Part shown: positions 1 to 64,000 of the stretch, piece after piece
Layout: every line of letters begins with the position of its first letter
How positions within the stretch are numbered: position 1 is the first letter of the stretch
Source: Desulfobacteraceae bacterium
GTDB taxonomy: Bacteria; Desulfobacterota; Desulfobacteria; Desulfobacterales; Desulfobacteraceae
NCBI GenBank assembly: GCA_004796375.1
Contig: QZLA01000384.1
Coordinates: forward strand, 1 to 64,000
Direction of reading: 5' to 3'
Length of the DNA stretch: 64,000 nt
Notes under the pieces: model-generated
Database searches by the model: none
Told to the model about the DNA's origin: nothing
What the model saw: only the letters and a program-made list of their open reading frames with translations
Made by a program: the position numbers and the translations under genes

Positions 1-182
1 GCCCGAGACTGTACATTGCCTGCGGTGTATCCGGGGCAGTACAGCACTTTGCCGGGATGAAAACCTCCAAGGTGATCGTGGCCATCAACGAGGACAAGGA
101 TGCCCCGATCTTTTCCAAATGCGATTACGGCATTGTGGGGGACATCTTTGAGGTGGTCCCGAAGCTAACGGAGAAACTATAG
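1..182 (+). CDS. etfA: Electron transfer flavoprotein alpha subunit, C-terminal end (partial)
   Basis: Only the last 59 residues are inside the window; the reading frame is open from base 3 to the TAG at 180-182. The visible part has the FAD-binding C-terminal pattern of ETF alpha: a [16 protein letters not shown] block followed by IVAIN, APIF and YGIVGD. ETF passes electrons from acyl-CoA and other flavin dehydrogenases into the quinone pool or bifurcating complexes in the cytoplasm. The 5' end and the usual upstream etfB lie outside the window. A rho-independent terminator follows directly. Confidence 0.9.
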
Positions 183-195
183 CAGATATACAAAT

Positions 196-236
196 CGCCC
201 GGCTGAGTCCATGACTTAACCGGGCGTTGTTTTTTT
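196..236 (+). terminator. Rho-independent terminator after etfA
   Basis: A CGCCCGG arm (196-202) pairs with CCGGGCG (220-226). The inner bases can extend the stem with one wobble pair. A T-rich run (227-236) follows at once. It sits 14 bases past the etfA stop and separates it from the BCCT transporter. Confidence 0.85.
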
Positions 237-305
237 GGGGGCAAGAGTGCCGCACTCACCGTGTGGCCATACGCAAATGTATCACACTTATAAAAGGAGA
301 AGTTT

Positions 306-1892
306 ATGAGCGACAGGTTTGATACCGATTACAAAGTCGGGCAGGATAATATTGAAAAATGGGGGATGGATATGCACAATCCCGTGTTTTTCGTCTCTGC
401 GGCCTTGGTAATCGTGTTCATTGTACTGACACTGATCAATCCGGTGGGGGCAAAGAAGGTCTTTGATGCGTCCAAATCCTGGACCATTCAGAATTTTGAC
501 TGGTTTTTCATGATTTCAGGGAACATTTTTGTGCTGTTCTGCATACTGGTTGCGGTACTGCCAGTGGGAAAGATTCGCCTGGGTGGTCCGGATTCAACCC
601 CGGATTTTACCAGATTATCCTGGTTTGCCATGCTGTTTGCGGCCGGGATGGGTATCGGCCTGATGTTCTGGAGTGTTGCCGAGCCTGTGGCCTACTATAC
701 GGATTGGTGGGGTACACCGCTGAATGTGACCCCCAAAACACCGGAAGCGGCACGGGCGGCCATGGGCGCAACCATGTTCCACTGGGGACTTCATCCCTGG
801 GCGATTTATGCGGTTACGGCCCTGGCCCTGGCCTTTTTTACCTTCAATAAAGGGCTGCCGTTGACCATCCGATCCACTTTTTTCCCTCTGCTGAAAGATA
901 AAGCCTGGGGATGGCCCGGCCATATCATCGATACCATTTCCGTTTTGGCAACGATTTTCGGACTGGCCACCTCTCTTGGATTTGGTGCCCAGCAGGCGGC
1001 ATCCGGACTGAATTTTCTGTTTGGTATCGAGAGCACCATCGGACTCCAGGTGACCATCATTACATGCGTGACCGGGGTGGCCGTTATTTCGGTCGTTCGG
1101 GGGCTTGAGGGCGGTGTAAAGGTGCTGAGTAACTTCAACATGGCCCTGGCCGTCCTTCTGCTGATCTTCATTATTCTGGCCGGGTCATTTACCCACTTTT
1201 TTACCGGGCTGTTTAAAACCACCTGGGCCTATGTTGAATACATCCTGCCCCTGAGTAACTGGATTGACCGGGCGGATGAAAAATTCTACAAGGGATGGAC
1301 CGTGTTCTACTGGGCATGGTGGATCTCCTGGGCACCTTTTGTCGGCATGTTTATCGCCCGTATCTCCAAAGGACGCACGGTACGTGAATTCATGATGGCA
1401 GTACTTCTGGTTCCCACACTGCTGACCCTGATCTGGATGCAGGCGTTTGGCGGAAATGCATTACTCCAGATCCAGGAAGGTGTCGGTGCCTTGGCCGCTA
1501 AAGGGTTAGGTCAGGTTCCGCTGGCCACGTTCCAGATGCTGGAGAACCTGCCCATGGCACAAATTACCTCCTTTTTCGGGATCGTGCTGGTTCTGGTATT
1601 CTTCATTACCTCCTCTGACTCCGGCTCATTAGTGGTTGACTCCATCACCGCCGGTGGTAAGCTAGATGCCCCTGTCACCCAGAGGATCTTCTGGGCCGTC
1701 ATGGAAGGGCTGATTGCTGCCTGCCTGCTGGTCGGCGGTGGTGCGGATGCCTTGGGAGCCATCCAGGCCATTGCGATTTCGGTCGGCCTGCCGTTTACCG
1801 TGATCATGGTGGTCATGGTGATCAGTATCTACATGGGGTTGAACCATGAAAGAAAATACGGCTACCGCAATCTCAACCAGACCGGTATCTGA
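306..1892 (+). CDS. BCCT family betaine/choline/carnitine-type transporter
   Basis: This 528-residue inner-membrane protein is the usual length for the BCCT family, which imports quaternary ammonium or sulfonium solutes such as glycine betaine, choline, carnitine or DMSP with Na+ or H+, for osmoprotection or as substrate. Visible marks are about twelve hydrophobic segments, the glycine-rich GMGIGLM stretch (114-120) of the substrate/ion site, the family signature GWTVFYWAWW (330-339) and a SSDSGSLVVD helix near residue 435. An AAAGGAG ribosome site lies just before the ATG. It stands alone after the etfA terminator, with an EamA permease 23 bases downstream. The substrate cannot be read from sequence; a trimethylamine-type donor would suit an anaerobe but that is inference. 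Confidence 0.93.
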   Translation: MSDRFDTDYKVGQDNIEKWGMDMHNPVFFVSAALVIVFIVLTLINPVGAKKVFDASKSWTIQNFDWFFMISGNIFVLFCILVAVLPVGKIRLGGPDSTPDFTRLSWFAMLFAAGMGIGLMFWSVAEPVAYYTDWWGTPLNVTPKTPEAARAAMGATMFHWGLHPWAIYAVTALALAFFTFNKGLPLTIRSTFFPLLKDKAWGWPGHIIDTISVLATIFGLATSLGFGAQQAASGLNFLFGIESTIGLQVTIITCVTGVAVISVVRGLEGGVKVLSNFNMALAVLLLIFIILAGSFTHFFTGLFKTTWAYVEYILPLSNWIDRADEKFYKGWTVFYWAWWISWAPFVGMFIARISKGRTVREFMMAVLLVPTLLTLIWMQAFGGNALLQIQEGVGALAAKGLGQVPLATFQMLENLPMAQITSFFGIVLVLVFFITSSDSGSLVVDSITAGGKLDAPVTQRIFWAVMEGLIAACLLVGGGADALGAIQAIAISVGLPFTVIMVVMVISIYMGLNHERKYGYRNLNQTGI

Positions 1893-1915
1893 GAAACCGG
1901 TTTAAGGATGATGGA

Positions 1916-2833
1916 TTGAACCCTAACCTCATCGGATTTTCAGCGGTGTTTGCCGCTGCTGCAGCCTGGGGCATGTCAGGCATATTTGTGACCTATATTG
2001 TCGATGCCTCAGGCTGCTCTTCTGTTTCCCTTGCATTCTGGAGAGACCTGACCACGTGTATTGTGCTGTTGTTGTGGTCGGCTCTTCGCCGCCGGCACCA
2101 ACTGTCCATACAGAAATCGGACTGGATCTGGTTTATTCTCATGGGCGTGTGCCTGGGATTATTTCATATTTTCTACAATCAGAGCGTACTGTTGAACGGA
2201 GCCTCGGTGACCACGGTAGAGCAGGCGGCCATGCCGGCTTTTGTGACCCTTGCCGCCCTGTATCTTTGGAAAGAGCCTCTGGGGCGGGCCAAACCCTTTT
2301 CCATCATTGTAATTTTTGTGGGTACCCTCCTGGCATCCGGCGTGAATCCATCAGATATGAAAAGTGGGATGAGCGGTCTGGCGGTCGGTCTGACTGTGCC
2401 GGTATTTTATGCCGGGTGGACGATCTGCGGAAAACAGATCGTGTCCCGTTACGGACCGGTATATTCCTTGGGGGTTGCATTTGGTATCGCATCCATGGTC
2501 CTGTTGTTCCTGCAACCCTTCACAAAACAGCCGAGCGGGCTGAGCATGGTGTTTTTTCTGTCTTTTACCGGTTTGATCGGACTCTCTACAGTAGGGGCGT
2601 TTACCCTTTACATGGCGGGTCTCAAGCATATCCAAGCCGGTATTGCCAGCATCATTGTGATGTCGGAAATCCTCTTTGCAGGGTGCTATGCCTGGTTCCT
2701 GTTAGGCGAGCGGTTCAGCAGCGTTCAGCTGGCAGGCGCTATTCTGGTCATGCTGGGCGTGGGCTGGCTCTCCTGGTATCAGGGTTTGAATAAAAAGCCG
2801 GAAGTCGCGTCGAATCCTAAATTCTCTTCCTGA
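1916..2833 (+). CDS. EamA/DMT family permease
   Basis: A 305-residue membrane protein with ten hydrophobic segments arranged as two EamA repeats (about 7-145 and 160-290), the pattern of the drug/metabolite transporter superfamily. Typical pieces are the AAAAWGMSGIFV opening, VEQAAMPAFVTLAALYLWKE at the end of the first repeat and ASIIVMSEILFAGCYAWFLLGE in the second. The start is TTG, preceded by AAGGA; the nearby ATGs run into a stop after one or two codons. It follows the BCCT gene by 23 bases and may be co-transcribed. Such permeases usually export amino acids or small metabolites; the substrate here is unknown. Confidence 0.88.
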   Translation: MNPNLIGFSAVFAAAAAWGMSGIFVTYIVDASGCSSVSLAFWRDLTTCIVLLLWSALRRRHQLSIQKSDWIWFILMGVCLGLFHIFYNQSVLLNGASVTTVEQAAMPAFVTLAALYLWKEPLGRAKPFSIIVIFVGTLLASGVNPSDMKSGMSGLAVGLTVPVFYAGWTICGKQIVSRYGPVYSLGVAFGIASMVLLFLQPFTKQPSGLSMVFFLSFTGLIGLSTVGAFTLYMAGLKHIQAGIASIIVMSEILFAGCYAWFLLGERFSSVQLAGAILVMLGVGWLSWYQGLNKKPEVASNPKFSS

Positions 2834-2844
2834 CAGCCCTTTCC

Positions 2845-3420
2845 TTATTTCGGGCTGAATCCCCCGTTCTGGCCACGGTTGTGCTGCCGAGCATATTCAT
2901 ACATGGTGATGGAGGCCGCTATACTCACATTCAGGCTCTCGGTCCGCCCGTACTGAGGGATGGTCAGCGGCCGGATATCCGGGTACAGGCTGGGGTCAAA
3001 ACTCAACCCAAACTCTTCGTGGCCAAAAATGAATGCCGATCTTTCAGGCAATTGGATGTCACAGATCATCTCTCCTTTGTCCGGTTCCAGTACAAACGGG
3101 GTATACCCCTGGTTGACAAGATAGGTATAACACTGGAAAAAATTCCTGTGAAACATGGCCGGTACCCATTTGAACGCACCCATGCCCGGTGCGGGATCAA
3201 AAAAATCGATCCCCACCAGGTGAACCTGGTGAACACTGAAGACATCCGCGCTTCTGAATATTTTTCCGATGTTGAACGTGGGTTTCAGGTGATCCAGGAC
3301 AATCATGCACTGGTGAATACCCGGGGTGGATAAGAGATTTTTGTTCTTTTCCCGTCTGAAACGCTTTTCAGCCAGATCCCGTTCTGCTTTCATCATCTGT
3401 CTGACCTTGTGGCCCGGCAT
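2845..3420 (-). CDS. SpoU/TrmH-type RNA 2'-O-methyltransferase
   Basis: A 191-residue SPOUT-class methylase. The three SpoU motifs are present: NIGKIFRSAD near residue 51, FIFGHEEFGL near residue 131, and SLNVSIAASITMYEY near residue 163. These form the knotted S-adenosylmethionine site that methylates the 2'-OH of tRNA or rRNA. The N-terminal tail is basic and lacks the L30e-like RNA-binding domain of larger relatives, as in TrmL-like short members; the exact RNA target is unclear. It is transcribed divergently from the phosphate operon, with a 14-base palindrome in between. Confidence 0.85.
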   Translation of the reverse strand: MPGHKVRQMMKAERDLAEKRFRREKNKNLLSTPGIHQCMIVLDHLKPTFNIGKIFRSADVFSVHQVHLVGIDFFDPAPGMGAFKWVPAMFHRNFFQCYTYLVNQGYTPFVLEPDKGEMICDIQLPERSAFIFGHEEFGLSFDPSLYPDIRPLTIPQYGRTESLNVSIAASITMYEYARQHNRGQNGGFSPK

Positions 3421-3434
3421 CCTTTACTCCCTGT

Positions 3435-3448
3435 GTTGCAATTGCAAC
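3435..3448. promoter_or_regulatory. Perfect 14-base palindrome in a divergent promoter region
   Basis: GTTGCAATTGCAAC reads the same on both strands. It lies 15 bases from the SpoU-type gene start and about 120 bases upstream of the thiamine-binding protein/phosphate operon. Its shape suits a site for a symmetric dimeric regulator. The regulator is not identified. Confidence 0.4.
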
Positions 3449-3567
3449 GCCCATATACTAGTTTTGTGTGAGTTTGTAAAGTGTCCGAAAATACGTCTTC
3501 AACTTGAAAGGCGGGCCCAAAGCAGGTAATATGGATGTTTTAGGCTAAACTCAAAGGAGCATGTGTA

Positions 3568-3873
3568 ATGAATGTGATCATGGATTTGTGTGTGGTACCC
3601 ATCGGGGTGGGACTGTCTGTATCGAAATATGTGGCCGCCTGTCACAAAATCATAGAAGCCGCGGGCTTGAAGTCAAGTCTTCATGCCTATGGCACCAACA
3701 TCGAAGGAGAATGGGATGCCGTATTTGATGTGGTGAAAAAATGTCACGAAACCATCCATGGGATGGGGGCACCCCGCATTACCACCACCATCAAAGTGGG
3801 TACCCGGAACGATAAGGCCCAAAGCATGGAAGACAAGATCTCCAGCGTGGAGAACAAACTGGCCGACACCTAG
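3568..3873 (+). CDS. MTH1187-family thiamine-binding protein
   Basis: A 101-residue cytoplasmic protein of the MTH1187/YqgV family (DUF77), a ferredoxin-like fold shown in some members to bind thiamine or its pyrimidine part. Matching blocks are the opening VIMDLCVVPIGVG, the HAYGTNIEGEWDAVFDVV middle and TTTIKVGTR near the end. An AAAGGAG ribosome site precedes the ATG. It ends 24 bases before a DUF47 gene, which is coupled to a PiT phosphate permease, so it appears to head a phosphate operon. That pairing is unusual for a thiamine binder and suggests a role linked to phosphate or phosphorylated thiamine, which is inference. Confidence 0.85.
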   Translation: MNVIMDLCVVPIGVGLSVSKYVAACHKIIEAAGLKSSLHAYGTNIEGEWDAVFDVVKKCHETIHGMGAPRITTTIKVGTRNDKAQSMEDKISSVENKLADT

Positions 3874-3897
3874 TCTGCACTGATCCAGGAGTACACC

Positions 3898-4539
3898 ATG
3901 TTTTTTAAAAAGGAAAATCGGGTTGAAGAGCTGATCTACAAATATCTGGATAACCTGGGGATAATCCTGGAGTCCTTCCAGAATGCTGTGATGACCTGTA
4001 TTACAACACCGGCATGCGAGGAATTTGATTTCCTGCAGGACCGGACCCACCGGTTTGAATCCAAGGCAGATGACATTATTGATGAGGTCAATAATTTGAT
4101 GTACGGCAAGGTTCTGATTCCGGATTCCCGTGAGGATATCATGACGTTGCTCAATGCCCTGGATCATATTCCCAACAACCTAGAAAAGGTGCTGTTTGTG
4201 ATCAAGTACCAGCAGGTGGAGATTCCCAAAGGGTTTGAACCCCAGATTACGGACCTGATCCGGATCAGCATGGAGTCCTGTGAGCTGGTCATCAAACAGG
4301 TGGGCCGGTTTCTGAGAAATGAAACCGGGATCCGGGAGATCCTGCATACCATTGATAAAAATGAGAGCCAGTGTGATTACATTGAGTACAGGCTAATAGA
4401 GAGAATTTTCAAATCAGACATGGACCCGTTCATGAAGCTCCAGTTCAAGGAACTGGTGACGTTCATGGGAGATATTTCCGATCATGCCGACCGGGTGTCA
4501 AAACTGGTGAATATCCTCAGCCTGAAACGGAGGGTGTGA
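3898..4539 (+). CDS. DUF47 family phosphate transport accessory protein (PhoU-like)
   Basis: A 213-residue all-helical protein of the DUF47/TIGR00153 family, distantly related to PhoU. These proteins are almost always encoded next to PiT phosphate permeases and are thought to regulate them, probably through bound metal. The helix starting MFFKKENRVEELIYKYL and the later ITDLIRISMESCELVI segment fit the family. Its TGA overlaps the ATG of the downstream PiT gene by one base, so the two are probably translated together. Confidence 0.9.
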   Translation: MFFKKENRVEELIYKYLDNLGIILESFQNAVMTCITTPACEEFDFLQDRTHRFESKADDIIDEVNNLMYGKVLIPDSREDIMTLLNALDHIPNNLEKVLFVIKYQQVEIPKGFEPQITDLIRISMESCELVIKQVGRFLRNETGIREILHTIDKNESQCDYIEYRLIERIFKSDMDPFMKLQFKELVTFMGDISDHADRVSKLVNILSLKRRV

Positions 4540-5480
4540 TGTATTCCCTACTTGGCGGGATTTTTCTGGGGTGGTCCCTGGGTGCCAATGATGCGTCCAA
4601 TATTTTCGGGACTGCCGTCACTTCAAGAATGATCAAGTTCTGGACCGCCGCTTTTCTGGCATCCCTATTTGTGGTGGCCGGTGCCCTGATTTCAGGGCAG
4701 GCCGGGATCGAAACACTCAAAGGGCTGACCTCGTTCAGCCTGAATCAGGCCATTGTGTCATCGGTGGCTGCCGCCCTGACCGTGAGCGTGATGACGGTGC
4801 TGGGTCTTCCCGTATCCACCTCCCAGTCCGTGGTTGGCGCCATATTGGGTATCGGCATCATCAACTCCCAGATCAATACGGCCGGCCTGGGTAAGGTGTT
4901 CCTGTGCTGGGTCACGACACCACTGGGGGGTGCCGTCATCTGCTTTATCCTCTACAAGGTGTTGGCAGCGGTGTACAACGCATTGAAGATCTCGGTGTTC
5001 GGGTCAGATAAGCTGCTGAAGACCGGACTCATTGTTTCAGGGTCCTACGGTGCATACGTCCTTGGTGCCAATAATGTTGCCAATGTGACGGCGGTTTTTG
5101 TGGGGGCAGGCAAGCTCAGTGTTTTCAGTGCAGCATTGATCGGCGGTCTCAGTATCGCATTCGGTATCCTGAGCTATTCACGGCCGGTCATGGAAACCGT
5201 GGGCAAGAAGCTGGTGGCATTGGATCCATTCTCGGCGCTCATGGTATCCCTGTCCGTGGGAATGACGATCCATATCTATACCGTTATCGGTGTGCCGGTG
5301 TCCAGTTCTCAGGCAGTCATCGGCGGGGTATTGGGGATCGGTCTGGTCAAGGGTGCGAATACGGTGAGCACCCAGACCCTGCGAAATATTCTGCTGGGAT
5401 GGTTCTTTACGCCGGTCGTGGCGTGTATAGTGGCCATCCTGATTACCTTCGGATCTTACCTGGAGTATGTGGGACCCTAG
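4539..5480 (+). CDS. PiT family inorganic phosphate permease
   Basis: A 313-residue membrane protein with the two inverted PiT repeats: GANDASNIFGTAV near residue 15 and GANNVANVTAVFVG near residue 180. Each is followed by a VSTSQ or VSSSQ turn that is typical of the family. It imports phosphate with H+ or Na+, or as a metal-phosphate complex. An in-frame GTG one codon earlier is possible, but the ATG overlaps the DUF47 stop and has an ACGGAGG ribosome site. At about 313 residues it is shorter than E. coli PitA and resembles the compact PiT proteins that pair with DUF47. Its 3' end overlaps the convergent DHH gene by four bases. Confidence 0.93.
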   Translation: MYSLLGGIFLGWSLGANDASNIFGTAVTSRMIKFWTAAFLASLFVVAGALISGQAGIETLKGLTSFSLNQAIVSSVAAALTVSVMTVLGLPVSTSQSVVGAILGIGIINSQINTAGLGKVFLCWVTTPLGGAVICFILYKVLAAVYNALKISVFGSDKLLKTGLIVSGSYGAYVLGANNVANVTAVFVGAGKLSVFSAALIGGLSIAFGILSYSRPVMETVGKKLVALDPFSALMVSLSVGMTIHIYTVIGVPVSSSQAVIGGVLGIGLVKGANTVSTQTLRNILLGWFFTPVVACIVAILITFGSYLEYVGP

Positions 5481-6385
5481 ACCGGTTCCTTTTCCGGCGC
5501 ATTGGCCCTAAGGATTTCGAGAATGCGGTCAATGGCCTCAGGGGCACCTGCCGCCTCAAGTGTGCATCCGCCGGCACCATCATGACCGCCGCCGCCGAAC
5601 CTTGATAACAGCTTTCCGATATTTACCCGGCACTGTGAATTGAAAATGCTTTTTCCAATGCTGAGCAGCACATATTTCTTTTCAAGAGATTTATAACGGA
5701 TTTTCATGCTGACCGCGGTCTGAGGGAACATGGAATAGGTTAAAAACCGGTTGCCCGAGGGGACTGTTGCAAGTTCCCTGAAATCGGTAATGGAAATGTG
5801 ACCGTCTATCCTTGTATGGGACTCAAGCGCTGACGCAAAGGTTTTGTTCTGCTCGATGACACGACCGCACCGTTTCTGTACCTCGGGATCGGTCATAACC
5901 GTATCGATATCAGAGGTCCGGAGAAATTCAACCAGTTTATTCCAGTAAGCCTTATCCGAGTTGCCGTGATTCTGAATGGTCATGGAGAGCAGAATGTAAG
6001 GGTGCCGCTCAGGGTAGAGAACCTCTTCTTCTGTCAGGTCAGCCGAATCGATTTTATCCGTATGAAAAATCAGTTCGTCAAAATCCCGGTTCAGAAGGTT
6101 TTTCTGCTTGTAATAGTGATATGCCACGCCGGCTGCGGACGGCGCCACCTCAAAACGCCCGTCAAAATCATTTTTGGGACGGTTGGAGACATGGTGATCA
6201 AACCAGGTGGTACAGCGCGAATCATAGGGCAGATTGGCAATAATGTCGCCGGCTTCTATAGGAGCCGTTCCGGACTGGATATCATTGGGTTCGATCCACA
6301 GGATCGGCAGTTCAGGGCCCATGGCCGCCTGTATCACAACAGCACAGACAATTCCGTCAAAGTCAGGTCGGGTTACAATCCGCAT
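5477..6385 (-). CDS. DHH family phosphoesterase
   Basis: A 302-residue stand-alone DHH/DHHA1 protein. The N-terminal metal site is visible as RPDFDGIVCA (6-15) and the name-giving WFDHHVSN near residue 61. The C-terminal DHHA1 domain ends in FGGGGHDGAGGCT near residue 270. Relatives hydrolyse short oligoribonucleotides, pAp, cyclic dinucleotides or polyphosphate in the cytoplasm; nothing here decides among these. It overlaps the phosphate permease end by four bases, which suggests but does not prove a phosphate-related role. Confidence 0.85.
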   Translation of the reverse strand: MRIVTRPDFDGIVCAVVIQAAMGPELPILWIEPNDIQSGTAPIEAGDIIANLPYDSRCTTWFDHHVSNRPKNDFDGRFEVAPSAAGVAYHYYKQKNLLNRDFDELIFHTDKIDSADLTEEEVLYPERHPYILLSMTIQNHGNSDKAYWNKLVEFLRTSDIDTVMTDPEVQKRCGRVIEQNKTFASALESHTRIDGHISITDFRELATVPSGNRFLTYSMFPQTAVSMKIRYKSLEKKYVLLSIGKSIFNSQCRVNIGKLLSRFGGGGHDGAGGCTLEAAGAPEAIDRILEILRANAPEKEPV

Positions 6386-6502
6386 GGTTCTTTCCTTTCA
6401 TATTTTCTGCAAGGTAACCCCTCAGGCCAGATTGTCAATAGAGGGGTTGGCTGCAGCCGGCCGGCAATATGGGGGATCTGGTTCACTTGTCAGGGCAGCG
6501 GG

Positions 6503-7750
6503 TTACCCTGAGGGCGGTGACTTGAGAAAGACGGTCATGCCTGCAGCCGTTGCGGTGAGCAGGGCACACAGCCAGAAGGCCATGCTGAATGTCCCGGTGA
6601 TGTCGGCGAGGTAACCGGCCACGGCAGGCCCTGAAATCTGGCCGGCCCCGAAAAAAAGTGTGATAAATCCAAATGATTTGACGGCCTGTTCAGGGCCGGC
6701 ATAATCCCCGACCGCGGCTGACATGATGGTGGGAATGCTCCATACGGCCAGTCCGAAAATCGTGATGGAGATATACAGGAACAGGTTGGCCAGTTCTGCT
6801 GCCACCAGGATGTAGGATATGGTAAACAATCCATAGACCAAAATGATGCCGGTTTTTCGTCCAAGCTTGTCAGAGAGCCCGCCGAACAGCGGACCGGAAA
6901 AGATGGACAATGCGCCTACCACCGCCCAGAAGTTGCCGGCCGTATTCTCTCCAAAACCGCGTTCATTAACCATGGTGGTCACGATAAAGGTGGCATATAC
7001 CACGTAGGTGGCCCCAAAAAGTGAATAGATGGTGCCCAGGTGGATCATGGTCCGTCTCAATGAGGATCCTTCATTATGGGATATTGGCTGTGATTCAGCG
7101 GTATTTGCTGGCGGGGTCCCCAAGGGTGTCAGGTTTTTTTGGGCCGGATCGTTTCGCAGAAAAATGGCGGCCAGCCCTGCGATCAAAAGGGCCATCACGC
7201 CGATGGACAACCATCCGGCCCGCCATCCGGCGGCACCCATCGAACTGTTCAGCCATGGGATAAAAAAACCGGTGAAAACAATGGCAATGCCATTTCCGGA
7301 TAGCATGGTACCAGCGGCCCGGCCCCGGTTGCTTTTCAGAAACCAGTGGGATACCAGGCCCATCATGGGAACGTTGGCCAGTCCGGATCCGATGCCGGTG
7401 GCAAAGTACAGCAGGATAATCTGGTAAAACGTCATGGCCTTGCTGATCAGGGCCATGGACCCGCCAACCAGGATCAGGCCGGCCGTAATGGTCCGGCGTG
7501 CGCCAATGGACCGGGCAATCATTCCGGCAAGCAGTACGGAGATCATGTATCCGACAAAGTTTCCCGTGCCGATCAGGCCCATCTGGGAGTAGCTGAGATT
7601 CAGGGAGCTTCCCATGGAGGGCAGCAGCATCCCTAAAGAAAAACGTCCCAGCCCCAGGCAGGCAAACAGGACCGCTGTTCCGGTCAGTGCGATAACCCAG
7701 GCGTAATGCAGTGTTGCCTGTTCCGGTGACTTCAGCCGGTTATCCCTCAT
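6503..7750 (-). CDS. MFS transporter, YbfB/YjiJ or oxalate-antiporter-like
   Basis: A 415-residue twelve-segment major facilitator. Family marks are the GLGRFSLGMLLPSM first helix, the loop 2-3 motif MIARSIGARRTITAG near residue 75 and the matching second-half loop GGLSDKLGRKTG near residue 305. The substrate is unknown. It lies 79 bases downstream of the TrmB-type regulator on the same strand, so the two may share a transcript. That would place it in one regulatory unit with the divergent amino-acid decarboxylase, fitting an exporter or precursor/product exchanger, which is inference. Confidence 0.88.
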   Translation of the reverse strand: MRDNRLKSPEQATLHYAWVIALTGTAVLFACLGLGRFSLGMLLPSMGSSLNLSYSQMGLIGTGNFVGYMISVLLAGMIARSIGARRTITAGLILVGGSMALISKAMTFYQIILLYFATGIGSGLANVPMMGLVSHWFLKSNRGRAAGTMLSGNGIAIVFTGFFIPWLNSSMGAAGWRAGWLSIGVMALLIAGLAAIFLRNDPAQKNLTPLGTPPANTAESQPISHNEGSSLRRTMIHLGTIYSLFGATYVVYATFIVTTMVNERGFGENTAGNFWAVVGALSIFSGPLFGGLSDKLGRKTGIILVYGLFTISYILVAAELANLFLYISITIFGLAVWSIPTIMSAAVGDYAGPEQAVKSFGFITLFFGAGQISGPAVAGYLADITGTFSMAFWLCALLTATAAGMTVFLKSPPSG

Positions 7751-7829
7751 TTTTCCCCCTTTCGAACTTTTCAGATGCTATCCTGAAAAATCATGTGACA
7801 CATTAAAAAAGACCTACTCCCCAACGCAC

Positions 7830-8678
7830 CTATTCCAGGTCTTTGTAGGTGTCAAAGCGTTCATCCGTATAGTTAAAATAGTGCTTCTGCACACGGTCTG
7901 AAAACGCTTCAAACCGTTCGTAGTCATCCCTGGGCAGAGACTTGGAATACAGGTTGACCACCAGGTCATGGGCGATATAATCCTCAGAGATCTCAATGAA
8001 GCCCTCATCCCGGGTCCAGGTCACCTTACTGTTCTCTTTTCGTGATACAACACCTGAGATGGCGTGGGTCGAGTCGATGATGACAGACATGAACCTTTCT
8101 TTTTTTTCAGCAACATACCGCTTCATCCGCCTGTGGGACACCAGATCTTCAAAGGAATTGTCAGAGCCGAAATAGATCCCCCGAAGGATAACACCGCGGG
8201 CGATTGCCCGGGACAGTTCGCTTCTCAGGTCAATCAACTCCTCTTCCCATATGGAAACGGCAATTCGGGTTTTTGCCTTGCGGATCAGCACCCTTAAAAA
8301 ATCAATAATCTCCTGCCGTCCCCTGATCACCACCAGTTTGCTGTCCTGTTTTTTGCCCTGGTAGATCTGCTTTGAAAACTTCGAAATGTTGGCAAAAACC
8401 CCTTCAAACTGTGTTCTGGTTTTCTGGATAAAAATATCGGGTTCAATTGGATAGTATAGCCTGTTTTTGTTTTCCTCCTGGGCAAACACCATCTGCTTGG
8501 ATACGAGATTATCCAGTACATCGTATATCCTTGACCTGGGGATACCGGAATTTTTGGCCAGCGTATAACCGGTCAGGGGAAAATTTTCCAGCAGGTTTAA
8601 ATAGGCTTTGCACTCATACTCTGAAAACCCGAGCTGTTTCATGTCGTTCATGATTAAAAACTGATAATCCATAATCAT
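7830..8678 (-). CDS. TrmB-type transcriptional regulator
   Basis: A 282-residue regulator with an N-terminal winged helix (LGFSEYECKAYLNLL through IPRSRIYDVLDNLVSKQ) and the phospholipase-D-like C-terminal sensor domain of the TrmB family (from VVIRGRQEIIDFLRVLI on). Members bind sugars or other small ligands and repress or activate nearby genes. The frame opens earlier, at 8732, but that would run through a strong promoter (TTGACA 8727-8732, TATAGT 8704-8709). I therefore place the start at ATG 8678, with an AAGAG before it; ATG 8672 is also possible. It is divergent from a PLP decarboxylase and both promoters share a GTCGCTACT motif, so self- and target regulation are likely. Confidence 0.85.
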   Translation of the reverse strand: MIMDYQFLIMNDMKQLGFSEYECKAYLNLLENFPLTGYTLAKNSGIPRSRIYDVLDNLVSKQMVFAQEENKNRLYYPIEPDIFIQKTRTQFEGVFANISKFSKQIYQGKKQDSKLVVIRGRQEIIDFLRVLIRKAKTRIAVSIWEEELIDLRSELSRAIARGVILRGIYFGSDNSFEDLVSHRRMKRYVAEKKERFMSVIIDSTHAISGVVSRKENSKVTWTRDEGFIEISEDYIAHDLVVNLYSKSLPRDDYERFEAFSDRVQKHYFNYTDERFDTYKDLE

Positions 8679-8703
8679 CTCTTGGATAAGGTTGAATATA
8701 GAC

Positions 8704-8732
8704 ACTATATCAGTAGCGACTATTTGTGTCAA
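8704..8732 (-). promoter_or_regulatory. Promoter of the TrmB-type regulator with internal operator
   Basis: On the minus strand TTGACA (8727-8732), a 17-base spacer and TATAGT (8704-8709) form a near-consensus sigma-70 promoter. The spacer holds GTCGCTACT (8712-8720). The promoter makes the upstream alternative start at 8732 impossible for this transcript and predicts a leader of about 20 bases. Confidence 0.75.
8712..8720 (-). promoter_or_regulatory. Putative operator, copy 1 (GTCGCTACT)
   Basis: This nine-base motif lies between -35 and -10 of the regulator promoter. The identical motif sits between -35 and -10 of the opposing decarboxylase promoter. A protein bound here would block RNA polymerase. 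The TrmB-type regulator is the obvious candidate. Confidence 0.6.
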
Positions 8733-8824
8733 TGAAGGGAAATCGATATTGCAATGAAAATATATTATTGAATTTAAAACACTTTTTAATTAATTTTCAA
8801 GGACAATTTCGAGTAGGTTATTTC

Positions 8825-8852
8825 TTGACAAAAAAGGCGTCGCTACTATAAT
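8825..8852 (+). promoter_or_regulatory. Promoter of the PLP decarboxylase operon
   Basis: TTGACA (8825-8830), a 16-base spacer and TATAAT (8847-8852) match both sigma-70 consensus boxes exactly. The spacer carries the GTCGCTACT motif. Such a strong promoter with a site in its spacer fits repression rather than activation. The gene start is 35 bases downstream of the -10 box. Confidence 0.8.
8839..8847 (+). promoter_or_regulatory. Putative operator, copy 2 (GTCGCTACT)
   Basis: This is the same nine-base sequence as in the divergent promoter, in the same orientation relative to transcription, with its last base overlapping the -10 box. I noticed no further copy elsewhere in the window, though I could not search exhaustively. 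Confidence 0.6.
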
Positions 8853-8887
8853 GGTTACTATATATCAACAGGTCTCAGGAGGGTGAA

Positions 8888-10303
8888 ATGACCGGTAACG
8901 ATAACAGCAGGGCGGCCCACGACATACTGGACTGGGTCCTTTCATTTCTGGAGGACAACGAGGGGTACCGGGTGTGGCCTGATATGGTGCCTGGGCAGAT
9001 CTACAGGGCTCAACCGGACAGGGCGCCACTTTCCGGAAAATCCCTGGACACGGTGTTTGATGAGTTTAAAACCGGAATCCTGCCCGGGATCACACACTGG
9101 AATCATCCTGGTTTTGCTGCCTATTTCAACTCAAGTGCGACCCTGCCGTCTGTGATGGCTGAAGCGGTCAGCGCTGCGGTCAACACCAATACCATGCTGT
9201 GGAAATCCAGCCCGGCCGGGACTGAAATTGAACAGAAAACCCTGGACTGGCTCCAAAAGATGCTTGGCCTGACAGGGTTCACCGGTATTACCTATGACGG
9301 GGGATCCGCGTCCAGTTTCCATGCCCTTGCAGCCATGAGGGAAAACTTCCTGGGACCTGAGTACCGGAAAGCCGGACTGTTCGGCCTGACCGGCGATCAC
9401 CCGGTGATCTATTTGACCGAACAGACCCACAATTCTATCCACAAGGCATTGATCACCCTGGGTTTTGGGACGGACAGTTTTCAATATGTCCGGGTGAACG
9501 ACGATTTTTCCATGGATACCCTGAATCTTTGTGAATTGATTGCAAGTGACAAAAGATCAGGGAGACAGCCGGCGTGCGTGGTGGCTACCCTGGGTTCAAC
9601 CTCATGCACGGCCCTGGATCCGGTGGATGATATCGCTAAGATTTGCAGGGAGGAGGGGGTGTGGCTCCATGTGGATGCCGCCCACGGCGGCTCTGCAGCA
9701 GTTCTGCCAGAGGTTAGGGAAAAATTTGACGGGTGGGAGAAAGCCGACTCCATTGTGGTCAACCCCCACAAGTGGCTGTTCATCCCATTGGAGTTGAGCG
9801 TGCTGTTTGTCAGGGAACCCGGTGTTTTGAAAAATGCGTTTCACTTTTCTGCGGAGTATCTGAAGACAAAACAGGACGGCAGAATTGAGAGCTATATGGA
9901 CTATGGGATCCCCCTGGGACGCCGCTTCAGGTGTCTCAAACTGTGGTTTTCTCTGAATTATCACGGCATCGACTTTTACCGCAGGAAAATCGAACAGCAT
10001 CTCAGCCTGGCCCGGCTGGTGTATGATGCCCTTGACCGGTCCGAGGATTTTGAGATCATGGCACCACAGCCCTTGAGCACCACCTGTTTCAGGGCATTGC
10101 CGGGCAGCGGTGAAGATGCGGACAGTTTCAATGAGCGCTTGATGGATGCAATCAATGGCACCGGCCGTTTTTTTATTTCCCATACCCGTCTCAACAATCG
10201 GTTTGTATTGCGGCATGTGGTGTCAGGGGTAAAGGTCACTGAAAAACACATACAGGGGTTTCTGTCTTTGCTGATGGAGATCAAGCAGCACATGGACAAC
10301 TGA
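8888..10303 (+). CDS. Group II pyridoxal-phosphate amino-acid decarboxylase (aromatic-type)
   Basis: A 471-residue cytoplasmic enzyme of the aromatic-L-amino-acid decarboxylase family. The PLP lysine is K295 in NPHKW. D263 in HVDAAHGGSA holds the pyridine nitrogen and H181 in TEQTHNS stacks on the ring. Y336, five residues before the conserved IPLGRRFR, lines up with the catalytic loop Tyr of animal AADC. That residue is Phe in the aldehyde synthases, so true decarboxylation is expected. The family's usual AAY is AAH here. The start follows a CAGGAGGG site. Substrate is unknown; aromatic amino acids or a related carboxylate are candidates. Two hybrid kinases follow after 69 bases, and the promoter carries an operator shared with the divergent TrmB-type regulator. 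Confidence 0.92.
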   Translation: MTGNDNSRAAHDILDWVLSFLEDNEGYRVWPDMVPGQIYRAQPDRAPLSGKSLDTVFDEFKTGILPGITHWNHPGFAAYFNSSATLPSVMAEAVSAAVNTNTMLWKSSPAGTEIEQKTLDWLQKMLGLTGFTGITYDGGSASSFHALAAMRENFLGPEYRKAGLFGLTGDHPVIYLTEQTHNSIHKALITLGFGTDSFQYVRVNDDFSMDTLNLCELIASDKRSGRQPACVVATLGSTSCTALDPVDDIAKICREEGVWLHVDAAHGGSAAVLPEVREKFDGWEKADSIVVNPHKWLFIPLELSVLFVREPGVLKNAFHFSAEYLKTKQDGRIESYMDYGIPLGRRFRCLKLWFSLNYHGIDFYRRKIEQHLSLARLVYDALDRSEDFEIMAPQPLSTTCFRALPGSGEDADSFNERLMDAINGTGRFFISHTRLNNRFVLRHVVSGVKVTEKHIQGFLSLLMEIKQHMDN

Positions 10304-10372
10304 AACATGAGTGTGTAAAAAACAGAAAAAAGACTTGTATTTTAAACAAAGGCTATTTAATGATATAGAACC

Positions 10373-12658
10373 ATGAAAAAGATGGATCTCGATATCATTG
10401 AAGAAAGCTTTTTCAGACAGGGCAATCCTTTAAGGAAACTTCTTAAAATTTCTCTTACCCTGTTCAATGCCCGCCAGACCGGAATTCTTTACGGTACAAA
10501 CAGTTCTCACTCGAAGTTTTTGCCCACCAGCCTGTGGGACCGGGGTATCATGGATAAGTTTGACGGACCCGGAATAACCGGATGGGTCCTCAAGGTGTTC
10601 GGCAAATGGATCGTTACAGCGAAAAACCTGAGTCCGGTTTATTTTTATACCCTTGATGATACGGGTAAAAAGAAACTCAACGACGGTATTATCTCCTATG
10701 TTCTCAGAAATTATGCGGATTATTACAGCAAAGGGATCAGTGTACTGATCTGCCCCTACCCGGTAGACCGTATCCGGAAAACCAGGGAGCAGTATCTGTC
10801 CGTGCCTTTGTACAGTTATAACGGTGTCAGGATTCAAAAACCCGAGGATAAAATAAAGATCGATATTCGGATTGTCCGGCAGTTTGAATCCAATAACTCC
10901 ATCTATATCTACCTGCCGTCATACGGTATCCTCGTGGTCAATACCGCGGATGAGCGGCTGCTTGAAATGGAGGGGAACACGTTCCTCCAGGAAGCGGAAT
11001 TGAAGCAGCGTCTGGATCTTCTCATCCGGCTGGTCGAGACTGCGTCCCTGGCTTATTTGGGACAGCTCAAAGGGAAGCGCGGGGCTGAACTGCTCTGGAG
11101 AAAAGAGAGCCACCTGCGGGAAGCCGCAGCCCAGTCCATTGAAAATGAAAGAAAATTTCGGGATCTGTATGAAAATGCGCCCATTGCGTATTTTTCCATG
11201 GATGGTTCCGGCAGTATCATACAGAGCAACAGCCGTGCGGAATCCCTGTCCGGATTCAGCCGCGATGAACTTAAAGGCCGCAGCGTGGTTCATCTGTTGG
11301 CCGATAAGATGGAAATGACCCAGAAACGGCGCTTTATCGCCAAATGTATTGAACAGGATCAGCCGATCAAGGACCTCGAGCTGATGATCACCCGTAAATC
11401 CGGTGAGGATGTCTGGATCAGTCTGTCCCTGGAAGCGGTAAAAGACAAGGCCGGGGAGATAACCGAACTGCGAGCCATGGCAGTAGACATCTCCAAACGA
11501 AAAGGATTGGAGAGACAGCTGCTGCACTCACAGAAAATGGAAGCACTGGGCACATTATCCCGCGGGATCGCCCATGACTTCAATAATATCATCGCCCCGA
11601 TTTACGGATATTCCCAGCTCCTTCTCATGGATATCCAGGAAGAAAATCTACTCAAGCAGAATATCGAAATTATTCACAACTGTGCCGTACACGCCAAGGA
11701 CCTGGTGCAGCAGATGTTGACCTTCAGCAAGCAGAAAGCCGACGGGTTCAAGGCCGTAGCCGTGGATAAAGCCGTGAACCAGGCGGTAGAGCTGGCCCGG
11801 GCATTCTTGCCGGCAACCATCCGGATTGAAGCGGATATTGAATCGGACTGCGGGTGTGTTCTCGGGGATCCGGTACAGATCAACCAGGTGGTGATGAACC
11901 TGGTGACCAATGCCATGCATGCGATGGATGATGGCGGCGGAGTATTGAAAATCGTACTTGAGAAGAAAAATCTCACCCATATTGAAGGTGAGCATGAGAA
12001 TATGGTGCCGCAGAACTATATATACCTCATGGTTGGGGATACCGGGAGCGGAATCGATGAACACCTCATGGAAAATATATTTGATCCCTACTTCTCCACA
12101 AAGAAGGAGGGAAAAGGTTCCGGCATCGGTTTGTCGGTGGTTCATGGCATTATCACCAGCCTTGACGGGTATATTCACGTCCAGAGCCAGAAGGGCAAGG
12201 GGAGTCAGTTCCACGTCTACCTGCCGCTGCATGACGGGCCTGCCACGGATCATGTCAAGATACCGAGTGCCGATAAAATTCTAAAGGGATCGGAGCGGAT
12301 TCTTCTGGTTGAAGATGACAGTGCCGTAGCGGTCATGGTCAAGCAGATGCTCGAGAAACTGGGGTATCAGGTGACCATCCATACCAACAGCCAGGAAGGT
12401 TGTGCGGCATTTCTGGAGCAACCCGCAGGATTTGACGTGGTGGTCACCGATCTGACCATGCCGGGAATGACCGGAATAGAGTTGGCCCGGCATATCAATG
12501 AAAAATCAGAGCATGTTCCAGTCATCATATGCACCGGATTCGGTGAAGGGCTTGATAAGAACCCATGTGGTGAACACGGCGTCAAGGCCCTGTTAAAAAA
12601 ACCGGTGTCCATTAAGGATTTTTCCGTCACCCTCCGCAAAGTACTTGAACACGCCTGA
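10373..12658 (+). CDS. Soluble hybrid histidine kinase with novel N-terminal domain (copy 1)
   Basis: A 761-residue protein without a signal peptide or membrane helix. In order: an unfamiliar 1-250 domain, PAS (about 262-375), HisKA with H401 in GIAHDFNN, HATPase (N-box NQVVMNLVTNAMHAM near 505, DTGSGID 556-562, GKGSGIGLS 580-588) and a C-terminal receiver (642-761) with phospho-acceptor D693. The N-terminal domain could be a diverged GAF fold (LKISLTLFNARQTGILYG near residue 25), but I do not recognise it. It shares most of its length with the next gene. Likely co-transcribed with the decarboxylase 69 bases upstream. No separate response regulator with an output domain is nearby. Confidence 0.9.
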   Translation: MKKMDLDIIEESFFRQGNPLRKLLKISLTLFNARQTGILYGTNSSHSKFLPTSLWDRGIMDKFDGPGITGWVLKVFGKWIVTAKNLSPVYFYTLDDTGKKKLNDGIISYVLRNYADYYSKGISVLICPYPVDRIRKTREQYLSVPLYSYNGVRIQKPEDKIKIDIRIVRQFESNNSIYIYLPSYGILVVNTADERLLEMEGNTFLQEAELKQRLDLLIRLVETASLAYLGQLKGKRGAELLWRKESHLREAAAQSIENERKFRDLYENAPIAYFSMDGSGSIIQSNSRAESLSGFSRDELKGRSVVHLLADKMEMTQKRRFIAKCIEQDQPIKDLELMITRKSGEDVWISLSLEAVKDKAGEITELRAMAVDISKRKGLERQLLHSQKMEALGTLSRGIAHDFNNIIAPIYGYSQLLLMDIQEENLLKQNIEIIHNCAVHAKDLVQQMLTFSKQKADGFKAVAVDKAVNQAVELARAFLPATIRIEADIESDCGCVLGDPVQINQVVMNLVTNAMHAMDDGGGVLKIVLEKKNLTHIEGEHENMVPQNYIYLMVGDTGSGIDEHLMENIFDPYFSTKKEGKGSGIGLSVVHGIITSLDGYIHVQSQKGKGSQFHVYLPLHDGPATDHVKIPSADKILKGSERILLVEDDSAVAVMVKQMLEKLGYQVTIHTNSQEGCAAFLEQPAGFDVVVTDLTMPGMTGIELARHINEKSEHVPVIICTGFGEGLDKNPCGEHGVKALLKKPVSIKDFSVTLRKVLEHA

Positions 12659-12726
12659 TTGTGTTTTACGTTTGATTGCTTATCCTGTATGATACCCCCA
12701 ACAGTCAGCTTATACAGTAGAGACGC

Positions 12727-15003
12727 ATGGATATAGATTTTATTGAAGAAAGTTTTTTCAAGCGGGGAAACCCCTTAAGAAAGCTGTTGAAAATATCTTT
12801 GGAGCTCCTTGGTGCGGAACAGACCGGTATCCTGTATGGTTCAAATGAAACAAAGGTTCGGTTCATGCCGACCCATATGTGGGACCGGGGAATCATGGAC
12901 CGTTTTGACGGACGGGGGCTGAAGGGCCTGGCCCTCAAACTGTTTGGCAAAACCGTGATAGAAGCTAAAAAGCTCAGCCCGGTGTACTTCCACAGAACCA
13001 ACGAGAACGGAGAAAAAGAGGAAACAGACGGGGTGATCGCCCATGTACTGAGAACATGTGCAGATTACTACCGAAAGGGGATCTCGGTGTTCATCTGCCC
13101 GGATATTGAAAAATATATATTCGGCATTGAAGACGGGTATATCTATATCCCGTTTTATTCCTATGATGGAAATTCCATCAAATCACCGCTGGACAAAATC
13201 AAACTGGATGTGCGGATTGTCAGGCATTTCAAAGCGCGCAACTACATTTCTGTTTACCTGCCGGCCTATGGGATCCTTGTGGCCAATACCGCGGATGAGT
13301 CCCTGCTTGAGATGGATGAACACGGGTTTGTCAACGAAACCGAGTTGAAAAAACGGCTGGATATTCTGATCAAGCTGGTTGAAACATCTTCTCTGTCCTA
13401 CCTGGGGCAGCTCAAGGGTAAGCGTGGGGCGGAACTGCTGTGGCGCAAAGAGAGCGAGTTGAGAAAAACCTCCAATGAACTGGTTGAAAACGAACGCCGC
13501 TTCAGGGACCTGTATGAAAATGCACCGGTGGCCTATATTTCAATTGATAAGGAGGGCATCATCTCCGGTTGTAACTCCAATGCATCCATTCTGTCCGGTT
13601 ATGATAAACAGGAGCTGGTGGGTAAAAGCGTGGCGCATCTGCTTTCTGACAAAGACGCGGTGCTGGATATGGGGGCCCGCGTCAAGGAAAGCCTGGTGAA
13701 TGGAACACCGATCAGCGGCATGGAGGTGAGGGTCAGAAGAAGCAGCCAGAAACATATATGGGTCAACCTGAATATTGATGTGGTCAAGGATCGGACCGGG
13801 GAGCTGACGGAACTTCGTGCGGTTGCCATCGATATCACCGACAAAAAAAATCTGGAAAACAGGCTGCTCCAGGCGCAGAAGATGGAGGCGATCGGTACGC
13901 TGGCCGGTGGTATTGCCCATGATTTTAATAACCTGCTTTCGCCGATTTCCGGGTATACTGAAATGCTGCTCATGGATGCAAAAAAGAATTCCGATGATGA
14001 AAGATATCTCAATGTGGTCCTGGATTGTACCCGTCATGCCAAGGAACTCGTGAACCAGATGCTGATGTTCAGCCGCCAGAAGGAGCCTGAGTTTAAACTG
14101 GTTCGTGTGGATATTCTGGTTCAGGATATCCTCAATCTGGCCCGCTCTTTTTTGCCCTCAACCATTGTTATAGAAACCGATATCTGCTCAGAGTGCGGCC
14201 TGGTCAAAGCAGACCCCGTACAAATTCATCAGGTGGTCATGAACCTGATTACCAACGCATTTCACGCCATGGAGGAACATAGCGGAACCCTGGGTGTTTC
14301 TGTTGATGAGATGTTTCTGGGGGAGGGTGAAACACCACGGATGCTGCAGCCGGGTTCATATGTCCATATCCGTGTAGAGGATACCGGTTCCGGTATTGCC
14401 CCCCAGCAGCTGGATAATATTTTTGAGCCCTATTATACCACCAAGACCGAGGGCAAAGGAACCGGCCTGGGACTGTCTGTTGTTCACGGGATCATTGAAA
14501 CCCACGGCGGCAGTATCGAGGTAGCGTCCACTGTCGGTAAGGGGTCGCGTTTTGATATCTTCCTGCCGGTGTGCCATTCAGAGGGGCCCAAGTATGAGGA
14601 ACTGCCTGAAGATGAGGGGATTGAGCAGGGGGATGAACGTGTTCTTCTGGTGGATGACGATGAAAAGGTGGCGGTGATGGAAGCCCAGATGCTTGAAAAA
14701 CTGGGGTATCAAGTTCGCGTCTATACCCACGCTGACACTGCCCTGGATGCGTTTATGGACGACCCCGGCGCCGTGGATATCGTAATATCGGATCTGACCA
14801 TGCCGATGATGTCCGGAGAACAGTTGGCCCTGAGAATCCAGCAGAGCAGTCACCCGGTTCCGGTGATCCTGTGTACCGGTTTTGGTGAGCATGTGGATCG
14901 ATCCAAATTTGAGGCTGCCGGCATTAAAGCGGTTCTGAATAAACCGGTGGCGGTTAAAACCTTTGCAGCGACCCTTCGGTCAGTACTGGACAACAGATCA
15001 TAG
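12727..15003 (+). CDS. Soluble hybrid histidine kinase with novel N-terminal domain (copy 2)
   Basis: A 758-residue paralogue of the previous gene with the same order: N-terminal domain (1-247), PAS (about 259-372), H398 in GIAHDFNN, HATPase (DTGSGIA near 552, GKGTGLGLS near 577) and receiver (638-758) with D689. The N-terminal domains share long blocks, including GNPLRKLLKISL, WDRGIMD and LGQLKGKRGAELLWRKES, so this region is under strong constraint. Both copies keep all catalytic residues and appear active. The 68-base gap to copy 1 suggests one transcript. The pair probably arose by tandem duplication and may form heterodimers or sense different ligands, which is inference. Confidence 0.9.
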   Translation: MDIDFIEESFFKRGNPLRKLLKISLELLGAEQTGILYGSNETKVRFMPTHMWDRGIMDRFDGRGLKGLALKLFGKTVIEAKKLSPVYFHRTNENGEKEETDGVIAHVLRTCADYYRKGISVFICPDIEKYIFGIEDGYIYIPFYSYDGNSIKSPLDKIKLDVRIVRHFKARNYISVYLPAYGILVANTADESLLEMDEHGFVNETELKKRLDILIKLVETSSLSYLGQLKGKRGAELLWRKESELRKTSNELVENERRFRDLYENAPVAYISIDKEGIISGCNSNASILSGYDKQELVGKSVAHLLSDKDAVLDMGARVKESLVNGTPISGMEVRVRRSSQKHIWVNLNIDVVKDRTGELTELRAVAIDITDKKNLENRLLQAQKMEAIGTLAGGIAHDFNNLLSPISGYTEMLLMDAKKNSDDERYLNVVLDCTRHAKELVNQMLMFSRQKEPEFKLVRVDILVQDILNLARSFLPSTIVIETDICSECGLVKADPVQIHQVVMNLITNAFHAMEEHSGTLGVSVDEMFLGEGETPRMLQPGSYVHIRVEDTGSGIAPQQLDNIFEPYYTTKTEGKGTGLGLSVVHGIIETHGGSIEVASTVGKGSRFDIFLPVCHSEGPKYEELPEDEGIEQGDERVLLVDDDEKVAVMEAQMLEKLGYQVRVYTHADTALDAFMDDPGAVDIVISDLTMPMMSGEQLALRIQQSSHPVPVILCTGFGEHVDRSKFEAAGIKAVLNKPVAVKTFAATLRSVLDNRS

Positions 15004-15015
15004 TTGTCACTTGGG

Positions 15016-16182
15016 TCAGGGTTTTCCATAAAGGGATGCAATCTCCCGGACCGCTTTAACCATTTGGTCTACCTGGGCCGCAGTATTGAACGGCCCCACT
15101 CCGACACGGACCGTGCCGTGAATCTTGTCGGTTTTCAGGCACTCATGGACAAGGGGTGCGCAATGAAGCCCGGTACGGCAGGCAATATTATATTCTCCAT
15201 CCAGAAGCGTGCCGGTGCTGGCTGCCTCAAACCCATTGACATTAAAGCTGAGCACCCCGATATGATCCTCCAGCCGGTTCGCGCAATATGTGGTGACACG
15301 ATCTATTTGTCCCAGAGCCTGTGCCAGCCGGGATATAAGATGTGTTTCATGTTGGTGAACCGAGTGCATACTCCGCTCCAGGAGCCATTTAAAGCCGGCA
15401 TTGAGACCGGCAATGCCGAGAATATTCAGTGTGCCGTATTCCAGGCGGTAGGGATATTCCTCGAGGTGATGACGGGCAGCCGATTTTACCCCGGTACCGC
15501 CGGCCCGTGAATGTCTAATGATCACCGGATTGCGGACATACAGCCCGCCGACTCCGGTGGGACCCATCAACGATTTATGACCGGTAAAGGCCACCACATC
15601 TATATTCAGGTCCTGAACATCAATGGGGATTTTTCCTGCGGTTTGCGATGCATCAACCAGGAAGGGCACCTCATATTGCCTGCACAGCCTGCCAATTTCC
15701 TTTAGCGGCTGTATCGTGCCGATCACGTTGGACGCATGGTTGACCACAACCAGACAGGTGTCGGACCTGAATCTTGATTTGAAATCTTCGGGATTGACAA
15801 ATCCATTGCCGTCAAACGGGATATAGTCCACGTCTACCCCGTTGTAGCGGGACAGGTGGTAGAGGGGTCTGAGCACCGCGTTGTGCTCCAGCGTGGTGGT
15901 AATGACGTGGCCGCCAGGTTTTACCATACCAGAAATGGCCAGGTTTAATGCATCGGTTGAGTTGGCGGAAAAAACCAGTCGTTCAGGGGAGTTCCCGTTA
16001 AAATACCGGGTCAGCAGACAGCGGGTTTCTTCCAGCAGCTGACCCGCCTCAAGTCCGATGTCATATCCGCTTCTTCCGGGACTGACACCGGCCCGGCGGT
16101 AGAAGGTGTCCATGAACTCATAGACAATTTCAGGCTTGGGAAAAGAGGTGGCGGCATTGTCAAAGTAAATCAGGTCATCCAT
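15016..16182 (-). CDS. Cysteine desulfurase family protein (class V aminotransferase)
   Basis: A 388-residue PLP enzyme of the TIGR01977 group of cysteine desulfurase-like proteins. Evidence: MDDLIYFDNAATSFPKP at the start, the PLP lysine in VAFTGHKSLMGPTGVG, and RTGLHCAPL near the C-terminus with the Cys expected to carry the persulfide. The frame allows a start five codons earlier (16197), but ATG 16182 has a GGAAGG site seven bases upstream and matches the family N-terminus. It would release sulfur from cysteine or selenium from selenocysteine; the acceptor is unknown. It converges on the second hybrid kinase, 12 bases away. Confidence 0.9.
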   Translation of the reverse strand: MDDLIYFDNAATSFPKPEIVYEFMDTFYRRAGVSPGRSGYDIGLEAGQLLEETRCLLTRYFNGNSPERLVFSANSTDALNLAISGMVKPGGHVITTTLEHNAVLRPLYHLSRYNGVDVDYIPFDGNGFVNPEDFKSRFRSDTCLVVVNHASNVIGTIQPLKEIGRLCRQYEVPFLVDASQTAGKIPIDVQDLNIDVVAFTGHKSLMGPTGVGGLYVRNPVIIRHSRAGGTGVKSAARHHLEEYPYRLEYGTLNILGIAGLNAGFKWLLERSMHSVHQHETHLISRLAQALGQIDRVTTYCANRLEDHIGVLSFNVNGFEAASTGTLLDGEYNIACRTGLHCAPLVHECLKTDKIHGTVRVGVGPFNTAAQVDQMVKAVREIASLYGKP

Positions 16183-16275
16183 TTTCCATCCTTCCATATG
16201 GTTCCTATCGGGAGCGGTTCAGGGACTGCTGGAACGGGAACAGGGCACAGGGAATTTTGGTGGATCAGGGTGAGG

Positions 16276-17052
16276 TTATTTCTTGTTATCCAGGTTTGCC
16301 ACGGCTTTCTGAACCAGGTAGTGGACCAGACTCTCCAGGGCCATACCGTCTGATTCCGGGTTCAGCGTCCCGGGTGTGACACCCTCTGTTCTGCCCAGTT
16401 CCATTTGGTCTTCAAAATATCCGGCAGAAACCTGCTCCAATGTACCGGCATCAAGGATTATCAACCGCAAACCTATGATCCACGGGCCCTCGACTTCGAT
16501 TGAATCTGATATTTCAGTGGGGGGTATGGTTTCGGAAGCCTGGGTGTCCCCTACGATACTGCCGAAAATACTGTTGACCGATCCGTCATCCAATCCTTCC
16601 TTGGCCCCGGCCATTTTTTCCGCCCTTAAAATGTCAAACTTTGCAAACCATTTGGTGGTTTTGAATTTTCCCTTCTTTAATTTTTTTAATGCAGATGCAT
16701 CGCCCATATTTACGACAAGCGTCATGTCATTGAGCGCATCACCGAGCCCTGTGCGATCAAGCACCCTGAAATTGGCCCGCGTAAGCTCGGCTTCACCTAA
16801 GTCAGCGACTTTTTCAACGGTAATCCTTTTGGTAAATGCGGCGCTCGTGCTTTTTACAGACCCAGGAAGCACCACGACAATAGGCCCTTGTACGTGGGCA
16901 TTCATATATTCAATGGGTTGGGGCATCTGCTGCTCAACCATGGGTTCAGGCGTTTGGGAGGCCTTGTCGCTACCTGCACCCGTTACCATGCACCCGGCTG
17001 TGACAAGGAGTCCGGTCAGTAACAGTGCCCAAATCACCTTTAATTCATTCAA
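16276..17052 (-). CDS. Putative outer-membrane or periplasmic lipoprotein
   Basis: A 258-residue protein with a type II signal peptide: MNELK, a hydrophobic core and lipobox VTAGC with the lipidated Cys at 21. I place the start at TTG 17052 because TGGAGG lies six bases upstream and the resulting signal peptide is canonical; ATG 17070 is six codons earlier. The body resembles, weakly, the CsgG-like lipoproteins: an FRVLDRTGLGDALND segment, then a WFAKFDILRAEKM stretch and IGLRLIILDAGTLEQVSAGY. No specific function can be assigned. The desulfurase gene lies downstream, 93 bases away. Confidence 0.7.
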   Translation of the reverse strand: MNELKVIWALLLTGLLVTAGCMVTGAGSDKASQTPEPMVEQQMPQPIEYMNAHVQGPIVVVLPGSVKSTSAAFTKRITVEKVADLGEAELTRANFRVLDRTGLGDALNDMTLVVNMGDASALKKLKKGKFKTTKWFAKFDILRAEKMAGAKEGLDDGSVNSIFGSIVGDTQASETIPPTEISDSIEVEGPWIIGLRLIILDAGTLEQVSAGYFEDQMELGRTEGVTPGTLNPESDGMALESLVHYLVQKAVANLDNKK

Positions 17053-17233
17053 CTCAAACCTCCATGACATGGTAAGTCGTTGATTGCCATTAAAGTGCAG
17101 CTCGAATCATACAATAGGAATTCATGAAAAGGCAAATGGTTATTTAAGTCCGTTTTTCGGCGCCTGGAGGATATCCTTCATCGGGCCTTTTCTCTTTATC
17201 TTTTGGCATCAGTCTGGTAATCAATATGCAAAA

Positions 17234-17845
17234 ATGGAACACATTGTTTTCAATACCATCACCCACCCTCGAGAGGTTCGGCTTAAAATCAAACGGTCCG
17301 ATTTCATCTGCAGGCTTGCGCATGTGGAGACCATTGAAGAGGCCAAAACCTTTATCTCAGGTATATCTAAGGAGAATAAGACCGCGAATCACAACTGCTG
17401 GGCTTATATTGTGGGAGGGAAAGGGGAGATATCCCATTGCTCGGATGCCGGAGAACCTGCCGGTACGGCTGGAAAGCCCATGCTGAATATGCTTCAAAGC
17501 CACGATATGACACAGGTTGCTGCAGTGGTCACACGGTTTTTCGGAGGCGTCAAACTCGGGGTCAGGGGGTTGATCGAAGCCTATGGGGATACGGTTCGAC
17601 AGACCATTGAGACGGCCCCGCTGCATCGGCTGATTGCTACCCGGCAGCTGTTCATCCAGGTCCCCTATCCCTTCAATGATACCTTGCTTCACAAGCTGTC
17701 GCAGTTCAAGGGCCGGGTTGTGGATACCCAATATGCCGAACAGATAAGCCATTCATATATTGTTGAAGATCCGGATATCTCAGGGGCGGTTGCGCTTCTT
17801 GAATCCCTCGCATCTGCGGGCAAGCTTGTCTTGAAATCCTCATAA
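17234..17845 (+). CDS. YigZ/IMPACT family protein
   Basis: A 203-residue protein with an N-terminal UPF0029/IMPACT domain and a short DUF1949-type C-terminal domain. The signature is clear: NHNCWAYIVGG, SDAGEPAGTAGKPML and RFFGGVKLGVRGLIEAYGD. Bacterial YigZ proteins bind nucleic acid or translation factors; their exact role is unsettled. The frame is open back to 17084, but the extra 50 residues are unlike any family N-terminus, so I start at ATG 17234. No good ribosome site precedes it, so the start is the least certain part. Confidence 0.85.
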   Translation: MEHIVFNTITHPREVRLKIKRSDFICRLAHVETIEEAKTFISGISKENKTANHNCWAYIVGGKGEISHCSDAGEPAGTAGKPMLNMLQSHDMTQVAAVVTRFFGGVKLGVRGLIEAYGDTVRQTIETAPLHRLIATRQLFIQVPYPFNDTLLHKLSQFKGRVVDTQYAEQISHSYIVEDPDISGAVALLESLASAGKLVLKSS

Positions 17846-17878
17846 TTTCATGGCGGTTAAAAAAGGTAAAAAAGGGTC

Positions 17879-17906
17879 TTGACAATACTCTAATATTCAG
17901 TATAGT
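17879..17906 (+). promoter_or_regulatory. Promoter of the XRE-cupin regulator operon
   Basis: TTGACA (17879-17884), a 16-base spacer and TATAGT (17901-17906) form a strong sigma-70 promoter. It is embedded in AT-rich DNA and overlaps the first of two CTAATATT repeats. The start codon is 49 bases past the -10 box. Confidence 0.7.
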
Positions 17907-17939
17907 TAAATTTAAATTATAAATACTAATATTGAATAT
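17890..17939 (+). repeat. Two direct repeats CTAATATT-N-A-R-TAT, probable operator
   Basis: Copies lie at 17890-17903 and 17926-17939 and agree at 12 of 14 bases, with starts 36 bases apart. The first spans the promoter spacer into the -10 box; the second is in the leader just before the regulator start. This placement fits self-repression by the XRE-cupin protein encoded downstream. Confidence 0.5.
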
Positions 17940-17954
17940 GCATTTGGAATTGTC

Positions 17955-18539
17955 ATGAAATATAAACTGGGGGCCTTCTTAAGAGCAATTCGTACGGAAC
18001 GCAGCCTGACCATCAAGGAGGTGGCGCAGAAAGCAGGTGTCAGCTCAAGTCTTTTATCCCAGATTGAACGGAACCGGATCTCGCCGTCACTGGATACACT
18101 GCTCCAGATCCTGGAGGTGTATGGGGTGGGACCGGACAAGTTTTTCAAAACCTACGAAACCAGTTCTACCGTGGATATCATAAAAAAGGATGACCGGGAA
18201 ATGATCCACAGAAAAGGGTTTAAATATGAAAAGCTTTCCGGCCGCAGTCAGACCCGGGGCAATCACTCGTTTAACGCATTCTTCCTGGAACTGGAACCGG
18301 GAGCAAAACGGGGTGATCCGACCAAGGGGCACCTGGGCAGGGAACTGGGAATTGTGGTGAACGGGCAGGCGGACTTAATATACGGGGATGAGAATTACAC
18401 GTTGACCGAAGGGGATTCGGTCTCATTTTTCAGTGAAATTCCCCATACCCTGATCAATACCGGAAAAACCCATTTTCAGGCCTATTGGGTCGTCACACCG
18501 GCCGATGGAGAGGATTTTTTCGGGGATAAATCATCATAA
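17955..18539 (+). CDS. XRE family regulator with C-terminal cupin domain
   Basis: A 194-residue regulator. Residues 5-60 form a Cro/CI-type helix-turn-helix (SLTIKEVAQKAGVSSSLLSQIERNRISPSLDTL). Residues 105-190 form a cupin barrel with ELGIVVNGQADLIYGDE and GDSVSFFSEIPHTLINTG, likely the ligand or metal pocket. Such proteins usually control the adjacent catabolic or biosynthetic genes in response to a small molecule. The dehydratase genes follow 18 bases later and are almost certainly its targets. Direct repeats over its own promoter suggest autoregulation. Confidence 0.92.
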   Translation: MKYKLGAFLRAIRTERSLTIKEVAQKAGVSSSLLSQIERNRISPSLDTLLQILEVYGVGPDKFFKTYETSSTVDIIKKDDREMIHRKGFKYEKLSGRSQTRGNHSFNAFFLELEPGAKRGDPTKGHLGRELGIVVNGQADLIYGDENYTLTEGDSVSFFSEIPHTLINTGKTHFQAYWVVTPADGEDFFGDKSS

Positions 18540-18557
18540 CCTTTGTGGGAGACGATT

Positions 18558-19844
18558 ATGGGACAAACAATAGCAGAAAAGATATTCAGTACCCATCTTG
18601 TGGATGAACCGTTCGGGGATGTGAGCGTACTGAAACTGGACCGGGTGTTCTGTCATGAGATCACAACACCGATCGCCATTAATGATCTTCAGAAAAGAGG
18701 AAAAGACCGGGTATTTGATCCGGATAAAATCAAGGCGGTCATCGATCATGTCTCTCCGGCAAAAGATTCAAAGACAGCTGTCCAGGGCAAGATTCTCAGG
18801 GACTGGGCCCGCAAGCATCAGATCAGGGATTTTTTTGATATCGGTGCCAATGGGGTGTGCCACGCCCTGTTTCCGGAAAAGGGCTATGTCAGGCCCGGTT
18901 TTACCGTGATTATGGGAGACTCCCATACCTGTACCCATGGTGCGTTCGGCGCTTTTGCCGCCGGTGTGGGAACCACGGATCTCGAAGTGGGTATCCTCAA
19001 AGGGGTATGCACGTTTAAAAAACCTAAAACCATCCGGATTGAATTGACTGGAAACCTGCCTGACGGCGTATACGCCAAGGATGTCATCCTGTATGTCATC
19101 GGCCAGATCTCTGTGAACGGCGCCACCAATATGGTGATGGAATTTTGCGGATCCTGTGTGGACCAGATGTCCATGGAGGAGCGCATGACATTGTGCAACA
19201 TGGCCGTAGAGGCTGGCGCCACCAGCGGGATATGCTATCCTGACATGACCACCGTTGAATATCTGTGGCCCTTTATCCGGGATGATTTCCAGTCAAAGGA
19301 GGCGGCCCTTGAATCGTATTCGAAATATATCTCAGATGATGATGCCGAGTATGAGGCGGTAAAGACGTTTGATATTTCCAACCTTGAACCCCTCGTAACC
19401 TACGGGTACAAGCCGGATAATGTGAAAACCGTGACCGAGATGGCCGGCACATCCGTGGACCAGGTGTATATCGGTTCCTGTACCAACGGCAGGATAGAAG
19501 ATCTTCGTGTGGCAGCCAAAATTCTTGAAGGTCATGTGATTTCCCCAACCGTGAGGGCTATCGTGTCACCGGCCACTCCGAAGATATTCAACCAGGCCAT
19601 GGAAGAGGGATTGATGAAAATATTCATGGATGCGGGGTTCTGCGTGACCAATCCCACGTGCGGGGCCTGCCTCGGGATGAGTAACGGCATCCTGGCGCCG
19701 GGTGAAGTGGCAGCCACTACGACCAACCGGAACTTTAACGGCCGGATGGGTAAAGGGGGGATGGTCCATTTGATGAGCCCGGCCACGGCCGCTGCAAGCG
19801 CCATTCAAGGCGTCATTACCAATTCACCCATGTTTATCGGATAG
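18558..19844 (+). CDS. Aconitase/3-isopropylmalate dehydratase-type large subunit
   Basis: A 428-residue [4Fe-4S] hydro-lyase subunit of the LeuC/homoaconitase type. Cluster cysteines are C308 (GSCTNGR), C368 and C371 (NPTCGAC). MGDSHTCTHGAFGAFAAGVG (119-138) is the conserved substrate and cofactor block. I start at ATG 18558, which has GGGAG upstream and the family opening MGQTIAEKIF; ATG 18543 is in frame but has no site. The partner small subunit follows by 11 bases. No leuA or leuB is nearby and an XRE-cupin regulator leads the operon. So the substrate may be isopropylmalate, homocitrate, citramalate, citrate or a dimethylmalate-like acid. Confidence 0.92.
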   Translation: MGQTIAEKIFSTHLVDEPFGDVSVLKLDRVFCHEITTPIAINDLQKRGKDRVFDPDKIKAVIDHVSPAKDSKTAVQGKILRDWARKHQIRDFFDIGANGVCHALFPEKGYVRPGFTVIMGDSHTCTHGAFGAFAAGVGTTDLEVGILKGVCTFKKPKTIRIELTGNLPDGVYAKDVILYVIGQISVNGATNMVMEFCGSCVDQMSMEERMTLCNMAVEAGATSGICYPDMTTVEYLWPFIRDDFQSKEAALESYSKYISDDDAEYEAVKTFDISNLEPLVTYGYKPDNVKTVTEMAGTSVDQVYIGSCTNGRIEDLRVAAKILEGHVISPTVRAIVSPATPKIFNQAMEEGLMKIFMDAGFCVTNPTCGACLGMSNGILAPGEVAATTTNRNFNGRMGKGGMVHLMSPATAAASAIQGVITNSPMFIG

Positions 19845-19855
19845 GAGGCACACAG

Positions 19856-20404
19856 ATGAAGGATTTCAAGGGGCCGGTACTGTTTCTGGATCGATCGGAT
19901 ATCAATACGGATGAAATCATTCCGGCAAAATATTTAACGGAAAATGAAAAAGAGGCGCTCAAGCCTCACCTGCTTGAAGACCTTATCCTTGAAGGATTTG
20001 ATGCGTCAAAGGATATCACGGGGAACCGGGTGGTGGTGACCCGGCAGAATTTCGGCTGTGGATCCTCACGGGAACATGCGCCCTGGGCCTTTGAGGTAAA
20101 TGGTTACCATGTGGTGATCGCCGAAGGCTTTGCCCGGATCTTCAGGCAGAATATGTATAATTGCGGGATGCTGGCCATTGATCTGGCCGCTTCCGATATC
20201 AGCCGCCTCTTTGATGAATTTGCAGGGTCAGGTGCGTGGATCGAGGTGGATGTGTCCGCAGGGGCCATCGAGGTGTACGCGTTGGGTGAAAACAGGGACA
20301 GGCAGGGCGAGGTTATGGCATCCATTCCTTTTGAAATGTCCGGGTTCGACCGGGCGCTGATCGAAAGCGGCGGCTGGGTGGAATATGCAGACAGCCACTA
20401 TTGA
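19856..20404 (+). CDS. Aconitase/3-isopropylmalate dehydratase-type small subunit
   Basis: A 182-residue swivel-domain subunit, partner of the large subunit just upstream. The family motif FGCGSSREHAPWA starts near residue 66. The substrate-selecting loop reads YLTE (26-29). In characterised archaeal and bacterial small subunits this loop separates isopropylmalate from homoaconitate users, and YLTE matches neither textbook form closely. It ends against the convergent NAD kinase gene with no gap. Confidence 0.9.
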   Translation: MKDFKGPVLFLDRSDINTDEIIPAKYLTENEKEALKPHLLEDLILEGFDASKDITGNRVVVTRQNFGCGSSREHAPWAFEVNGYHVVIAEGFARIFRQNMYNCGMLAIDLAASDISRLFDEFAGSGAWIEVDVSAGAIEVYALGENRDRQGEVMASIPFEMSGFDRALIESGGWVEYADSHY

Positions 20405-21244
20405 TCAGCTTTTGCCACCGCTCCACATCAGCCGGGTTTTAAGCACTTTAAAGTAACTCTGGGCTTCAAAAGAGATCATTTTAACCGGGTTGGGGCTTTT
20501 TTCGACAAAGATCCGGTCCTCCGGATCAATGGAGACACCCTCCTGGCCGTCCAGGGTCAGCACCATATCCGTGGGGCTGCCTTCAAGCCGGATCTCTATC
20601 TTGGCGGAGTCCGGAATAATCAGCGGGCGGTTGGTCAGCGTAAACGGGCAGATAGGGGTCAGAATGATTCCCGGAACTGCCGGGTGGATCACAGGCCCTC
20701 CTGCGGCCAGGGAATAGGCTGTCGAGCCGGTGGGCGTGCCGACAATCAGCCCGTCCGCCCTGAAAGTGGTCAGGTAGGCGGCATCGATATACACGGCACA
20801 GGATGTCAGGCGGGAGAGGACCGATTTGTTGATGACGGCATCATTCAAGACATCTACTTCCTTTATGATGGTACTGTTTCTCAGGATCTTTACGCTCAGT
20901 CTTGCACGCTCCTCCACGGCGAAACGATTTTCAAGCACCGCATTCACCGCATCAAACAGGTACTCTTCAGTTGTTTCGGCCAGGAACCCGACCTCACCGA
21001 ACTTGACACCCATGAGCGGGAGATCAATACTCTCGACAAACCGGGCCGCGCTCAGGAATGTGCCGTCACCGCCGAGCACGACAATACAGAACAGATTTGA
21101 AAGCCTCTGTCTGGCTTCTGCCTCCTGCTGGGGATTGTGAACATCAAGTACGACAAACGTATCCGGGAAAGCGGCTGACAGTTCCTGTGCTTTGAGCTGG
21201 GCCTTTTCATCCTGCTTGACAACAATACCGATTTTCTTTTTCAT
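20405..21244 (-). CDS. nadK: NAD kinase
   Basis: A 279-residue ATP-NAD kinase that makes NADP+ from NAD+ in the cytoplasm. It has the diacylglycerol-kinase-like GGDGTFL motif near residue 59 and the NAD-binding block DGLIVGTPTGSTAYSLAAGGP beginning near residue 165. The usual start MKKKIGIVVK is at 21244. The frame continues to an ATG at 21283, 11 bases after the polA stop, but that one has no ribosome site. It is probably co-transcribed with polA. Confidence 0.93.
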   Translation of the reverse strand: MKKKIGIVVKQDEKAQLKAQELSAAFPDTFVVLDVHNPQQEAEARQRLSNLFCIVVLGGDGTFLSAARFVESIDLPLMGVKFGEVGFLAETTEEYLFDAVNAVLENRFAVEERARLSVKILRNSTIIKEVDVLNDAVINKSVLSRLTSCAVYIDAAYLTTFRADGLIVGTPTGSTAYSLAAGGPVIHPAVPGIILTPICPFTLTNRPLIIPDSAKIEIRLEGSPTDMVLTLDGQEGVSIDPEDRIFVEKSPNPVKMISFEAQSYFKVLKTRLMWSGGKS

Positions 21245-21294
21245 TATGACACACTCATCCGGTGTTTTATTCGTTGATGACATACCTGTGGCGG

Positions 21295-23973
21295 CTAATG
21301 CGCTTCGGACCAGTTCTGTCCCTGGTCAATATTCACCACCAGGGGGACTTTCAGTTCAAAGACCGATTCCATGACCTGTCTGGCCAGGGGAATGATCTGT
21401 TCGATCTCCTCATCAGGGGCTTCGAAAATGATTTCGTCATGGACCGAGAGCAGCATCTTTGTATTGAGTTCGCGATCCAACAGTGCCTGCTCCATTTTAA
21501 TCATGGCCAGTTTGATCAGGTCGGCAGCACTGCCCTGGATCGGGGTGTTGATGGCTGCCCGCTGGGCAAAATTACGGATATTTGCATTCTTTGACTGGAT
21601 ATCATCCAGGCGGCGTTTCCGGCCGAAAATCGTAGAGACTTCTAGGGTCTGCTTGGCTTGATCAATGGTGCTGTCGATAAACTTCTTGATACCGGCATAG
21701 CGGTTGAAGTAGTTATCAATATAATTCTGCGCCATTTTCCGGCTGATGTTCAGGTCCTTGGCCAGCTTGAAACTGCTCATGCCGTAAACGATTCCGAAAT
21801 TGATCGCTTTTGCCTGGCTGCGCAGTTCATCGGTAATGAACTCCGGCAGGACCTGGAATACCTCAAGGGCAGTACGGGTATGGATATCCTCTCCGTTGTT
21901 GAAGGCTTCGATCAGGATCTGGTCTTCCGCACAATGGGCCAGGATCCTGAGTTCAATCTGGGAGTAGTCCGCCGATATCAGGGTATGTCCCTGCTCCGGG
22001 ATAAACGCTTCCCTGATCTTTTTGCCTTCGGGTTTGCGAATGGGGATATTCTGGAGATTGGGATTGGAGCTGCTCAGTCTTCCGGTAACGGTGACGGTCT
22101 GGTTGAAGGAGGTGTGGATGCGCCGGGTGTGAGGGTCTACCAGGCTGACCAGGGCATCGGCATAGGTGGACTTGAGTTTGCCCAGGGTCCGGTAACGCAG
22201 CACCCGTTCCGGCAGCTCGTGGTGATTGGCAAGTTCGGTCAATACCTCCACATCCGTGGAGTAAGCGGTTTTCTTCTTGGTTTTCTTGACGGTCTTCAGG
22301 TTCAGCTTTTCAAAGAGAACGGCACCCAGCTGCTGGGATGAATTGATATTGAAGGTTTCACCGGCCAGGGTGTAAATCTGGTTCTCCAGATTTTCCAGTT
22401 CACTTTGAAAACTTTGGGACAAGTGATCCAGGTGGCCCCGGTCCACCTTGATCCCGGCGATCTCCATCCGCGCCAGTACAGGGATCAAAGGTGTTTCAAT
22501 GGTTTTCATCAGCTCGGAAAGCCCCTGCTCGTCGACCTGTTTTTTAAATTCCTCATAGGCCATGAATGTCAGGTCTGCATCTTCGCAGGCATAGGTCATG
22601 GCTTGGTCAATAGGGACATCCTGGAAACCGATGGCGTTTTTTCCCTTTCCCGTAATCTCCTCGTAGGAGATGGTTTTGTGACCGAACAGGTTCATGGCGA
22701 TACGGTCCAGGGAATGACCCCTCAGGGTTGGGTTCAGCAGGTATGATGCAATCATGGTGTCAAATATGATCCCCTTCATGCAGATGCCGAAACGGCTCAG
22801 GACGATATAGTCATACTTAATATTCTGGCCCACTTTGCCAATATCCGGGTTCTCCAGCAACGGTTTGAAAAGTTCAAGAATGCGCGCTTTTGATGGCTGA
22901 GCAATACCGGATGGAAAGGTGTGGCCAACGGGCACATAGATCCCTTTGTGGGCTTCCGTTGAAAAGGAGAGGCCCACCAGCTGGGCTTCCATGGGATTTT
23001 TAGAAGTCGTTTCCGTGTCAATTGCAAAACGGCCGGCCCGGGTCAGCTGATCAATCAGGTCTGTCAATTCGGCCTCTGTGGTGGCCAGGGTGTATTCCTT
23101 TTGTGTTGTGTCCGCGCCCTGTGAGAATTCACGGGCAAGGGTCTTGAACTCAAGCTGCTGGAAAAGTTCGAACGCTTTGTCATCATCAAATCCGGCCAGC
23201 CTGAACTCATCAATGGTATGAACGACCTCAATCCCGGTCCGTATTGTGGCCAGATCAAGGCTCAGGTAAAGCTGGTCTTTGAACCGGGTCAGGTTTTCAA
23301 ACAATTTTTTCTTTTTTTTCAAGGCATCCATCTGTTCATAGATACCATCAATGGAGCCGAAATCCTGAATCAGTTTGGCTGCAGTTTTGGGGCCGACACC
23401 CGGCAGTCCCGGAATATTATCCGAAGTATCTCCGGCAAGGCCCAGCAGCTGCTTGAATTTTTCCGGAGGAAACCCGTATTCCTGGAGCACGGCTTCTTTA
23501 TCAATGATTTTATCCTTCATGGGGTCCCAGAGAATACACCGGTCGGTGACCAGTTGTATAAAATCCTTGTCTCCGGTCACCATAACCACATCAAAACCGG
23601 ATTCCTGGGCGAGTTTTGCATAGGTCCCCACAAGATCATCCGCTTCATACCCCTGTTGCTCGATCATGGGGATATTCAGTGCCTCTACCACCTGTTTGAT
23701 ATCCGGGATCTGGGCCACCAGGTCATCAGGCATGGGCGGTCGGTTGGCTTTGTACTCATCATATATCTCGTGTCTGAACGTCGGGCCTTTGACGTCAAAG
23801 AAGATAGCGGCATAGTCTGGTGCATGGTCATTCAGCAGTTTGAGCAGTATCCGTGTAAAACCGAATGTGGCATTGGTCGGGTGTCCCTTGGAGGTGCGCA
23901 GGTTGCGTATGGCATGAAAGGCGCGGTACAGGAATGCGCTGCCGTCGATCAGGTAAATTTTTTGGGTTTTCAT
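21295..23973 (-). CDS. polA: DNA polymerase I
   Basis: An 892-residue three-domain polymerase for gap repair and primer removal. Residues 1-290 are the 5'-3' flap nuclease (YLIDGSAFLYRAFHAIRNL; GYEADDLVGTYA; VMVTGDKDFIQLV). Residues 310-490 are the 3'-5' exonuclease, apparently active: AIDTETT, GQNIKYD and YACEDAD all keep their acidic residues. Residues 500-892 are the family A polymerase, with motif A ADYSQIELRILAH, motif B RSQAKAINFGIVYG and motif C SVHDEII. It is divergent from the Cys-rich mini-protein and purN. Confidence 0.97.
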   Translation of the reverse strand: MKTQKIYLIDGSAFLYRAFHAIRNLRTSKGHPTNATFGFTRILLKLLNDHAPDYAAIFFDVKGPTFRHEIYDEYKANRPPMPDDLVAQIPDIKQVVEALNIPMIEQQGYEADDLVGTYAKLAQESGFDVVMVTGDKDFIQLVTDRCILWDPMKDKIIDKEAVLQEYGFPPEKFKQLLGLAGDTSDNIPGLPGVGPKTAAKLIQDFGSIDGIYEQMDALKKKKKLFENLTRFKDQLYLSLDLATIRTGIEVVHTIDEFRLAGFDDDKAFELFQQLEFKTLAREFSQGADTTQKEYTLATTEAELTDLIDQLTRAGRFAIDTETTSKNPMEAQLVGLSFSTEAHKGIYVPVGHTFPSGIAQPSKARILELFKPLLENPDIGKVGQNIKYDYIVLSRFGICMKGIIFDTMIASYLLNPTLRGHSLDRIAMNLFGHKTISYEEITGKGKNAIGFQDVPIDQAMTYACEDADLTFMAYEEFKKQVDEQGLSELMKTIETPLIPVLARMEIAGIKVDRGHLDHLSQSFQSELENLENQIYTLAGETFNINSSQQLGAVLFEKLNLKTVKKTKKKTAYSTDVEVLTELANHHELPERVLRYRTLGKLKSTYADALVSLVDPHTRRIHTSFNQTVTVTGRLSSSNPNLQNIPIRKPEGKKIREAFIPEQGHTLISADYSQIELRILAHCAEDQILIEAFNNGEDIHTRTALEVFQVLPEFITDELRSQAKAINFGIVYGMSSFKLAKDLNISRKMAQNYIDNYFNRYAGIKKFIDSTIDQAKQTLEVSTIFGRKRRLDDIQSKNANIRNFAQRAAINTPIQGSAADLIKLAMIKMEQALLDRELNTKMLLSVHDEIIFEAPDEEIEQIIPLARQVMESVFELKVPLVVNIDQGQNWSEAH

Positions 23974-24072
23974 TGTTGCCCGCTCTGGTCTATGATAGAT
24001 AATATCCGTTGATTTATTATAAAATTATAGGCATATATACTATCTTTTTGTACAAAGGAGAAGTATATTTAT

Positions 24073-24318
24073 ATGACATCAATCAGGCAGACCTCAGACC
24101 GGTCCACGGACAAGAAAAGTAAAAAAGAAAAAAGGCGAAACCGTCGCCAGAAGACTTGCAGTTGCTGCAGGCAGACCTTTACCTTCTGCTGGAACTGCCG
24201 GTGCGGATTTTCCATTTGTCAGGAATGCATGTATGAAAACCAGTGGGGTATGACCTGCAATGGGATTACCTGGGAGTGCCCGGACTGCGGTGAGCAGAAC
24301 GGCTATGGGAATCAATAA
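24073..24318 (+). CDS. Small basic Cys-rich (zinc-ribbon-like) protein
   Basis: An 81-residue protein I do not recognise. Residues 1-27 are strongly basic (KKSKKEKRRNRRQK). The rest carries eleven cysteines: 29, 31, 32, 39, 42, 44, 49, 52, 62, 69 and 72. They include CXXC-like pairs and a terminal CPDC, so two zinc sites are likely. The basic tail suggests contact with RNA or DNA. AAAGGAG lies 12 bases before the ATG. It is 20 bases upstream of purN and probably shares its transcript. Confidence 0.7.
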   Translation: MTSIRQTSDRSTDKKSKKEKRRNRRQKTCSCCRQTFTFCWNCRCGFSICQECMYENQWGMTCNGITWECPDCGEQNGYGNQ

Positions 24319-24338
24319 CTCAAAGTAAAAGGGCAGCC

Positions 24339-25076
24339 ATGGAAAGCACAGTTAAAATCGGGACCATGATTTCCGGTGGGGGAAGCAACCTGCAGGCCAT
24401 CATTGACGCATCTCTTGCCGGTGAACTGGACGTCTCCATCAGTTTTACCGGGTCGGACACCCCGGGTGTCAAAGGGTTGGAGCGGGCCAGATCCGCATCC
24501 ATTGATACGTTTGTGGTGGATTATGCCGATATTATCCGGCGGTTTAAAGCAAACCCGGACAGCGTTGAACTGCCAGAGGATTTTGATCTTGACCAGATCA
24601 AGTCAAAGCAGCAGTTGTTTGATGACGCTGCGCCGGATGATGTGGTGGCCCCCTTTTTAAAATCCAGGGCCATTGCCGAACGCATGCTGCTGGATGAGAT
24701 GGCAAAATTTGACATGGATCTGCTGATCCTGGCCGGTTTTATGCGGGTGTTGACTCCCTATTTTATCGACCGGATCAATACACAGCCCGGACAGTACCGG
24801 ATCATGAATATCCATCCGGCCCTTCTGCCTGCTTTCCCGGGTACGGACGGATATGGGGACACGTTCCGGTATGGGTGCAGGGTCGGCGGATGCACAGTCC
24901 ATTTTATCGATTATGGCGAGGATACCGGTCCGATCATCGGTCAGCGTGCGTTCCCCATTGAGGAGGGCGACACCCTGGAGGATGTCAAAAGAAAGGGCCT
25001 GGAACAGGAGTGGCAGTTGTACCCTGAATGCATTCAAAAGATCGCATCCCGATTCATCACGGCACGGCAGGGGTAA
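24339..25076 (+). CDS. purN: Phosphoribosylglycinamide formyltransferase
   Basis: A 245-residue enzyme of purine synthesis that moves a formyl group from 10-formyltetrahydrofolate to GAR. Catalytic N157, H159 (NIHPALLP) and D195 (GEDTGPI) are all present, and SGGGSNLQAI (12-21) forms the phosphate-binding turn. It is longer than the usual 190-215 residues because of an extra acidic segment around 67-105 and a lengthened loop after PAFPG. AAAGGG precedes the ATG. A hybrid kinase gene begins 9 bases after its stop. Confidence 0.92.
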   Translation: MESTVKIGTMISGGGSNLQAIIDASLAGELDVSISFTGSDTPGVKGLERARSASIDTFVVDYADIIRRFKANPDSVELPEDFDLDQIKSKQQLFDDAAPDDVVAPFLKSRAIAERMLLDEMAKFDMDLLILAGFMRVLTPYFIDRINTQPGQYRIMNIHPALLPAFPGTDGYGDTFRYGCRVGGCTVHFIDYGEDTGPIIGQRAFPIEEGDTLEDVKRKGLEQEWQLYPECIQKIASRFITARQG

Positions 25077-25085
25077 CCCGTTGAT

Positions 25086-27539
25086 ATGACAGGGAAGCAT
25101 CCCGAGGATAATGATCATCGCCTGATATTGGACCGGTATCAGGAAGAATTGCTGGCATACCTGTCAGGGGTCGACTGGATGAAAAAGGGAGGCAATACCG
25201 CAGGGATTGACCCGGATCATCCGTTCCGGGACCTGATGGAAGCGATCTCCATGATCAAGACCAACCTGGACCGGCTGCTGGAACAGCGGGAGGCTGATCA
25301 AAACCGGCTCCGTTTTCAGGAGGAACAGTATCTGTCAACCCTGGAAGAAAGGGTTGCCCAAAGAACCCGGGACCTGGAGATTGAAGTCAGCAAGAAAAAT
25401 CACGCTGAGAAGATCAACCGGGTTCTGTTCAACATTTCAAATGCCGTGAATACCACCCAGGGACTGGATGAACTGTTCCCATCCATCCATCACATCCTCA
25501 ATGACCTGGTGGAGCTGCCCAATTTTCTAATCGGGATCTATGATAAGGATGAAGACCGGATTCATTTCCCCTACTTCAGGGACCAGTATGACAGTGGTAT
25601 CAAGGAGATCCCCAACCTGTCCGGGACCGGGTCCCTCACCGGCGAGGTGATTTTCGGCAACCAACCGCTTTTTCTGACCCATGAGATGCTGATCCGGCGG
25701 TATCATGCCAATGGCATGGTCGGGACGCTGCCCAAGGTGTGGATGGGGGTCCCGCTGGTGATTCAGGATGAGACCATCGGGGTGATGGCCACCCAGAGCT
25801 ATACCGATCCAGAGTATTTTTCCCTCAAGGATCTGGATATCCTGATATCGGTTTCCCATCAAGTGGCACTGGCCATTAACCGGAAGGTTGCGGAGCAGGA
25901 CCTGATCAACGAGACCCGGCGGGCCAACCTGCTGGCTCAAAAAGCAGAGACTGCAAACCTGGCCAAGTCGGAATTTATCGCAAACATGAGTCATGAGATC
26001 CGCACGCCTTTGAACGGTGTGATCGGTATGGCCGAGCTTCTCATGGAGACCAAGCCCAGCGGTCAGCAGGTTCATCTGATAGACACCATCAGTTCTGAAG
26101 CCGATTCATTGCTCAACATCATCAATGACATTCTGGACTTTTCAAAGATTGAAGCCGGCAAACTCAGGCTGGAAAACATCTGTTTTGATCTGAGGGAAAC
26201 CTTTGAGGATATCACCTCTGTGATGGCCATACGCGCCGAGAAAAAGGGCCTTGCTCTCCTGTCCGATCTGGATCCCCGTATCCCATGTCAGATTCAGGGG
26301 GATCCGGGACGACTGCGCCAGGTTTTCATGAATCTGATCGGTAATGCATTAAAATTTACACATACCGGTCGGATTGTTGTCAATGGGCGGCTGGTTGAAG
26401 GGACTGGATCCCAAAGCAACCGGTTTCAGGTAAGATTCTCGGTGGCGGATACCGGGATCGGCATTGCCCTGGAAAAACAGACCGCTATTTTTGACAGTTT
26501 TTCCCAGGCAGACGGATCAACCACCCGGGAGTACGGGGGAACCGGCTTGGGAACCACCATATCCAAACAGATTGTGGAATTGATGGATGGTCAGATCGGT
26601 GTGGAGAGTACGCCAGGACAGGGGAGCACCTTCTGGTTCACGGCATGGTTTGACCGGCAGCCTGAAGCATCCACGCCTTTTTCTGAACAGAAACCAGAGG
26701 GTAAGGCACACCATGCCATGAATCGTGAAAAGGACCGCATTCACTCGCGCAGCCTTTCTAACACTCGACAAAAACACATCCGGATTCTTTTGGCAGAGGA
26801 TTATCCCACGAACCAGCAGATCGCCCTTCGTTATCTGAACCGGTCAGGGTTCCTGGTCTCCCTGGCTGAGGATGGCCAGGACGCGGTGGATCTCTACAAA
26901 CAAAACCATTTTGATCTGGTTTTAATGGATATCCAGATGCCCGCCATGGACGGTTATGAAGCTGCAATGGCCATCAGGCAGTTTGAGCGGACCCTGTCTG
27001 ACAGGGGGCGGGGCGGGAAAAACACACCGATTATCGCCATGACCGCCCATGCCATGGAAGGATATCGGGAAAGATGCCTGAATGCCGGCATGGACGACTA
27101 CCTGACCAAGCCTTTGAAAAAGCAGGATCTGCTTGTGATGATGGATAAGTGGATCAAGGTCGGCAGTGAATCTGGGGCGCGATCATCTTTCCCTGATCCA
27201 ACCGTTCAACCGTATCCCATGGATATGGAAAAAGCCCTGGAAGAGTTTGAAAATGATCAGGCCTTCCTGAATGATGTGGTCGATGCATTCCTCAGGGATA
27301 CAAAACAGCGGATCATTCAGATGGAGGCAGTTACGGCGAAAAGAGATCCGGACCATGTCAGCCGCCTGGCCCACACCATCAAGGGGGGGGCAGCCAATCT
27401 GATTGCAGAGCCGCTATCATTTGCCGCTTCCGAACTTGAGGCGGCAGCCCTTGACGGGCACACCCACCGGATTCCCGGCCTGATTAAGGAGATGAGATCA
27501 GAGTTTGACCGCCTGGCATCCTGGTGGGATCAGGTGTAA
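25086..27539 (+). CDS. Hybrid histidine kinase: GAF-HisKA-HATPase-REC-HPt
   Basis: An 817-residue cytoplasmic phosphorelay protein. Order: a coiled-coil start (about 65-110), GAF-type sensor (115-265), HisKA with H303 in [12 protein letters not shown], HATPase ([10 protein letters not shown] near 416, ADTGIGI near 454, [10 protein letters not shown] near 484), receiver (566-690) with D615 in [10 protein letters not shown], and HPt (about 710-817) with H763 in [12 protein letters not shown] complete internal His-Asp-His relay means an outside response regulator would be the final target. None lies nearby. It starts 9 bases after purN and its 3' end overlaps the convergent EAL-HDOD gene by ten bases. 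Confidence 0.92.
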
Positions 27540-28741
27540 AACGCATTGGCCATTTTCACGGCATCCATGTAAAACTCAGGCAGGTTTTTCATGAGTCTGG
27601 ATCCTGACATGGCTTTGAATACTTTATGATCCCACTGGCCCTTTTCAAACAGCGAAATGATCCCTAAGATCTTTTTGAATTCCGGGTCCTTTCCTGAGAG
27701 TGCCCGGGTGATTTTGGATGAAAACGCTACGGTGTTGACGATTTGATCCATGGGTTTATCCATGATCGCATCCATCAGTGAAAACAGGCCCAGGGTGAAC
27801 AGTTCTTCAGAGGAGAAACGGGTGTTCAGAACAGATCCGGACAACTCACAAATCCTGGCCCGTATCATGGACAGCCGGATCAATTCATGGGGCTTTTCTT
27901 CATCCAGCTCTGAAATGGTTACGATTTTAATAAACTTCTTGAGCTCTTCTGTACCCAGAAAGGTCATGGCGTCCTTGATCGTACTCATTTTGTTTGCCCG
28001 GGCAAAATAGGCTGAATTGATGAACTTGAGAAGTTTATATGAGATGGATACATCATTTTTAATCAGGGTTTCAAGGGCAGAAAGATCCGGGTCTTCCTGG
28101 CTCACCAGGGTAATGATTTTCAGCTTGGTGACCTGGTTGGTGGTGATATCTTTGTTGGAAAGGACTTCGGGTTTGGAGAAAAAATAACCCTGAAACAGGG
28201 TGAACCCCATCGCTTTAGCCTGTTCAAACTCCTCGTAGGTTTCCACCTTTTCCGCCAGAAGTGTTAAACCATATGCTTTCTGGATTTCAGGGACCAGATC
28301 CTGCAGTGTGTCCAGGGGTGTGGCCATGATATCAAACTTGATCAGGGCGGCCTGCTGAATCATGGGCAGTTGCTTCTGGTCAAACACAAAATCGTCAAGG
28401 GCAATGGTATAGCCTTTCGCCTTCATCTCTTTTACCGCCTCGACCACTGCCGGTGTCGGTTCAACATCTTCAAGCACTTCAATAATGAAGTCTTCCCTGG
28501 GAAACAGGAGCGGGGTCTTTTGAAGGATCAGGTCTGTTGTGAAATTGATGAGTCCGGGCTTGCTGCCGGTAATTTCATCAATGCCGAACGAGAAAAAGGT
28601 GTTGGCCAAAAGGCTGGCAGTGGCACTGGTTCCGTCGATATCGGGAAATGCATTCTGAAGCCCGTTTCTGAACAGCAGCTCATACCCGTAGATCTCTTTG
28701 TTAAGGTTAAATACCGGTTGTCGGGCAACATAGATTTCCAT
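27530..28741 (-). CDS. EAL-HDOD signalling protein (YuxH/CdgJ type)
   Basis: A 403-residue cytoplasmic protein with an EAL-like domain (1-200) and an HDOD domain (about 205-395). The EAL signature has become ELL in IYGYELLFR, and several metal ligands are absent, as is usual for this two-domain family. So it should not degrade c-di-GMP, although it might bind it or a partner protein. The HDOD part ([18 protein letters not shown]) resembles proteins that act as signalling scaffolds, for example in motility control. The gene is preceded by an AT-rich stretch of about 200 bases without a clear gene. Confidence 0.9.
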
Positions 28742-28938
28742 ACGGTTTTCCCATATTCAAGAATTGGTTTAGTTATGAAGGCGGCTGCTCGGCGGATCAG
28801 ATCTGATGTACCTCAAAACCCTGACCATTCAATACATCATATTATAAGAATCGGACCGGTAATTGCAATACGGGTAATTACTATAAAGACTTTTTGAATC
28901 AAATATTAAAGGGTGGTTACGCCCCTTCGAGGTTGGGA

Positions 28939-29688
28939 TCACGGGAACTGCACTTTAAATATGGCCGGCCAGTTCTTCCCTGTGATATAAAAGCTTCCTG
29001 TTTCAGGATCATGGGCAATGCCGTTGAGCACATCCTTTGGTGTTAGATCGGGAAGGGAGTTGATGATATCCCTACAGTCGATGATTCTGAGCACCTGGCC
29101 TGAAGAATAGTCGATTTCAAGGATATGACTGGTTTTCCACTGGTTGGCATAGATCAAACCATTGGCATACTCCAATTCATTGAGCGCGGTCATGGGGCGT
29201 CCGTTATGGAAAACAGGGATGGTGCGAACAGGTTTGAAGTCCTTGGTAATGACAAAAAGGTTGTGGCTGCCGTTGCTCATCAACAGGTGCATCCCCACGG
29301 TGGTCAAGCCCCAGCCTTCTCCGCTGTAGGGGATCAGGTTTTTCAATTCCAAGCTCGGCAGGCTGTACTGTCGGGCAATGCCGCTCACCCATGTCAGCTG
29401 ATACAGACTGTCGTCCAGCAGGGCGAGGCCTTCACCGAACAGCGAATCAGGAAGTCTTTTTTCCAATAGTATCTGACCGGTCTCAGCAGACAGGCGCCGG
29501 ATGCGGGAGTGTCCGTAACGGCCGGTACTTTCATAAAATACACCCTCGTGTATGAGCAGTCCCTGGGTGAATGCCGAGCGGTCATGGGGGATTCTCCTGA
29601 TAACCTTTGGAATAACACTTTGGTCCGCACCATACAAAGGAGCACTAACGCAAGCGCATATCAGTAGAGCCAATAGCGGTGTTTTCAT
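28939..29688 (-). CDS. Glutaminyl-peptide cyclotransferase (plant/bacterial type)
   Basis: A 249-residue protein with a cleaved signal peptide (about 1-20) that should act in the periplasm. It has the beta-propeller family marks: SAFTQGLLIHEGVFYESTGRYG, LNELEYANGLIYANQW and DVLNGIAHDPETGSFYITGKNWP. Such enzymes form pyroglutamate from N-terminal glutamine and so protect secreted proteins from peptidases. Length and motifs are normal for the type. The next gene upstream is a secreted protein 36 bases away on the same strand. Confidence 0.9.
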   Translation of the reverse strand: MKTPLLALLICACVSAPLYGADQSVIPKVIRRIPHDRSAFTQGLLIHEGVFYESTGRYGHSRIRRLSAETGQILLEKRLPDSLFGEGLALLDDSLYQLTWVSGIARQYSLPSLELKNLIPYSGEGWGLTTVGMHLLMSNGSHNLFVITKDFKPVRTIPVFHNGRPMTALNELEYANGLIYANQWKTSHILEIDYSSGQVLRIIDCRDIINSLPDLTPKDVLNGIAHDPETGSFYITGKNWPAIFKVQFP

Positions 29689-29724
29689 GTTACTTTTTCC
29701 GTATGAGATCCCCGTGTATCATGT

Positions 29725-30309
29725 TCAGTTAAGCAAAAGCAGAAGTATCGGAGGCACCAGTGCTCTCCCAGAAGTGTTATATACCATAAAGGTGGATTCA
29801 ATCAAGGAGTTGGACCCGTTATACTTGCCTCCGGTAATATAGCCCTGCACCCGGATGAAGTGGTTTGACCTGACCGGCAGGGAAATATCATTGATAAGCC
29901 ATAGCCCGTCAAGGTACATGCCATTGCCGAGAAAACTCCATGCTGCACCGTCGGCAGAAGTGTCAAAGGAGATGCGGTCGATCCTGGGCAAGTCGCCCCG
30001 GGTCGACCATGCAATCGTGGTTCCCTCATTGTACAGGGTGAGGCTTTGGAACGGACCATCGGTGTTGGTCACCCGGGCCATATTGTTGCGGGTTTCACCG
30101 CAAATCGTATGAAAGTCCCCTCCGATAAGTAACTTGCCGTCCGGCTGCTGGACCATGCAGCAAATGATACTGTTGAGATCCGGGTTGAATCCGTCCTGGC
30201 TGGTTACACCCCAGGCTTTCCCTGAAAATGGGCGTGTGGGCGACCAGGTAATTACCAGTGAAATAAAACATATCATGAAAAACGAAATGGTGTTGGAAAT
30301 CGGTTTCAT
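29725..30309 (-). CDS. Secreted protein with one delta-60-like beta-propeller repeat
   Basis: A 194-residue protein of unknown function. A signal peptide covers about residues 1-30. Residues 45-80 contain one delta-60-type repeat (VQQPDGKLLIGGDFHTICG), normally found in many tandem copies in large secreted propellers. The C-terminus is a hydrophobic PPILLLLLN. One repeat is too few to close a propeller, so this may be a remnant of a longer gene or a domain that oligomerises. I start at ATG 30309, which has AAAGGA upstream; the frame opens at 30351. Confidence 0.6.
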   Translation of the reverse strand: MKPISNTISFFMICFISLVITWSPTRPFSGKAWGVTSQDGFNPDLNSIICCMVQQPDGKLLIGGDFHTICGETRNNMARVTNTDGPFQSLTLYNEGTTIAWSTRGDLPRIDRISFDTSADGAAWSFLGNGMYLDGLWLINDISLPVRSNHFIRVQGYITGGKYNGSNSLIESTFMVYNTSGRALVPPILLLLLN

Positions 30310-30561
30310 CCTGCATCCTTTCACAGATTCATGCCAGTGATAAGTAATCATGAAAAGGATTTGCCATCGTCCGATAGCGGCGTGTCATCCATTATCGGCG
30401 ATACAGACCGGGGTCAGGCGAGATGTTGAATACAGCCCTTGTAGTACGCAGGTCGGGTTCGCGCAGGTATTCACTGGTATGGTATACCCGTTGTGGTACT
30501 AAGGCCGGGGCAGCTTGTCAAGCTTTGAGTCGCTGCCCCCAAGGCCATATTGTTGGGTGTG

Positions 30562-31794
30562 TTATCCGTTGATGATCTTTAACATCAGCGGCAGGGCGGT
30601 CATGGTACCGATGGTGGATCCCAGGTTGGTAAAAATCACCACCAAAAGGATCCGGGTCACATTGTTTCTCCAGAAGCCTCTTACGGTAAGGATATCTTCC
30701 GGAATGGCTTCAAGATCTTTTACCTTGGGTTTGCGTGAAAACGCTTCAACCAGTCCAGATACCCAACCGGCAGCAATCATGGGATTTAGAGAGGTCAGGG
30801 GGGCGGCCAGGATGGCGGACACAATGGTCAGGGGGTGGGCAAAGGCCACGATCGCGCCGATGCCGGCAAATATGCCGTTGGCTGCAATCCAGATCCAGAT
30901 CATGTCGGTTCCACCGTGCTTGCCTTCCATGAGGAATCCGGCCACAAAGAGAATCAGGATCAGGGCAGGCAGCACCCATTTCAGGATTTTTCCGGTATTG
31001 GAGGGCGGGGGCATCCGGTTCAATTCATCAATAGCGGGCAGGTCGCGGCATTGGAACTGGGCCTTAATTCCCGGCATGTGCGCTGCTCCGACGACAGCAA
31101 CAATATGATCGCCTGGGGCAGACCTGATTTTCTGGGCCATGAACTGGTCCCGTTCGTTGATCAGGGTTTCACCGATAATGGGATGGGAATGCTTCACCTC
31201 TGACAGGATGCTTTCCAGCATATCCTCCTGCTTCATTTTTTCGATATCTTCCTCTTCAATATCATCTGAAGCCCCCAGGGAGAACACCATGGAGAAGATG
31301 AGTTTGAGCTTGGCAAAAAAGCCCATACCCCGCCATACCCTGGACAACGTGGTCTGGATTTCCCGGTCCGCAGGAATAACAGCCGCGTTGATTTTTTCAG
31401 CGGCGAAAATGGCATTGATCATCTCCTGGCCCGGCTTGATGCCGAATTTGTCGGCCATCCGTTTCTGGAAAGACGCCAGAAGAAGATTCATGAACAGCAT
31501 CAGGGACTTTTTCTCCTTGATCACCTTGACAATGTTCATATTCCGCCACTTGTCACTGTCTTTGACAGCGGCAAACCGGGTGTGGCAAAGTTCGACACAA
31601 ACCGTATCCGGCTGTTCCTCAAGAATCACCTGTTCGACAAGTTCAGCACTCTGGCGGGAAACGTGGGCCGTGCCGATAAGGGTGATGCGCTTATCCTCCC
31701 AGGACAGTTCCTGGACCATGCGGTTGGTTTTATAGTGAGGGGTTGATTCGGGGCCCGGGCCTTGTGTCGATACCGGTTCTGGGGATGTGTTCAT
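30562..31794 (-). CDS. TraB/PrgY family membrane protein
   Basis: A 410-residue protein with an N-terminal TraB hydrolase-like domain (about 30-260; ITLIGTAHVSRQSAELV and VAVVGAAHMPGI) and four to five membrane helices from about 285 to the end. In enterococci the family shuts down peptide pheromone signalling; most bacterial members, as here, are far from any plasmid and have no known role. The two GxAH motifs suggest a metallopeptidase-like site. About 250 bases downstream hold only a hairpin with no T run. Confidence 0.88.
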   Translation of the reverse strand: MNTSPEPVSTQGPGPESTPHYKTNRMVQELSWEDKRITLIGTAHVSRQSAELVEQVILEEQPDTVCVELCHTRFAAVKDSDKWRNMNIVKVIKEKKSLMLFMNLLLASFQKRMADKFGIKPGQEMINAIFAAEKINAAVIPADREIQTTLSRVWRGMGFFAKLKLIFSMVFSLGASDDIEEEDIEKMKQEDMLESILSEVKHSHPIIGETLINERDQFMAQKIRSAPGDHIVAVVGAAHMPGIKAQFQCRDLPAIDELNRMPPPSNTGKILKWVLPALILILFVAGFLMEGKHGGTDMIWIWIAANGIFAGIGAIVAFAHPLTIVSAILAAPLTSLNPMIAAGWVSGLVEAFSRKPKVKDLEAIPEDILTVRGFWRNNVTRILLVVIFTNLGSTIGTMTALPLMLKIING

Positions 31795-31914
31795 GTGTTG
31801 CCTTTAGTTAATGGTCTCAAATGAGTACTGAATATAATCATTTTGCCTTTGCCTGCAATACAAATATTCACAAAATCTTGACCTGTATCATCTCATTTGA
31901 TATCACTCATGGGT

Positions 31915-32097
31915 ATGAAATCCATGGATGAACAAATACTCCGGGCCACCAAAGAGATTGTGGTCAAATTCATAGAGATGGGACGCCTGTCGCCGTCTAA
32001 TATCCATGAATCTTTCAAAGATATTTACGCCACTGTCGCAGAATCCGTGAAATCTTACACGGCTGACCCACCTGATTCAAATGACAACAGTACCTGA
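31915..32097 (+). CDS. Small helical protein, MucR N-terminus-like
   Basis: A 60-residue protein. The segment ATKEIVVKFIEMGRLSPSNIHESFKDIYATV resembles the oligomerising N-terminal part of MucR/Ros regulators but lacks their zinc finger, so I do not assign DNA binding. Starts at 31909, 31915 and 31924 are all possible and none has a clear ribosome site. Its 3' end overlaps the next gene by 17 bases, which supports it being real and translated together with that gene. Confidence 0.55.
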   Translation: MKSMDEQILRATKEIVVKFIEMGRLSPSNIHESFKDIYATVAESVKSYTADPPDSNDNST

Positions 32098-33067
32098 ATC
32101 GATTCCCGCGAGGGTTAAATCTTCCGTTATTACCGGCCTTCACAAGGGATGGACCGGCTGGCTCTGGCTGTTGAAGATTATCGTGCCGGTATCTTTTGCC
32201 ACCGCACTGCTGGTTCATTTCGGGGTGATCTACCGGATGGATTTTATTTTCAACCCGGTCATGAACCTGATCGGGCTCTCCTCGGAAGCGGTGCTGCCCA
32301 TTATTATCGGGTTGTTTACCGGGATTTACGGTGCCGTGGCGGCCATGGCCGTTATTCCGCTGTCCATGGCGCACATGACCCTGATTGCGGTGTTTCTGCT
32401 GATCTCCCACAACCTGATACAGGAGAGTATCGTCCAGGGTCGGTCCGGTATTCATCCCGTGTTTGCGGCATTGTTCAGGTTGTTCATGTCTTTTTGTGTC
32501 ACCTTTGTCTGCTCAAAGATCATGGGCGCCACATCCGGCAGCCCTGAAGCAGTGGCGGCGGTCACCCTGGTTCACACCCCGGTACCGTTCACCGCCATGT
32601 TCATGGACTGGGGGATGGATATACTGAGGCTGGCGGCCAAGATCCTTCTGATTATCATGCCGCTGATGGTCGTACTGGACCTTGCCAAATCTTTTTCAGT
32701 CATCGAATATATCACCCGACTGGCATCACCCTTATTGAAACTGATGGGACTGAGCCGGCCCACGGGCATGCTCTGGTTGACCGCATCCGTTTTCGGGCTG
32801 TCATACGGTGCCGCAGTGATTGTCGAGGAAGCACGGAGCCATAATTATTCCAGGGATGAACTGATCCGCCTTCATCTGTCCGTTGGTATCAATCATGCCA
32901 TGGTCGAGGACCCGGCCCTGTTTCTTCCGTTGGGGGTGTCTGCTGTGTGGCTGTGGCTCCCGAGATTGATTGCTGCGATTGCTGCGACCCACATTTTTTT
33001 TCTGATCAGTTTTGCAAGGAGGCTTTATGTTAAGCACGCTTACCATAAAAAACTTTGCAATCATTGA
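32081..33067 (+). CDS. Nucleoside-recognition (Gate) domain membrane protein
   Basis: A 328-residue membrane protein with about eight helices and two Gate-type halves, one around 30-150 and one around 190-310. The second half contains SVFGLSYGAAVIVEEA and GINHAMVEDPALFLPLG. The domain is found in nucleoside transporters, ferrous-iron gating proteins and sporulation protein SpmA; stand-alone members have unknown substrates. It overlaps the small helical gene upstream by 17 bases and recN downstream by 41 bases, so the three probably form one transcript. Confidence 0.8.
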   Translation: MTTVPESIPARVKSSVITGLHKGWTGWLWLLKIIVPVSFATALLVHFGVIYRMDFIFNPVMNLIGLSSEAVLPIIIGLFTGIYGAVAAMAVIPLSMAHMTLIAVFLLISHNLIQESIVQGRSGIHPVFAALFRLFMSFCVTFVCSKIMGATSGSPEAVAAVTLVHTPVPFTAMFMDWGMDILRLAAKILLIIMPLMVVLDLAKSFSVIEYITRLASPLLKLMGLSRPTGMLWLTASVFGLSYGAAVIVEEARSHNYSRDELIRLHLSVGINHAMVEDPALFLPLGVSAVWLWLPRLIAAIAATHIFFLISFARRLYVKHAYHKKLCNH

Positions 33068-34739
33068 TGATATCAAAATCGATTTTTCCAATGGCCTGTC
33101 AGTACTCACCGGAGAGACCGGGGCCGGGAAATCAATCATTATCCAGGCAGTCAATCTGCTTTTAGGGCACCGGGCCTCTTCCGATCTTGTCCGGAAAGGG
33201 CATGATACGGCGGAGCTTGAGGCCTTTTTTGATATCGATCCTGATGGTGCCAGTGCAGGCATGCTCACGAAGCAGGGCCTGGACCCACAGGATGGCCTCA
33301 TCATACGGCGGTTGATCTCCAACTCGGCCAAAGGTAAAATTTTCATCAACGGCCGGCAAAGTACGGTTGCAATTTTAAAGGAAGTGACGGCAAACCTTGC
33401 CGGTATATCCAGCCAGCACGCCCACCAGGAGCTGTTGAACCCGGAATCACACCTGGACATACTTGACCGGTTTGCCGATACCCATGCGCTTAGATCCGAG
33501 CTTAAATCCCTGTATAATAACATCTTGCCCATGAAAAAGGAGTTGGATCAACTCAGGTCCGTTAAGGGCGAGGATGAGCAGGAGATTGAATTTTTGATGT
33601 TTCAGATCGATGAGATCGAATCCGCCGATATCCAACCGGACGAGGATCAGATCCTGGACGAAAAGCGCAGACACCTGCTCAGTGCAACGGGTATTTTTAA
33701 TACTTTAGTCAACGCCCTGGACCAGTTCCATGAGAAAGAGGGGGCTGTTCTCGAGATGATGAACACGGCCCGTCACGACTTGGATCGGTACCGGGAGACC
33801 GATCCGGAACTGGCAAAACTCTCTGACCGGTTGGGAACACTCCTGTTCGACCTGGAGGATATCATATCCGATTTACGGGGGCATGCCGACGGGATTGATA
33901 TGGACCCAGAATCACTGGACCGGGTAGAGCAGCGTCTGGATCTTATCCAGAAGTTGAAACGTAAATACGGCCCGACCCTGGATGATCTGCAGGACACCCA
34001 TGAAACCTTGAAGGAACGGCTGGATGGAATACGACAGTCGGATCAGCGGATGACCCTCTTGGCACAGGAGATCAGGTCCGCGTTGGATGAAGCGGGCCGA
34101 AAGGCAAAGGCCCTGTCGGAAAAACGAAGCCAAACCGCAGGAAAGCTGGCCGATCTGGCCCAAAGTCATCTGGCCGATCTTGAAATGGACAAGGCGGTGT
34201 TCCAGGTACAGGTGGCCCAGGATTCGGCCGATGAGTCCTGGAACGGGCTTTCGAGCCACGGGCATAAGCTGTCTCCCGCAGGGATCGACCGGGTGACCTT
34301 CCTGCTCAGCCCCAACCCGGGCGAGGATCCCAAACCGTTGAACCGCATCGCCTCGGGCGGGGAGTTGTCCAGAATCGTGCTGGCCCTCAAGGCCGCCCTG
34401 TCCGGCGTCGAGACCCAGCAGACCCTGATTTTCGATGAGGTGGACGCCGGTGTCGGAGGCGCTACGGCAGAAAAGGTGGGGAAAAAGCTGGCCGACCTTG
34501 CCGCCTCCCACCAGGTGATCTGCATCACCCACCTGGCACAAATCGCCAAGTATGCGGATGAACAATACCGAATCACCAAGACCGTGGATGCAGGGCGGAC
34601 CAGCACCCGGATCCTTCCTTTGACCTCCATGGACCAGCGTGTGGCAGAGATCGCCCGCATGATTGCCGGATCGAGTGTTTCAGATGCCGCCCTTTCCCAT
34701 GCCAGGGATCTTCTGGCGAATCAGGACCACAGAAGGTGA
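33027..34739 (+). CDS. recN: DNA repair protein RecN
   Basis: A 570-residue SMC-like ATPase for double-strand-break repair. Walker A GETGAGKS is at 29-36. The central region from about 150 to 370 is a long charged coiled coil. The C-terminal head has the signature block SGGELSRIVLALKAAL and the Walker B EVDAGVGGATAEKVG. The start is ATG 33027, behind an excellent AAGGAGG site that lies inside the end of the upstream gene; the frame opens five codons earlier. Confidence 0.96.
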   Translation: MLSTLTIKNFAIIDDIKIDFSNGLSVLTGETGAGKSIIIQAVNLLLGHRASSDLVRKGHDTAELEAFFDIDPDGASAGMLTKQGLDPQDGLIIRRLISNSAKGKIFINGRQSTVAILKEVTANLAGISSQHAHQELLNPESHLDILDRFADTHALRSELKSLYNNILPMKKELDQLRSVKGEDEQEIEFLMFQIDEIESADIQPDEDQILDEKRRHLLSATGIFNTLVNALDQFHEKEGAVLEMMNTARHDLDRYRETDPELAKLSDRLGTLLFDLEDIISDLRGHADGIDMDPESLDRVEQRLDLIQKLKRKYGPTLDDLQDTHETLKERLDGIRQSDQRMTLLAQEIRSALDEAGRKAKALSEKRSQTAGKLADLAQSHLADLEMDKAVFQVQVAQDSADESWNGLSSHGHKLSPAGIDRVTFLLSPNPGEDPKPLNRIASGGELSRIVLALKAALSGVETQQTLIFDEVDAGVGGATAEKVGKKLADLAASHQVICITHLAQIAKYADEQYRITKTVDAGRTSTRILPLTSMDQRVAEIARMIAGSSVSDAALSHARDLLANQDHRR

Positions 34740-34958
34740 ACTTTCCGGGAGCACCGGCATTCTCATAAACCTTAAGCTGTTTTTTTTGTTTTTCTGACAA
34801 AAATCTAACATTGGGTTTGTACGGTGAACCTGTTTGCTATGAAAACACCTGAAAATTCCCTTAATTGAGATAATACTAATAGAAGGCCGTTGAACTTACA
34901 AAGCAGTTATATGTGTTCATTTTCCTTTAAAAATAATTTTCTAACAAAGAGGTGTTCC

Positions 34959-35450
34959 ATGCGTAAAACCATCGCAATCAGTATCATTGTTCTGCTGACC
35001 TTCATGCTTGTGTCTGTTGCCTTTGCAAAGAAGAAGTATAGAATGAAGCATCAGGGGTATTATATCCTTCAGATTCAATCGCCCAAATTAATGGAAACAA
35101 AGATAGGGCCCATCAATGCACATTCAGGTTGCGGGAAGAAAGCAAAAAAGAAGTGTGCTGAAAGAGGGAAGGATAGGATGCTGAAGTGTTTCTCAAAACA
35201 TGCCGAGGGTCTCACAAAGAATTATGCGCCACTCGAATGCACTAAAAAACACGGTATCGATGATTATAAAATCATTAATCTTCATAAAACCATCAAAAAG
35301 ACAGCTTGCAGGAAGGCTGGTAACCCGAAATCGGTGGTATTGTCGGTATACGGAAAAACATCCTTTGTAGGCTCTGCCAGAGGTAAAGTGGCCAAGGCAA
35401 GCCAGGGCAAGAAGCTCCTCATTAAGAATAAAAAATTCAACTGTCGTTGA
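34959..35450 (+). CDS. Secreted six-cysteine basic protein of unknown function
   Basis: A 163-residue protein with a clean signal peptide ending AFA at residue 23. The mature part is strongly basic, with about a quarter Lys plus Arg. It has six cysteines at 58, 66, 77, 94, 117 and 162, suggesting three disulfides in the periplasm or outside the cell. I recognise no domain. The start at 34959 follows AAGAGG; the frame opens at 34890. The DNA is visibly richer in A and T than its neighbours, a possible sign of transfer. It stands alone between recN and fmdB. Confidence 0.7.
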   Translation: MRKTIAISIIVLLTFMLVSVAFAKKKYRMKHQGYYILQIQSPKLMETKIGPINAHSGCGKKAKKKCAERGKDRMLKCFSKHAEGLTKNYAPLECTKKHGIDDYKIINLHKTIKKTACRKAGNPKSVVLSVYGKTSFVGSARGKVAKASQGKKLLIKNKKFNCR

Positions 35451-35643
35451 GAAAAGGATTCAGCATTTCAGCAACCCCTGAAGGTAGATAGTACCGCACC
35501 TTCAACCCGTCGTATGATTCCCGGCATGGGTAAATGACCCCTGCTTTCAAGGGGTGTATGGGATGAAACGGTTACCTGTAAACAGGTCTTCCATTCCACC
35601 GTATGTTCCTGTCCGTCCTGCAACACCCGGCCAGGGCCAAATC

Positions 35644-35671
35644 TTGACAAACATTGAAACGTGGTTAGTGT
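35644..35671 (+). promoter_or_regulatory. Candidate promoter for the FmdB gene
   Basis: TTGACA (35644-35649), a 16-base spacer and a weak TAGTGT (35666-35671) lie about 35 bases before the FmdB start. The -35 box is perfect; the -10 box is poor. Confidence 0.4.
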
Positions 35672-35706
35672 AAGGGTTTAACTTTGCGGACTATTTAGGA
35701 GTTATT

Positions 35707-35949
35707 ATGCCCATATACGAATTCAAATGCAGCAAGTGTGAAGAGTTTTTTGAAGTTATTGTCAGGAATTCAAATGACGAGGAAGAGGTGGGATGCCCGA
35801 AATGCGAGTCAAAAGAGTTCCAGCGTGTGGTCAGCATGACCAATTATGCCATGGGGAACAAGGGCAGCGCCCAGCAGGGGGCCTCAGCACAGACCCGGAC
35901 CTGCGGAAGCGGTAACTGCACGACCTACACCGTTCCCGGCGACGCATAA
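35707..35949 (+). CDS. FmdB family zinc-ribbon protein
   Basis: An 80-residue protein with the FmdB/CxxC zinc ribbon: MPIYEFKCSKCEEFFEV and GCPKCESKEFQRV supply the four zinc ligands. A flexible Gly/Ser/Gln tail with two more Cys follows. The family is named after a regulator of formamidase in methylotrophs, but most members are small regulators or chaperones of unknown role. AGGAG lies just before the ATG. Citrate synthase follows 73 bases downstream. Confidence 0.88.
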   Translation: MPIYEFKCSKCEEFFEVIVRNSNDEEEVGCPKCESKEFQRVVSMTNYAMGNKGSAQQGASAQTRTCGSGNCTTYTVPGDA

Positions 35950-36022
35950 CATCAAGCAGGCCGGTTCACGGACTGTTCCATATTCTTTTTAGTTTTCCCA
36001 TTCACAATTCAAGGAGGTGACT

Positions 36023-37303
36023 ATGGCAGAATTTGCCCGGTTGGTAATTGATGACAAAGAGTATACCCTACCCGTGATTGAAGGTTCGGAAGGTGAAAAG
36101 GCAATTGATATCAGGTCGTTGCGTCATGAAAGCGGCTATATCACCTTTGATCCGGGATTTGGAAATACAGGAACCTGTCGATCAGCCATCACTTACATGG
36201 ATGGTGAAAAAGGAATTCTGAGGTACCGCGGTATCCCCATCGAGGAGCTGGCGGAACACTCGACCTTTGTTGAGACGGCGTTCTTGCTTATTACCGGGAA
36301 ACTGCCTTCACGGGATGAGCTGATCCGGACCAGTGTTCTGCTCAACGACTATTCCCTGCTTCATGAAGATATGCGGTCGTTTTATCAGAACTTCCCCCGC
36401 CGGGCCCATCCCATGGGAATTCTATCCGCCATGATCAACGCGCTGAGGAGTTTTTATCCCGAACTCGTTGATATCGACGAGGAGCTGAACAAGACCTTTC
36501 TGCGGCTGATTTCAAAGATTCGGACCATGGCGGCAATGGCCTATAAAATCTCCCGCGGGCACAGGGTGATCTATCCCCGGCCGGATTACTCATACTGTGC
36601 CAACTTTTTGAACATGATGTTCGACAATCCGGTCATCCCCTATCACATGGATGAAGATCTTGAGCGGGCCCTGAATGCGTTCTGGATACTCCATGCAGAC
36701 CATGAGCAAAACTGCTCGACAACCGCCGTAAGGGTGGTGGGCAGCGGGAAGGTCAATATCTATGCCGCCATTTCTGCAGGGATCAGCGCATTGTGGGGAC
36801 CGCTGCACGGCGGGGCCAACCAGGCCGTGGTCCTGATGCTTGAAAAGATCATCCATGACGGCATGGATCTGGACACCGTTATCGCCAGAGCCAAAGACAA
36901 GAATGATGATTTCAGGCTCATGGGATTCGGGCACCGGGTTTATAAAACCTATGATCCCCGGGCCAAGATCATGAAGAAGATGTGCGACATTGTTCTGTCA
37001 AAAACCAGGCACGAAGATCCCCTCCTGGATGTTGCACGGGAACTTGAAGAACGGGCGTTGACCGACGAGTATTTCAAGGAGAAAAACCTCTATCCCAACG
37101 TTGATTTTTACTCCGGCATCGTTCTCAGGGCCATGGGGATCCCCACCAACATGTTTACGGTCATGTTTGCCATTGGTCGCCTGCCCGGGTGGATTGCCCA
37201 GTGGAAAGAGGATTACGCTGATCCTGAGATGAAAATCTCCCGGCCGAGGCAGATCTACACCGGGGCAACCCTGAATCACTATATTCCTTTAAGCGAACGG
37301 TAA
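36023..37303 (+). CDS. gltA: Citrate synthase, hexameric type II
   Basis: A 426-residue enzyme that joins oxaloacetate and acetyl-CoA. The catalytic triad is H262 (LHGGANQ), H304 (GFGHRVYK) and D361 (VDFYSG). The N-terminal beta region (about 1-60, with DPGFGNTGTCRSAITYMDG) marks the NADH-sensitive hexameric class. I start at ATG 36023, which has AAGGAGG upstream; the GTG at 36017 is part of that site. A 2-methylcitrate role cannot be fully excluded, but no prp genes are nearby. A GDPD gene follows 36 bases later. Confidence 0.95.
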   Translation: MAEFARLVIDDKEYTLPVIEGSEGEKAIDIRSLRHESGYITFDPGFGNTGTCRSAITYMDGEKGILRYRGIPIEELAEHSTFVETAFLLITGKLPSRDELIRTSVLLNDYSLLHEDMRSFYQNFPRRAHPMGILSAMINALRSFYPELVDIDEELNKTFLRLISKIRTMAAMAYKISRGHRVIYPRPDYSYCANFLNMMFDNPVIPYHMDEDLERALNAFWILHADHEQNCSTTAVRVVGSGKVNIYAAISAGISALWGPLHGGANQAVVLMLEKIIHDGMDLDTVIARAKDKNDDFRLMGFGHRVYKTYDPRAKIMKKMCDIVLSKTRHEDPLLDVARELEERALTDEYFKEKNLYPNVDFYSGIVLRAMGIPTNMFTVMFAIGRLPGWIAQWKEDYADPEMKISRPRQIYTGATLNHYIPLSER

Positions 37304-37339
37304 ACCGCCGTCAAAAGGGATGATGTGCAGAAGGTTGAA

Positions 37340-38173
37340 ATGACCCGGATCATTGCACACCGCGGGGCAAGAAGCCTTGCCCCTGAAAATACCCTGGCAG
37401 CCGCCCAAAAAGGTTTTGAGGCCGGTGCATGGGCCTGGGAAACCGATGTGACCATCACCCGTGACCGGCAACTGGTTCTGTTTCATGACCCGACCCTGGA
37501 GCGGACCACCAATGTCAGGACGGTTTTCCCAAAAAGAACTTCATGCCGGATCAGCCATTTTAACGCAAGAGAGATCCTGGGTCTTGACGCCGGATCTTAT
37601 TTTATCAAAACAGATCCATTCGGTCAGATCCGTCAGGGGAGTGTGAGACCTGAAGAATTTGCTGATTTCGGTTCTGCCCGCGTGCCGACCGTGGCCCAGG
37701 GGCTGGCCATGACCCGGCAGGCCGGGTGGCGGATCAATCTTGAGCTGAAACGATGGGATGAAGGGACGATCCTTCAGGATCATCCTGATGGCAGCGTTGA
37801 AGACCTGATTCCTTCGCTTGTGCTTGAAACGATTGAACGGTCCGGCATTGATCCCGCATCTGTCATGATCTCCTCTTTTTACCATCCCTGGCTGCTCGAA
37901 ATCGAGCAGGCCGCACCCCACATGGCAGTGCAGGCTTTGATGGAGGAGATGACAGTCCTGGAGAAATGCCTGGCAGATGATCATTTTCAAACCTTTAATG
38001 TGTCCCTGGACCTTGCCCGGCCCGACCTGATCCAAAAGTTGAAAGCCAGGCGAAAGCAGATCAACATCTGGACCGTCAATGATGAAGCGGATGTCCGGCG
38101 TCTGATCCAGGCCGGGGTTGACGGCATTATTACCGACTTCCCCCAGCAGTTTGCCACTCAAAACGCCTGGTGA
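37340..38173 (+). CDS. Glycerophosphodiester phosphodiesterase
   Basis: A 277-residue GDPD of the TIM-barrel type that splits glycerophosphodiesters to sn-glycerol-3-phosphate and an alcohol. The metal and catalytic residues are in IIAHRGARSLAPENTLAA near the start, WETDVTITRDRQLVLFHDPTL and INLELK. The end INIWTVNDEADVRRLIQAGVDGIITDFP is typical. No signal peptide is seen, so it should be cytoplasmic. I start at ATG 37340, behind AGAAGG. It lies close behind citrate synthase. Confidence 0.92.
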   Translation: MTRIIAHRGARSLAPENTLAAAQKGFEAGAWAWETDVTITRDRQLVLFHDPTLERTTNVRTVFPKRTSCRISHFNAREILGLDAGSYFIKTDPFGQIRQGSVRPEEFADFGSARVPTVAQGLAMTRQAGWRINLELKRWDEGTILQDHPDGSVEDLIPSLVLETIERSGIDPASVMISSFYHPWLLEIEQAAPHMAVQALMEEMTVLEKCLADDHFQTFNVSLDLARPDLIQKLKARRKQINIWTVNDEADVRRLIQAGVDGIITDFPQQFATQNAW

Positions 38174-38186
38174 TATCATTCAGGAT

Positions 38187-39200
38187 TCATGTTGAGTAGA
38201 ATGCCTTAACGGTTTCTATGACCCGGTCGATCTCTTCGCTGGAAACATCCAGGTGGGTCACCAGGCGGCAGGGATTCAGATAGGAAATCAGGATGCCTTT
38301 CTGCTTGAGGTGATGGAACAGTCCGTCAAAATTTTTGTTGATCGACGCAAATACAATATTGGTCTGAACGGTTTCGGGATTGATAGAGATCTCCTCGATC
38401 CCGGACAAGCCTGCGGCCAGTGCCGCAGCATTCTCATGGTCCCGGACCAGCCGCTCCACGTGATGGTTCAGGGCATAAATTCCGGCAGCGGCCAGGATGC
38501 CTGCCTGGCGCATCCCCCCACCGAGTGCCTTCCGCCACCGCCTGGCCTGTGAGATCTGCTCCTCATCTCCGCAGAGAATGGATCCTACAGGTGCCCCTAA
38601 GCCCTTTGACAGGCAGAATGATATGGAGTCAAACCATTGGGCGATCCTATCCACACCAACCCCCAGTTTGACGGCGGCATTGAAGATCCGAGCCCCGTCA
38701 AGATGCAGTTTCAGGTTATGCGAGCGGGTAAAATTTCGGGCCTGCTCAAGGTATGCCATGGGCAGCACCTTGCCAGCCTGGGTGTTCTCAAGGCACAGCA
38801 GTTTGGTTTTGGCAAAATGAAAATCATCCGGTTTGATATAGGTCTCAACCTCATCCAGGTCCAGGGTGCCGTCCGGTAAAAAGTCCAGGGGCTGGGGCTG
38901 GATACTGCCTAAAACAGCGGCACCGCCGCCCTCATAACGATAGGTGTGGGCGTGCTGGCCGACAATATATTCATCTCCTCGGTCACACAGGGTCAGCAGG
39001 GCCAGCAGGTTGCTCTGGGTCCCCGTCGGGCAGAAAAGCGCCTTGGGTTTTCCAAGCGTTTGTGCAGCCAACGCTTCAAGTTCAATAACGGTGGGATCTT
39101 CACCATAGACATCATCCCCTACCACGGCCTCTGCCATGGCTTGTCTCATCTTGGCTCCGGGCGCCGTAACGGTATCACTTCTCAGATCAATGGGTTTCAT
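38187..39200 (-). CDS. Low-specificity threonine aldolase family protein
   Basis: A 337-residue PLP enzyme that splits threonine or allo-threonine to glycine and acetaldehyde. The start MKPIDLRSDTVTAPGAKMRQAM is the family opening. LHLDGARIFNAAVKLG carries the PLP Asp and SFCLSKGLGAPVGS the PLP lysine. The frame extends 98 codons upstream to 39494, but that part is unlike any aldolase, so ATG 39200 is chosen. A weak GGAA lies before it. It is divergent from a dehydrogenase gene, with about 215 bases between holding no clear feature. Confidence 0.92.
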   Translation of the reverse strand: MKPIDLRSDTVTAPGAKMRQAMAEAVVGDDVYGEDPTVIELEALAAQTLGKPKALFCPTGTQSNLLALLTLCDRGDEYIVGQHAHTYRYEGGGAAVLGSIQPQPLDFLPDGTLDLDEVETYIKPDDFHFAKTKLLCLENTQAGKVLPMAYLEQARNFTRSHNLKLHLDGARIFNAAVKLGVGVDRIAQWFDSISFCLSKGLGAPVGSILCGDEEQISQARRWRKALGGGMRQAGILAAAGIYALNHHVERLVRDHENAAALAAGLSGIEEISINPETVQTNIVFASINKNFDGLFHHLKQKGILISYLNPCRLVTHLDVSSEEIDRVIETVKAFYST

Positions 39201-39416
39201 GTGGCCGGATGTTCCTTTCTCTATCATCAGTTTGGGTTTGTTCTGGTCAAAATGGCATGAATTTACAGATTTGGACAGGATTTTATTAAAAAAATGAGGA
39301 CCGCCTACTTGGTATGAAATCCCTTTGATAAATTCGGGTAAACATGCGATGATCAGGTTCTTGCTGACAAATGGAAACCGCCCGGAACGGGCAAAATGTG
39401 TCAAAGGAGAGAGCAG

Positions 39417-40301
39417 ATGATACGTATAACCCCTGATCAGACCACCCTGGGATTTATCGGCACCGGCGTTATGGGACAGAGTATGGCCGGGCACCTGCTG
39501 AAGGCCGGATACCGGGTCAATGTATTTTCAAGAACCCGTTCTAAAACAGATGCACTCTGTGAGCAGGGGGCGGTCTGGATGGAATCGGTGGCCCAGCTGG
39601 CAAAAGCCTCCAATGTCATTATTACCATCGTGGGATTTCCCAGTGATGTGGAGGAGGTGTATGGTGGTTCCGGCGGTATTATTGAAAATGCAGAACCCTC
39701 TTCCATCGCAATTGATATGACCACATCGGATCCGGCACTGGCCCAAAAACTGTCCAAAACAGGTTTGAAAAGAGAGATCCATGTGCTGGATGCCCCGGTT
39801 TCAGGCGGTGACATCGGCGCAAAGAATGCGGCACTGTCCATCATGGTAGGCGGAGACAAGGCAGCGTTTGATGCGGTATTACCGCTGTTTGAAATCATGG
39901 GGCAGAATATCGTTTACCAGGGCGGGCCGGGCAGTGGCCAGCATACCAAGATGGCCAACCAGATCGCCATTGCTTCAGGTATGGTGGCGGTGTGTGAAGC
40001 GATTTCATACGCCAAACATGCCGGTCTTGATCCTGAAACCGTACTGGAAAGCATTGGTAAGGGGGCAGCCGGATCCTGGTCGTTGAGTAACCTCGGACCC
40101 CGGATGATCGCCGGTAATTACGACCCTGGTTTTTTTGTCAAACATTTTATCAAGGATATGAATATCGCCCTGGAATCCTCAAAGGGAATGGGGATCAAGA
40201 CACCGGGCCTTGACCTGGCCAAGTCGCTTTATGATGAACTGGTTGCCAAAGGATGCGAGAATGACGGTACCCAGGCCTTGTATAAGCTCTACACAGAGTA
40301 G
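39417..40301 (+). CDS. 3-hydroxyisobutyrate dehydrogenase-type NAD(P) oxidoreductase
   Basis: A 294-residue beta-hydroxyacid dehydrogenase. GFIGTGVMGQSMAG (12-25) binds NAD(P). DAPVSGGDIGAKNAALSIMVGG is the substrate block, and the catalytic lysine is K178 in GSGQHTKMANQ. A second conserved lysine follows in FVKHFIKDMN. The family reduces or oxidises small beta-hydroxy or semialdehyde acids such as 3-hydroxyisobutyrate, tartronate semialdehyde or succinic semialdehyde; this member is not resolved. The start follows AAAGGAG. Confidence 0.92.
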   Translation: MIRITPDQTTLGFIGTGVMGQSMAGHLLKAGYRVNVFSRTRSKTDALCEQGAVWMESVAQLAKASNVIITIVGFPSDVEEVYGGSGGIIENAEPSSIAIDMTTSDPALAQKLSKTGLKREIHVLDAPVSGGDIGAKNAALSIMVGGDKAAFDAVLPLFEIMGQNIVYQGGPGSGQHTKMANQIAIASGMVAVCEAISYAKHAGLDPETVLESIGKGAAGSWSLSNLGPRMIAGNYDPGFFVKHFIKDMNIALESSKGMGIKTPGLDLAKSLYDELVAKGCENDGTQALYKLYTE

Positions 40302-40324
40302 GCCACAGGTTTTATCAGAAAGGA

Positions 40325-40356
40325 TCCATCCCCGGCAGGGTATTGCCGGGGATGGA
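40325..40356. terminator. Perfect 13-base hairpin between convergent genes
   Basis: A TCCATCCCCGGCA arm (40325-40337) pairs perfectly with 40344-40356 across a six-base loop. It lies between the dehydrogenase stop and the uraA stop, so it probably ends transcription from both sides. Neither side has a full T run, so it is atypical. Confidence 0.6.
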
Positions 40357-40366
40357 GAGTAATGAG

Positions 40367-41608
40367 TTATTCAGATTTACCTCTGGGCAGAATCAGGTTG
40401 AGCAGTACGCCCAGGATGCCGGCCAGTCCGATGCCCTGGAGGTTGAACTGACCCGCGGAAAAGCTCATGCCGCCGATACCGAAGATCAGGATCAATGCGA
40501 CAATGGAGAGGTTTCTGGCTTCCATCAGGTCATCACCGGATTTTACCAGGGTATTGAGTCCCACCACCATGATGGCGCCGAACAGGAGCAGCATGATCCC
40601 GCCCATAACCGGCGCTGGGATAGTCTGGAGCAGCGCCCCGAGTTTTCCAACAAATGCCAGCAGGACGGCGGTAATGGCCGCCCATGTCATAATGGCCGGG
40701 TTGAACGCCTTGGTGAGTGCTACAGCGCCGGTCACTTCCGAGTAGGTCGTGTTGGGCGGGCCGCCCAGGAATGAAGCCAGTGAGGTGGCAATACCGTCAC
40801 CGAGCATGGTGTTCTGGATACCGGGCTCCTTGAGATAGTCTTTGCCGGTCACGCCGCTGATGGCCATGACATCGCCGAAATGCTCAATGGCAGGAGCAAT
40901 GGCAATGGGAAGGATATAGATGATCGCCTCAAGGTTCCATTCCGGGAACACAAAATCGGGGATCTTGAACCAGGGCGCTTTGGCCACGGGTGAGAAATCC
41001 ACGATTCCGTAAATCAGGGAGAGGATATAGCCCACAGCAATTCCGCACAGAATGGGTATCAGCTTGAGGATTCCCCGTCCCAGGATGGATACGAGGACCG
41101 TGGTGGCCAGGGATGCCAGTCCGATGACCATGGCAGTGGACTGGGGGAAAAGAACCACGGCACCGTCCCCGGTTTTGCCCATGGTCATGAAAACCGCTAC
41201 CGGGGCAAGAATCAGCCCGATCACCATGATGACAGGGCCGGTTACCACCGGTGGCAGTACCCGTTTGATGATGTCTGAGCCCTGCCACCTGACCAGGAAG
41301 CTCAGGATGATGTACACCACACCGGCGGCTGCCAGGCCGCAGAGCGTACCGGGGATTCCCCAGGTCTTTACCCCGTAAATGATGGGTGCGATAAAGGCAA
41401 AGGATGAGGCCAGGAAAATAGGGACCCTGCCCCTGGTAATGATCTGGAAGATCAGGGTGCCCAGCCCTGCGGTAAACAGGGCCACATTGGGATCAAATCC
41501 GGTCAGGAGCGGTACGAGCACGAGCGCCCCAAACGCCACGAAAAGCATCTGGGCGCCCAGGAAACAGTCCTTGAATTTAAAGTCATAGTCAGTGGAGAAT
41601 TCAGGCAT
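40367..41608 (-). CDS. uraA: Uracil permease, NCS2 family
   Basis: A 413-residue membrane protein of the UraA type with fourteen predicted segments. The substrate glutamates are visible in [11 protein letters not shown] and [31 protein letters not shown] is typical of the second inverted repeat. It imports uracil with H+. It lies 27 bases after upp on the same strand, forming the common salvage operon. Confidence 0.93.
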
Positions 41609-41635
41609 AAAAAAAGTTCCTTTGTTTACGGGTTG

Positions 41636-42262
41636 CTATTTGGTTCCAAATATTTTATCTCCGGCATCACCTAATCCCGGTAGGATATAGCCGACATCAT
41701 TGAGGCGTTCATCCACGGACGCGGTGTAGATATCCACATCCGGATGTTTCTCTTCGACCTTTCTTATACCCTCGGGTGCAGCCACAAGGAACAGCCCCTT
41801 GATATTTTTACATCCCGACTGTTTGAGCAGGTCGATGGTGGCAATGAGAGTGCCGCCAGTGGCCAGCATGGGGTCCAGGATCAGGGCCATTCGTTCCTCC
41901 ATGGCAGATGCGGTTTTGACATAATACTGAACCGGTTCCAGGGTCTCCTCGTTCCGGTAAAACCCCACCACACTGACCTTGGCCGAGGGGATCAGGTCCA
42001 GTACGCCGTCCATCATCCCAAGGCCGGCCCTTAAAATGGGGACAATCGTGATCTTTTTACCTTTGATTTTTTCAATCTCCACCGGGCCTGCCCACCCCTG
42101 GACGGTCTTTTTTTCCGTGGGAAGGTTCTTGGTGGCTTCATAGGTCAGGAGCCTGGCCACTTCCGAGGCCAGTTCCCTGAAGTCTTTGGTGCTCAGGCCG
42201 TCCTGCCGCATCAGGCCCAGCTTATGTTTGATCAGTGGATGTTCTTCCACAAAAACAGGCAT
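41636..42262 (-). CDS. upp: Uracil phosphoribosyltransferase
   Basis: A 208-residue salvage enzyme making UMP from uracil and PRPP. The PRPP loop is [39 protein letters not shown] and the C-terminal [17 protein letters not shown] uracil-binding block are both intact. Length is normal for bacterial Upp. AAAGGAGG precedes its ATG, and uraA follows as second gene of the operon. Confidence 0.97.
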
Positions 42263-42406
42263 GTTTCCTCCTTTATTTCAACTCATTGGGTTCTATCTGG
42301 TAATGCTCTTGTTTGGAATTGTTAAGTAAGTATTAAAAAGGAAAATATGAGTCAAGCAAATTAGTCTTTTATTGAAATAAATTTGGTTTTATGGTCAATA
42401 AAAGGG

Positions 42407-44842
42407 ATGATTGACACTCCCTATGTTGAGGTGGCCGTAACCCTGCCGGTATATCATGCCTTTACCTATTCCCTGCCGGACCACCTTCATTCACAGGCTC
42501 GCATCGGTGCCCGGGTACTGGTGCCATTCGGCAGGCGAAGGGTTACAGGATTCATCCTCAAAGGCAAGGATTCCGACGGCGGGTATAAAACCAAACATAT
42601 CCTGGATGTCCTGGATGCCGTTCCGCTGTTCCCGGAGTCCATGGTCGAATGGTTCCAATGGATATCCGCCTATTATATCCATCCGCTTGGCGAGGTGATC
42701 AAGGCCGCCCTGCCTTCCGGCCTGGACCGGCATGATGTCAGCCATGTGTCACTGGGACCTGGCGTCGGGCAGCTGGAAACGTCAGATCTGCCTCCCGGAC
42801 AGCAGCAGATTATAACGCACCTCAAAAACAGGGAGTCCATGACGCTCAAGCAGCTTTCAAAGGCACTGGACAACCCCTCGATTCATTCCCTGATTAAAAA
42901 GATGGAGCGTCAAGGGTTGCTGGAGGTCACCACCCTCATGGAATCGGATAAGGTCAGGGTCAAGCTGTCCAAATTTCTTGAGCTCAAATCCTATCCTGAC
43001 TCCGGTGTCAGGCTGTCCAAGAAGCGGCGGCAGATCCTGGACCGGATTCAGGAACGGCCCGGTATATCCCTGGATCAGCTCAGGAAAGAGATTCCGACAG
43101 CTCCCCGGCTGATCACCCCCCTGGCAAAAGATGGGTATGTCCGGGTAATTGAGAAACAGGTGTTCCGCGATCCGCTGGGAGATCCGGTGGACCCGGATTC
43201 CCCGCCGGAGTTGACAGAAGAACAGGCCGCGGCCGTGGACCGAGTGATCGGCCAGATGGATCAGGGGTTCAAGCCTTATCTGCTCTATGGGGTGACCGGC
43301 AGTGGTAAAACCGAGGTTTATCTTCGCCTGACCGCCCACGTGCTGGCCCAGGGGAAAAAGGCCATTGTGCTGGTTCCTGAAATCTCGTTGATCTCCCAGA
43401 CCGAACGGCGGTTCAGGGCGCGGTTCCAGAACCGGGTGGCCGTCATACACTCCGGGCTGACCAAGGCCGAGCTGCTGGACCAGTGGTATAAAATGCTCTA
43501 CAACAAGGCCGATGTGGTTGTGGGGGCCAGGTCCTGTATTTTTGCGCCCATGGACCCCCTGGGTATCGTGATTGTGGATGAAGAGCATGATACCTCATAT
43601 AAGCAGGAGTCCGGCCTGCGCTACAATGCAAGGGACATGGCCGTTGTCCGGGCAAAGCTTGAGCAGGTACCGGCGGTATTGGGGTCGGCTACCCCATCAG
43701 TGCAATCCTATCACAATGCTGCTTTGGAACGGTTTGAGCGCCTTACACTGGGTTCCAGGGTGAACCGGTATCCGCTCCCGGGGATTCAGTCCGTTGATTT
43801 GAGAAACTACAAGGATCAGCCGCCGAATCAAAAATTGATTACGCCCGAACTGTCTGATGCGATTCGAACCTGTCTGAATAAAGGCGAACAGGCCCTGATT
43901 TTTCTCAACCGAAGGGGGTTTGCATCGTTTCCGGTCTGTGGTGCCTGCGGTCAGAGCGTGGATTGCCGGCAGTGCCAGATCACTATGACCTACCACAAAG
44001 GTGCCGGAGAACTGAGGTGCCATTTGTGCGGGCTGGTTCAGCCGTTTTCCAAGGTATGTCCGGCATGTGGTGAAGCAAAGGTCAAGACCCTGGGGTTTGG
44101 TACCGAGAAGATCGAGAACCTGCTCAAGCAGAAGTTCCCTGATGCCCGGCTGGCCAGGATAGACCAGGACACCACGGCAAGACGGGGGCAGATGGTCAAG
44201 CTGCTCAAAAGCATCAAAAACAGAACCGTGGATATCATTGTCGGTACACAGATGCTGGCCAAGGGCCATGATTTCCCGTCCATCACCCTGGTGGGAATTG
44301 TCTGTGCCGATCTTGCACTCAGTCTTCCCGATTTCAGGGCCAGTGAACGAACATTTCAGGTCCTGGCCCAGGTGGCTGGACGGGCAGGCAGAGGGGCTGC
44401 TCCCGGAAAGGTGATCATGCAGACCTATAATCCGGAGCATTTCAGTATGGAGGCAGCCAGGCAGCAGGATTATGACCGGTTCTTTCAGGAGGAGATTCCC
44501 TTTAGAAAGGCATTGGGCTATCCGCCCTTTTCACGTGTGGTCCTGATTAAAATTTCATCCACTGGTGATCACAAAGCCGAGCAGGTCGCAGCAGTCCTGG
44601 GGGACCTTTTAACTGCTCAGATTGGCTCCGATGGGGAGGCTGCATCACCGATACGGATGTTGGGGCCTGCCAAGGCGCCCATATCGAAGATTGCGTCACG
44701 GTACCGCTGGCAGATTATCCTGACAGGTCAAAGTGTAACCGGTTTGAACCGGCTGGTGGTTTCTGTGGTGGGAGGCGGCAAGCTTAACATGCCGAAAGAT
44801 GTTAAGCTTGCCGTTGATGTGGACCCCTATTCGTTGATGTAG
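42407..44842 (+). CDS. priA: Primosomal replication restart helicase PriA
   Basis: An 811-residue DEXH helicase that reloads the replisome at stalled forks. Walker A is GVTGSGKTEVYL and the DEXH box is VDEEHDTSYKQ. Eight zinc-binding cysteines lie in CGACGQSVDCRQC, CHLCG and CPACG, splitting the helicase core as usual. GTQMLAKGHDFPSITLVG and QVAGRAGRG are later helicase motifs. The N-terminal 3'-DNA-binding domain starts at YVEVAVTLPVYHAFTYSLP. I start at ATG 42407; a TTG eight codons earlier is possible. The last 25 codons contain a perfect 15-base inverted repeat. Confidence 0.95.
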   Translation: MIDTPYVEVAVTLPVYHAFTYSLPDHLHSQARIGARVLVPFGRRRVTGFILKGKDSDGGYKTKHILDVLDAVPLFPESMVEWFQWISAYYIHPLGEVIKAALPSGLDRHDVSHVSLGPGVGQLETSDLPPGQQQIITHLKNRESMTLKQLSKALDNPSIHSLIKKMERQGLLEVTTLMESDKVRVKLSKFLELKSYPDSGVRLSKKRRQILDRIQERPGISLDQLRKEIPTAPRLITPLAKDGYVRVIEKQVFRDPLGDPVDPDSPPELTEEQAAAVDRVIGQMDQGFKPYLLYGVTGSGKTEVYLRLTAHVLAQGKKAIVLVPEISLISQTERRFRARFQNRVAVIHSGLTKAELLDQWYKMLYNKADVVVGARSCIFAPMDPLGIVIVDEEHDTSYKQESGLRYNARDMAVVRAKLEQVPAVLGSATPSVQSYHNAALERFERLTLGSRVNRYPLPGIQSVDLRNYKDQPPNQKLITPELSDAIRTCLNKGEQALIFLNRRGFASFPVCGACGQSVDCRQCQITMTYHKGAGELRCHLCGLVQPFSKVCPACGEAKVKTLGFGTEKIENLLKQKFPDARLARIDQDTTARRGQMVKLLKSIKNRTVDIIVGTQMLAKGHDFPSITLVGIVCADLALSLPDFRASERTFQVLAQVAGRAGRGAAPGKVIMQTYNPEHFSMEAARQQDYDRFFQEEIPFRKALGYPPFSRVVLIKISSTGDHKAEQVAAVLGDLLTAQIGSDGEAASPIRMLGPAKAPISKIASRYRWQIILTGQSVTGLNRLVVSVVGGGKLNMPKDVKLAVDVDPYSLM
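44776..44813. repeat. Perfect 15-base inverted repeat at the end of priA
   Basis: The arm at 44776-44790 is the exact reverse complement of 44799-44813, with an eight-base loop GCCGAAAG. It is inside coding sequence (GGKLNMPKDVKLAV), 27 bases before the stop. No T run follows, so it is not a standard terminator. Confidence 0.75.
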
Positions 44843-44859
44843 GTATCTATTGGGGGGGG

Positions 44860-45342
44860 TTAGATATTAAGTTTGTTAAAAAACAGATAGGGGCCAAGGT
44901 TGTCGAAGTGTTCTTCCGAAGTGAATTCGGCACTGAGGTATTTTCCTTTTCTTGCTTTTACAATCACCTCCTTTTTTACTATGGATTGTTTAGCGTCATC
45001 CAGAACAAACTCCAGGAACAATTTCAGTCCGGGGAGAATGTTCTGCTCGATATTTGTCCTAAGCATCAAGCCTTTTGAATTCAGTTTTTTGATGATCATT
45101 TTACCTTTGCTGCGGGTCTTCTGCCTCGTCATAAAGGTGCCGAGTAAACAGGTTTCACCCAGGTGATCATACTGTTTTTCAAGGATTGCATTGGATGCAT
45201 GCCCGCATCCGCATTTGCATTTTACAGTGGTTCTTCTTTTTTCGATCCTGTAAGAGGAGAGTTGCAGTACCTTTGTCTTTTTACACTCGGGACAGACAAA
45301 GACTGCGGTATCGAGGCTGTCGATGCGTATGGTCTGTGTCAT
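44860..45342 (-). CDS. Zinc-ribbon/PilZ-like domain protein
   Basis: A 160-residue cytoplasmic protein. Residues 14-50 have paired cysteines (CPEC, then CKCGCG) that likely bind zinc. Residues 70-155 look like a PilZ barrel: RQKTRSKG could be the arginine loop and LNSKGLML the following N-S-K-G turn, then LKLFLEFVLDD and a closing NLGPYLFFN. If so it binds c-di-GMP. The motifs are diverged, so this is a tentative call. The start follows AAGGAG. It converges with priA. Confidence 0.65.
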   Translation of the reverse strand: MTQTIRIDSLDTAVFVCPECKKTKVLQLSSYRIEKRRTTVKCKCGCGHASNAILEKQYDHLGETCLLGTFMTRQKTRSKGKMIIKKLNSKGLMLRTNIEQNILPGLKLFLEFVLDDAKQSIVKKEVIVKARKGKYLSAEFTSEEHFDNLGPYLFFNKLNI

Positions 45343-45608
45343 GGTTATCTCCTTAAAAAAACAATGGCTTTAACAGGTTTGAGAATGACCGGTTACTATT
45401 CGCCGTTGAAAGTATTAAATACATGATCTGTGCCAAGTGATGTAAAAAGGTTTGATCTAACGGAAATTATTGGATATATTGAAAAGCGTGCGATCCAAAT
45501 CGATTTATCAGCTTGACAAGGTGGTGTTATTTGATGACAATTGATGGTATGTAGTCAATTTGGCTATATATAATCATATTCATTGTGAGCACCCCATAAG
45601 GATATCCC

Positions 45609-47141
45609 ATGAATAAAAGATCCCTGGACCTGTTCAAAGAGTTGAATCCTGAGGCCCTGCAAAAAAAATTCCTCAACTCCCTCCTCAATATACAGAATGT
45701 GCAGCGGGGTTCCATCTGGATTAAGAAAAGGGATACCTATGAATGTATTGAGGCAGCAGGTGCAGAAGCGGCAACAATCAAGGGAGTGACCCTGGATGCC
45801 GATCAGCCCAGTATTGTCGGCTGGGTCATCGAGAACAGGGAGATGGCAGTTGCCGAGGGCCAAAGTGATAAGCGCCACTATAAAGAGGTTGAGGATAAGT
45901 TTGCCGTCAAAAGCTCACTTATTCTGTGTTTTCCCCTGTTTTTCAGGGATAAGAAAGTGTACGGTGCGGTTCAGATTATCGATACCTCTGAGGAGAAAAC
46001 CCGGCTGAATCTGGAAAAGGGGTATCTTGACAATATTCAGAGCCTTGTGGATATCTGTTCCATTGCATTGAGCAATGCCATTCTTTACCATACGGAAAAA
46101 CAAAAGGCCCTGTCGTTGAAAAATGCGCTGAATGACATCAAGTCCCAGCCGACCATCGTGGGCCAAAGTGCGAGTTTTCAAAAAAGTCTCAACCTTTTGA
46201 AGAGCTATGCAAATACAGATTTCCATGTGCTGATAACGGGAGAGAGCGGTACCGGCAAGGAGCTGATTGCACGGCAGCTTCACCAGACCGGTCCGCGCAA
46301 GGACACCCCGTTCCTGGTGCAGAACTGTTCCGCCATTCCGGAAACCCTTCTTGAAAGCGAGCTTTTCGGATACAAAAAAGGTGCGTTTACCGGGGCAACC
46401 AAAGACAAGATCGGATTGTTCGAGGCCGCCAACTTTGGTACGGTGTTTTTGGATGAGATCGGTGATATGCCCATGAACATCCAGGCAGGGATCCTGAGGG
46501 TCCTTCAGCAGAACGAGATAAAACCCCTGGGCGAAACCCAGGTCAGGCATGTGGATGTCCGGATCATCTCCGCCACCAACCGGGATATCAAGCAGATGAT
46601 TGCGGAGAATACCTTCCGCCAGGACCTGTTCTACCGGCTTTCCGTACTGCCCATCCATCTGCCGCCGCTGCGGGAGAGGCAAGAGGATATTCCCCTGCTG
46701 ATCAAGCATTTCATGGAAAAGGAGTCCCTCAAGATCGGTGCCGTGGAGAAGCAGATCTCATTTGATGCCATGCAGTGCCTGACCGGCTACTCCTGGCGGG
46801 GCAACATCCGTGAGCTGGAAAACCTGATCCGTTACCTGCTCGTGACCACACAAGAAGAGTATATCGAGCTTGAAAACCTGCCGCCCCATGTCCGTCAGGA
46901 CAATATCATGGCAGATACGTTCGGGATGTCGGAATCGGGGTCTGGGAACGAAGGATTCAGTATGGGGATGAACTTCAGGGACCTGAGCTGGCCTGAACTT
47001 GAAAAAGCGTATGTCCTTTACCTTCTCAAAAAAACCAACTGGAACATTACCCGTGCTGCCGAGCAATCCGGGATCAACCGGTCCACATTTGCGTCCCGGA
47101 TGCGCAAGCTGGATATCCGGCGCAACAGTAATGACGGCTGA
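45609..47141 (+). CDS. Sigma-54-dependent regulator with GAF sensor
   Basis: A 510-residue enhancer-binding protein. Residues 10-160 are a GAF domain. The AAA+ core has Walker A GESGTGKE (211-218), the sigma-54 contact loop GAFTGA (258-263) and Walker B VFLDEIGD (279-286). R-finger region [18 protein letters not shown] follows. A Fis-type helix-turn-helix ([23 protein letters not shown]) closes it. It should activate a sigma-54 promoter in response to a cytoplasmic ligand. There is no receiver, so it is not a kinase partner. Target genes are not evident; it ends against the convergent prmA gene. Confidence 0.93.
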
Positions 47142-48074
47142 TCATCCTTCTGCATGCGTTTTTACACGCACGGCCAGGGCCACCCACTCCTCCTGGGTCA
47201 GGCGCTCTGCAACTTCAAAATCAAGTGTTTGAAGCCGTTCGATAATCTCCTGTTCATGATCGGTGACAATGCCGGACAATATGGCCACACCACCTGGGGC
47301 AAGGCGCTTTTTAATATCTTCGAGGATGTCCAGGATCACCTGGGCGATGATATTGGCGGCAATGCAATGATAGGGATCAGGTGGAAGGGTATTCAAAGTG
47401 GTAAATGCCAGGTCGGTTGCCTTTGAATCCACCCGGTTTTTATCAAGGTTGGTGCGGGCCACGAATACGGCTGTTTCATCATTATCAATGCCTTTGAGAT
47501 ATGACGCACCCAGTAACGCCGCCGTGATCATGAGAATGCCGGAGCCGGTGCCCACATCCAGGAACCGCATACCGGGTGTGATATGCCGGTCCATGAGCCG
47601 GATGCACATGGCTGTTGAGGGATGCGTACCTGTACCAAATGCCATGCCCGGATCCAGATGGATCACACGGTCACCGGGAGAAGGGGTATAGTCACGCCAC
47701 TCGGGTTTGATCACGATGTCAGGTGTAATGTGGGTCACATGGAAAAATTCCTTCCAGGCGTTTTCCCAGTCTGACTCATCCACAGTGACGGTATCCACAT
47801 GGATATTAATATTGAATTCAGACAGGCCGGCCAGCCGCCTTTTAACCTCGGCAAACAGCAGGGCCCCCGTATCGTTACAGGGGACATATCCGACAATGGA
47901 ATACTCGTCGGGCGGTACCAGGGTTTGTGTCCCAAATCCCTCGTCGGGCTCGGTTAAAGGGATATTGCAGACAACGCCCTTTACGCCGCAGGAAAAAAAG
48001 ATGTCACTGATCAACTCCTCGGCCAGGGAGATTTCATGCGTGCTGAAGACGGCCTTAACTTCTCGAAATTTCAT
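47142..48074 (-). CDS. prmA: Ribosomal protein L11 methyltransferase
   Basis: A 310-residue SAM enzyme with the L11-binding N-terminal domain (about 1-90) and a Rossmann domain. LDPGMAFGTGTHPST is the PrmA family block, LDVGTGSGILMITAALLG binds SAM and AANIIAQVI supplies the target-site Asn. A TTG three codons earlier (48083) is in frame, but MKFREVKAVF is the natural start. It is divergent from a secreted sensor gene, and a second PrmA-like gene occurs 2.7 kb away. Confidence 0.93.
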   Translation of the reverse strand: MKFREVKAVFSTHEISLAEELISDIFFSCGVKGVVCNIPLTEPDEGFGTQTLVPPDEYSIVGYVPCNDTGALLFAEVKRRLAGLSEFNINIHVDTVTVDESDWENAWKEFFHVTHITPDIVIKPEWRDYTPSPGDRVIHLDPGMAFGTGTHPSTAMCIRLMDRHITPGMRFLDVGTGSGILMITAALLGASYLKGIDNDETAVFVARTNLDKNRVDSKATDLAFTTLNTLPPDPYHCIAANIIAQVILDILEDIKKRLAPGGVAILSGIVTDHEQEIIERLQTLDFEVAERLTQEEWVALAVRVKTHAEG

Positions 48075-48161
48075 GGGTGTCAAGTCTTGTCTTGAGTTTT
48101 TGTTAAAATCATACTATGTCTCAGTAACACAAACACTGGTCAAAAACGTCTCCGGGAATTC

Positions 48162-49076
48162 ATGAATCGAGCCATCACAGTTTCATTTTTCTGGATCATA
48201 GCATTATTATCTGCAGGATCCAACGCATTTTCAGGCAGCACCGCAACCCTTGTGTACCAAAATGAGCATAAGGTGGAAGCTGCCCGTATCCCGGCCGGTG
48301 ATATGTACAGGTACGGCACCACGCTCAAGGCCCTGGATCCTAATTTTAAGACCCTGGGGGTGAGGCAGTATACTGGAATTGAGATAAAAACGCTGTTGAA
48401 CATGGCTGATCCGGGAGTCCTTGTCCGGTTGTCCGGCGATGGAATTACCATCGTTGGCAAGGATCAGTATGTGGGATACATTCCGTTCTCCATGCTCATG
48501 GACAGTAAGATCATGCTGGTGTGGGAAGCGGATTCCAAACCGATTCCGGCGGTCAACGGCGGACCCTTGAAGATGATGTATCCGGATGATGTCCGGGCCG
48601 ACCCCAACAGCTATACCTGGTATGTGGATACCATCTTTGCCGGGACGCTTGAAGACCCCCGGCTTGACTTGATGAACAGCAATACCAGGATACCCCTCTC
48701 ATTTAAAACCCTTCAGGCCATGTCACAGCCGGTGCCGAAGATATATGTGTCTAAACCGCCGGGATACCGGCCGCCATCAAGGGGTATACAGGATAGCTAT
48801 AGCGCGGTTCCTTTAAGCCGCATTGTGGAGAAGGTGTCGTGCCATACCTGCACGCGGATTGAGTTTACCCCATGGGTCGGTTCCGGTGTGAGCATCGATC
48901 TGGAGCTGGCACTGGATCGGCTGCTCATTTTGGTCAGCATCTCCGGCAGGGCCGTCCACCCCATGGATGGGGGACCGTTTTCTGTCATCTTCCCTGTCGA
49001 GCTGCACAACGAACTATCAGCGCAGACCCCTGAATCCGGTGCGCTGTTTTTCCTGAAGCAGATCACGCTGAGGTAG
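48162..49076 (+). CDS. Secreted protein with two molybdopterin-oxidoreductase-like domains
   Basis: A 304-residue protein with a signal peptide ending near residue 22, so periplasmic. Two halves each resemble the sulfite-oxidase fold. Half 1 (60-140) has YTGIEIKTLL, YVGYIPFSMLM and MLVWEADSKPIPAVNGGPLKMMYP. Half 2 (210-285) has AVPLSRIVEKV, LALDRLLILVSISGRAVHPMDGGPF. The cofactor-binding Cys typical of sulfite oxidase is not evident in half 1; half 2 has CHTC (227-230). It probably binds a ligand rather than doing redox catalysis. Its stop touches the start of the kinase gene, so it is likely that kinase's sensing partner. Confidence 0.7.
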   Translation: MNRAITVSFFWIIALLSAGSNAFSGSTATLVYQNEHKVEAARIPAGDMYRYGTTLKALDPNFKTLGVRQYTGIEIKTLLNMADPGVLVRLSGDGITIVGKDQYVGYIPFSMLMDSKIMLVWEADSKPIPAVNGGPLKMMYPDDVRADPNSYTWYVDTIFAGTLEDPRLDLMNSNTRIPLSFKTLQAMSQPVPKIYVSKPPGYRPPSRGIQDSYSAVPLSRIVEKVSCHTCTRIEFTPWVGSGVSIDLELALDRLLILVSISGRAVHPMDGGPFSVIFPVELHNELSAQTPESGALFFLKQITLR

Positions 49077-50759
49077 ATGGGCAGCACTTCGAAAAAAGGT
49101 CTTAAAGGCCGGCTGTTAACATCGGTATTCAGTGTGGTGACCATCACCATGGTTCTGATCCTGGTATTTGGTTTGTCCCTTGAACAGAACCGGCTTCAGA
49201 AAACAGAAATAGACCGGATCTTTTATGAAACCGATGCCCTGTCCAAGCGATTGGGGCAGATGGTATACAATTCCAATCTGAGATCCGGCATGATTGCGTT
49301 GACCAATTCCATGCAGAGTGATCCGAGTATGCTTTTTTTCACGGTCACCGATCCAAATAACCATGTTCTGATCTCGGACAGGGTATCCCTATCGGAAGAT
49401 TTTCCCGAAGACCGGGTGACCATTCTGAACCAGGATCCGGTGTTTACACAGACCCTGAACACCGGCCGCATATCCAAGCGGTTTTCTGTTTATCTGTCCG
49501 TACTCAACCAGGACATTCTCATGGGTGATCAGCTCAGGGGAAAGGATCAGGAGCGTGTGTTTGATACCATCTGGGATATCGTATATATGGATAAAAAGGT
49601 GGGGTCGCTCAGGATCGGTTTTTCGAGAAAACATCTTAGGGACACCCTTCTTTTTTACTTCTGGATGATGCTGGCTTCAGGCATACTGATCATGGCCGTC
49701 ACCATGCTCATGATTTTTCTGGTGATCAAAAGAAGCCTGCTGCCGTTTGAACGCCTGATGGCTGATCTTGCAGGGCTAAAGGATATCGGTCATGAAGGAA
49801 GCCTGAAGAAACAGCTGGATAAAATGAGCTGGGAGGAGAATGATGAGAACCTGCTCGAAGCGGTCCGCCTGAAAGCTGCCCTGCAGCGGATCAAAGAATT
49901 GTTCAGCCGTAACCTCGCTCAACTGGAGGCGCATCAGGACAACCTGGAACAGATGGTGGATGAACGGACCACGGAACTCAATGCCATCAACATTAGGCTT
50001 AAAAATCACCTGGCCGAGCGAAAAGAGATTGAAACGCGGCTGGTCAATGCCCAGAAACTGGAATCCATTGGCACACTGGCCGGCGGAATTGCCCATGAAT
50101 TCAACAACTTGTTTATGGCCATTGCCGGGTATGCCGCCCTGATCCAAAGGCGATCCGAACCCGGGCACCCCAACCATGACAAGGCGGAAAAGATAAGGGA
50201 TCTGGTTGCAAACGGGTCGGAATCCATCAAGCAGCTCCTCGGGTTTGCCAGGAGCGGGAAATATTCTCCCATGGCCCTGAATCTGAACGAGGTCATCAAG
50301 GCGAATATGATGGTCATGAAGCACTCCCGAAAGGATATGGAAATCGATACCCGTCTGGAAAGTAAAATATCCAGCGTATATGCTGACCGGGCCCAGATGA
50401 ATCATGTCATCATGAACCTGTTCCTGAATGCCTCTGAGGCCATGCCGGGAGGCGGTACCTTGACCATAGAAACCCGGAACGTAGAGATCAAAAACCGGCA
50501 GATCGGTATTGAGAAAGCAGTGTCCGGACCGTTTGTCATGTTCTCGTTTAAAGATAGCGGTCACGGTATGGCTCAGGATGTGGTAGAACGGGTATTTGAC
50601 CCATTTTTCACCACCAAGGAGATGGGGGTCGGCACCGGTATGGGCCTGGCGTCCGTTTATGGTATCATTGACAATCACAAAGGGTTTATCACTGCAGAAA
50701 GCACACCGGGAAGCGGATCAGAGTTCTGTGTTTTTCTTCCCGCCATCAGCCATGAATAA
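49077..50759 (+). CDS. Membrane sensor histidine kinase
   Basis: A 560-residue inner-membrane kinase. TM1 is about 13-33, a periplasmic sensor 34-190 and TM2 191-217. A HAMP-like linker and a coiled coil (270-320) lead to HisKA with H340 in GGIAHEFNN, then HATPase (NLFLNASEAMPGGGTL near 447, KDSGHGM near 492, GTGMGLASVYG near 519). There is no receiver and no response regulator in the surrounding genes. It starts on the base after the stop of the secreted sensor-like gene and overlaps the methyltransferase start by eight bases. Confidence 0.92.
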   Translation: MGSTSKKGLKGRLLTSVFSVVTITMVLILVFGLSLEQNRLQKTEIDRIFYETDALSKRLGQMVYNSNLRSGMIALTNSMQSDPSMLFFTVTDPNNHVLISDRVSLSEDFPEDRVTILNQDPVFTQTLNTGRISKRFSVYLSVLNQDILMGDQLRGKDQERVFDTIWDIVYMDKKVGSLRIGFSRKHLRDTLLFYFWMMLASGILIMAVTMLMIFLVIKRSLLPFERLMADLAGLKDIGHEGSLKKQLDKMSWEENDENLLEAVRLKAALQRIKELFSRNLAQLEAHQDNLEQMVDERTTELNAINIRLKNHLAERKEIETRLVNAQKLESIGTLAGGIAHEFNNLFMAIAGYAALIQRRSEPGHPNHDKAEKIRDLVANGSESIKQLLGFARSGKYSPMALNLNEVIKANMMVMKHSRKDMEIDTRLESKISSVYADRAQMNHVIMNLFLNASEAMPGGGTLTIETRNVEIKNRQIGIEKAVSGPFVMFSFKDSGHGMAQDVVERVFDPFFTTKEMGVGTGMGLASVYGIIDNHKGFITAESTPGSGSEFCVFLPAISHE

Positions 50760-51603
50760 TCCGAGACCGATATATAAAAATCCGTATGAACTGCTGCATA
50801 TCTATTATCTAAACGGGGTATCCGGTCTCAGGGACCGGGATGTCGACCATGCCCGTTTTTTGGGCATGTGGGTGGAGGAGGATACCTGTTTTCTGTTTTT
50901 TTCCAACGAAGTTGATACATATATTGACGAATTGATCGATCCCTTACCTGGAATAGAGTTGGTTGAGAAATATGAGATGACCATGGAGCAGTGGCATGGC
51001 GACAAAATCGTTCCCTACCGGGTGGAGGACCTGATGATCTGCCCGCCATGGGAGCAGGAGGCCTTGCAAAGAGAGGGCATGCAGCCCATTATCCTGGATC
51101 CGGGCGTGGTGTTCGGTACAGGGAGGCATCAGACCACGGAAGACTGCCTGGTACTCATCCAGCGGATCCTGGGCAGGGAGAAAATTGACCGTGTACTGGA
51201 TATCGGTACGGGTACCGGCATCCTGTCCCTGGCGGCATCCCTACTGGGGTGCCCGCATGTGGTGGCCATTGATTTCAACCTCCTGGCTGTCCGTACCACG
51301 CTGAAAAATGTCAGGCACAACCGGATGGAAGACCGCATCCTCTGCGTCCAGGCAAGGGGTGAGGAGATGGCATCCATCCCTTCGGACCTCCTGATTGCCA
51401 ATATCCATTTTGATGTGATGAAGCACCTGGTGGAGACTCCCGGATTCTTGACATCCACATGGTTTATCCTGTCCGGACTGCTGAATTCAGAAGCGGTAAA
51501 GATCCTGGGGCAACTAAAAACCAAGCCGGTTCAGGTTATTGAACGGCGCTGTCCGGATGGGGTCTGGAATACCATCCTGGGCAGGGTCACTCAAATCGAT
51601 TAA
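50752..51603 (+). CDS. PrmA-like SAM-dependent methyltransferase
   Basis: A 283-residue paralogue of PrmA. It has LDPGVVFGTGRHQTTEDC, SAM site LDIGTGTGILSLAASLLG, LIANIHFDVMKHLV and FILSGLL, all at PrmA-like places, but its N-terminal domain differs from that of the L11-binding enzyme. The substrate is therefore probably another protein. The start ATG overlaps the kinase gene by eight bases, so it is translated with the kinase. The frame opens earlier at 50596 inside the kinase, which is not a plausible start. A D-cysteine desulfhydrase family gene follows 13 bases later. Confidence 0.85.
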   Translation: MNNPRPIYKNPYELLHIYYLNGVSGLRDRDVDHARFLGMWVEEDTCFLFFSNEVDTYIDELIDPLPGIELVEKYEMTMEQWHGDKIVPYRVEDLMICPPWEQEALQREGMQPIILDPGVVFGTGRHQTTEDCLVLIQRILGREKIDRVLDIGTGTGILSLAASLLGCPHVVAIDFNLLAVRTTLKNVRHNRMEDRILCVQARGEEMASIPSDLLIANIHFDVMKHLVETPGFLTSTWFILSGLLNSEAVKILGQLKTKPVQVIERRCPDGVWNTILGRVTQID

Positions 51604-51616
51604 GGAGAATATTACC

Positions 51617-52615
51617 ATGAACTATACCCGATTTGCCAGGCGGCACTACCTTCAGGGATCGACCCCGATTGAACATCTGCCCAATCTCAGCAAGCACCTG
51701 GGAGGCGGTGTGGAAATCTTTGTTAAACGGGATGACCTGTTACCCGGTGCAGCCGGGGGGAATAAAACCCGGAAACTGGAATTCCTGGTGGCAGATGCAC
51801 TGGAAAAGGGCGCAGATACCCTGATCACGTGTGGTGCGATTCAATCCAATCACTGCAGGCTGACCGCATCCTGGGCGGCAAAGGAGGGACTTGACTGTCA
51901 CCTGATCTTGGAGGAGCGGGTTGAGGGGACCTATCAGGAGGATGCCGGTGGGAACAATTTTCTGTATGAACTATTGGGAGTGAAGAGTAAAACCGTTGTA
52001 CCCGGCGGTTCGGATCTGGCGTTTGAAATGGAGGAGAAGGCCAGGGCGCTCATGGATCATGGCAAGCATCCTTATATCATACCCGGCGGGGGATCCAATT
52101 CAATCGGGGCCTTGGGATATGCGGTGTGTGCAGAGGAAACCATGGCCCAGCTCAACCAGATGATGCTGGATATTTCCCATATCATCCTACCTTCAGGCTC
52201 GGCAGGCACCCATGCCGGCATGGTGGCAGGCATGGCCGGTATCCATGCCGATATACCGGTGAGCGGCATCAATGTGGCAAGAGAAAAACTGGCCCAGGAG
52301 GAGATGGTGCATGAACTGGCCCTTGAATCCGCAGAAAAACTTGGTGTGCTGTCCGGGATCTTGCGGGAGTCGGTGGTCTGTTATGACGGGTATGTGGGAG
52401 AGGGATACGCTATTCCGACCGAGGGGATGGTCGAGGCTGTAAAACTGTTTGCACGCCTGGAGTCGATACTCCTGGATCCCGTATATTCGGGTAAAACCGC
52501 GGCCGGTATGATCGATCTTATAAACACCCGGTGCTTTGACAAAGGCTCAAAGATCCTGTTCCTCCATACAGGGGGTTCTCCCGCCCTGGGCGTTTATATG
52601 GACAGTTTCAGGTAG
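51617..52615 (+). CDS. D-cysteine desulfhydrase / L-cysteate sulfo-lyase family enzyme
   Basis: A 332-residue fold-type II PLP enzyme of the ACC deaminase group. The PLP lysine is K50 in GGNKTRKLEFL, and QSNHCR (76-81) is the substrate loop. Members release sulfide from D-cysteine (DcyD) or sulfite from L-cysteate (CuyA). In a sulfate reducer both are plausible, and sequence alone does not separate them; a CuyA role would feed sulfite to respiration. The start follows AAGGAG at 51602. The frame upstream to 51539 belongs to the methyltransferase. Confidence 0.88.
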   Translation: MNYTRFARRHYLQGSTPIEHLPNLSKHLGGGVEIFVKRDDLLPGAAGGNKTRKLEFLVADALEKGADTLITCGAIQSNHCRLTASWAAKEGLDCHLILEERVEGTYQEDAGGNNFLYELLGVKSKTVVPGGSDLAFEMEEKARALMDHGKHPYIIPGGGSNSIGALGYAVCAEETMAQLNQMMLDISHIILPSGSAGTHAGMVAGMAGIHADIPVSGINVAREKLAQEEMVHELALESAEKLGVLSGILRESVVCYDGYVGEGYAIPTEGMVEAVKLFARLESILLDPVYSGKTAAGMIDLINTRCFDKGSKILFLHTGGSPALGVYMDSFR

Positions 52616-52618
52616 AAT

Positions 52619-53368
52619 CTATTGCGGAATAAACCGCTTGGCATTCTTCCGGGTGAGAATCTGGTGGGTGACAAACTCGCCGTTGTTGAAAATAGAGTAG
52701 TTGGTGTATGGAATGCAGTGATTCTGAGCCTTCCTGCGGGTATCCAGGTGAATAATGGTTAAGGGTTTGCCAAGCTGTCCGGCGATGAGGGGCATTTCGG
52801 TATTGGCATAATAATCAGTATAGGGACACCCGGAAGAGTAATACACCGTCAATCCGGATGGGTTGCCGCATGTGGCCGACTTGACGCAGGTTCTAAAACG
52901 CGGGGTCGGTGCATCCGGGCCAAGCTTGAGATGCCAGAGTTCAAAATATGGCGGGGCTGTATCACAGCGTGAAAATCCCTGTTTTTCGAAGAACTTTCTT
53001 TCAGATAAAAACGGTTGTTTGGTGCCCGAGGTGAGGACGATGATACCGCTTTTGCCGGCAGCGTCTTTGACACACTCGTCGTACAGGGCCTTGCCGTGAC
53101 CCTGTCCTTTGTACCGGCCCGATACCCAAAAGCAGTTGACCATCATGTAATCAGGGGCATCAACTGGGGCCCACGCATATTCTGCCGGTAGGTATTCGAT
53201 GAACACCTTTCCCCTGACATTCAATTTTTTGAATGTGAAACCGTTGCTGATCTGGTTGCTGAGCCATTGCTTTTTAGCAGCATATCCATGAGCGCATTTC
53301 TTATCTGAAATGGCACAGCAGATGTGCTCCTGCTCAACATTATCCGGGGTCAGTTGAATAATATCCAT
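52619..53368 (-). CDS. GNAT acetyltransferase with YoaP domain
   Basis: A 249-residue two-domain protein. Residues 1-150 are a GNAT fold, with NCFWVSGRYKGQGHGKALYDEC as the acetyl-CoA loop. Residues 155-249 match the YoaP domain (SGCPYTDYYANTEMP and GEFVTHQILTRKNAKRFI). YoaP-type proteins are common in anaerobes and their substrate is not known. ATG 53368 gives the family opening MDIIQLTPDN; the frame opens at 53389. It converges on the desulfhydrase gene. Confidence 0.88.
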   Translation of the reverse strand: MDIIQLTPDNVEQEHICCAISDKKCAHGYAAKKQWLSNQISNGFTFKKLNVRGKVFIEYLPAEYAWAPVDAPDYMMVNCFWVSGRYKGQGHGKALYDECVKDAAGKSGIIVLTSGTKQPFLSERKFFEKQGFSRCDTAPPYFELWHLKLGPDAPTPRFRTCVKSATCGNPSGLTVYYSSGCPYTDYYANTEMPLIAGQLGKPLTIIHLDTRRKAQNHCIPYTNYSIFNNGEFVTHQILTRKNAKRFIPQ

Positions 53369-53439
53369 CTGATAGTGGTGCCTGCTCATGCAGGGTTTAG
53401 ATGTTCTTCTTCAGACAGCTTCCTTGGCTGGAGACCGGG

Positions 53440-53898
53440 CTACCAGATTTCAGGATAGGCGACATCCACAAAGTATTCTTCCATTTTGAACTTGTGGTTC
53501 CGTTCCATGGAAGCCAGGTCCAGAAACACCTTTTTGAGCCGCTCGTCCTCGCAGTTTTCAGCCAGCCCGGCATATTTCTTCATGGCTGCTTCCTCATTTT
53601 TTACTGCAATGCCGATGGCGCTCTTCAAATCCATATCTGCCGTTACTTCCGGCATTTCAAAGGTCTCTGCAACCTTGAAATCCTTTTCAAAATCAAAATA
53701 GGTGGTGTCCATCTCTTCCTGGTTTAAAATATCACTCAGGATCTTTTCATGCTTGGCTTCCTCTTGGGCAAAATTTCCGAACAATTCCTTGAGATAGGCA
53801 TCTTTGATCCGCTGTGCCACATTTTCATAAAACTGTTTTGCCGCGCGTTCACCCTCAATCGCTTCTGAAATTACCGCTTTGTATTGTGCTAAATCCAT
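53440..53898 (-). CDS. Rubrerythrin-type ferritin-like protein
   Basis: A 152-residue four-helix protein with the di-iron pattern: AIEGERAAKQFYENVA, FAQEEAKHEKIL, AVKNEEAAMKKYAGLA and ASMERNHKFKMEEYF supply paired Glu and His ligands. It lacks the C-terminal rubredoxin domain, so it is the erythrin-only type. Such proteins reduce peroxide or handle iron in anaerobes. A strong AAGGAG precedes the ATG. It has its own leader of about 100 bases. Confidence 0.9.
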   Translation of the reverse strand: MDLAQYKAVISEAIEGERAAKQFYENVAQRIKDAYLKELFGNFAQEEAKHEKILSDILNQEEMDTTYFDFEKDFKVAETFEMPEVTADMDLKSAIGIAVKNEEAAMKKYAGLAENCEDERLKKVFLDLASMERNHKFKMEEYFVDVAYPEIW

Positions 53899-54008
53899 GG
53901 ATCATCTCCTTAATTGGGGTCACTGTCGTGTTCAATTGGAATAGCTGATATTAACCCAAAACCGCTCATGCCGCAACCCAAAGTCCACCGGTCCAGATGT
54001 AGCAATTT

Positions 54009-54437
54009 TCAGAACAACCCGGCGATCAGGACATACCGGGCCAGTTTTCCCAGGGTCACCAGCATCAGGAACAACAGGATATTCACTTTCAGCACACCGG
54101 CAACAATGGTCAAAGGATCACCGATCAGGGGCATCCAGGCCAGGAGCAGGCTGGCTGAACCGAGTTTGCGAAACCGAGCTTTGGCCCGGTTAAATTCCAG
54201 GGGGGATATTCGCCATACCTTCTGGATGAGAAACAGGCTGCCCCAGAATCCCAGTAGATAGTTGACCACAGCACCAAGCACATTCCCGGCCGTCGCCACC
54301 GTCACCAGGCTGACCGGTTGAAGATCCTGGGCCAGTAAAAACACCAGGACCACCTCGGAACTCAGGGGCAGGATGGTGGCAGCAAGAAAAGCCGCCAGGA
54401 ACAGGCCGGCATATCCGTAAGCGGCAAACGCTTCCAT
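54009..54437 (-). CDS. YqaA family DedA-like membrane protein
   Basis: A 142-residue inner-membrane protein of the YqaA/SNARE-associated (VTT) family. It has four hydrophobic segments and the family stretch GNVLGAVVNYLLGFWG, then LLAWMPLIGDPLTIVAGVLK. DedA relatives move lipid carriers across the membrane; YqaA itself is uncharacterised. It is the last gene of the eleven-gene minus-strand run, 16 bases after a GNAT. Confidence 0.85.
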   Translation of the reverse strand: MEAFAAYGYAGLFLAAFLAATILPLSSEVVLVFLLAQDLQPVSLVTVATAGNVLGAVVNYLLGFWGSLFLIQKVWRISPLEFNRAKARFRKLGSASLLLAWMPLIGDPLTIVAGVLKVNILLFLMLVTLGKLARYVLIAGLF

Positions 54438-54453
54438 AGGTGTGAAAATCCGT

Positions 54454-55086
54454 TTAGGCGGGCATGGCCGGACGGGTCATCAGGGTATATTCTGCCCGGA
54501 CCGTGGGTTCGTAAAAGACACCGGCGCTGTTGTACCCCAGGCGCTGGTAAAACGAAATGTTCCTGGGGGTGAAGGTTTCAAGATAGGTGGGGATTCCTTT
54601 CTGGTCAGCCTTTTCAAGGATGTCGGATATCAACCCGGGTCCCAGGCCCTGGTTCTGGAACTGCGGGAGGATACCGATGATGGACAGGTACCAGAATCGG
54701 TCATCGACCAGGTTTTGTGCGTGAAGGGACATGGTTTCCACAATGGCATGATAGGTTTCAAGGCTTTTGGGGCCCATGTGTTCGCGCAGGAAACGTTTTT
54801 TGGCAGCAGACCGCTGCGCCTGTGTTTCAGGGGGCAGTGTCTTTGACCAGATCGAAACCCCGTATTCGTGAACCTTGGGGATAAACAGGATCCCGAATCG
54901 TTCGGCTTCAATCATGGAATAATCCATATACCTGAGCATGGCCTGACGCTGCCGGGCATCCTGCCCGGAGACACTCTGCTCCATGGTGATGTAGAAAGGA
55001 TCAGCCGTCAATGACTCATAGAGTGCTGACGCATAGCCAGGGTATTTCAATTGATAGGTGTGTTTGGTGTCGGTATCAAATGTCAT
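54454..55086 (-). CDS. GNAT family N-acetyltransferase
   Basis: A 210-residue acetyltransferase. The acetyl-CoA loop is PQFQNQGLGPGLISDIL near residue 136, followed by GIPTYLETFTPRNISFYQRLGY. The N-terminal half is diverged, as is usual for substrate recognition, and the substrate is unknown. It lies 12 bases after the lipase gene. Confidence 0.85.
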   Translation of the reverse strand: MTFDTDTKHTYQLKYPGYASALYESLTADPFYITMEQSVSGQDARQRQAMLRYMDYSMIEAERFGILFIPKVHEYGVSIWSKTLPPETQAQRSAAKKRFLREHMGPKSLETYHAIVETMSLHAQNLVDDRFWYLSIIGILPQFQNQGLGPGLISDILEKADQKGIPTYLETFTPRNISFYQRLGYNSAGVFYEPTVRAEYTLMTRPAMPA

Positions 55087-55098
55087 AGCAATTGTTTT

Positions 55099-55842
55099 TT
55101 ATTGGTTGAATCCACCGGTTTGAAGGAAGGCCAGGACCTGGGAAAACACGCCGGGGTCCTGCATGATGAACGGGTGGGATTTGTGGACGATAAGAAAATC
55201 TTTCATCCCTTTGAGTTTGGCACGTTCAACCGATACCTTGCCGTCATCACGTCCCGGGATCATCAAGGACAGGATAGGGTTAATGGACCGGTCCCCTGTA
55301 ATGATACCCACTTCATATTCCACAGGACCCAGTGCAGCAGGTAAGCTGCCGTCCCGGGTGCCCAACTGCTGCCCGGCAGGGCCGTTGAGCCACTTGAATA
55401 CCGGTGTGCCCTTGAGTTTATCCACCACTTCGCTGCCCTGGTTGGGCGGGCTGAGCATCACCACTCGGCCAAGGTTGGCCACCTGGTGGTGGGCCAGGTA
55501 ATACCGGGTCAGGATCCCTCCCATGGAGTGAGTGACAAAATGAACTTTTTTAGCACCATTCCGGGCGCATGCGTCAATCGCATGGGGAATGATGGTTGCA
55601 GAAAGCTCTTCAATGGTTTTACTTCGCGAGGGATAATTAATGTTGATCACCATGTACCCCTGCTCAGTCAGGAAACGGCCCAGCTTTGCCATGGATTTGT
55701 CGCTCCGGGCAAGACCATGAAGGAGAATAACGCTTTCATTACGGGTGGGAGAGGCTGCAGCCGGCAAGGAAAACAGGTGGCCAAAAAGCAGAACCAGTGT
55801 ACACAATATTAATAATCCGGGAACTGAGAGATTCATCATCAC
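55099..55842 (-). CDS. Alpha/beta hydrolase, lipase-like, secreted
   Basis: A 247-residue hydrolase with a signal peptide (about 1-31), so exported. HSMGG carries the nucleophile Ser and VILLHGLARSDKSM the oxyanion region. The catalytic Asp probably lies in PGRDDGKVSVE and the His in HKSHPFIM. It resembles triacylglycerol lipase/esterase EstA types. It is the only clearly exported enzyme of the run. Confidence 0.85.
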   Translation of the reverse strand: MMMNLSVPGLLILCTLVLLFGHLFSLPAAASPTRNESVILLHGLARSDKSMAKLGRFLTEQGYMVININYPSRSKTIEELSATIIPHAIDACARNGAKKVHFVTHSMGGILTRYYLAHHQVANLGRVVMLSPPNQGSEVVDKLKGTPVFKWLNGPAGQQLGTRDGSLPAALGPVEYEVGIITGDRSINPILSLMIPGRDDGKVSVERAKLKGMKDFLIVHKSHPFIMQDPGVFSQVLAFLQTGGFNQ

Positions 55843-55858
55843 GTTTCACATTCTTTGT

Positions 55859-56821
55859 TCAGGATACGGCCCAAAGAAATTTATCCAACAGGATGTTCCT
55901 GCCGCAAAGTACGATGGCAACCGTTTTTTCCTGGAAATCACGGGCTTTTTTAAGAAAGCCCCCAAGGGCCACACCTGCGGCACCTTCAATAATAAAGCGT
56001 TCATGCCGGGCTGCAAGGCCCATGGCATTTTTTATCTCATCCTCGGTCACCAAAACCTTGTCATCAATGACGTTTTGGCAGATGGAAAAGGTGATGGCAT
56101 CAGGCTCCACACCCCCGGCCGTGCCGTCGGACAGGGTATCTGTTTCCGCCACTTCCATGATTCTACCCGCTTCAAGGCATTGGTACATGGTAGAGGCATT
56201 GGCCGGCCAGCATCCAATGATGCGTGTTCCGGGACTTTTTTGCCTGATATAGGAGCCGATGCCGGATATCAGCCCACCACCGCCAACGGACACAAACACG
56301 GCATCCAGATCCGGGCACTGAGCAAGCATCTCAAGCCCGGCCGTGCCCTGTCCGGCAATAATCCCGGGATCATTGTAGGGTGAGATAAACGGCTGCCCCG
56401 TGATGTTGGCCTGCCTGCCGGCTTCCAGTTCACTTTGCAGGCAGTCTCCCTCAACCTTGATCACCTGTGCACCGAGTTGACGGATGGTAGAAAGTTTGGC
56501 CCCGGATGCATTTTCAGGCACATATACCGTGGCCTGGAGGCCGGTATGTCGGGCGGCCAGGGCCACGCCCATCCCGTGATTGCCGCTGGAGGCGGTGATG
56601 ACGCCTTTGTTTGCAGTCTCCGGTGCCAGGGACATCAGTTTATTGGTGGCACCCCTGAGTTTAAATGATCCGGTCTGTTGGAGATGCTCACATTTAAGCC
56701 GGACATTAACGCCGGTCATTTCCGACAGGGCAGGGCTCAGGTTTAGTGGTGTCTCATGCACCAGACCGGGAATGGATTTGATACGGTGGTCGGCCTGGAC
56801 AATGGTATCGATATCGATCAT
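55859..56821 (-). CDS. Threonine/serine dehydratase family PLP enzyme
   Basis: A 320-residue fold-type II PLP enzyme. The PLP lysine is in TGSFKLRGATNKL near residue 54, and SSGNHGMGVALAA and VSVGGGGLISGIGSYI bind the cofactor phosphate. There is no C-terminal ACT domain, so it is the short catabolic or racemase-like form (threonine ammonia-lyase or serine racemase class). I choose ATG 56821, which has AAGGA upstream, over ATG 56836. Confidence 0.88.
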   Translation of the reverse strand: MIDIDTIVQADHRIKSIPGLVHETPLNLSPALSEMTGVNVRLKCEHLQQTGSFKLRGATNKLMSLAPETANKGVITASSGNHGMGVALAARHTGLQATVYVPENASGAKLSTIRQLGAQVIKVEGDCLQSELEAGRQANITGQPFISPYNDPGIIAGQGTAGLEMLAQCPDLDAVFVSVGGGGLISGIGSYIRQKSPGTRIIGCWPANASTMYQCLEAGRIMEVAETDTLSDGTAGGVEPDAITFSICQNVIDDKVLVTEDEIKNAMGLAARHERFIIEGAAGVALGGFLKKARDFQEKTVAIVLCGRNILLDKFLWAVS

Positions 56822-56841
56822 GGGAAAATCCTTCATTTGGG

Positions 56842-57753
56842 TTACAGGGTGATCTCCGTCTGGAAGGCAACAAGAGCCTCCCCTTGGATCCGGACCTTGA
56901 CCGGCCTTTTGTCTTTTGTGTCCACCATGACCCGGATGATGCCGGGCCTTCCCATGGCCTCTCCCTGAAGGGCCTGGAAAGTGATGGTATCCCCGGGGCG
57001 GTTTGATGGTGTGAGAAGCCCGTGGTGAACCAGGTATGCCCCTAAAGGACCGTTGGCATTTCCCGTCACCGGGTCTTCATGGATACCGATGGCCGGGGCA
57101 AACATCCTGCCACAGGTCAAGATATTGGGATCGGGCGAATCCAGGGTAAACACAAAAAAACCGTTACAGCCGATATCCCGGCTGATGGTACTGAGTTCGT
57201 TCATATCCGGAGCCAGGTGGTCCAGTGTGTCTTTGCGTATAATGCCTATCATCACCTTGGAATGTCCGGTGGAGGCGATCTCTATCGGGCAGCGGGGGGC
57301 AAGAAGATCACGGGATAGGCCCAGGGCTGACAATATCCGGTCGATAATGGTGTCCGGCAGCGGCTCTGAGATCTCAATCTCTCCCTGGGTCATGGTGATG
57401 GTCATCTCCTCCCCGTCCCGAGTGATGTCCACGGGCAGGATGCCGGCCCCGGTTTTCTGGATCACGGTGCATGAAGGAAGCTTCTTTTCCAATGCTCTCA
57501 CATAGTGGGCCGACACCGTGGCATGCCCGCATACAGGGACTTCGATGGTCGGGGTGAAAAACCGGATCCATACGTCATGGTCCGCTGCACCGGGAGAGAG
57601 GACAAACGCGGTTTCCGCATTGTTCAGTTCCCGGGCAATGGCCTGCATCTGCGAATCGGTCAGCCCGTCGGCATTGGCCACCACGCCGGCCGGGTTACCT
57701 TTGAAAAGCTCTCGGGTAAATGCATCCACCTGGTATATCCGGAAGGTTTTCAT
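56842..57753 (-). CDS. PhzF family isomerase/epimerase-like protein
   Basis: A 303-residue protein of two diaminopimelate-epimerase-like halves. GNPAGVV and the catalytic Glu in NNAETAFVL mark the first; CGHATVSAHYV and DPVTGNANGPLGAYLV complete the PhzF site. PhzF isomerises an intermediate of phenazine synthesis; most relatives outside phenazine clusters act on unknown small molecules. No phz genes are here. Its ATG overlaps neither side, but the preceding GNAT's region meets it at 57750-57753 with a four-base overlap. Confidence 0.9.
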   Translation of the reverse strand: MKTFRIYQVDAFTRELFKGNPAGVVANADGLTDSQMQAIARELNNAETAFVLSPGAADHDVWIRFFTPTIEVPVCGHATVSAHYVRALEKKLPSCTVIQKTGAGILPVDITRDGEEMTITMTQGEIEISEPLPDTIIDRILSALGLSRDLLAPRCPIEIASTGHSKVMIGIIRKDTLDHLAPDMNELSTISRDIGCNGFFVFTLDSPDPNILTCGRMFAPAIGIHEDPVTGNANGPLGAYLVHHGLLTPSNRPGDTITFQALQGEAMGRPGIIRVMVDTKDKRPVKVRIQGEALVAFQTEITL

Positions 57754-58202
57754 ACATGCTTCTCCATAAAGACCAGCTCAAGCGTCTCGCTGACGGTCTG
57801 GTGTCGGTATATGTCAAATCCGAGTTTTTGATAGAGCCTGATATTTTTTTCACTCTTCACCCCGGTGAACAGTTCAAACCGGTGGGTCTGTCCAAAGCAT
57901 GCCATGATCTCATGCATGAGCCGGGTGCCGATCCCCTGGTTTTGAACATCGGGGTGAACGATCAGCCGCCCGATGCTGCAGTTGTTCCCGTCAGCAACCG
58001 CACGTACCGAGCCAACGATCCTGTCGCTGTCAACAGCTTTTAAGACGGTTTGTTCTATGATCTCCTGTGTCATCTCTTCAAGGGTCTGGTGCAGGGGCGG
58101 GATACTATAGTCATTATAAAGTGCGGCTTCGCTTTGATAGGCTTCTTTCTGCAGTGCAAGAATATCAGCGGCATCTTTGGTTTGGGCCCTTTGAATCTGC
58201 AT
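57750..58202 (-). CDS. GNAT family N-acetyltransferase
   Basis: A 150-residue single-domain acetyltransferase. The core is SIGRLIVHPDVQNQGIGTRLMHEI (about 81-104), with the tail IRLYQKLGFDIYRHQ. Its stop overlaps the PhzF start by four bases, so the two are translated together. The substrate is unknown. Confidence 0.88.
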   Translation of the reverse strand: MQIQRAQTKDAADILALQKEAYQSEAALYNDYSIPPLHQTLEEMTQEIIEQTVLKAVDSDRIVGSVRAVADGNNCSIGRLIVHPDVQNQGIGTRLMHEIMACFGQTHRFELFTGVKSEKNIRLYQKLGFDIYRHQTVSETLELVFMEKHV

Positions 58203-58205
58203 GGT

Positions 58206-59168
58206 TCAGTCCTTTTTGAACCGGACAGCCGGTTGGGACGAGGTGTTGACGGTAAGTTCGAACAGGTCGGGCCGGGCATAGTGGCCCACCACGTCAAAAT
58301 CCAGCTTGGACCGGGCCACTTCAGACATGTCCAGCCGGGCATGGAGGATCCTTTCCCTTCCGAAAACAGGACCTGCAATCACTTCGCCGAACGGGGAGAC
58401 AATCACGCTGCCGCCCGGGCACATCTCTTGGGGCTGGTTGTCGAGCTCCTCAATGGTTTCAAGGGTGTCAGGGTACATGTCTTTGGTGACATACTGGTTG
58501 CATCCCAGAACGAAACACCGTCCTTCACAAGCAATATGCCTCATGGTGGCCTGCCAGGTGTCCCTGGAATCCGCAGTGGGGGCCAGGTAAATCTCCACGC
58601 CCTGGGCATACATGGCCATGCGGGCCAGGGGCATATAGTTTTCCCAGCAGGTCAGTCCCCCGATCCGGCCAAAGGGGGTGGAAATTACCGGCAGGGTGCT
58701 GCCGTCCCCTTCTCCCCAGATCAGGCGTTCCGATCCCGTGGGTTTGAGTTTGCGGTGTATCCCCAGAAGGTTTCCCTCAGGCCCGAAATAGAGGGTGGTA
58801 CAGTAAAGGGTGCCGCTGCCGGATACCCCGTCCTTTTCAATAATGCCCACGGCCACATAGGCACAGGCATCCTTTGCCGCCTTTCCCAGGCGTTCCACAT
58901 CCTGGCCCGGTACAGTGACGGCATTTTCCCAGTAGCGTTTCCATAGCCGCCGCCCCTCTTCATTGCGGCTGCCCACGACCATGCCGAAGCTGAATCCTCT
59001 GGGATATGCGGGAATAAATGCCTCGGGTAACAGGATCAAGCGGCTGCCGAGGTCTGCAGCGTCCCGGATCAGGTCGCAGGTTTTTTCAATGGTTGCGGAT
59101 TTGTCGAACAGGACCGGTGCGGACTGGATCACCGCCACATCAACAAAGGTTTTTCCTGGTTCAGTCAT
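58206..59168 (-). CDS. Nitrilase / carbon-nitrogen hydrolase
   Basis: A 320-residue enzyme with the full catalytic triad: E49 in LPEAF, K140 in HRKLKPT and C174 in TCWENYMP. The CWEN form is typical of true nitrilases, aliphatic or aromatic, that turn nitriles to acids and ammonia, rather than of amidases. Its ATG overlaps the upstream GNAT stop by four bases, giving tight coupling. In this run it might act on a nitrile or cyanide-derived compound, which is inference. Confidence 0.92.
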   Translation of the reverse strand: MTEPGKTFVDVAVIQSAPVLFDKSATIEKTCDLIRDAADLGSRLILLPEAFIPAYPRGFSFGMVVGSRNEEGRRLWKRYWENAVTVPGQDVERLGKAAKDACAYVAVGIIEKDGVSGSGTLYCTTLYFGPEGNLLGIHRKLKPTGSERLIWGEGDGSTLPVISTPFGRIGGLTCWENYMPLARMAMYAQGVEIYLAPTADSRDTWQATMRHIACEGRCFVLGCNQYVTKDMYPDTLETIEELDNQPQEMCPGGSVIVSPFGEVIAGPVFGRERILHARLDMSEVARSKLDFDVVGHYARPDLFELTVNTSSQPAVRFKKD

Positions 59169-59674
59169 GGTGTAACACTCCAAAGCTCCAGCCTGGCCGG
59201 ATCACCCGGCGGCTGTATCATGTCATTGAATCTAAATCCGATCTTTGCCAGAAGGTCGATGGACCGGGTGTTGTCTGGTTGAACAATAGCCGCGATTTTG
59301 CTGAGTTTCAAGGTGTTTATCCCAAAATCCAGAACCGCCCTGCAGGACTCTGCAGCATACCCGTGGTTCCGGTGGTCGGCCATGAACGCATATCCCAGGT
59401 CCACGCTCGGCAGGTAATCTCTTTTAATCAGGCCGCAGATCCCGACCGGCAGTTCATCGGACAGGCGCCGAACCCTGAACATGCCGAACCCGAAAGTGTC
59501 ATAGCTTTTCAAGGCACCTTGGGTCAGGTATTGCTCTGCATCCTTGACAGATTTTACCTGTTTGTCGCCGATAAATCGGATAAAGTCCGGATCGTTGACC
59601 AATTCAAATACATAGGGTGCGTCTGCAAGGCTTAGCCGGTCAATAATAAGGCGATCAGTCCGGATCGGTAACAT
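59165..59674 (-). CDS. GNAT acetyltransferase, RimJ/RimL type
   Basis: A 169-residue acetyltransferase of the RimJ/RimL subgroup: TDRLIIDRLSLADAPYVFEL at the start, GYAFMADHRNHGYAAESCRAVLDFG as the acetyl-CoA loop and NTRSIDLLAKIGFRF. Such enzymes act on protein N-termini or small amines. It couples to the nitrilase through a four-base stop/start overlap. Confidence 0.9.
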   Translation of the reverse strand: MLPIRTDRLIIDRLSLADAPYVFELVNDPDFIRFIGDKQVKSVKDAEQYLTQGALKSYDTFGFGMFRVRRLSDELPVGICGLIKRDYLPSVDLGYAFMADHRNHGYAAESCRAVLDFGINTLKLSKIAAIVQPDNTRSIDLLAKIGFRFNDMIQPPGDPARLELWSVTP

Positions 59675-59685
59675 GGCACCCCTGT

Positions 59686-60081
59686 TTATTTAAAATAGGG
59701 TTTGAACTCTTCAGAGGGCTCCCGGTCCGAGTAAATATACAAGGAGATGCCGTTGGGGTCCTGGGTGGCAAATCCCCGGTCCCCCCAGGGATGATCCTCC
59801 AGGGGCATATTTACGGGCAGACCAGCACCACTCAAACGGCGGTACTCCGCATCCACATCCTCTACCGAGAAATTGTAGATCAGCCCGGCGCCGCTGGCCA
59901 GCTGGTGGTGGGCTTCCTGGGGGGTCATGAACTGAAGGGTGGTTGTCGGGCTGCCGAATTCCAGATTGAGATACCACCCGCAGTCAAAGGTGACCCGAGC
60001 ATTGAAGTGGGTGGTGTAAAAGGTTTTGGTTTCTTCAATCTTGTCTGTGGTGAATGCCGCGGATAATGTCAATGCTTTCAT
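59686..60081 (-). CDS. VOC/glyoxalase superfamily protein
   Basis: A 131-residue vicinal-oxygen-chelate protein with two beta-alpha-beta-beta-beta units (about 1-58 and 65-131). Late motif WGDRGFATQDPNGISLYIY is typical. Relatives act in methylglyoxal removal, antibiotic resistance (bleomycin, fosfomycin types) or ring cleavage. The substrate is unresolved. Confidence 0.88.
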   Translation of the reverse strand: MKALTLSAAFTTDKIEETKTFYTTHFNARVTFDCGWYLNLEFGSPTTTLQFMTPQEAHHQLASGAGLIYNFSVEDVDAEYRRLSGAGLPVNMPLEDHPWGDRGFATQDPNGISLYIYSDREPSEEFKPYFK

Positions 60082-60123
60082 GAGCGTTCCCCCTTTATCT
60101 TAAGAATCGAATGTGCAGGCTCA

Positions 60124-60549
60124 TCATGCCTCAAGGGTTCTGGACACCAGGCTGATGTCATTTCGATGATGCCATCCAATTTGCTTCCAGAACGCAAGGC
60201 CTGTGTGATTATCGTTTAAAATGAAGATATGGCACTTTTGGATACCCAGGGCTTTGAGCGCATCAAGGCAATGGGTCACGAGCATGTTGCCCAGGCCTTG
60301 ACGCCGGTAACCGTCATGGACACACAAGTGGTGAATATAGCCGCGCCGGCCGTCATGGCCGCCCAGGATCGTGGCGATAATCCGTTGTTCCTCTTCTGCA
60401 ACAAAACTGGTCCCTTTATTGCGCAGCAGGTAGGCCAGGATGTTCTCTCTGGAGTCGGCACTGCTCAGGCCCACACCGTCACTGTTCTGCCACAGGGTGA
60501 ATGCACGGTCGTAATCATCGGGTTGGAACGGCCTGATCCGGGCGGTCAT
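60124..60549 (-). CDS. GNAT family N-acetyltransferase
   Basis: A 141-residue acetyltransferase with IRPFQPDDYDRAFTLW at the start and YIHHLCVHDGYRRQGLGNML as the acetyl-CoA loop (about 76-95), then NHTGLAFWKQIGW. The pattern is close to the small YpeA/RimI-like group. It starts 15 bases after the AraC-type regulator stop. Confidence 0.88.
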   Translation of the reverse strand: MTARIRPFQPDDYDRAFTLWQNSDGVGLSSADSRENILAYLLRNKGTSFVAEEEQRIIATILGGHDGRRGYIHHLCVHDGYRRQGLGNMLVTHCLDALKALGIQKCHIFILNDNHTGLAFWKQIGWHHRNDISLVSRTLEA

Positions 60550-60564
60550 GACGGAAGATCGTCC

Positions 60565-61437
60565 TTACTCAATGGGGATGTACAGAAACAGCTCAGATGC
60601 CGGAGATCCCGCAGGATCAAACTTTTCATTGTAGAACTCAAAATCGACGTTCCCCCTGATGGTATATTCCCCTTTCCGGGTCCATTCGCCATAGATGTAT
60701 TCTATGGTCTGTTTGAGATTATTCAAGGGGCCGTAGTGGGTAAACACTGCAAATTTGCCGCCCGGCACTTCCCGGGCCACCATGCCGTCCGGGATCTTCT
60801 CAAAGGTCTGTACTTCGCGTCCGGCCACATATTCAAATGCCATACCGGCCTCCTGGGTCTCGCCGCTGTTTTCCGGTACAGTGCAGACACCGTATGAATG
60901 GCGCGGGTTGGCCAGATTGGGCACCTCGTCCCACCTGAGCATGAACTCCTGCCACAACTGGGGGATCTCGTTGTTTTCATTGTTTCCAAAATACCTCAGG
61001 CCGATCACCTTGAACGTGTCCTTGGTTTTGATTTCAGGTTCCATCAGATCTCCTTTCTCCTGGAATAAAAGTTGGTTGATGTCGAATTTATTCCTGTAGA
61101 CAGTCGGGTAATGGATCCCTTCCTTGCGGTATCTTCCCGGGGTGACACCGAACCGCCGCTTGAATGCCCTTGTAAATGACTCCTGGGATTCAAATCCGTA
61201 ATCCAGTGAGATCTGGATCAGGGGGGTCGATTTCTCAAGGAGTCTCCGGGCGGCCTGGGTCAGCCGCCGGTGATTGATGTAGCTTTTGAGCGTATCACCG
61301 GTGGCTGCCTGGAAAATGCGGTGAAAATGAAACAATGAGTAGGCCGATTCCCTGGCCACATCAGACGTCTTGATGGAAGTATCCAGGTGCGCTTCAATAA
61401 AGTCGACGGCGGTTTGGATACTTTTTATATAGCTCAT
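60565..61437 (-). CDS. AraC-type regulator with GyrI-like ligand domain (Rob/BmrR-like)
   Basis: A 290-residue regulator. Residues 5-105 hold two AraC helix-turn-helix units (TSDVARESAYSLFHFHRIFQ and ISLDYGFESQESFTRAFKRRFG with TPGRYRK). Residues 130-290 form a GyrI-like ligand-binding domain (FKVIGLRYFG; KFAVFTHYGPL; DFEFYNEKFDP). This Rob-like layout senses bulky, often toxic, small molecules. It is the first gene of an eleven-gene run on this strand with gaps of at most 42 bases, so it likely controls them. Confidence 0.92.
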   Translation of the reverse strand: MSYIKSIQTAVDFIEAHLDTSIKTSDVARESAYSLFHFHRIFQAATGDTLKSYINHRRLTQAARRLLEKSTPLIQISLDYGFESQESFTRAFKRRFGVTPGRYRKEGIHYPTVYRNKFDINQLLFQEKGDLMEPEIKTKDTFKVIGLRYFGNNENNEIPQLWQEFMLRWDEVPNLANPRHSYGVCTVPENSGETQEAGMAFEYVAGREVQTFEKIPDGMVAREVPGGKFAVFTHYGPLNNLKQTIEYIYGEWTRKGEYTIRGNVDFEFYNEKFDPAGSPASELFLYIPIE

Positions 61438-61536
61438 TGTTTTATCTCATTAAAAGGGTTGCATCTTTCCTGTCATCAGGATGTTAGCAAAGATACATGG
61501 GATGGAGACATGGGTCTTGACCGTTTTTGCTTTTAT

Positions 61537-61992
61537 TTAACTGTGGAGGAAGGATTCCGTTTTTCCGGACACCGCCCCATGGGCGATCAGCAGTTGTTTT
61601 AACGTGTCTTCAAAGGCCAGATCCAGGGGGGTTCGGCCCTTGCGGTCCCTTGCATTGATGTCGGCGCCGTATTCGATCAGGACACGGACAATGCCCGGCT
61701 TTTTATGCCAGATCAGCGGGGTCCATCCGTTGTTGTTCCGTGCATGAATATCTGCGCCGCATTCAATAAGGCAACGTGCAATATCCTCAGAAGCGGCATA
61801 AAACAGCGGCGTGCAGTTGAAATCATCGGGCTGGTCGGGGTTCAATCCCTGATCGATTAGGTAGGTGATCACTTGGGCATCTTTGGTGAAAAAAAGAAGG
61901 GATCGCTTTTTATTGTCCCTGATATGGAGATCAGCACCACTCTGGATATAAAACCAGGCAAGCGCCAGGTTATTGCATTTCAAGGCCAGCAT
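61537..61992 (-). CDS. Ankyrin-repeat protein, 5' part probably out of frame
   Basis: A 151-residue fragment by its first ATG, with at least three ankyrin repeats: SGADLHIRDNKKRSLLFF, CGADIHARNNNGWTPLIW and YGADINARDRKGRTPLDLAF. The same frame stays open upstream to 62121 and encodes further ankyrin-like text (GPDINTLTSADKPGG, then NESPLMLALKCNN). It has no in-frame ATG there. The preceding small gene ends in another frame inside this stretch. The simplest reading is one protein split by a single-base-type frameshift. The role of such proteins is protein binding; partner unknown. Confidence 0.7.
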   Translation of the reverse strand: MLALKCNNLALAWFYIQSGADLHIRDNKKRSLLFFTKDAQVITYLIDQGLNPDQPDDFNCTPLFYAASEDIARCLIECGADIHARNNNGWTPLIWHKKPGIVRVLIEYGADINARDRKGRTPLDLAFEDTLKQLLIAHGAVSGKTESFLHS

Positions 61993-62051
61993 CAGGGGAG
62001 ATTCATTCTGGGATCGTGTGTTGTACGCACCGCCGGGCTTATCCGCCGAAG

Positions 62052-62324
62052 TCAGTGTGTTGATATCCGGGCCATGCTCCTGGCCGATGCCGGTTTGAAA
62101 CGGCCGATGATGTTGTACCCCTCAGAAGTTCGAACCGCCCATAAGGATCGTTTTCCAGGGAGCAGGAAAAAGGACTTGGGGATCTCCGTCATCTGCAGGC
62201 TCCCGGACTTATAAGGGGTAAGGGGCAGCTTGTCGAATCTGTAAAATGCTTTGATGGGAAAAATATACAGGGTGAGATAGATCAAGAGTGTGATGACGCC
62301 CACAACAGATGCCGCCTGTTTCAT
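62052..62324 (-). CDS. Membrane-anchored N-terminal part of the frameshifted ankyrin protein
   Basis: A 90-residue frame with one N-terminal membrane helix (about 5-24: VVGVITLLIYLTLYIFPI). It then has a short soluble segment ending TSEGYNIIGRF. Its last 15 to 20 codons lie in a region where the minus-one frame encodes ankyrin sequence. As a free small protein it matches nothing I know; as the head of the ankyrin gene it would supply an inner-membrane anchor for a periplasmic ankyrin domain. Confidence 0.5.
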   Translation of the reverse strand: MKQAASVVGVITLLIYLTLYIFPIKAFYRFDKLPLTPYKSGSLQMTEIPKSFFLLPGKRSLWAVRTSEGYNIIGRFKPASARSMARISTH

Positions 62325-62365
62325 GTTTGCCTCCGCATTGGAATTGCTGCCTGATGTTGAGGTAG

Positions 62366-62887
62366 TTAGGGATGAACCTGAGAAAACAGGTTATTTTCAA
62401 GTTCCAGGAGTTTCTGCTTGGCTTTCAGGCCGCCGGCATAACCGATCAGTTTACCGTCACTACCGATGATCCGATGACAGGGGATCATGATGGAGATGGC
62501 ATTGGCACCGTTGGCAGCGGCAACGGCCCGGATCGCCTGTTCATTTCCCAGGTTTCTGGACAATTGAAGATAGGTGACGGTCTGACCATAGGGAACGTTT
62601 AACAGCTCATTCCAGACCTGTTTCTGGAATTCGGTTCCGGTCATGAGGATCGGCAGGTCAAATGCCTTTCTCCCGTGGTTGAAATACTGATCAAGCTGCT
62701 CCCTGGCGGCCCTGAGGATATCATCATCCTGTTCCGCAAATGATGTGTTCAACCCCTTGGTGATCCGTTGGTCAATACGGTCTCTCATTTTCCGGTAACG
62801 CCAGTCGCACAGGCACAACTGATCCTTGAAAGACCCGAGAATCAGCTCACCGTAAGGGGTTTTATGGTATTGAATGTTAATGCGCAT
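62366..62887 (-). CDS. ogt: Methylated-DNA-protein-cysteine methyltransferase
   Basis: A 173-residue suicide repair protein. The acceptor Cys is in IPCHRIIG. GTEFQKQVWNELLNVPYGQTVTY is the DNA-binding helix-turn-helix region and ANGANAISIMIPCH the active-site block. There is no Ada-type N-terminal regulatory domain, so it is the constitutive Ogt form. ATG 62887 has GAAGGAG five bases upstream; the frame opens at 62926. Confidence 0.94.
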   Translation of the reverse strand: MRINIQYHKTPYGELILGSFKDQLCLCDWRYRKMRDRIDQRITKGLNTSFAEQDDDILRAAREQLDQYFNHGRKAFDLPILMTGTEFQKQVWNELLNVPYGQTVTYLQLSRNLGNEQAIRAVAAANGANAISIMIPCHRIIGSDGKLIGYAGGLKAKQKLLELENNLFSQVHP

Positions 62888-63069
62888 GGGGTCTCCTTCG
62901 GGTAAAACCATATCGGAGCATATCAATCATAAAAACAGGGCCGGTGATACTGCTCTGTCCGGGTTTGGCCCGGGCAGCCATCACGCGGCCCCATGGTTTT
63001 GAATCACTGGATGGGCCGTGGGGTGATCATCATGTTGGCAATGAGATCAACCCCTGGTCCATTTAACGG

Positions 63070-64000
63070 TTACTGCCAGTATTTCTGGAAATACTTTGCT
63101 TCAATGAGCTTGATGGAGTTGACATTGACCTCGCCATTGGTCACGGTAAACTCGACCAGATCATTTTTATACATGATTTTCTTCGCACTGTTAAACCGGT
63201 ACGTTTTGCTCTTGTCTTTGGTGATGATGACATAGTCGTAAATCTTGGCCGCAGAATTGTAGTTGCGTTCCGTCATGACCCCAAGAATTCCCCCTGATCC
63301 TGAAGAAGCCGGTTCCGCAGTCGGAACGGTCTTGCTTCCCTGAACCGCAAGGGTCCCGCCGGTACCAAGTCCACCTTTAACTGTCTGGGCCTTGTAGGAT
63401 TTAACCGCCCTGATCAGGTTGTTCATGGAATCGGTAAAGGCTGCAACAATCACCTTACCTTCCGGGGTTTTTGAATAGGCACCGGCTGCGCCGCCCACGC
63501 CACTGAAAAGACCGCCCATCAATGAGAAATCCATGTTTCTGGCGCTGCCCTCTGCGGCGGCAAGCTGCACTCCGGAGCGGTTTTCGATCATGGTCAGGAC
63601 AGTGCTGGCATCACTGGTTTTAACACCGCCCGCAATGGCACCGGCAACGGAACCGAACAGGCCGCCGACTACTGCGCCTGCACCCCCGGTATCCCCGGAG
63701 CTGAAAGTGATGGACGGGGTGACCGTATAATCAGCAGCAACCATCTGGCCTTTGCCGAAATTGGAGCCGCTTCTCATTTCACCGGATTCCATGAGTTTTC
63801 TTTCCTCCATCATCTGCTTCATGGCTTTACCGCGCTCAACCACGACAAAACAGTTGGACTGCTGTGCCAGAAGACGGATCACCGGGATGGTGGAAGGCAG
63901 TCTCAGGTCGCGGGTGAGGTATTGATACCAGTATTCGTTCTGGTCTTCGTAAATGGCCATGGTACCTAAAGAGGCATCACAGCGCTCAAGCGTTTCATTG
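63070..64000 (-). CDS. CsgG/HfaB-like secretion or holdfast lipoprotein (partial)
   Basis: The gene runs off the window; the frame is open through base 64000, so the true start is outside and the ATG at 63960 is internal. Visible parts resemble CsgG: CDASLGTMAIYED, then LTRDLRLPSTIPVIRLLAQQSNCFVVVERG and VAADYTVTPSITFSS. After that come Gly/Ala-rich stretches (GGLFGSVAGAIAGGV) and an IENRSGVQLAAAEGSARN block. The C-terminal 80 residues (IYDYVIITKDKSKTYRF) look like a separate small domain. CsgG forms an outer-membrane export pore for amyloid subunits; no csg partners are visible. Confidence 0.8.
   Translation of the reverse strand, partial: NETLERCDASLGTMAIYEDQNEYWYQYLTRDLRLPSTIPVIRLLAQQSNCFVVVERGKAMKQMMEERKLMESGEMRSGSNFGKGQMVAADYTVTPSITFSSGDTGGAGAVVGGLFGSVAGAIAGGVKTSDASTVLTMIENRSGVQLAAAEGSARNMDFSLMGGLFSGVGGAAGAYSKTPEGKVIVAAFTDSMNNLIRAVKSYKAQTVKGGLGTGGTLAVQGSKTVPTAEPASSGSGGILGVMTERNYNSAAKIYDYVIITKDKSKTYRFNSAKKIMYKNDLVEFTVTNGEVNVNSIKLIEAKYFQKYWQ

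Follow-up and report, generated by a model that had tools for sequence, protein, structure and literature searches.

A candidate PruR-like periplasmic sensor–kinase cassette adjoining a separable PrmA-fold methyltransferase gene in Desulfobacterota

Pterins are sensed in the periplasm by the described pairs PruR–DcpA and PruR–DTB, and the DTB types have a histidine kinase output (PMC13259868). The contact residues of PruR are a Tyr and an Asn, the latter replaced by Asp in some groups, and a mostly conserved Trp takes the place of the molybdenum-ligand Cys (PMC13259868). Among methyltransferases, PrmA acts through Asn191, its catalytic Post-II residue (PMC10238732), and the same source cites, for the bacterial METTL20 type, an Agrobacterium homolog that acts on L7/L12 and ETF beta (PMC10238732).

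The locus analysed here lies in a 64 kb stretch of Desulfobacteraceae DNA (hereafter the window) and comprises genes for a secreted protein (SEC), a membrane histidine kinase (HK) and a SAM methyltransferase (MT), for which the original prediction had proposed a chain leading from a periplasmic sensor through the kinase to protein methylation. The close packing reported there was confirmed in coordinates and frames: SEC and HK are separated by 0 bases, and HK and MT overlap by 8 bases (Table 1). Directly upstream of SEC and divergent from it lies the gene of the canonical PrmA; this second PrmA-family gene (47142-48083, minus strand) had gone unmentioned. Downstream, the gene of a PLP-dependent enzyme starts 13 bases past the end of MT and is perhaps carried on one transcript with it; in the gene order of relatives, it is not kept next to MT. 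Promoter and terminator scans at the locus gave background level only. Receiver domains occur in the window only inside three hybrid kinases (10373-12658, 12727-15003 and 25086-27539), the closest of them ~21.5 kb from the locus, and neither a stand-alone receiver nor a cognate response regulator was found in the 64 kb, in line with the earlier statement that no response regulator is nearby.

Table 1 Features of the locus and its immediate neighbours, with positions in the window.
Feature	Coordinates	Strand	Basis
PrmA, canonical ribosomal protein L11 methyltransferase	47142..48083	-	PF06325 1.3e-70; TIGR00406 193.7 bits
SEC (304 aa), secreted tandem protein, SUOX/PruR-like	48162..49076	+	PF00174 2.9e-11
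SEC DPNF, residues 59-62, near Mo-ligand Cys / PruR Trp position	48336..48347	+	alignment
SEC half 1 DQY, residues 101-103	48462..48470	+	invariant, 11 homologs
SEC half 1 GGP block, residues 133-135	48558..48566	+	invariant, 11 homologs
SEC half 2, second SUOX-like unit, ~residues 180-304	48699..49073	+	hhalign vs half 1
SEC half 2 GGP, residues 270-272	48969..48977	+	invariant, 11 homologs
HK, membrane histidine kinase, 560 aa, without receiver	49077..50759	+	HATPase_c 1.9e-17; HisKA 2.7e-4
HK periplasmic sensor domain, Cache-like, ~residues 38-188	49188..49640	+	homology to paired kinases and Leptolyngbya cyclase
HK phospho-acceptor His340, GTLAGGIAHEFNN box	50094..50096	+	H340 column invariant, 10 kinases
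MT, PrmA-fold SAM methyltransferase, 283 aa	50752..51603	+	PF06325 2.5e-40
MT Asn217 (ANIHFDV)	51400..51402	+	invariant, 12 MTs; aligned to 1ufk
PLP-dependent enzyme, D-cysteine desulfhydrase-like	51617..52615	+	PF00291 7.1e-48

The description of SEC as a secreted protein with two halves, each bearing a GGP block, was borne out: the N-terminus looks, by eye, like a signal peptide, the PF00174 match falls on half 1, both GGP motifs are invariant among the homologs, and the halves are themselves homologous (hhalign of half 1 against half 2, Prob 96.4, E 1.1e-9), so that the label 'tandem' is correct. When a SEC family profile built from 11 homologs was searched against the PDB, the best match was PruR (7kos, 1.9e-9), and four PruR-type pterin-binding entries (7kos, 7rkb, 7kom and 7kp2; 1.9e-9 to 2.2e-7) outscored the sulfite oxidases, which appeared at 6.8e-6 and weaker and included a weak match to SorA. 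Since the AF2 model of SEC, made from a three-row alignment, was poor (pLDDT 48.5), the fold assignment rests on these sequence profiles.

Two sites in half 1 bear on the function of SEC. At the position of the molybdenum ligand there is no Cys, as had been suspected from the lack of an evident cofactor Cys in this half, and no Cys is conserved across the 11 homologs. DPNF, which aligns with a gap beside the 'TPW' of 7kp2, follows the pattern D-x-N-F, with D59, N61 and F62 invariant in the 11 aligned homologs; by this alignment and the comparison with 7kp2, the PruR Trp is absent from this region of SEC. D101-Q102-Y103 aligns with N-D/K-Y of PruR and may correspond to the pterin-contact Asn/Tyr (we infer the match to the published numbering). 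The DQY motif is absent from half 2.

HK is an intact kinase, with HATPase_c, a HisKA match below the family cut-off and no receiver, which agrees with the earlier view of a kinase without a receiver. A homologous periplasmic domain is found in the kinases of other SEC>HK pairs, and the kinase of locus L116 gives a weak dCache_1 match; several relatives of HK outside the window's family are hybrids with a C-terminal receiver. The WX7E motif is absent from the HK of the window, which has L in place of the conserved W and T eight positions on (+8), and the E of this motif is present only in the HK homolog of L038 (the locus of genome G528). The idea that MT substitutes for a lost receiver was rejected, as the HK of genome G556 (562 aa) is also receiver-less, yet has no adjoining MT.

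SEC is rare, occurring in 9 of 194 genomes of the order and in 4 of 297 genomes of the phylum sample, with the window itself and a match that is weak and partial among these four. Outside the family, eight other genomes of the order and two of the phylum have SEC followed directly by HK with MT not adjoining. A short open frame lies between SEC and HK in one genome (G089), and in a one-contig genome (G169) MT and SEC are ~390 kb apart. On a Leptolyngbya plasmid, the gene of a 348-aa tandem SEC homolog (1.9e-27, two-sequence search) has a 4-base overlap with the gene of a downstream membrane adenylate/guanylate cyclase, whose periplasmic part is homologous to that of HK (HMM 4.5e-25 in a two-sequence search; hhalign 98.5). 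Because the cyclase shares this domain with HK, the conserved partner of SEC is the periplasmic domain, with a variable cytoplasmic output fused to it; and because several relatives of HK carry receivers and the cyclase bears the homologous domain, the output lies in the membrane protein itself. A Pantoea plasmid shows the order RR-GNAT-PruR-like-HK, in which the PruR-like relative is single-domain.

Within the window's family, we analysed 86 genomes, 14 of which carry SEC and 59 MT. A search for the three-gene order in other Desulfobacterota, as had been proposed, found PrmA< >SEC>HK>MT in 13 of these 86 genomes from six genera (G000, G496, G499, G500, G523, G528, G537, G538, G553, G557, G558, G559 and G560), and the order is hence not unique to the source genome. 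A divergent PrmA, whole or as a remnant, lies upstream in all 13; at L034, the locus of G523, the adjacent prmA is cut to ~residues 1-53 and MT is intact, and G557 and G559 have an incomplete or broken SEC and keep HK and MT. Gene spacing in the relatives ranges from -4 to ~+40 bases. As 13 genomes keep the order despite a SEC identity of only ~31-40%, the arrangement is more than chance. Two Desulfobacula are among these triad members.

SEC>HK is a removable two-gene cassette. Twenty family loci read PrmA< >MT without SEC>HK, with 73-435 bases between the genes, 45 family genomes carry MT without SEC, and in G556 SEC>HK and PrmA< >MT lie on separate contigs. The simplest account is that the cassette entered an old PrmA< >MT pair and was then often lost; repeated loss fits the MT tree, in which two loci without the cassette (L035 and L036) are nested among triad members. 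All 14 SEC-bearing family genomes also have MT (hypergeometric p 0.003, with no correction for phylogeny), and in genus g3 both genes are present in 3 genomes and both absent in 16, so that some link between SEC and MT is conceivable.

The resemblance of the third gene to PrmA, already recognised from the sequence, holds in its PF06325 match, though against TIGR00406 MT scores 127.3 bits, under the curated cut-off of 183.15 that the neighbouring PrmA clears at 193.7 bits. The AF2 model of MT (12 sequences) reached a pLDDT of 90, and its top Foldseek match was PrmA 3cjq (E 4.2e-16, TM 0.59/0.66), aligned over 272 columns and both domains. In the alignment to 1ufk, Asn217 corresponds to the catalytic Post-II Asn191 of PrmA; H219 and D221 are invariant in the 12 MTs and specific to this family. 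A tree, which has several long branches, places the PrmA sequences of the window, L034, L038, L048 and E. coli in one group (99/97) and the MTs in another. A third PrmA-like gene lies beside mnmE/yidC in the source genome. These comparisons set MT apart from canonical PrmA as a paralog with the PrmA fold.

MT is present in 129 of the 194 genomes of the order and also in other families of the phylum. At 45 of 63 loci in the order, it is accompanied by at least two of CooC-like ATPase, HDAC, CBS, MBL-fold, Sir2 and RACo/AcsV-like genes, and in high-quality genomes of the order it co-occurs with acetyl-CoA synthase (83 with both, 3 with MT only, 25 with the synthase only and 12 with neither; p 3e-5, with no correction for phylogeny). 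This neighbourhood is absent at MT in the window's family, where MT pairs with prmA, and also outside the order. The usual neighbours suggest a substrate other than L11. Neighbouring acyl-CoA dehydrogenase genes prompted us to consider MT as an ETF-beta methyltransferase; this candidate was discarded, as the conserved MT cluster contains no etf genes. A search of the literature on MT-like neighbours found nothing relevant.

Taken as a whole, the locus is probably best described as a PruR-kind periplasmic sensory cassette, formed by SEC and HK, with MT as a separate neighbour that is at most co-transcribed and does not serve as the signalling output. Starting from the observed gene order and distribution, the homology of the halves and domains and the separability of cassette and MT, we infer the following course. 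Secreted SEC would bind a small ligand in half 1, most likely a reduced pterin, and the ligand-bound protein would dock on HK at its Cache-like periplasmic domain; docking would change the autophosphorylation of HK, and phosphate would pass to a response regulator whose gene lies elsewhere. Two older divergent genes flank the cassette, prmA for the L11 methyltransferase on one side and MT on the other; MT presumably encodes a distinct protein methyltransferase of PrmA fold that has a substrate of its own. Homology and synteny support the sensor-to-kinase step. A kinase-to-methylation pathway is unlikely and finds no support, because cassette and MT each occur without the other. The chain originally proposed hence survives in its first part, the SEC–HK sensor pair, and fails in the step from HK to methylation (20 PrmA< >MT loci without the cassette, 10 genomes outside the family with SEC>HK and no adjoining MT).

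Several other readings were weighed against this one. If SEC sensed a periplasmic signal that the receiver-less HK relayed, through contact or phosphorylation, to MT as the output, a pterin or similar signal would alter the lysine methylation of a cytoplasmic protein. The tight operon kept in 13 genomes of six genera despite the divergence of SEC, the kinases without receivers in the family, and the fact that no family genome has SEC without MT (p 0.003) favour such a route, but we consider it very improbable: 45 family genomes and most of the order have MT but no SEC, 10 genomes elsewhere have the cassette with no MT adjoining it, the receiver-less HK of G556 is located away from MT, relatives' kinases bear receivers, and the two triads with a broken SEC retain HK and MT. 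A looser coupling, in which a SEC–HK promoter, perhaps autoregulated, drives MT so that the sensor alters the amount of MT and not its activity, deserves some credence as a tentative possibility; it would be consistent with the tight gene spacing and with the displacement of MT by the cassette from its usual position opposite prmA, although the promoter scan stayed at background. Such regulated dosage is compatible with the cassette explanation. That SEC is instead a sulfite-oxidase-type molybdenum/redox enzyme reporting its turnover to HK, as its PF00174 match, SUOX-like GGP motif and weak SorA match might suggest, is highly unlikely with the Mo-ligand Cys missing in 11 homologs and the oxidases scoring worse than the PruR entries.

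The role of MT itself admits two further readings. The complete two-domain PrmA fold, the retained Post-II Asn and the prmA remnant (~residues 1-53) beside an intact MT at L034 would be expected of a second ribosomal-protein L11 methyltransferase; the source genome, however, has a canonical PrmA adjoining and a third PrmA-like gene, and MT groups apart, carries the family-specific H219 and D221 and does not reach the prmA equivalog cut-off, which makes this role rather unlikely. MT may possibly modify a C1/acetyl-CoA (Wood-Ljungdahl) protein, for instance a corrinoid or CODH/ACS protein or an activator. The CooC/HDAC/CBS/MBL-fold/Sir2/RACo-type neighbours at 45 of 63 order loci and the co-occurrence with acetyl-CoA synthase (p 3e-5, uncorrected for phylogeny) point in this direction, but such neighbours are missing at MT in the window's family and outside the order, and we regard this target as a tentative possibility.

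Periplasmic pterin sensing of the PruR type, recognised only recently, would extend to sulfate reducers and, through homology, to a cyclase of a cyanobacterium. The PruR-like form seen here is double-domain, and the Cache-like domain that is its conserved partner is joined to exchangeable outputs (kinase, hybrid kinase or cyclase). The sensor–kinase half of the locus is a new tandem variant of the known PruR type, and a methylation step is probably not part of it. The analysis also sets apart a widespread Desulfobacterota paralog of PrmA that family searches label as an L11 methyltransferase.

Compared with PruR–DTB, SEC is likewise a secreted SUOX-fold protein without the Mo-ligand Cys, and its gene lies directly upstream, with a 0-base gap, of that of a membrane regulator that has a kinase as output; the periplasmic domain of the regulator measures ~150-190 aa in both. 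In contrast, SEC is double (304 aa), whereas PruR is a single domain of ~170 aa, SEC lacks the PruR Trp, HK lacks the WX7E motif of DcpA, and the tandem type occurs in Desulfobacterota and a cyanobacterium, with a ligand that is here predicted. Because single-domain size, Trp and WX7E are missing, we name SEC–HK PruR-DTB-like and not a member of that group. With PrmA (TIGR00406; PDB 2nxc, 3cjq), MT shares the two-domain fold, the DPG-x-x-FGTG-x-H motif and the Post-II Asn; it differs in its separate tree group, its score below the equivalog cut-off, its divergent N-terminal recognition domain and the canonical PrmA adjoining it in the same genome. As a precedent taken from description, the METTL20-type enzymes are seven-beta-strand lysine methyltransferases with targets other than L11, as MT may be.

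A third PrmA-like gene of the source genome, located in the mnmE/yidC region of contig 202, scores under the prmA cut-off (TIGR00406, 183.15) and matches the triad methyltransferase MT at 36% over part of the length only. In a Desulfobacula genome, the PrmA adjoining the triad (SEC>HK>MT) is shortened to approximately residues 1–53, and MT is intact. Corrinoid activation genes adjoin deacylases and the methyltransferase in a conserved Desulfobacterales cluster, and in genus g30 SEC>HK is followed by a lipoprotein that appears, by eye, ApbE-like (flavin transferase). Within the window, two hybrid kinases of PAS-HisKA-HATPase-receiver architecture lie side by side and resemble each other at the N-terminus, which probably reflects a tandem duplication.

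Relatives of the secreted protein SEC also occur on plasmids. A conjugative Pantoea plasmid carries a PruR-like protein with a kinase, a GNAT protein and a response regulator amid its transfer (tra) genes, and a Leptolyngbya plasmid combines a tandem SEC homolog with a membrane adenylate/guanylate cyclase whose periplasmic domain is HK-like.

Coordinates of the features described
Feature	Location	Content
Hybrid kinases	window 10373-15003	
Desulfobacterales cluster	L062:4543-11005	CooC-like ATPase, HDAC, CBS, MT, MBL-fold, Sir2, RACo/AcsV-like
Leptolyngbya plasmid genes	L202:618-3148	
Pantoea plasmid genes	L201:2108-5038	
Shortened PrmA	L034:5029-5292	
Third PrmA-like gene	L087:5649-6569	
ApbE-like (by eye) lipoprotein, g30	L120:3600-4691; L122:9586-10608; L123:9069-10088
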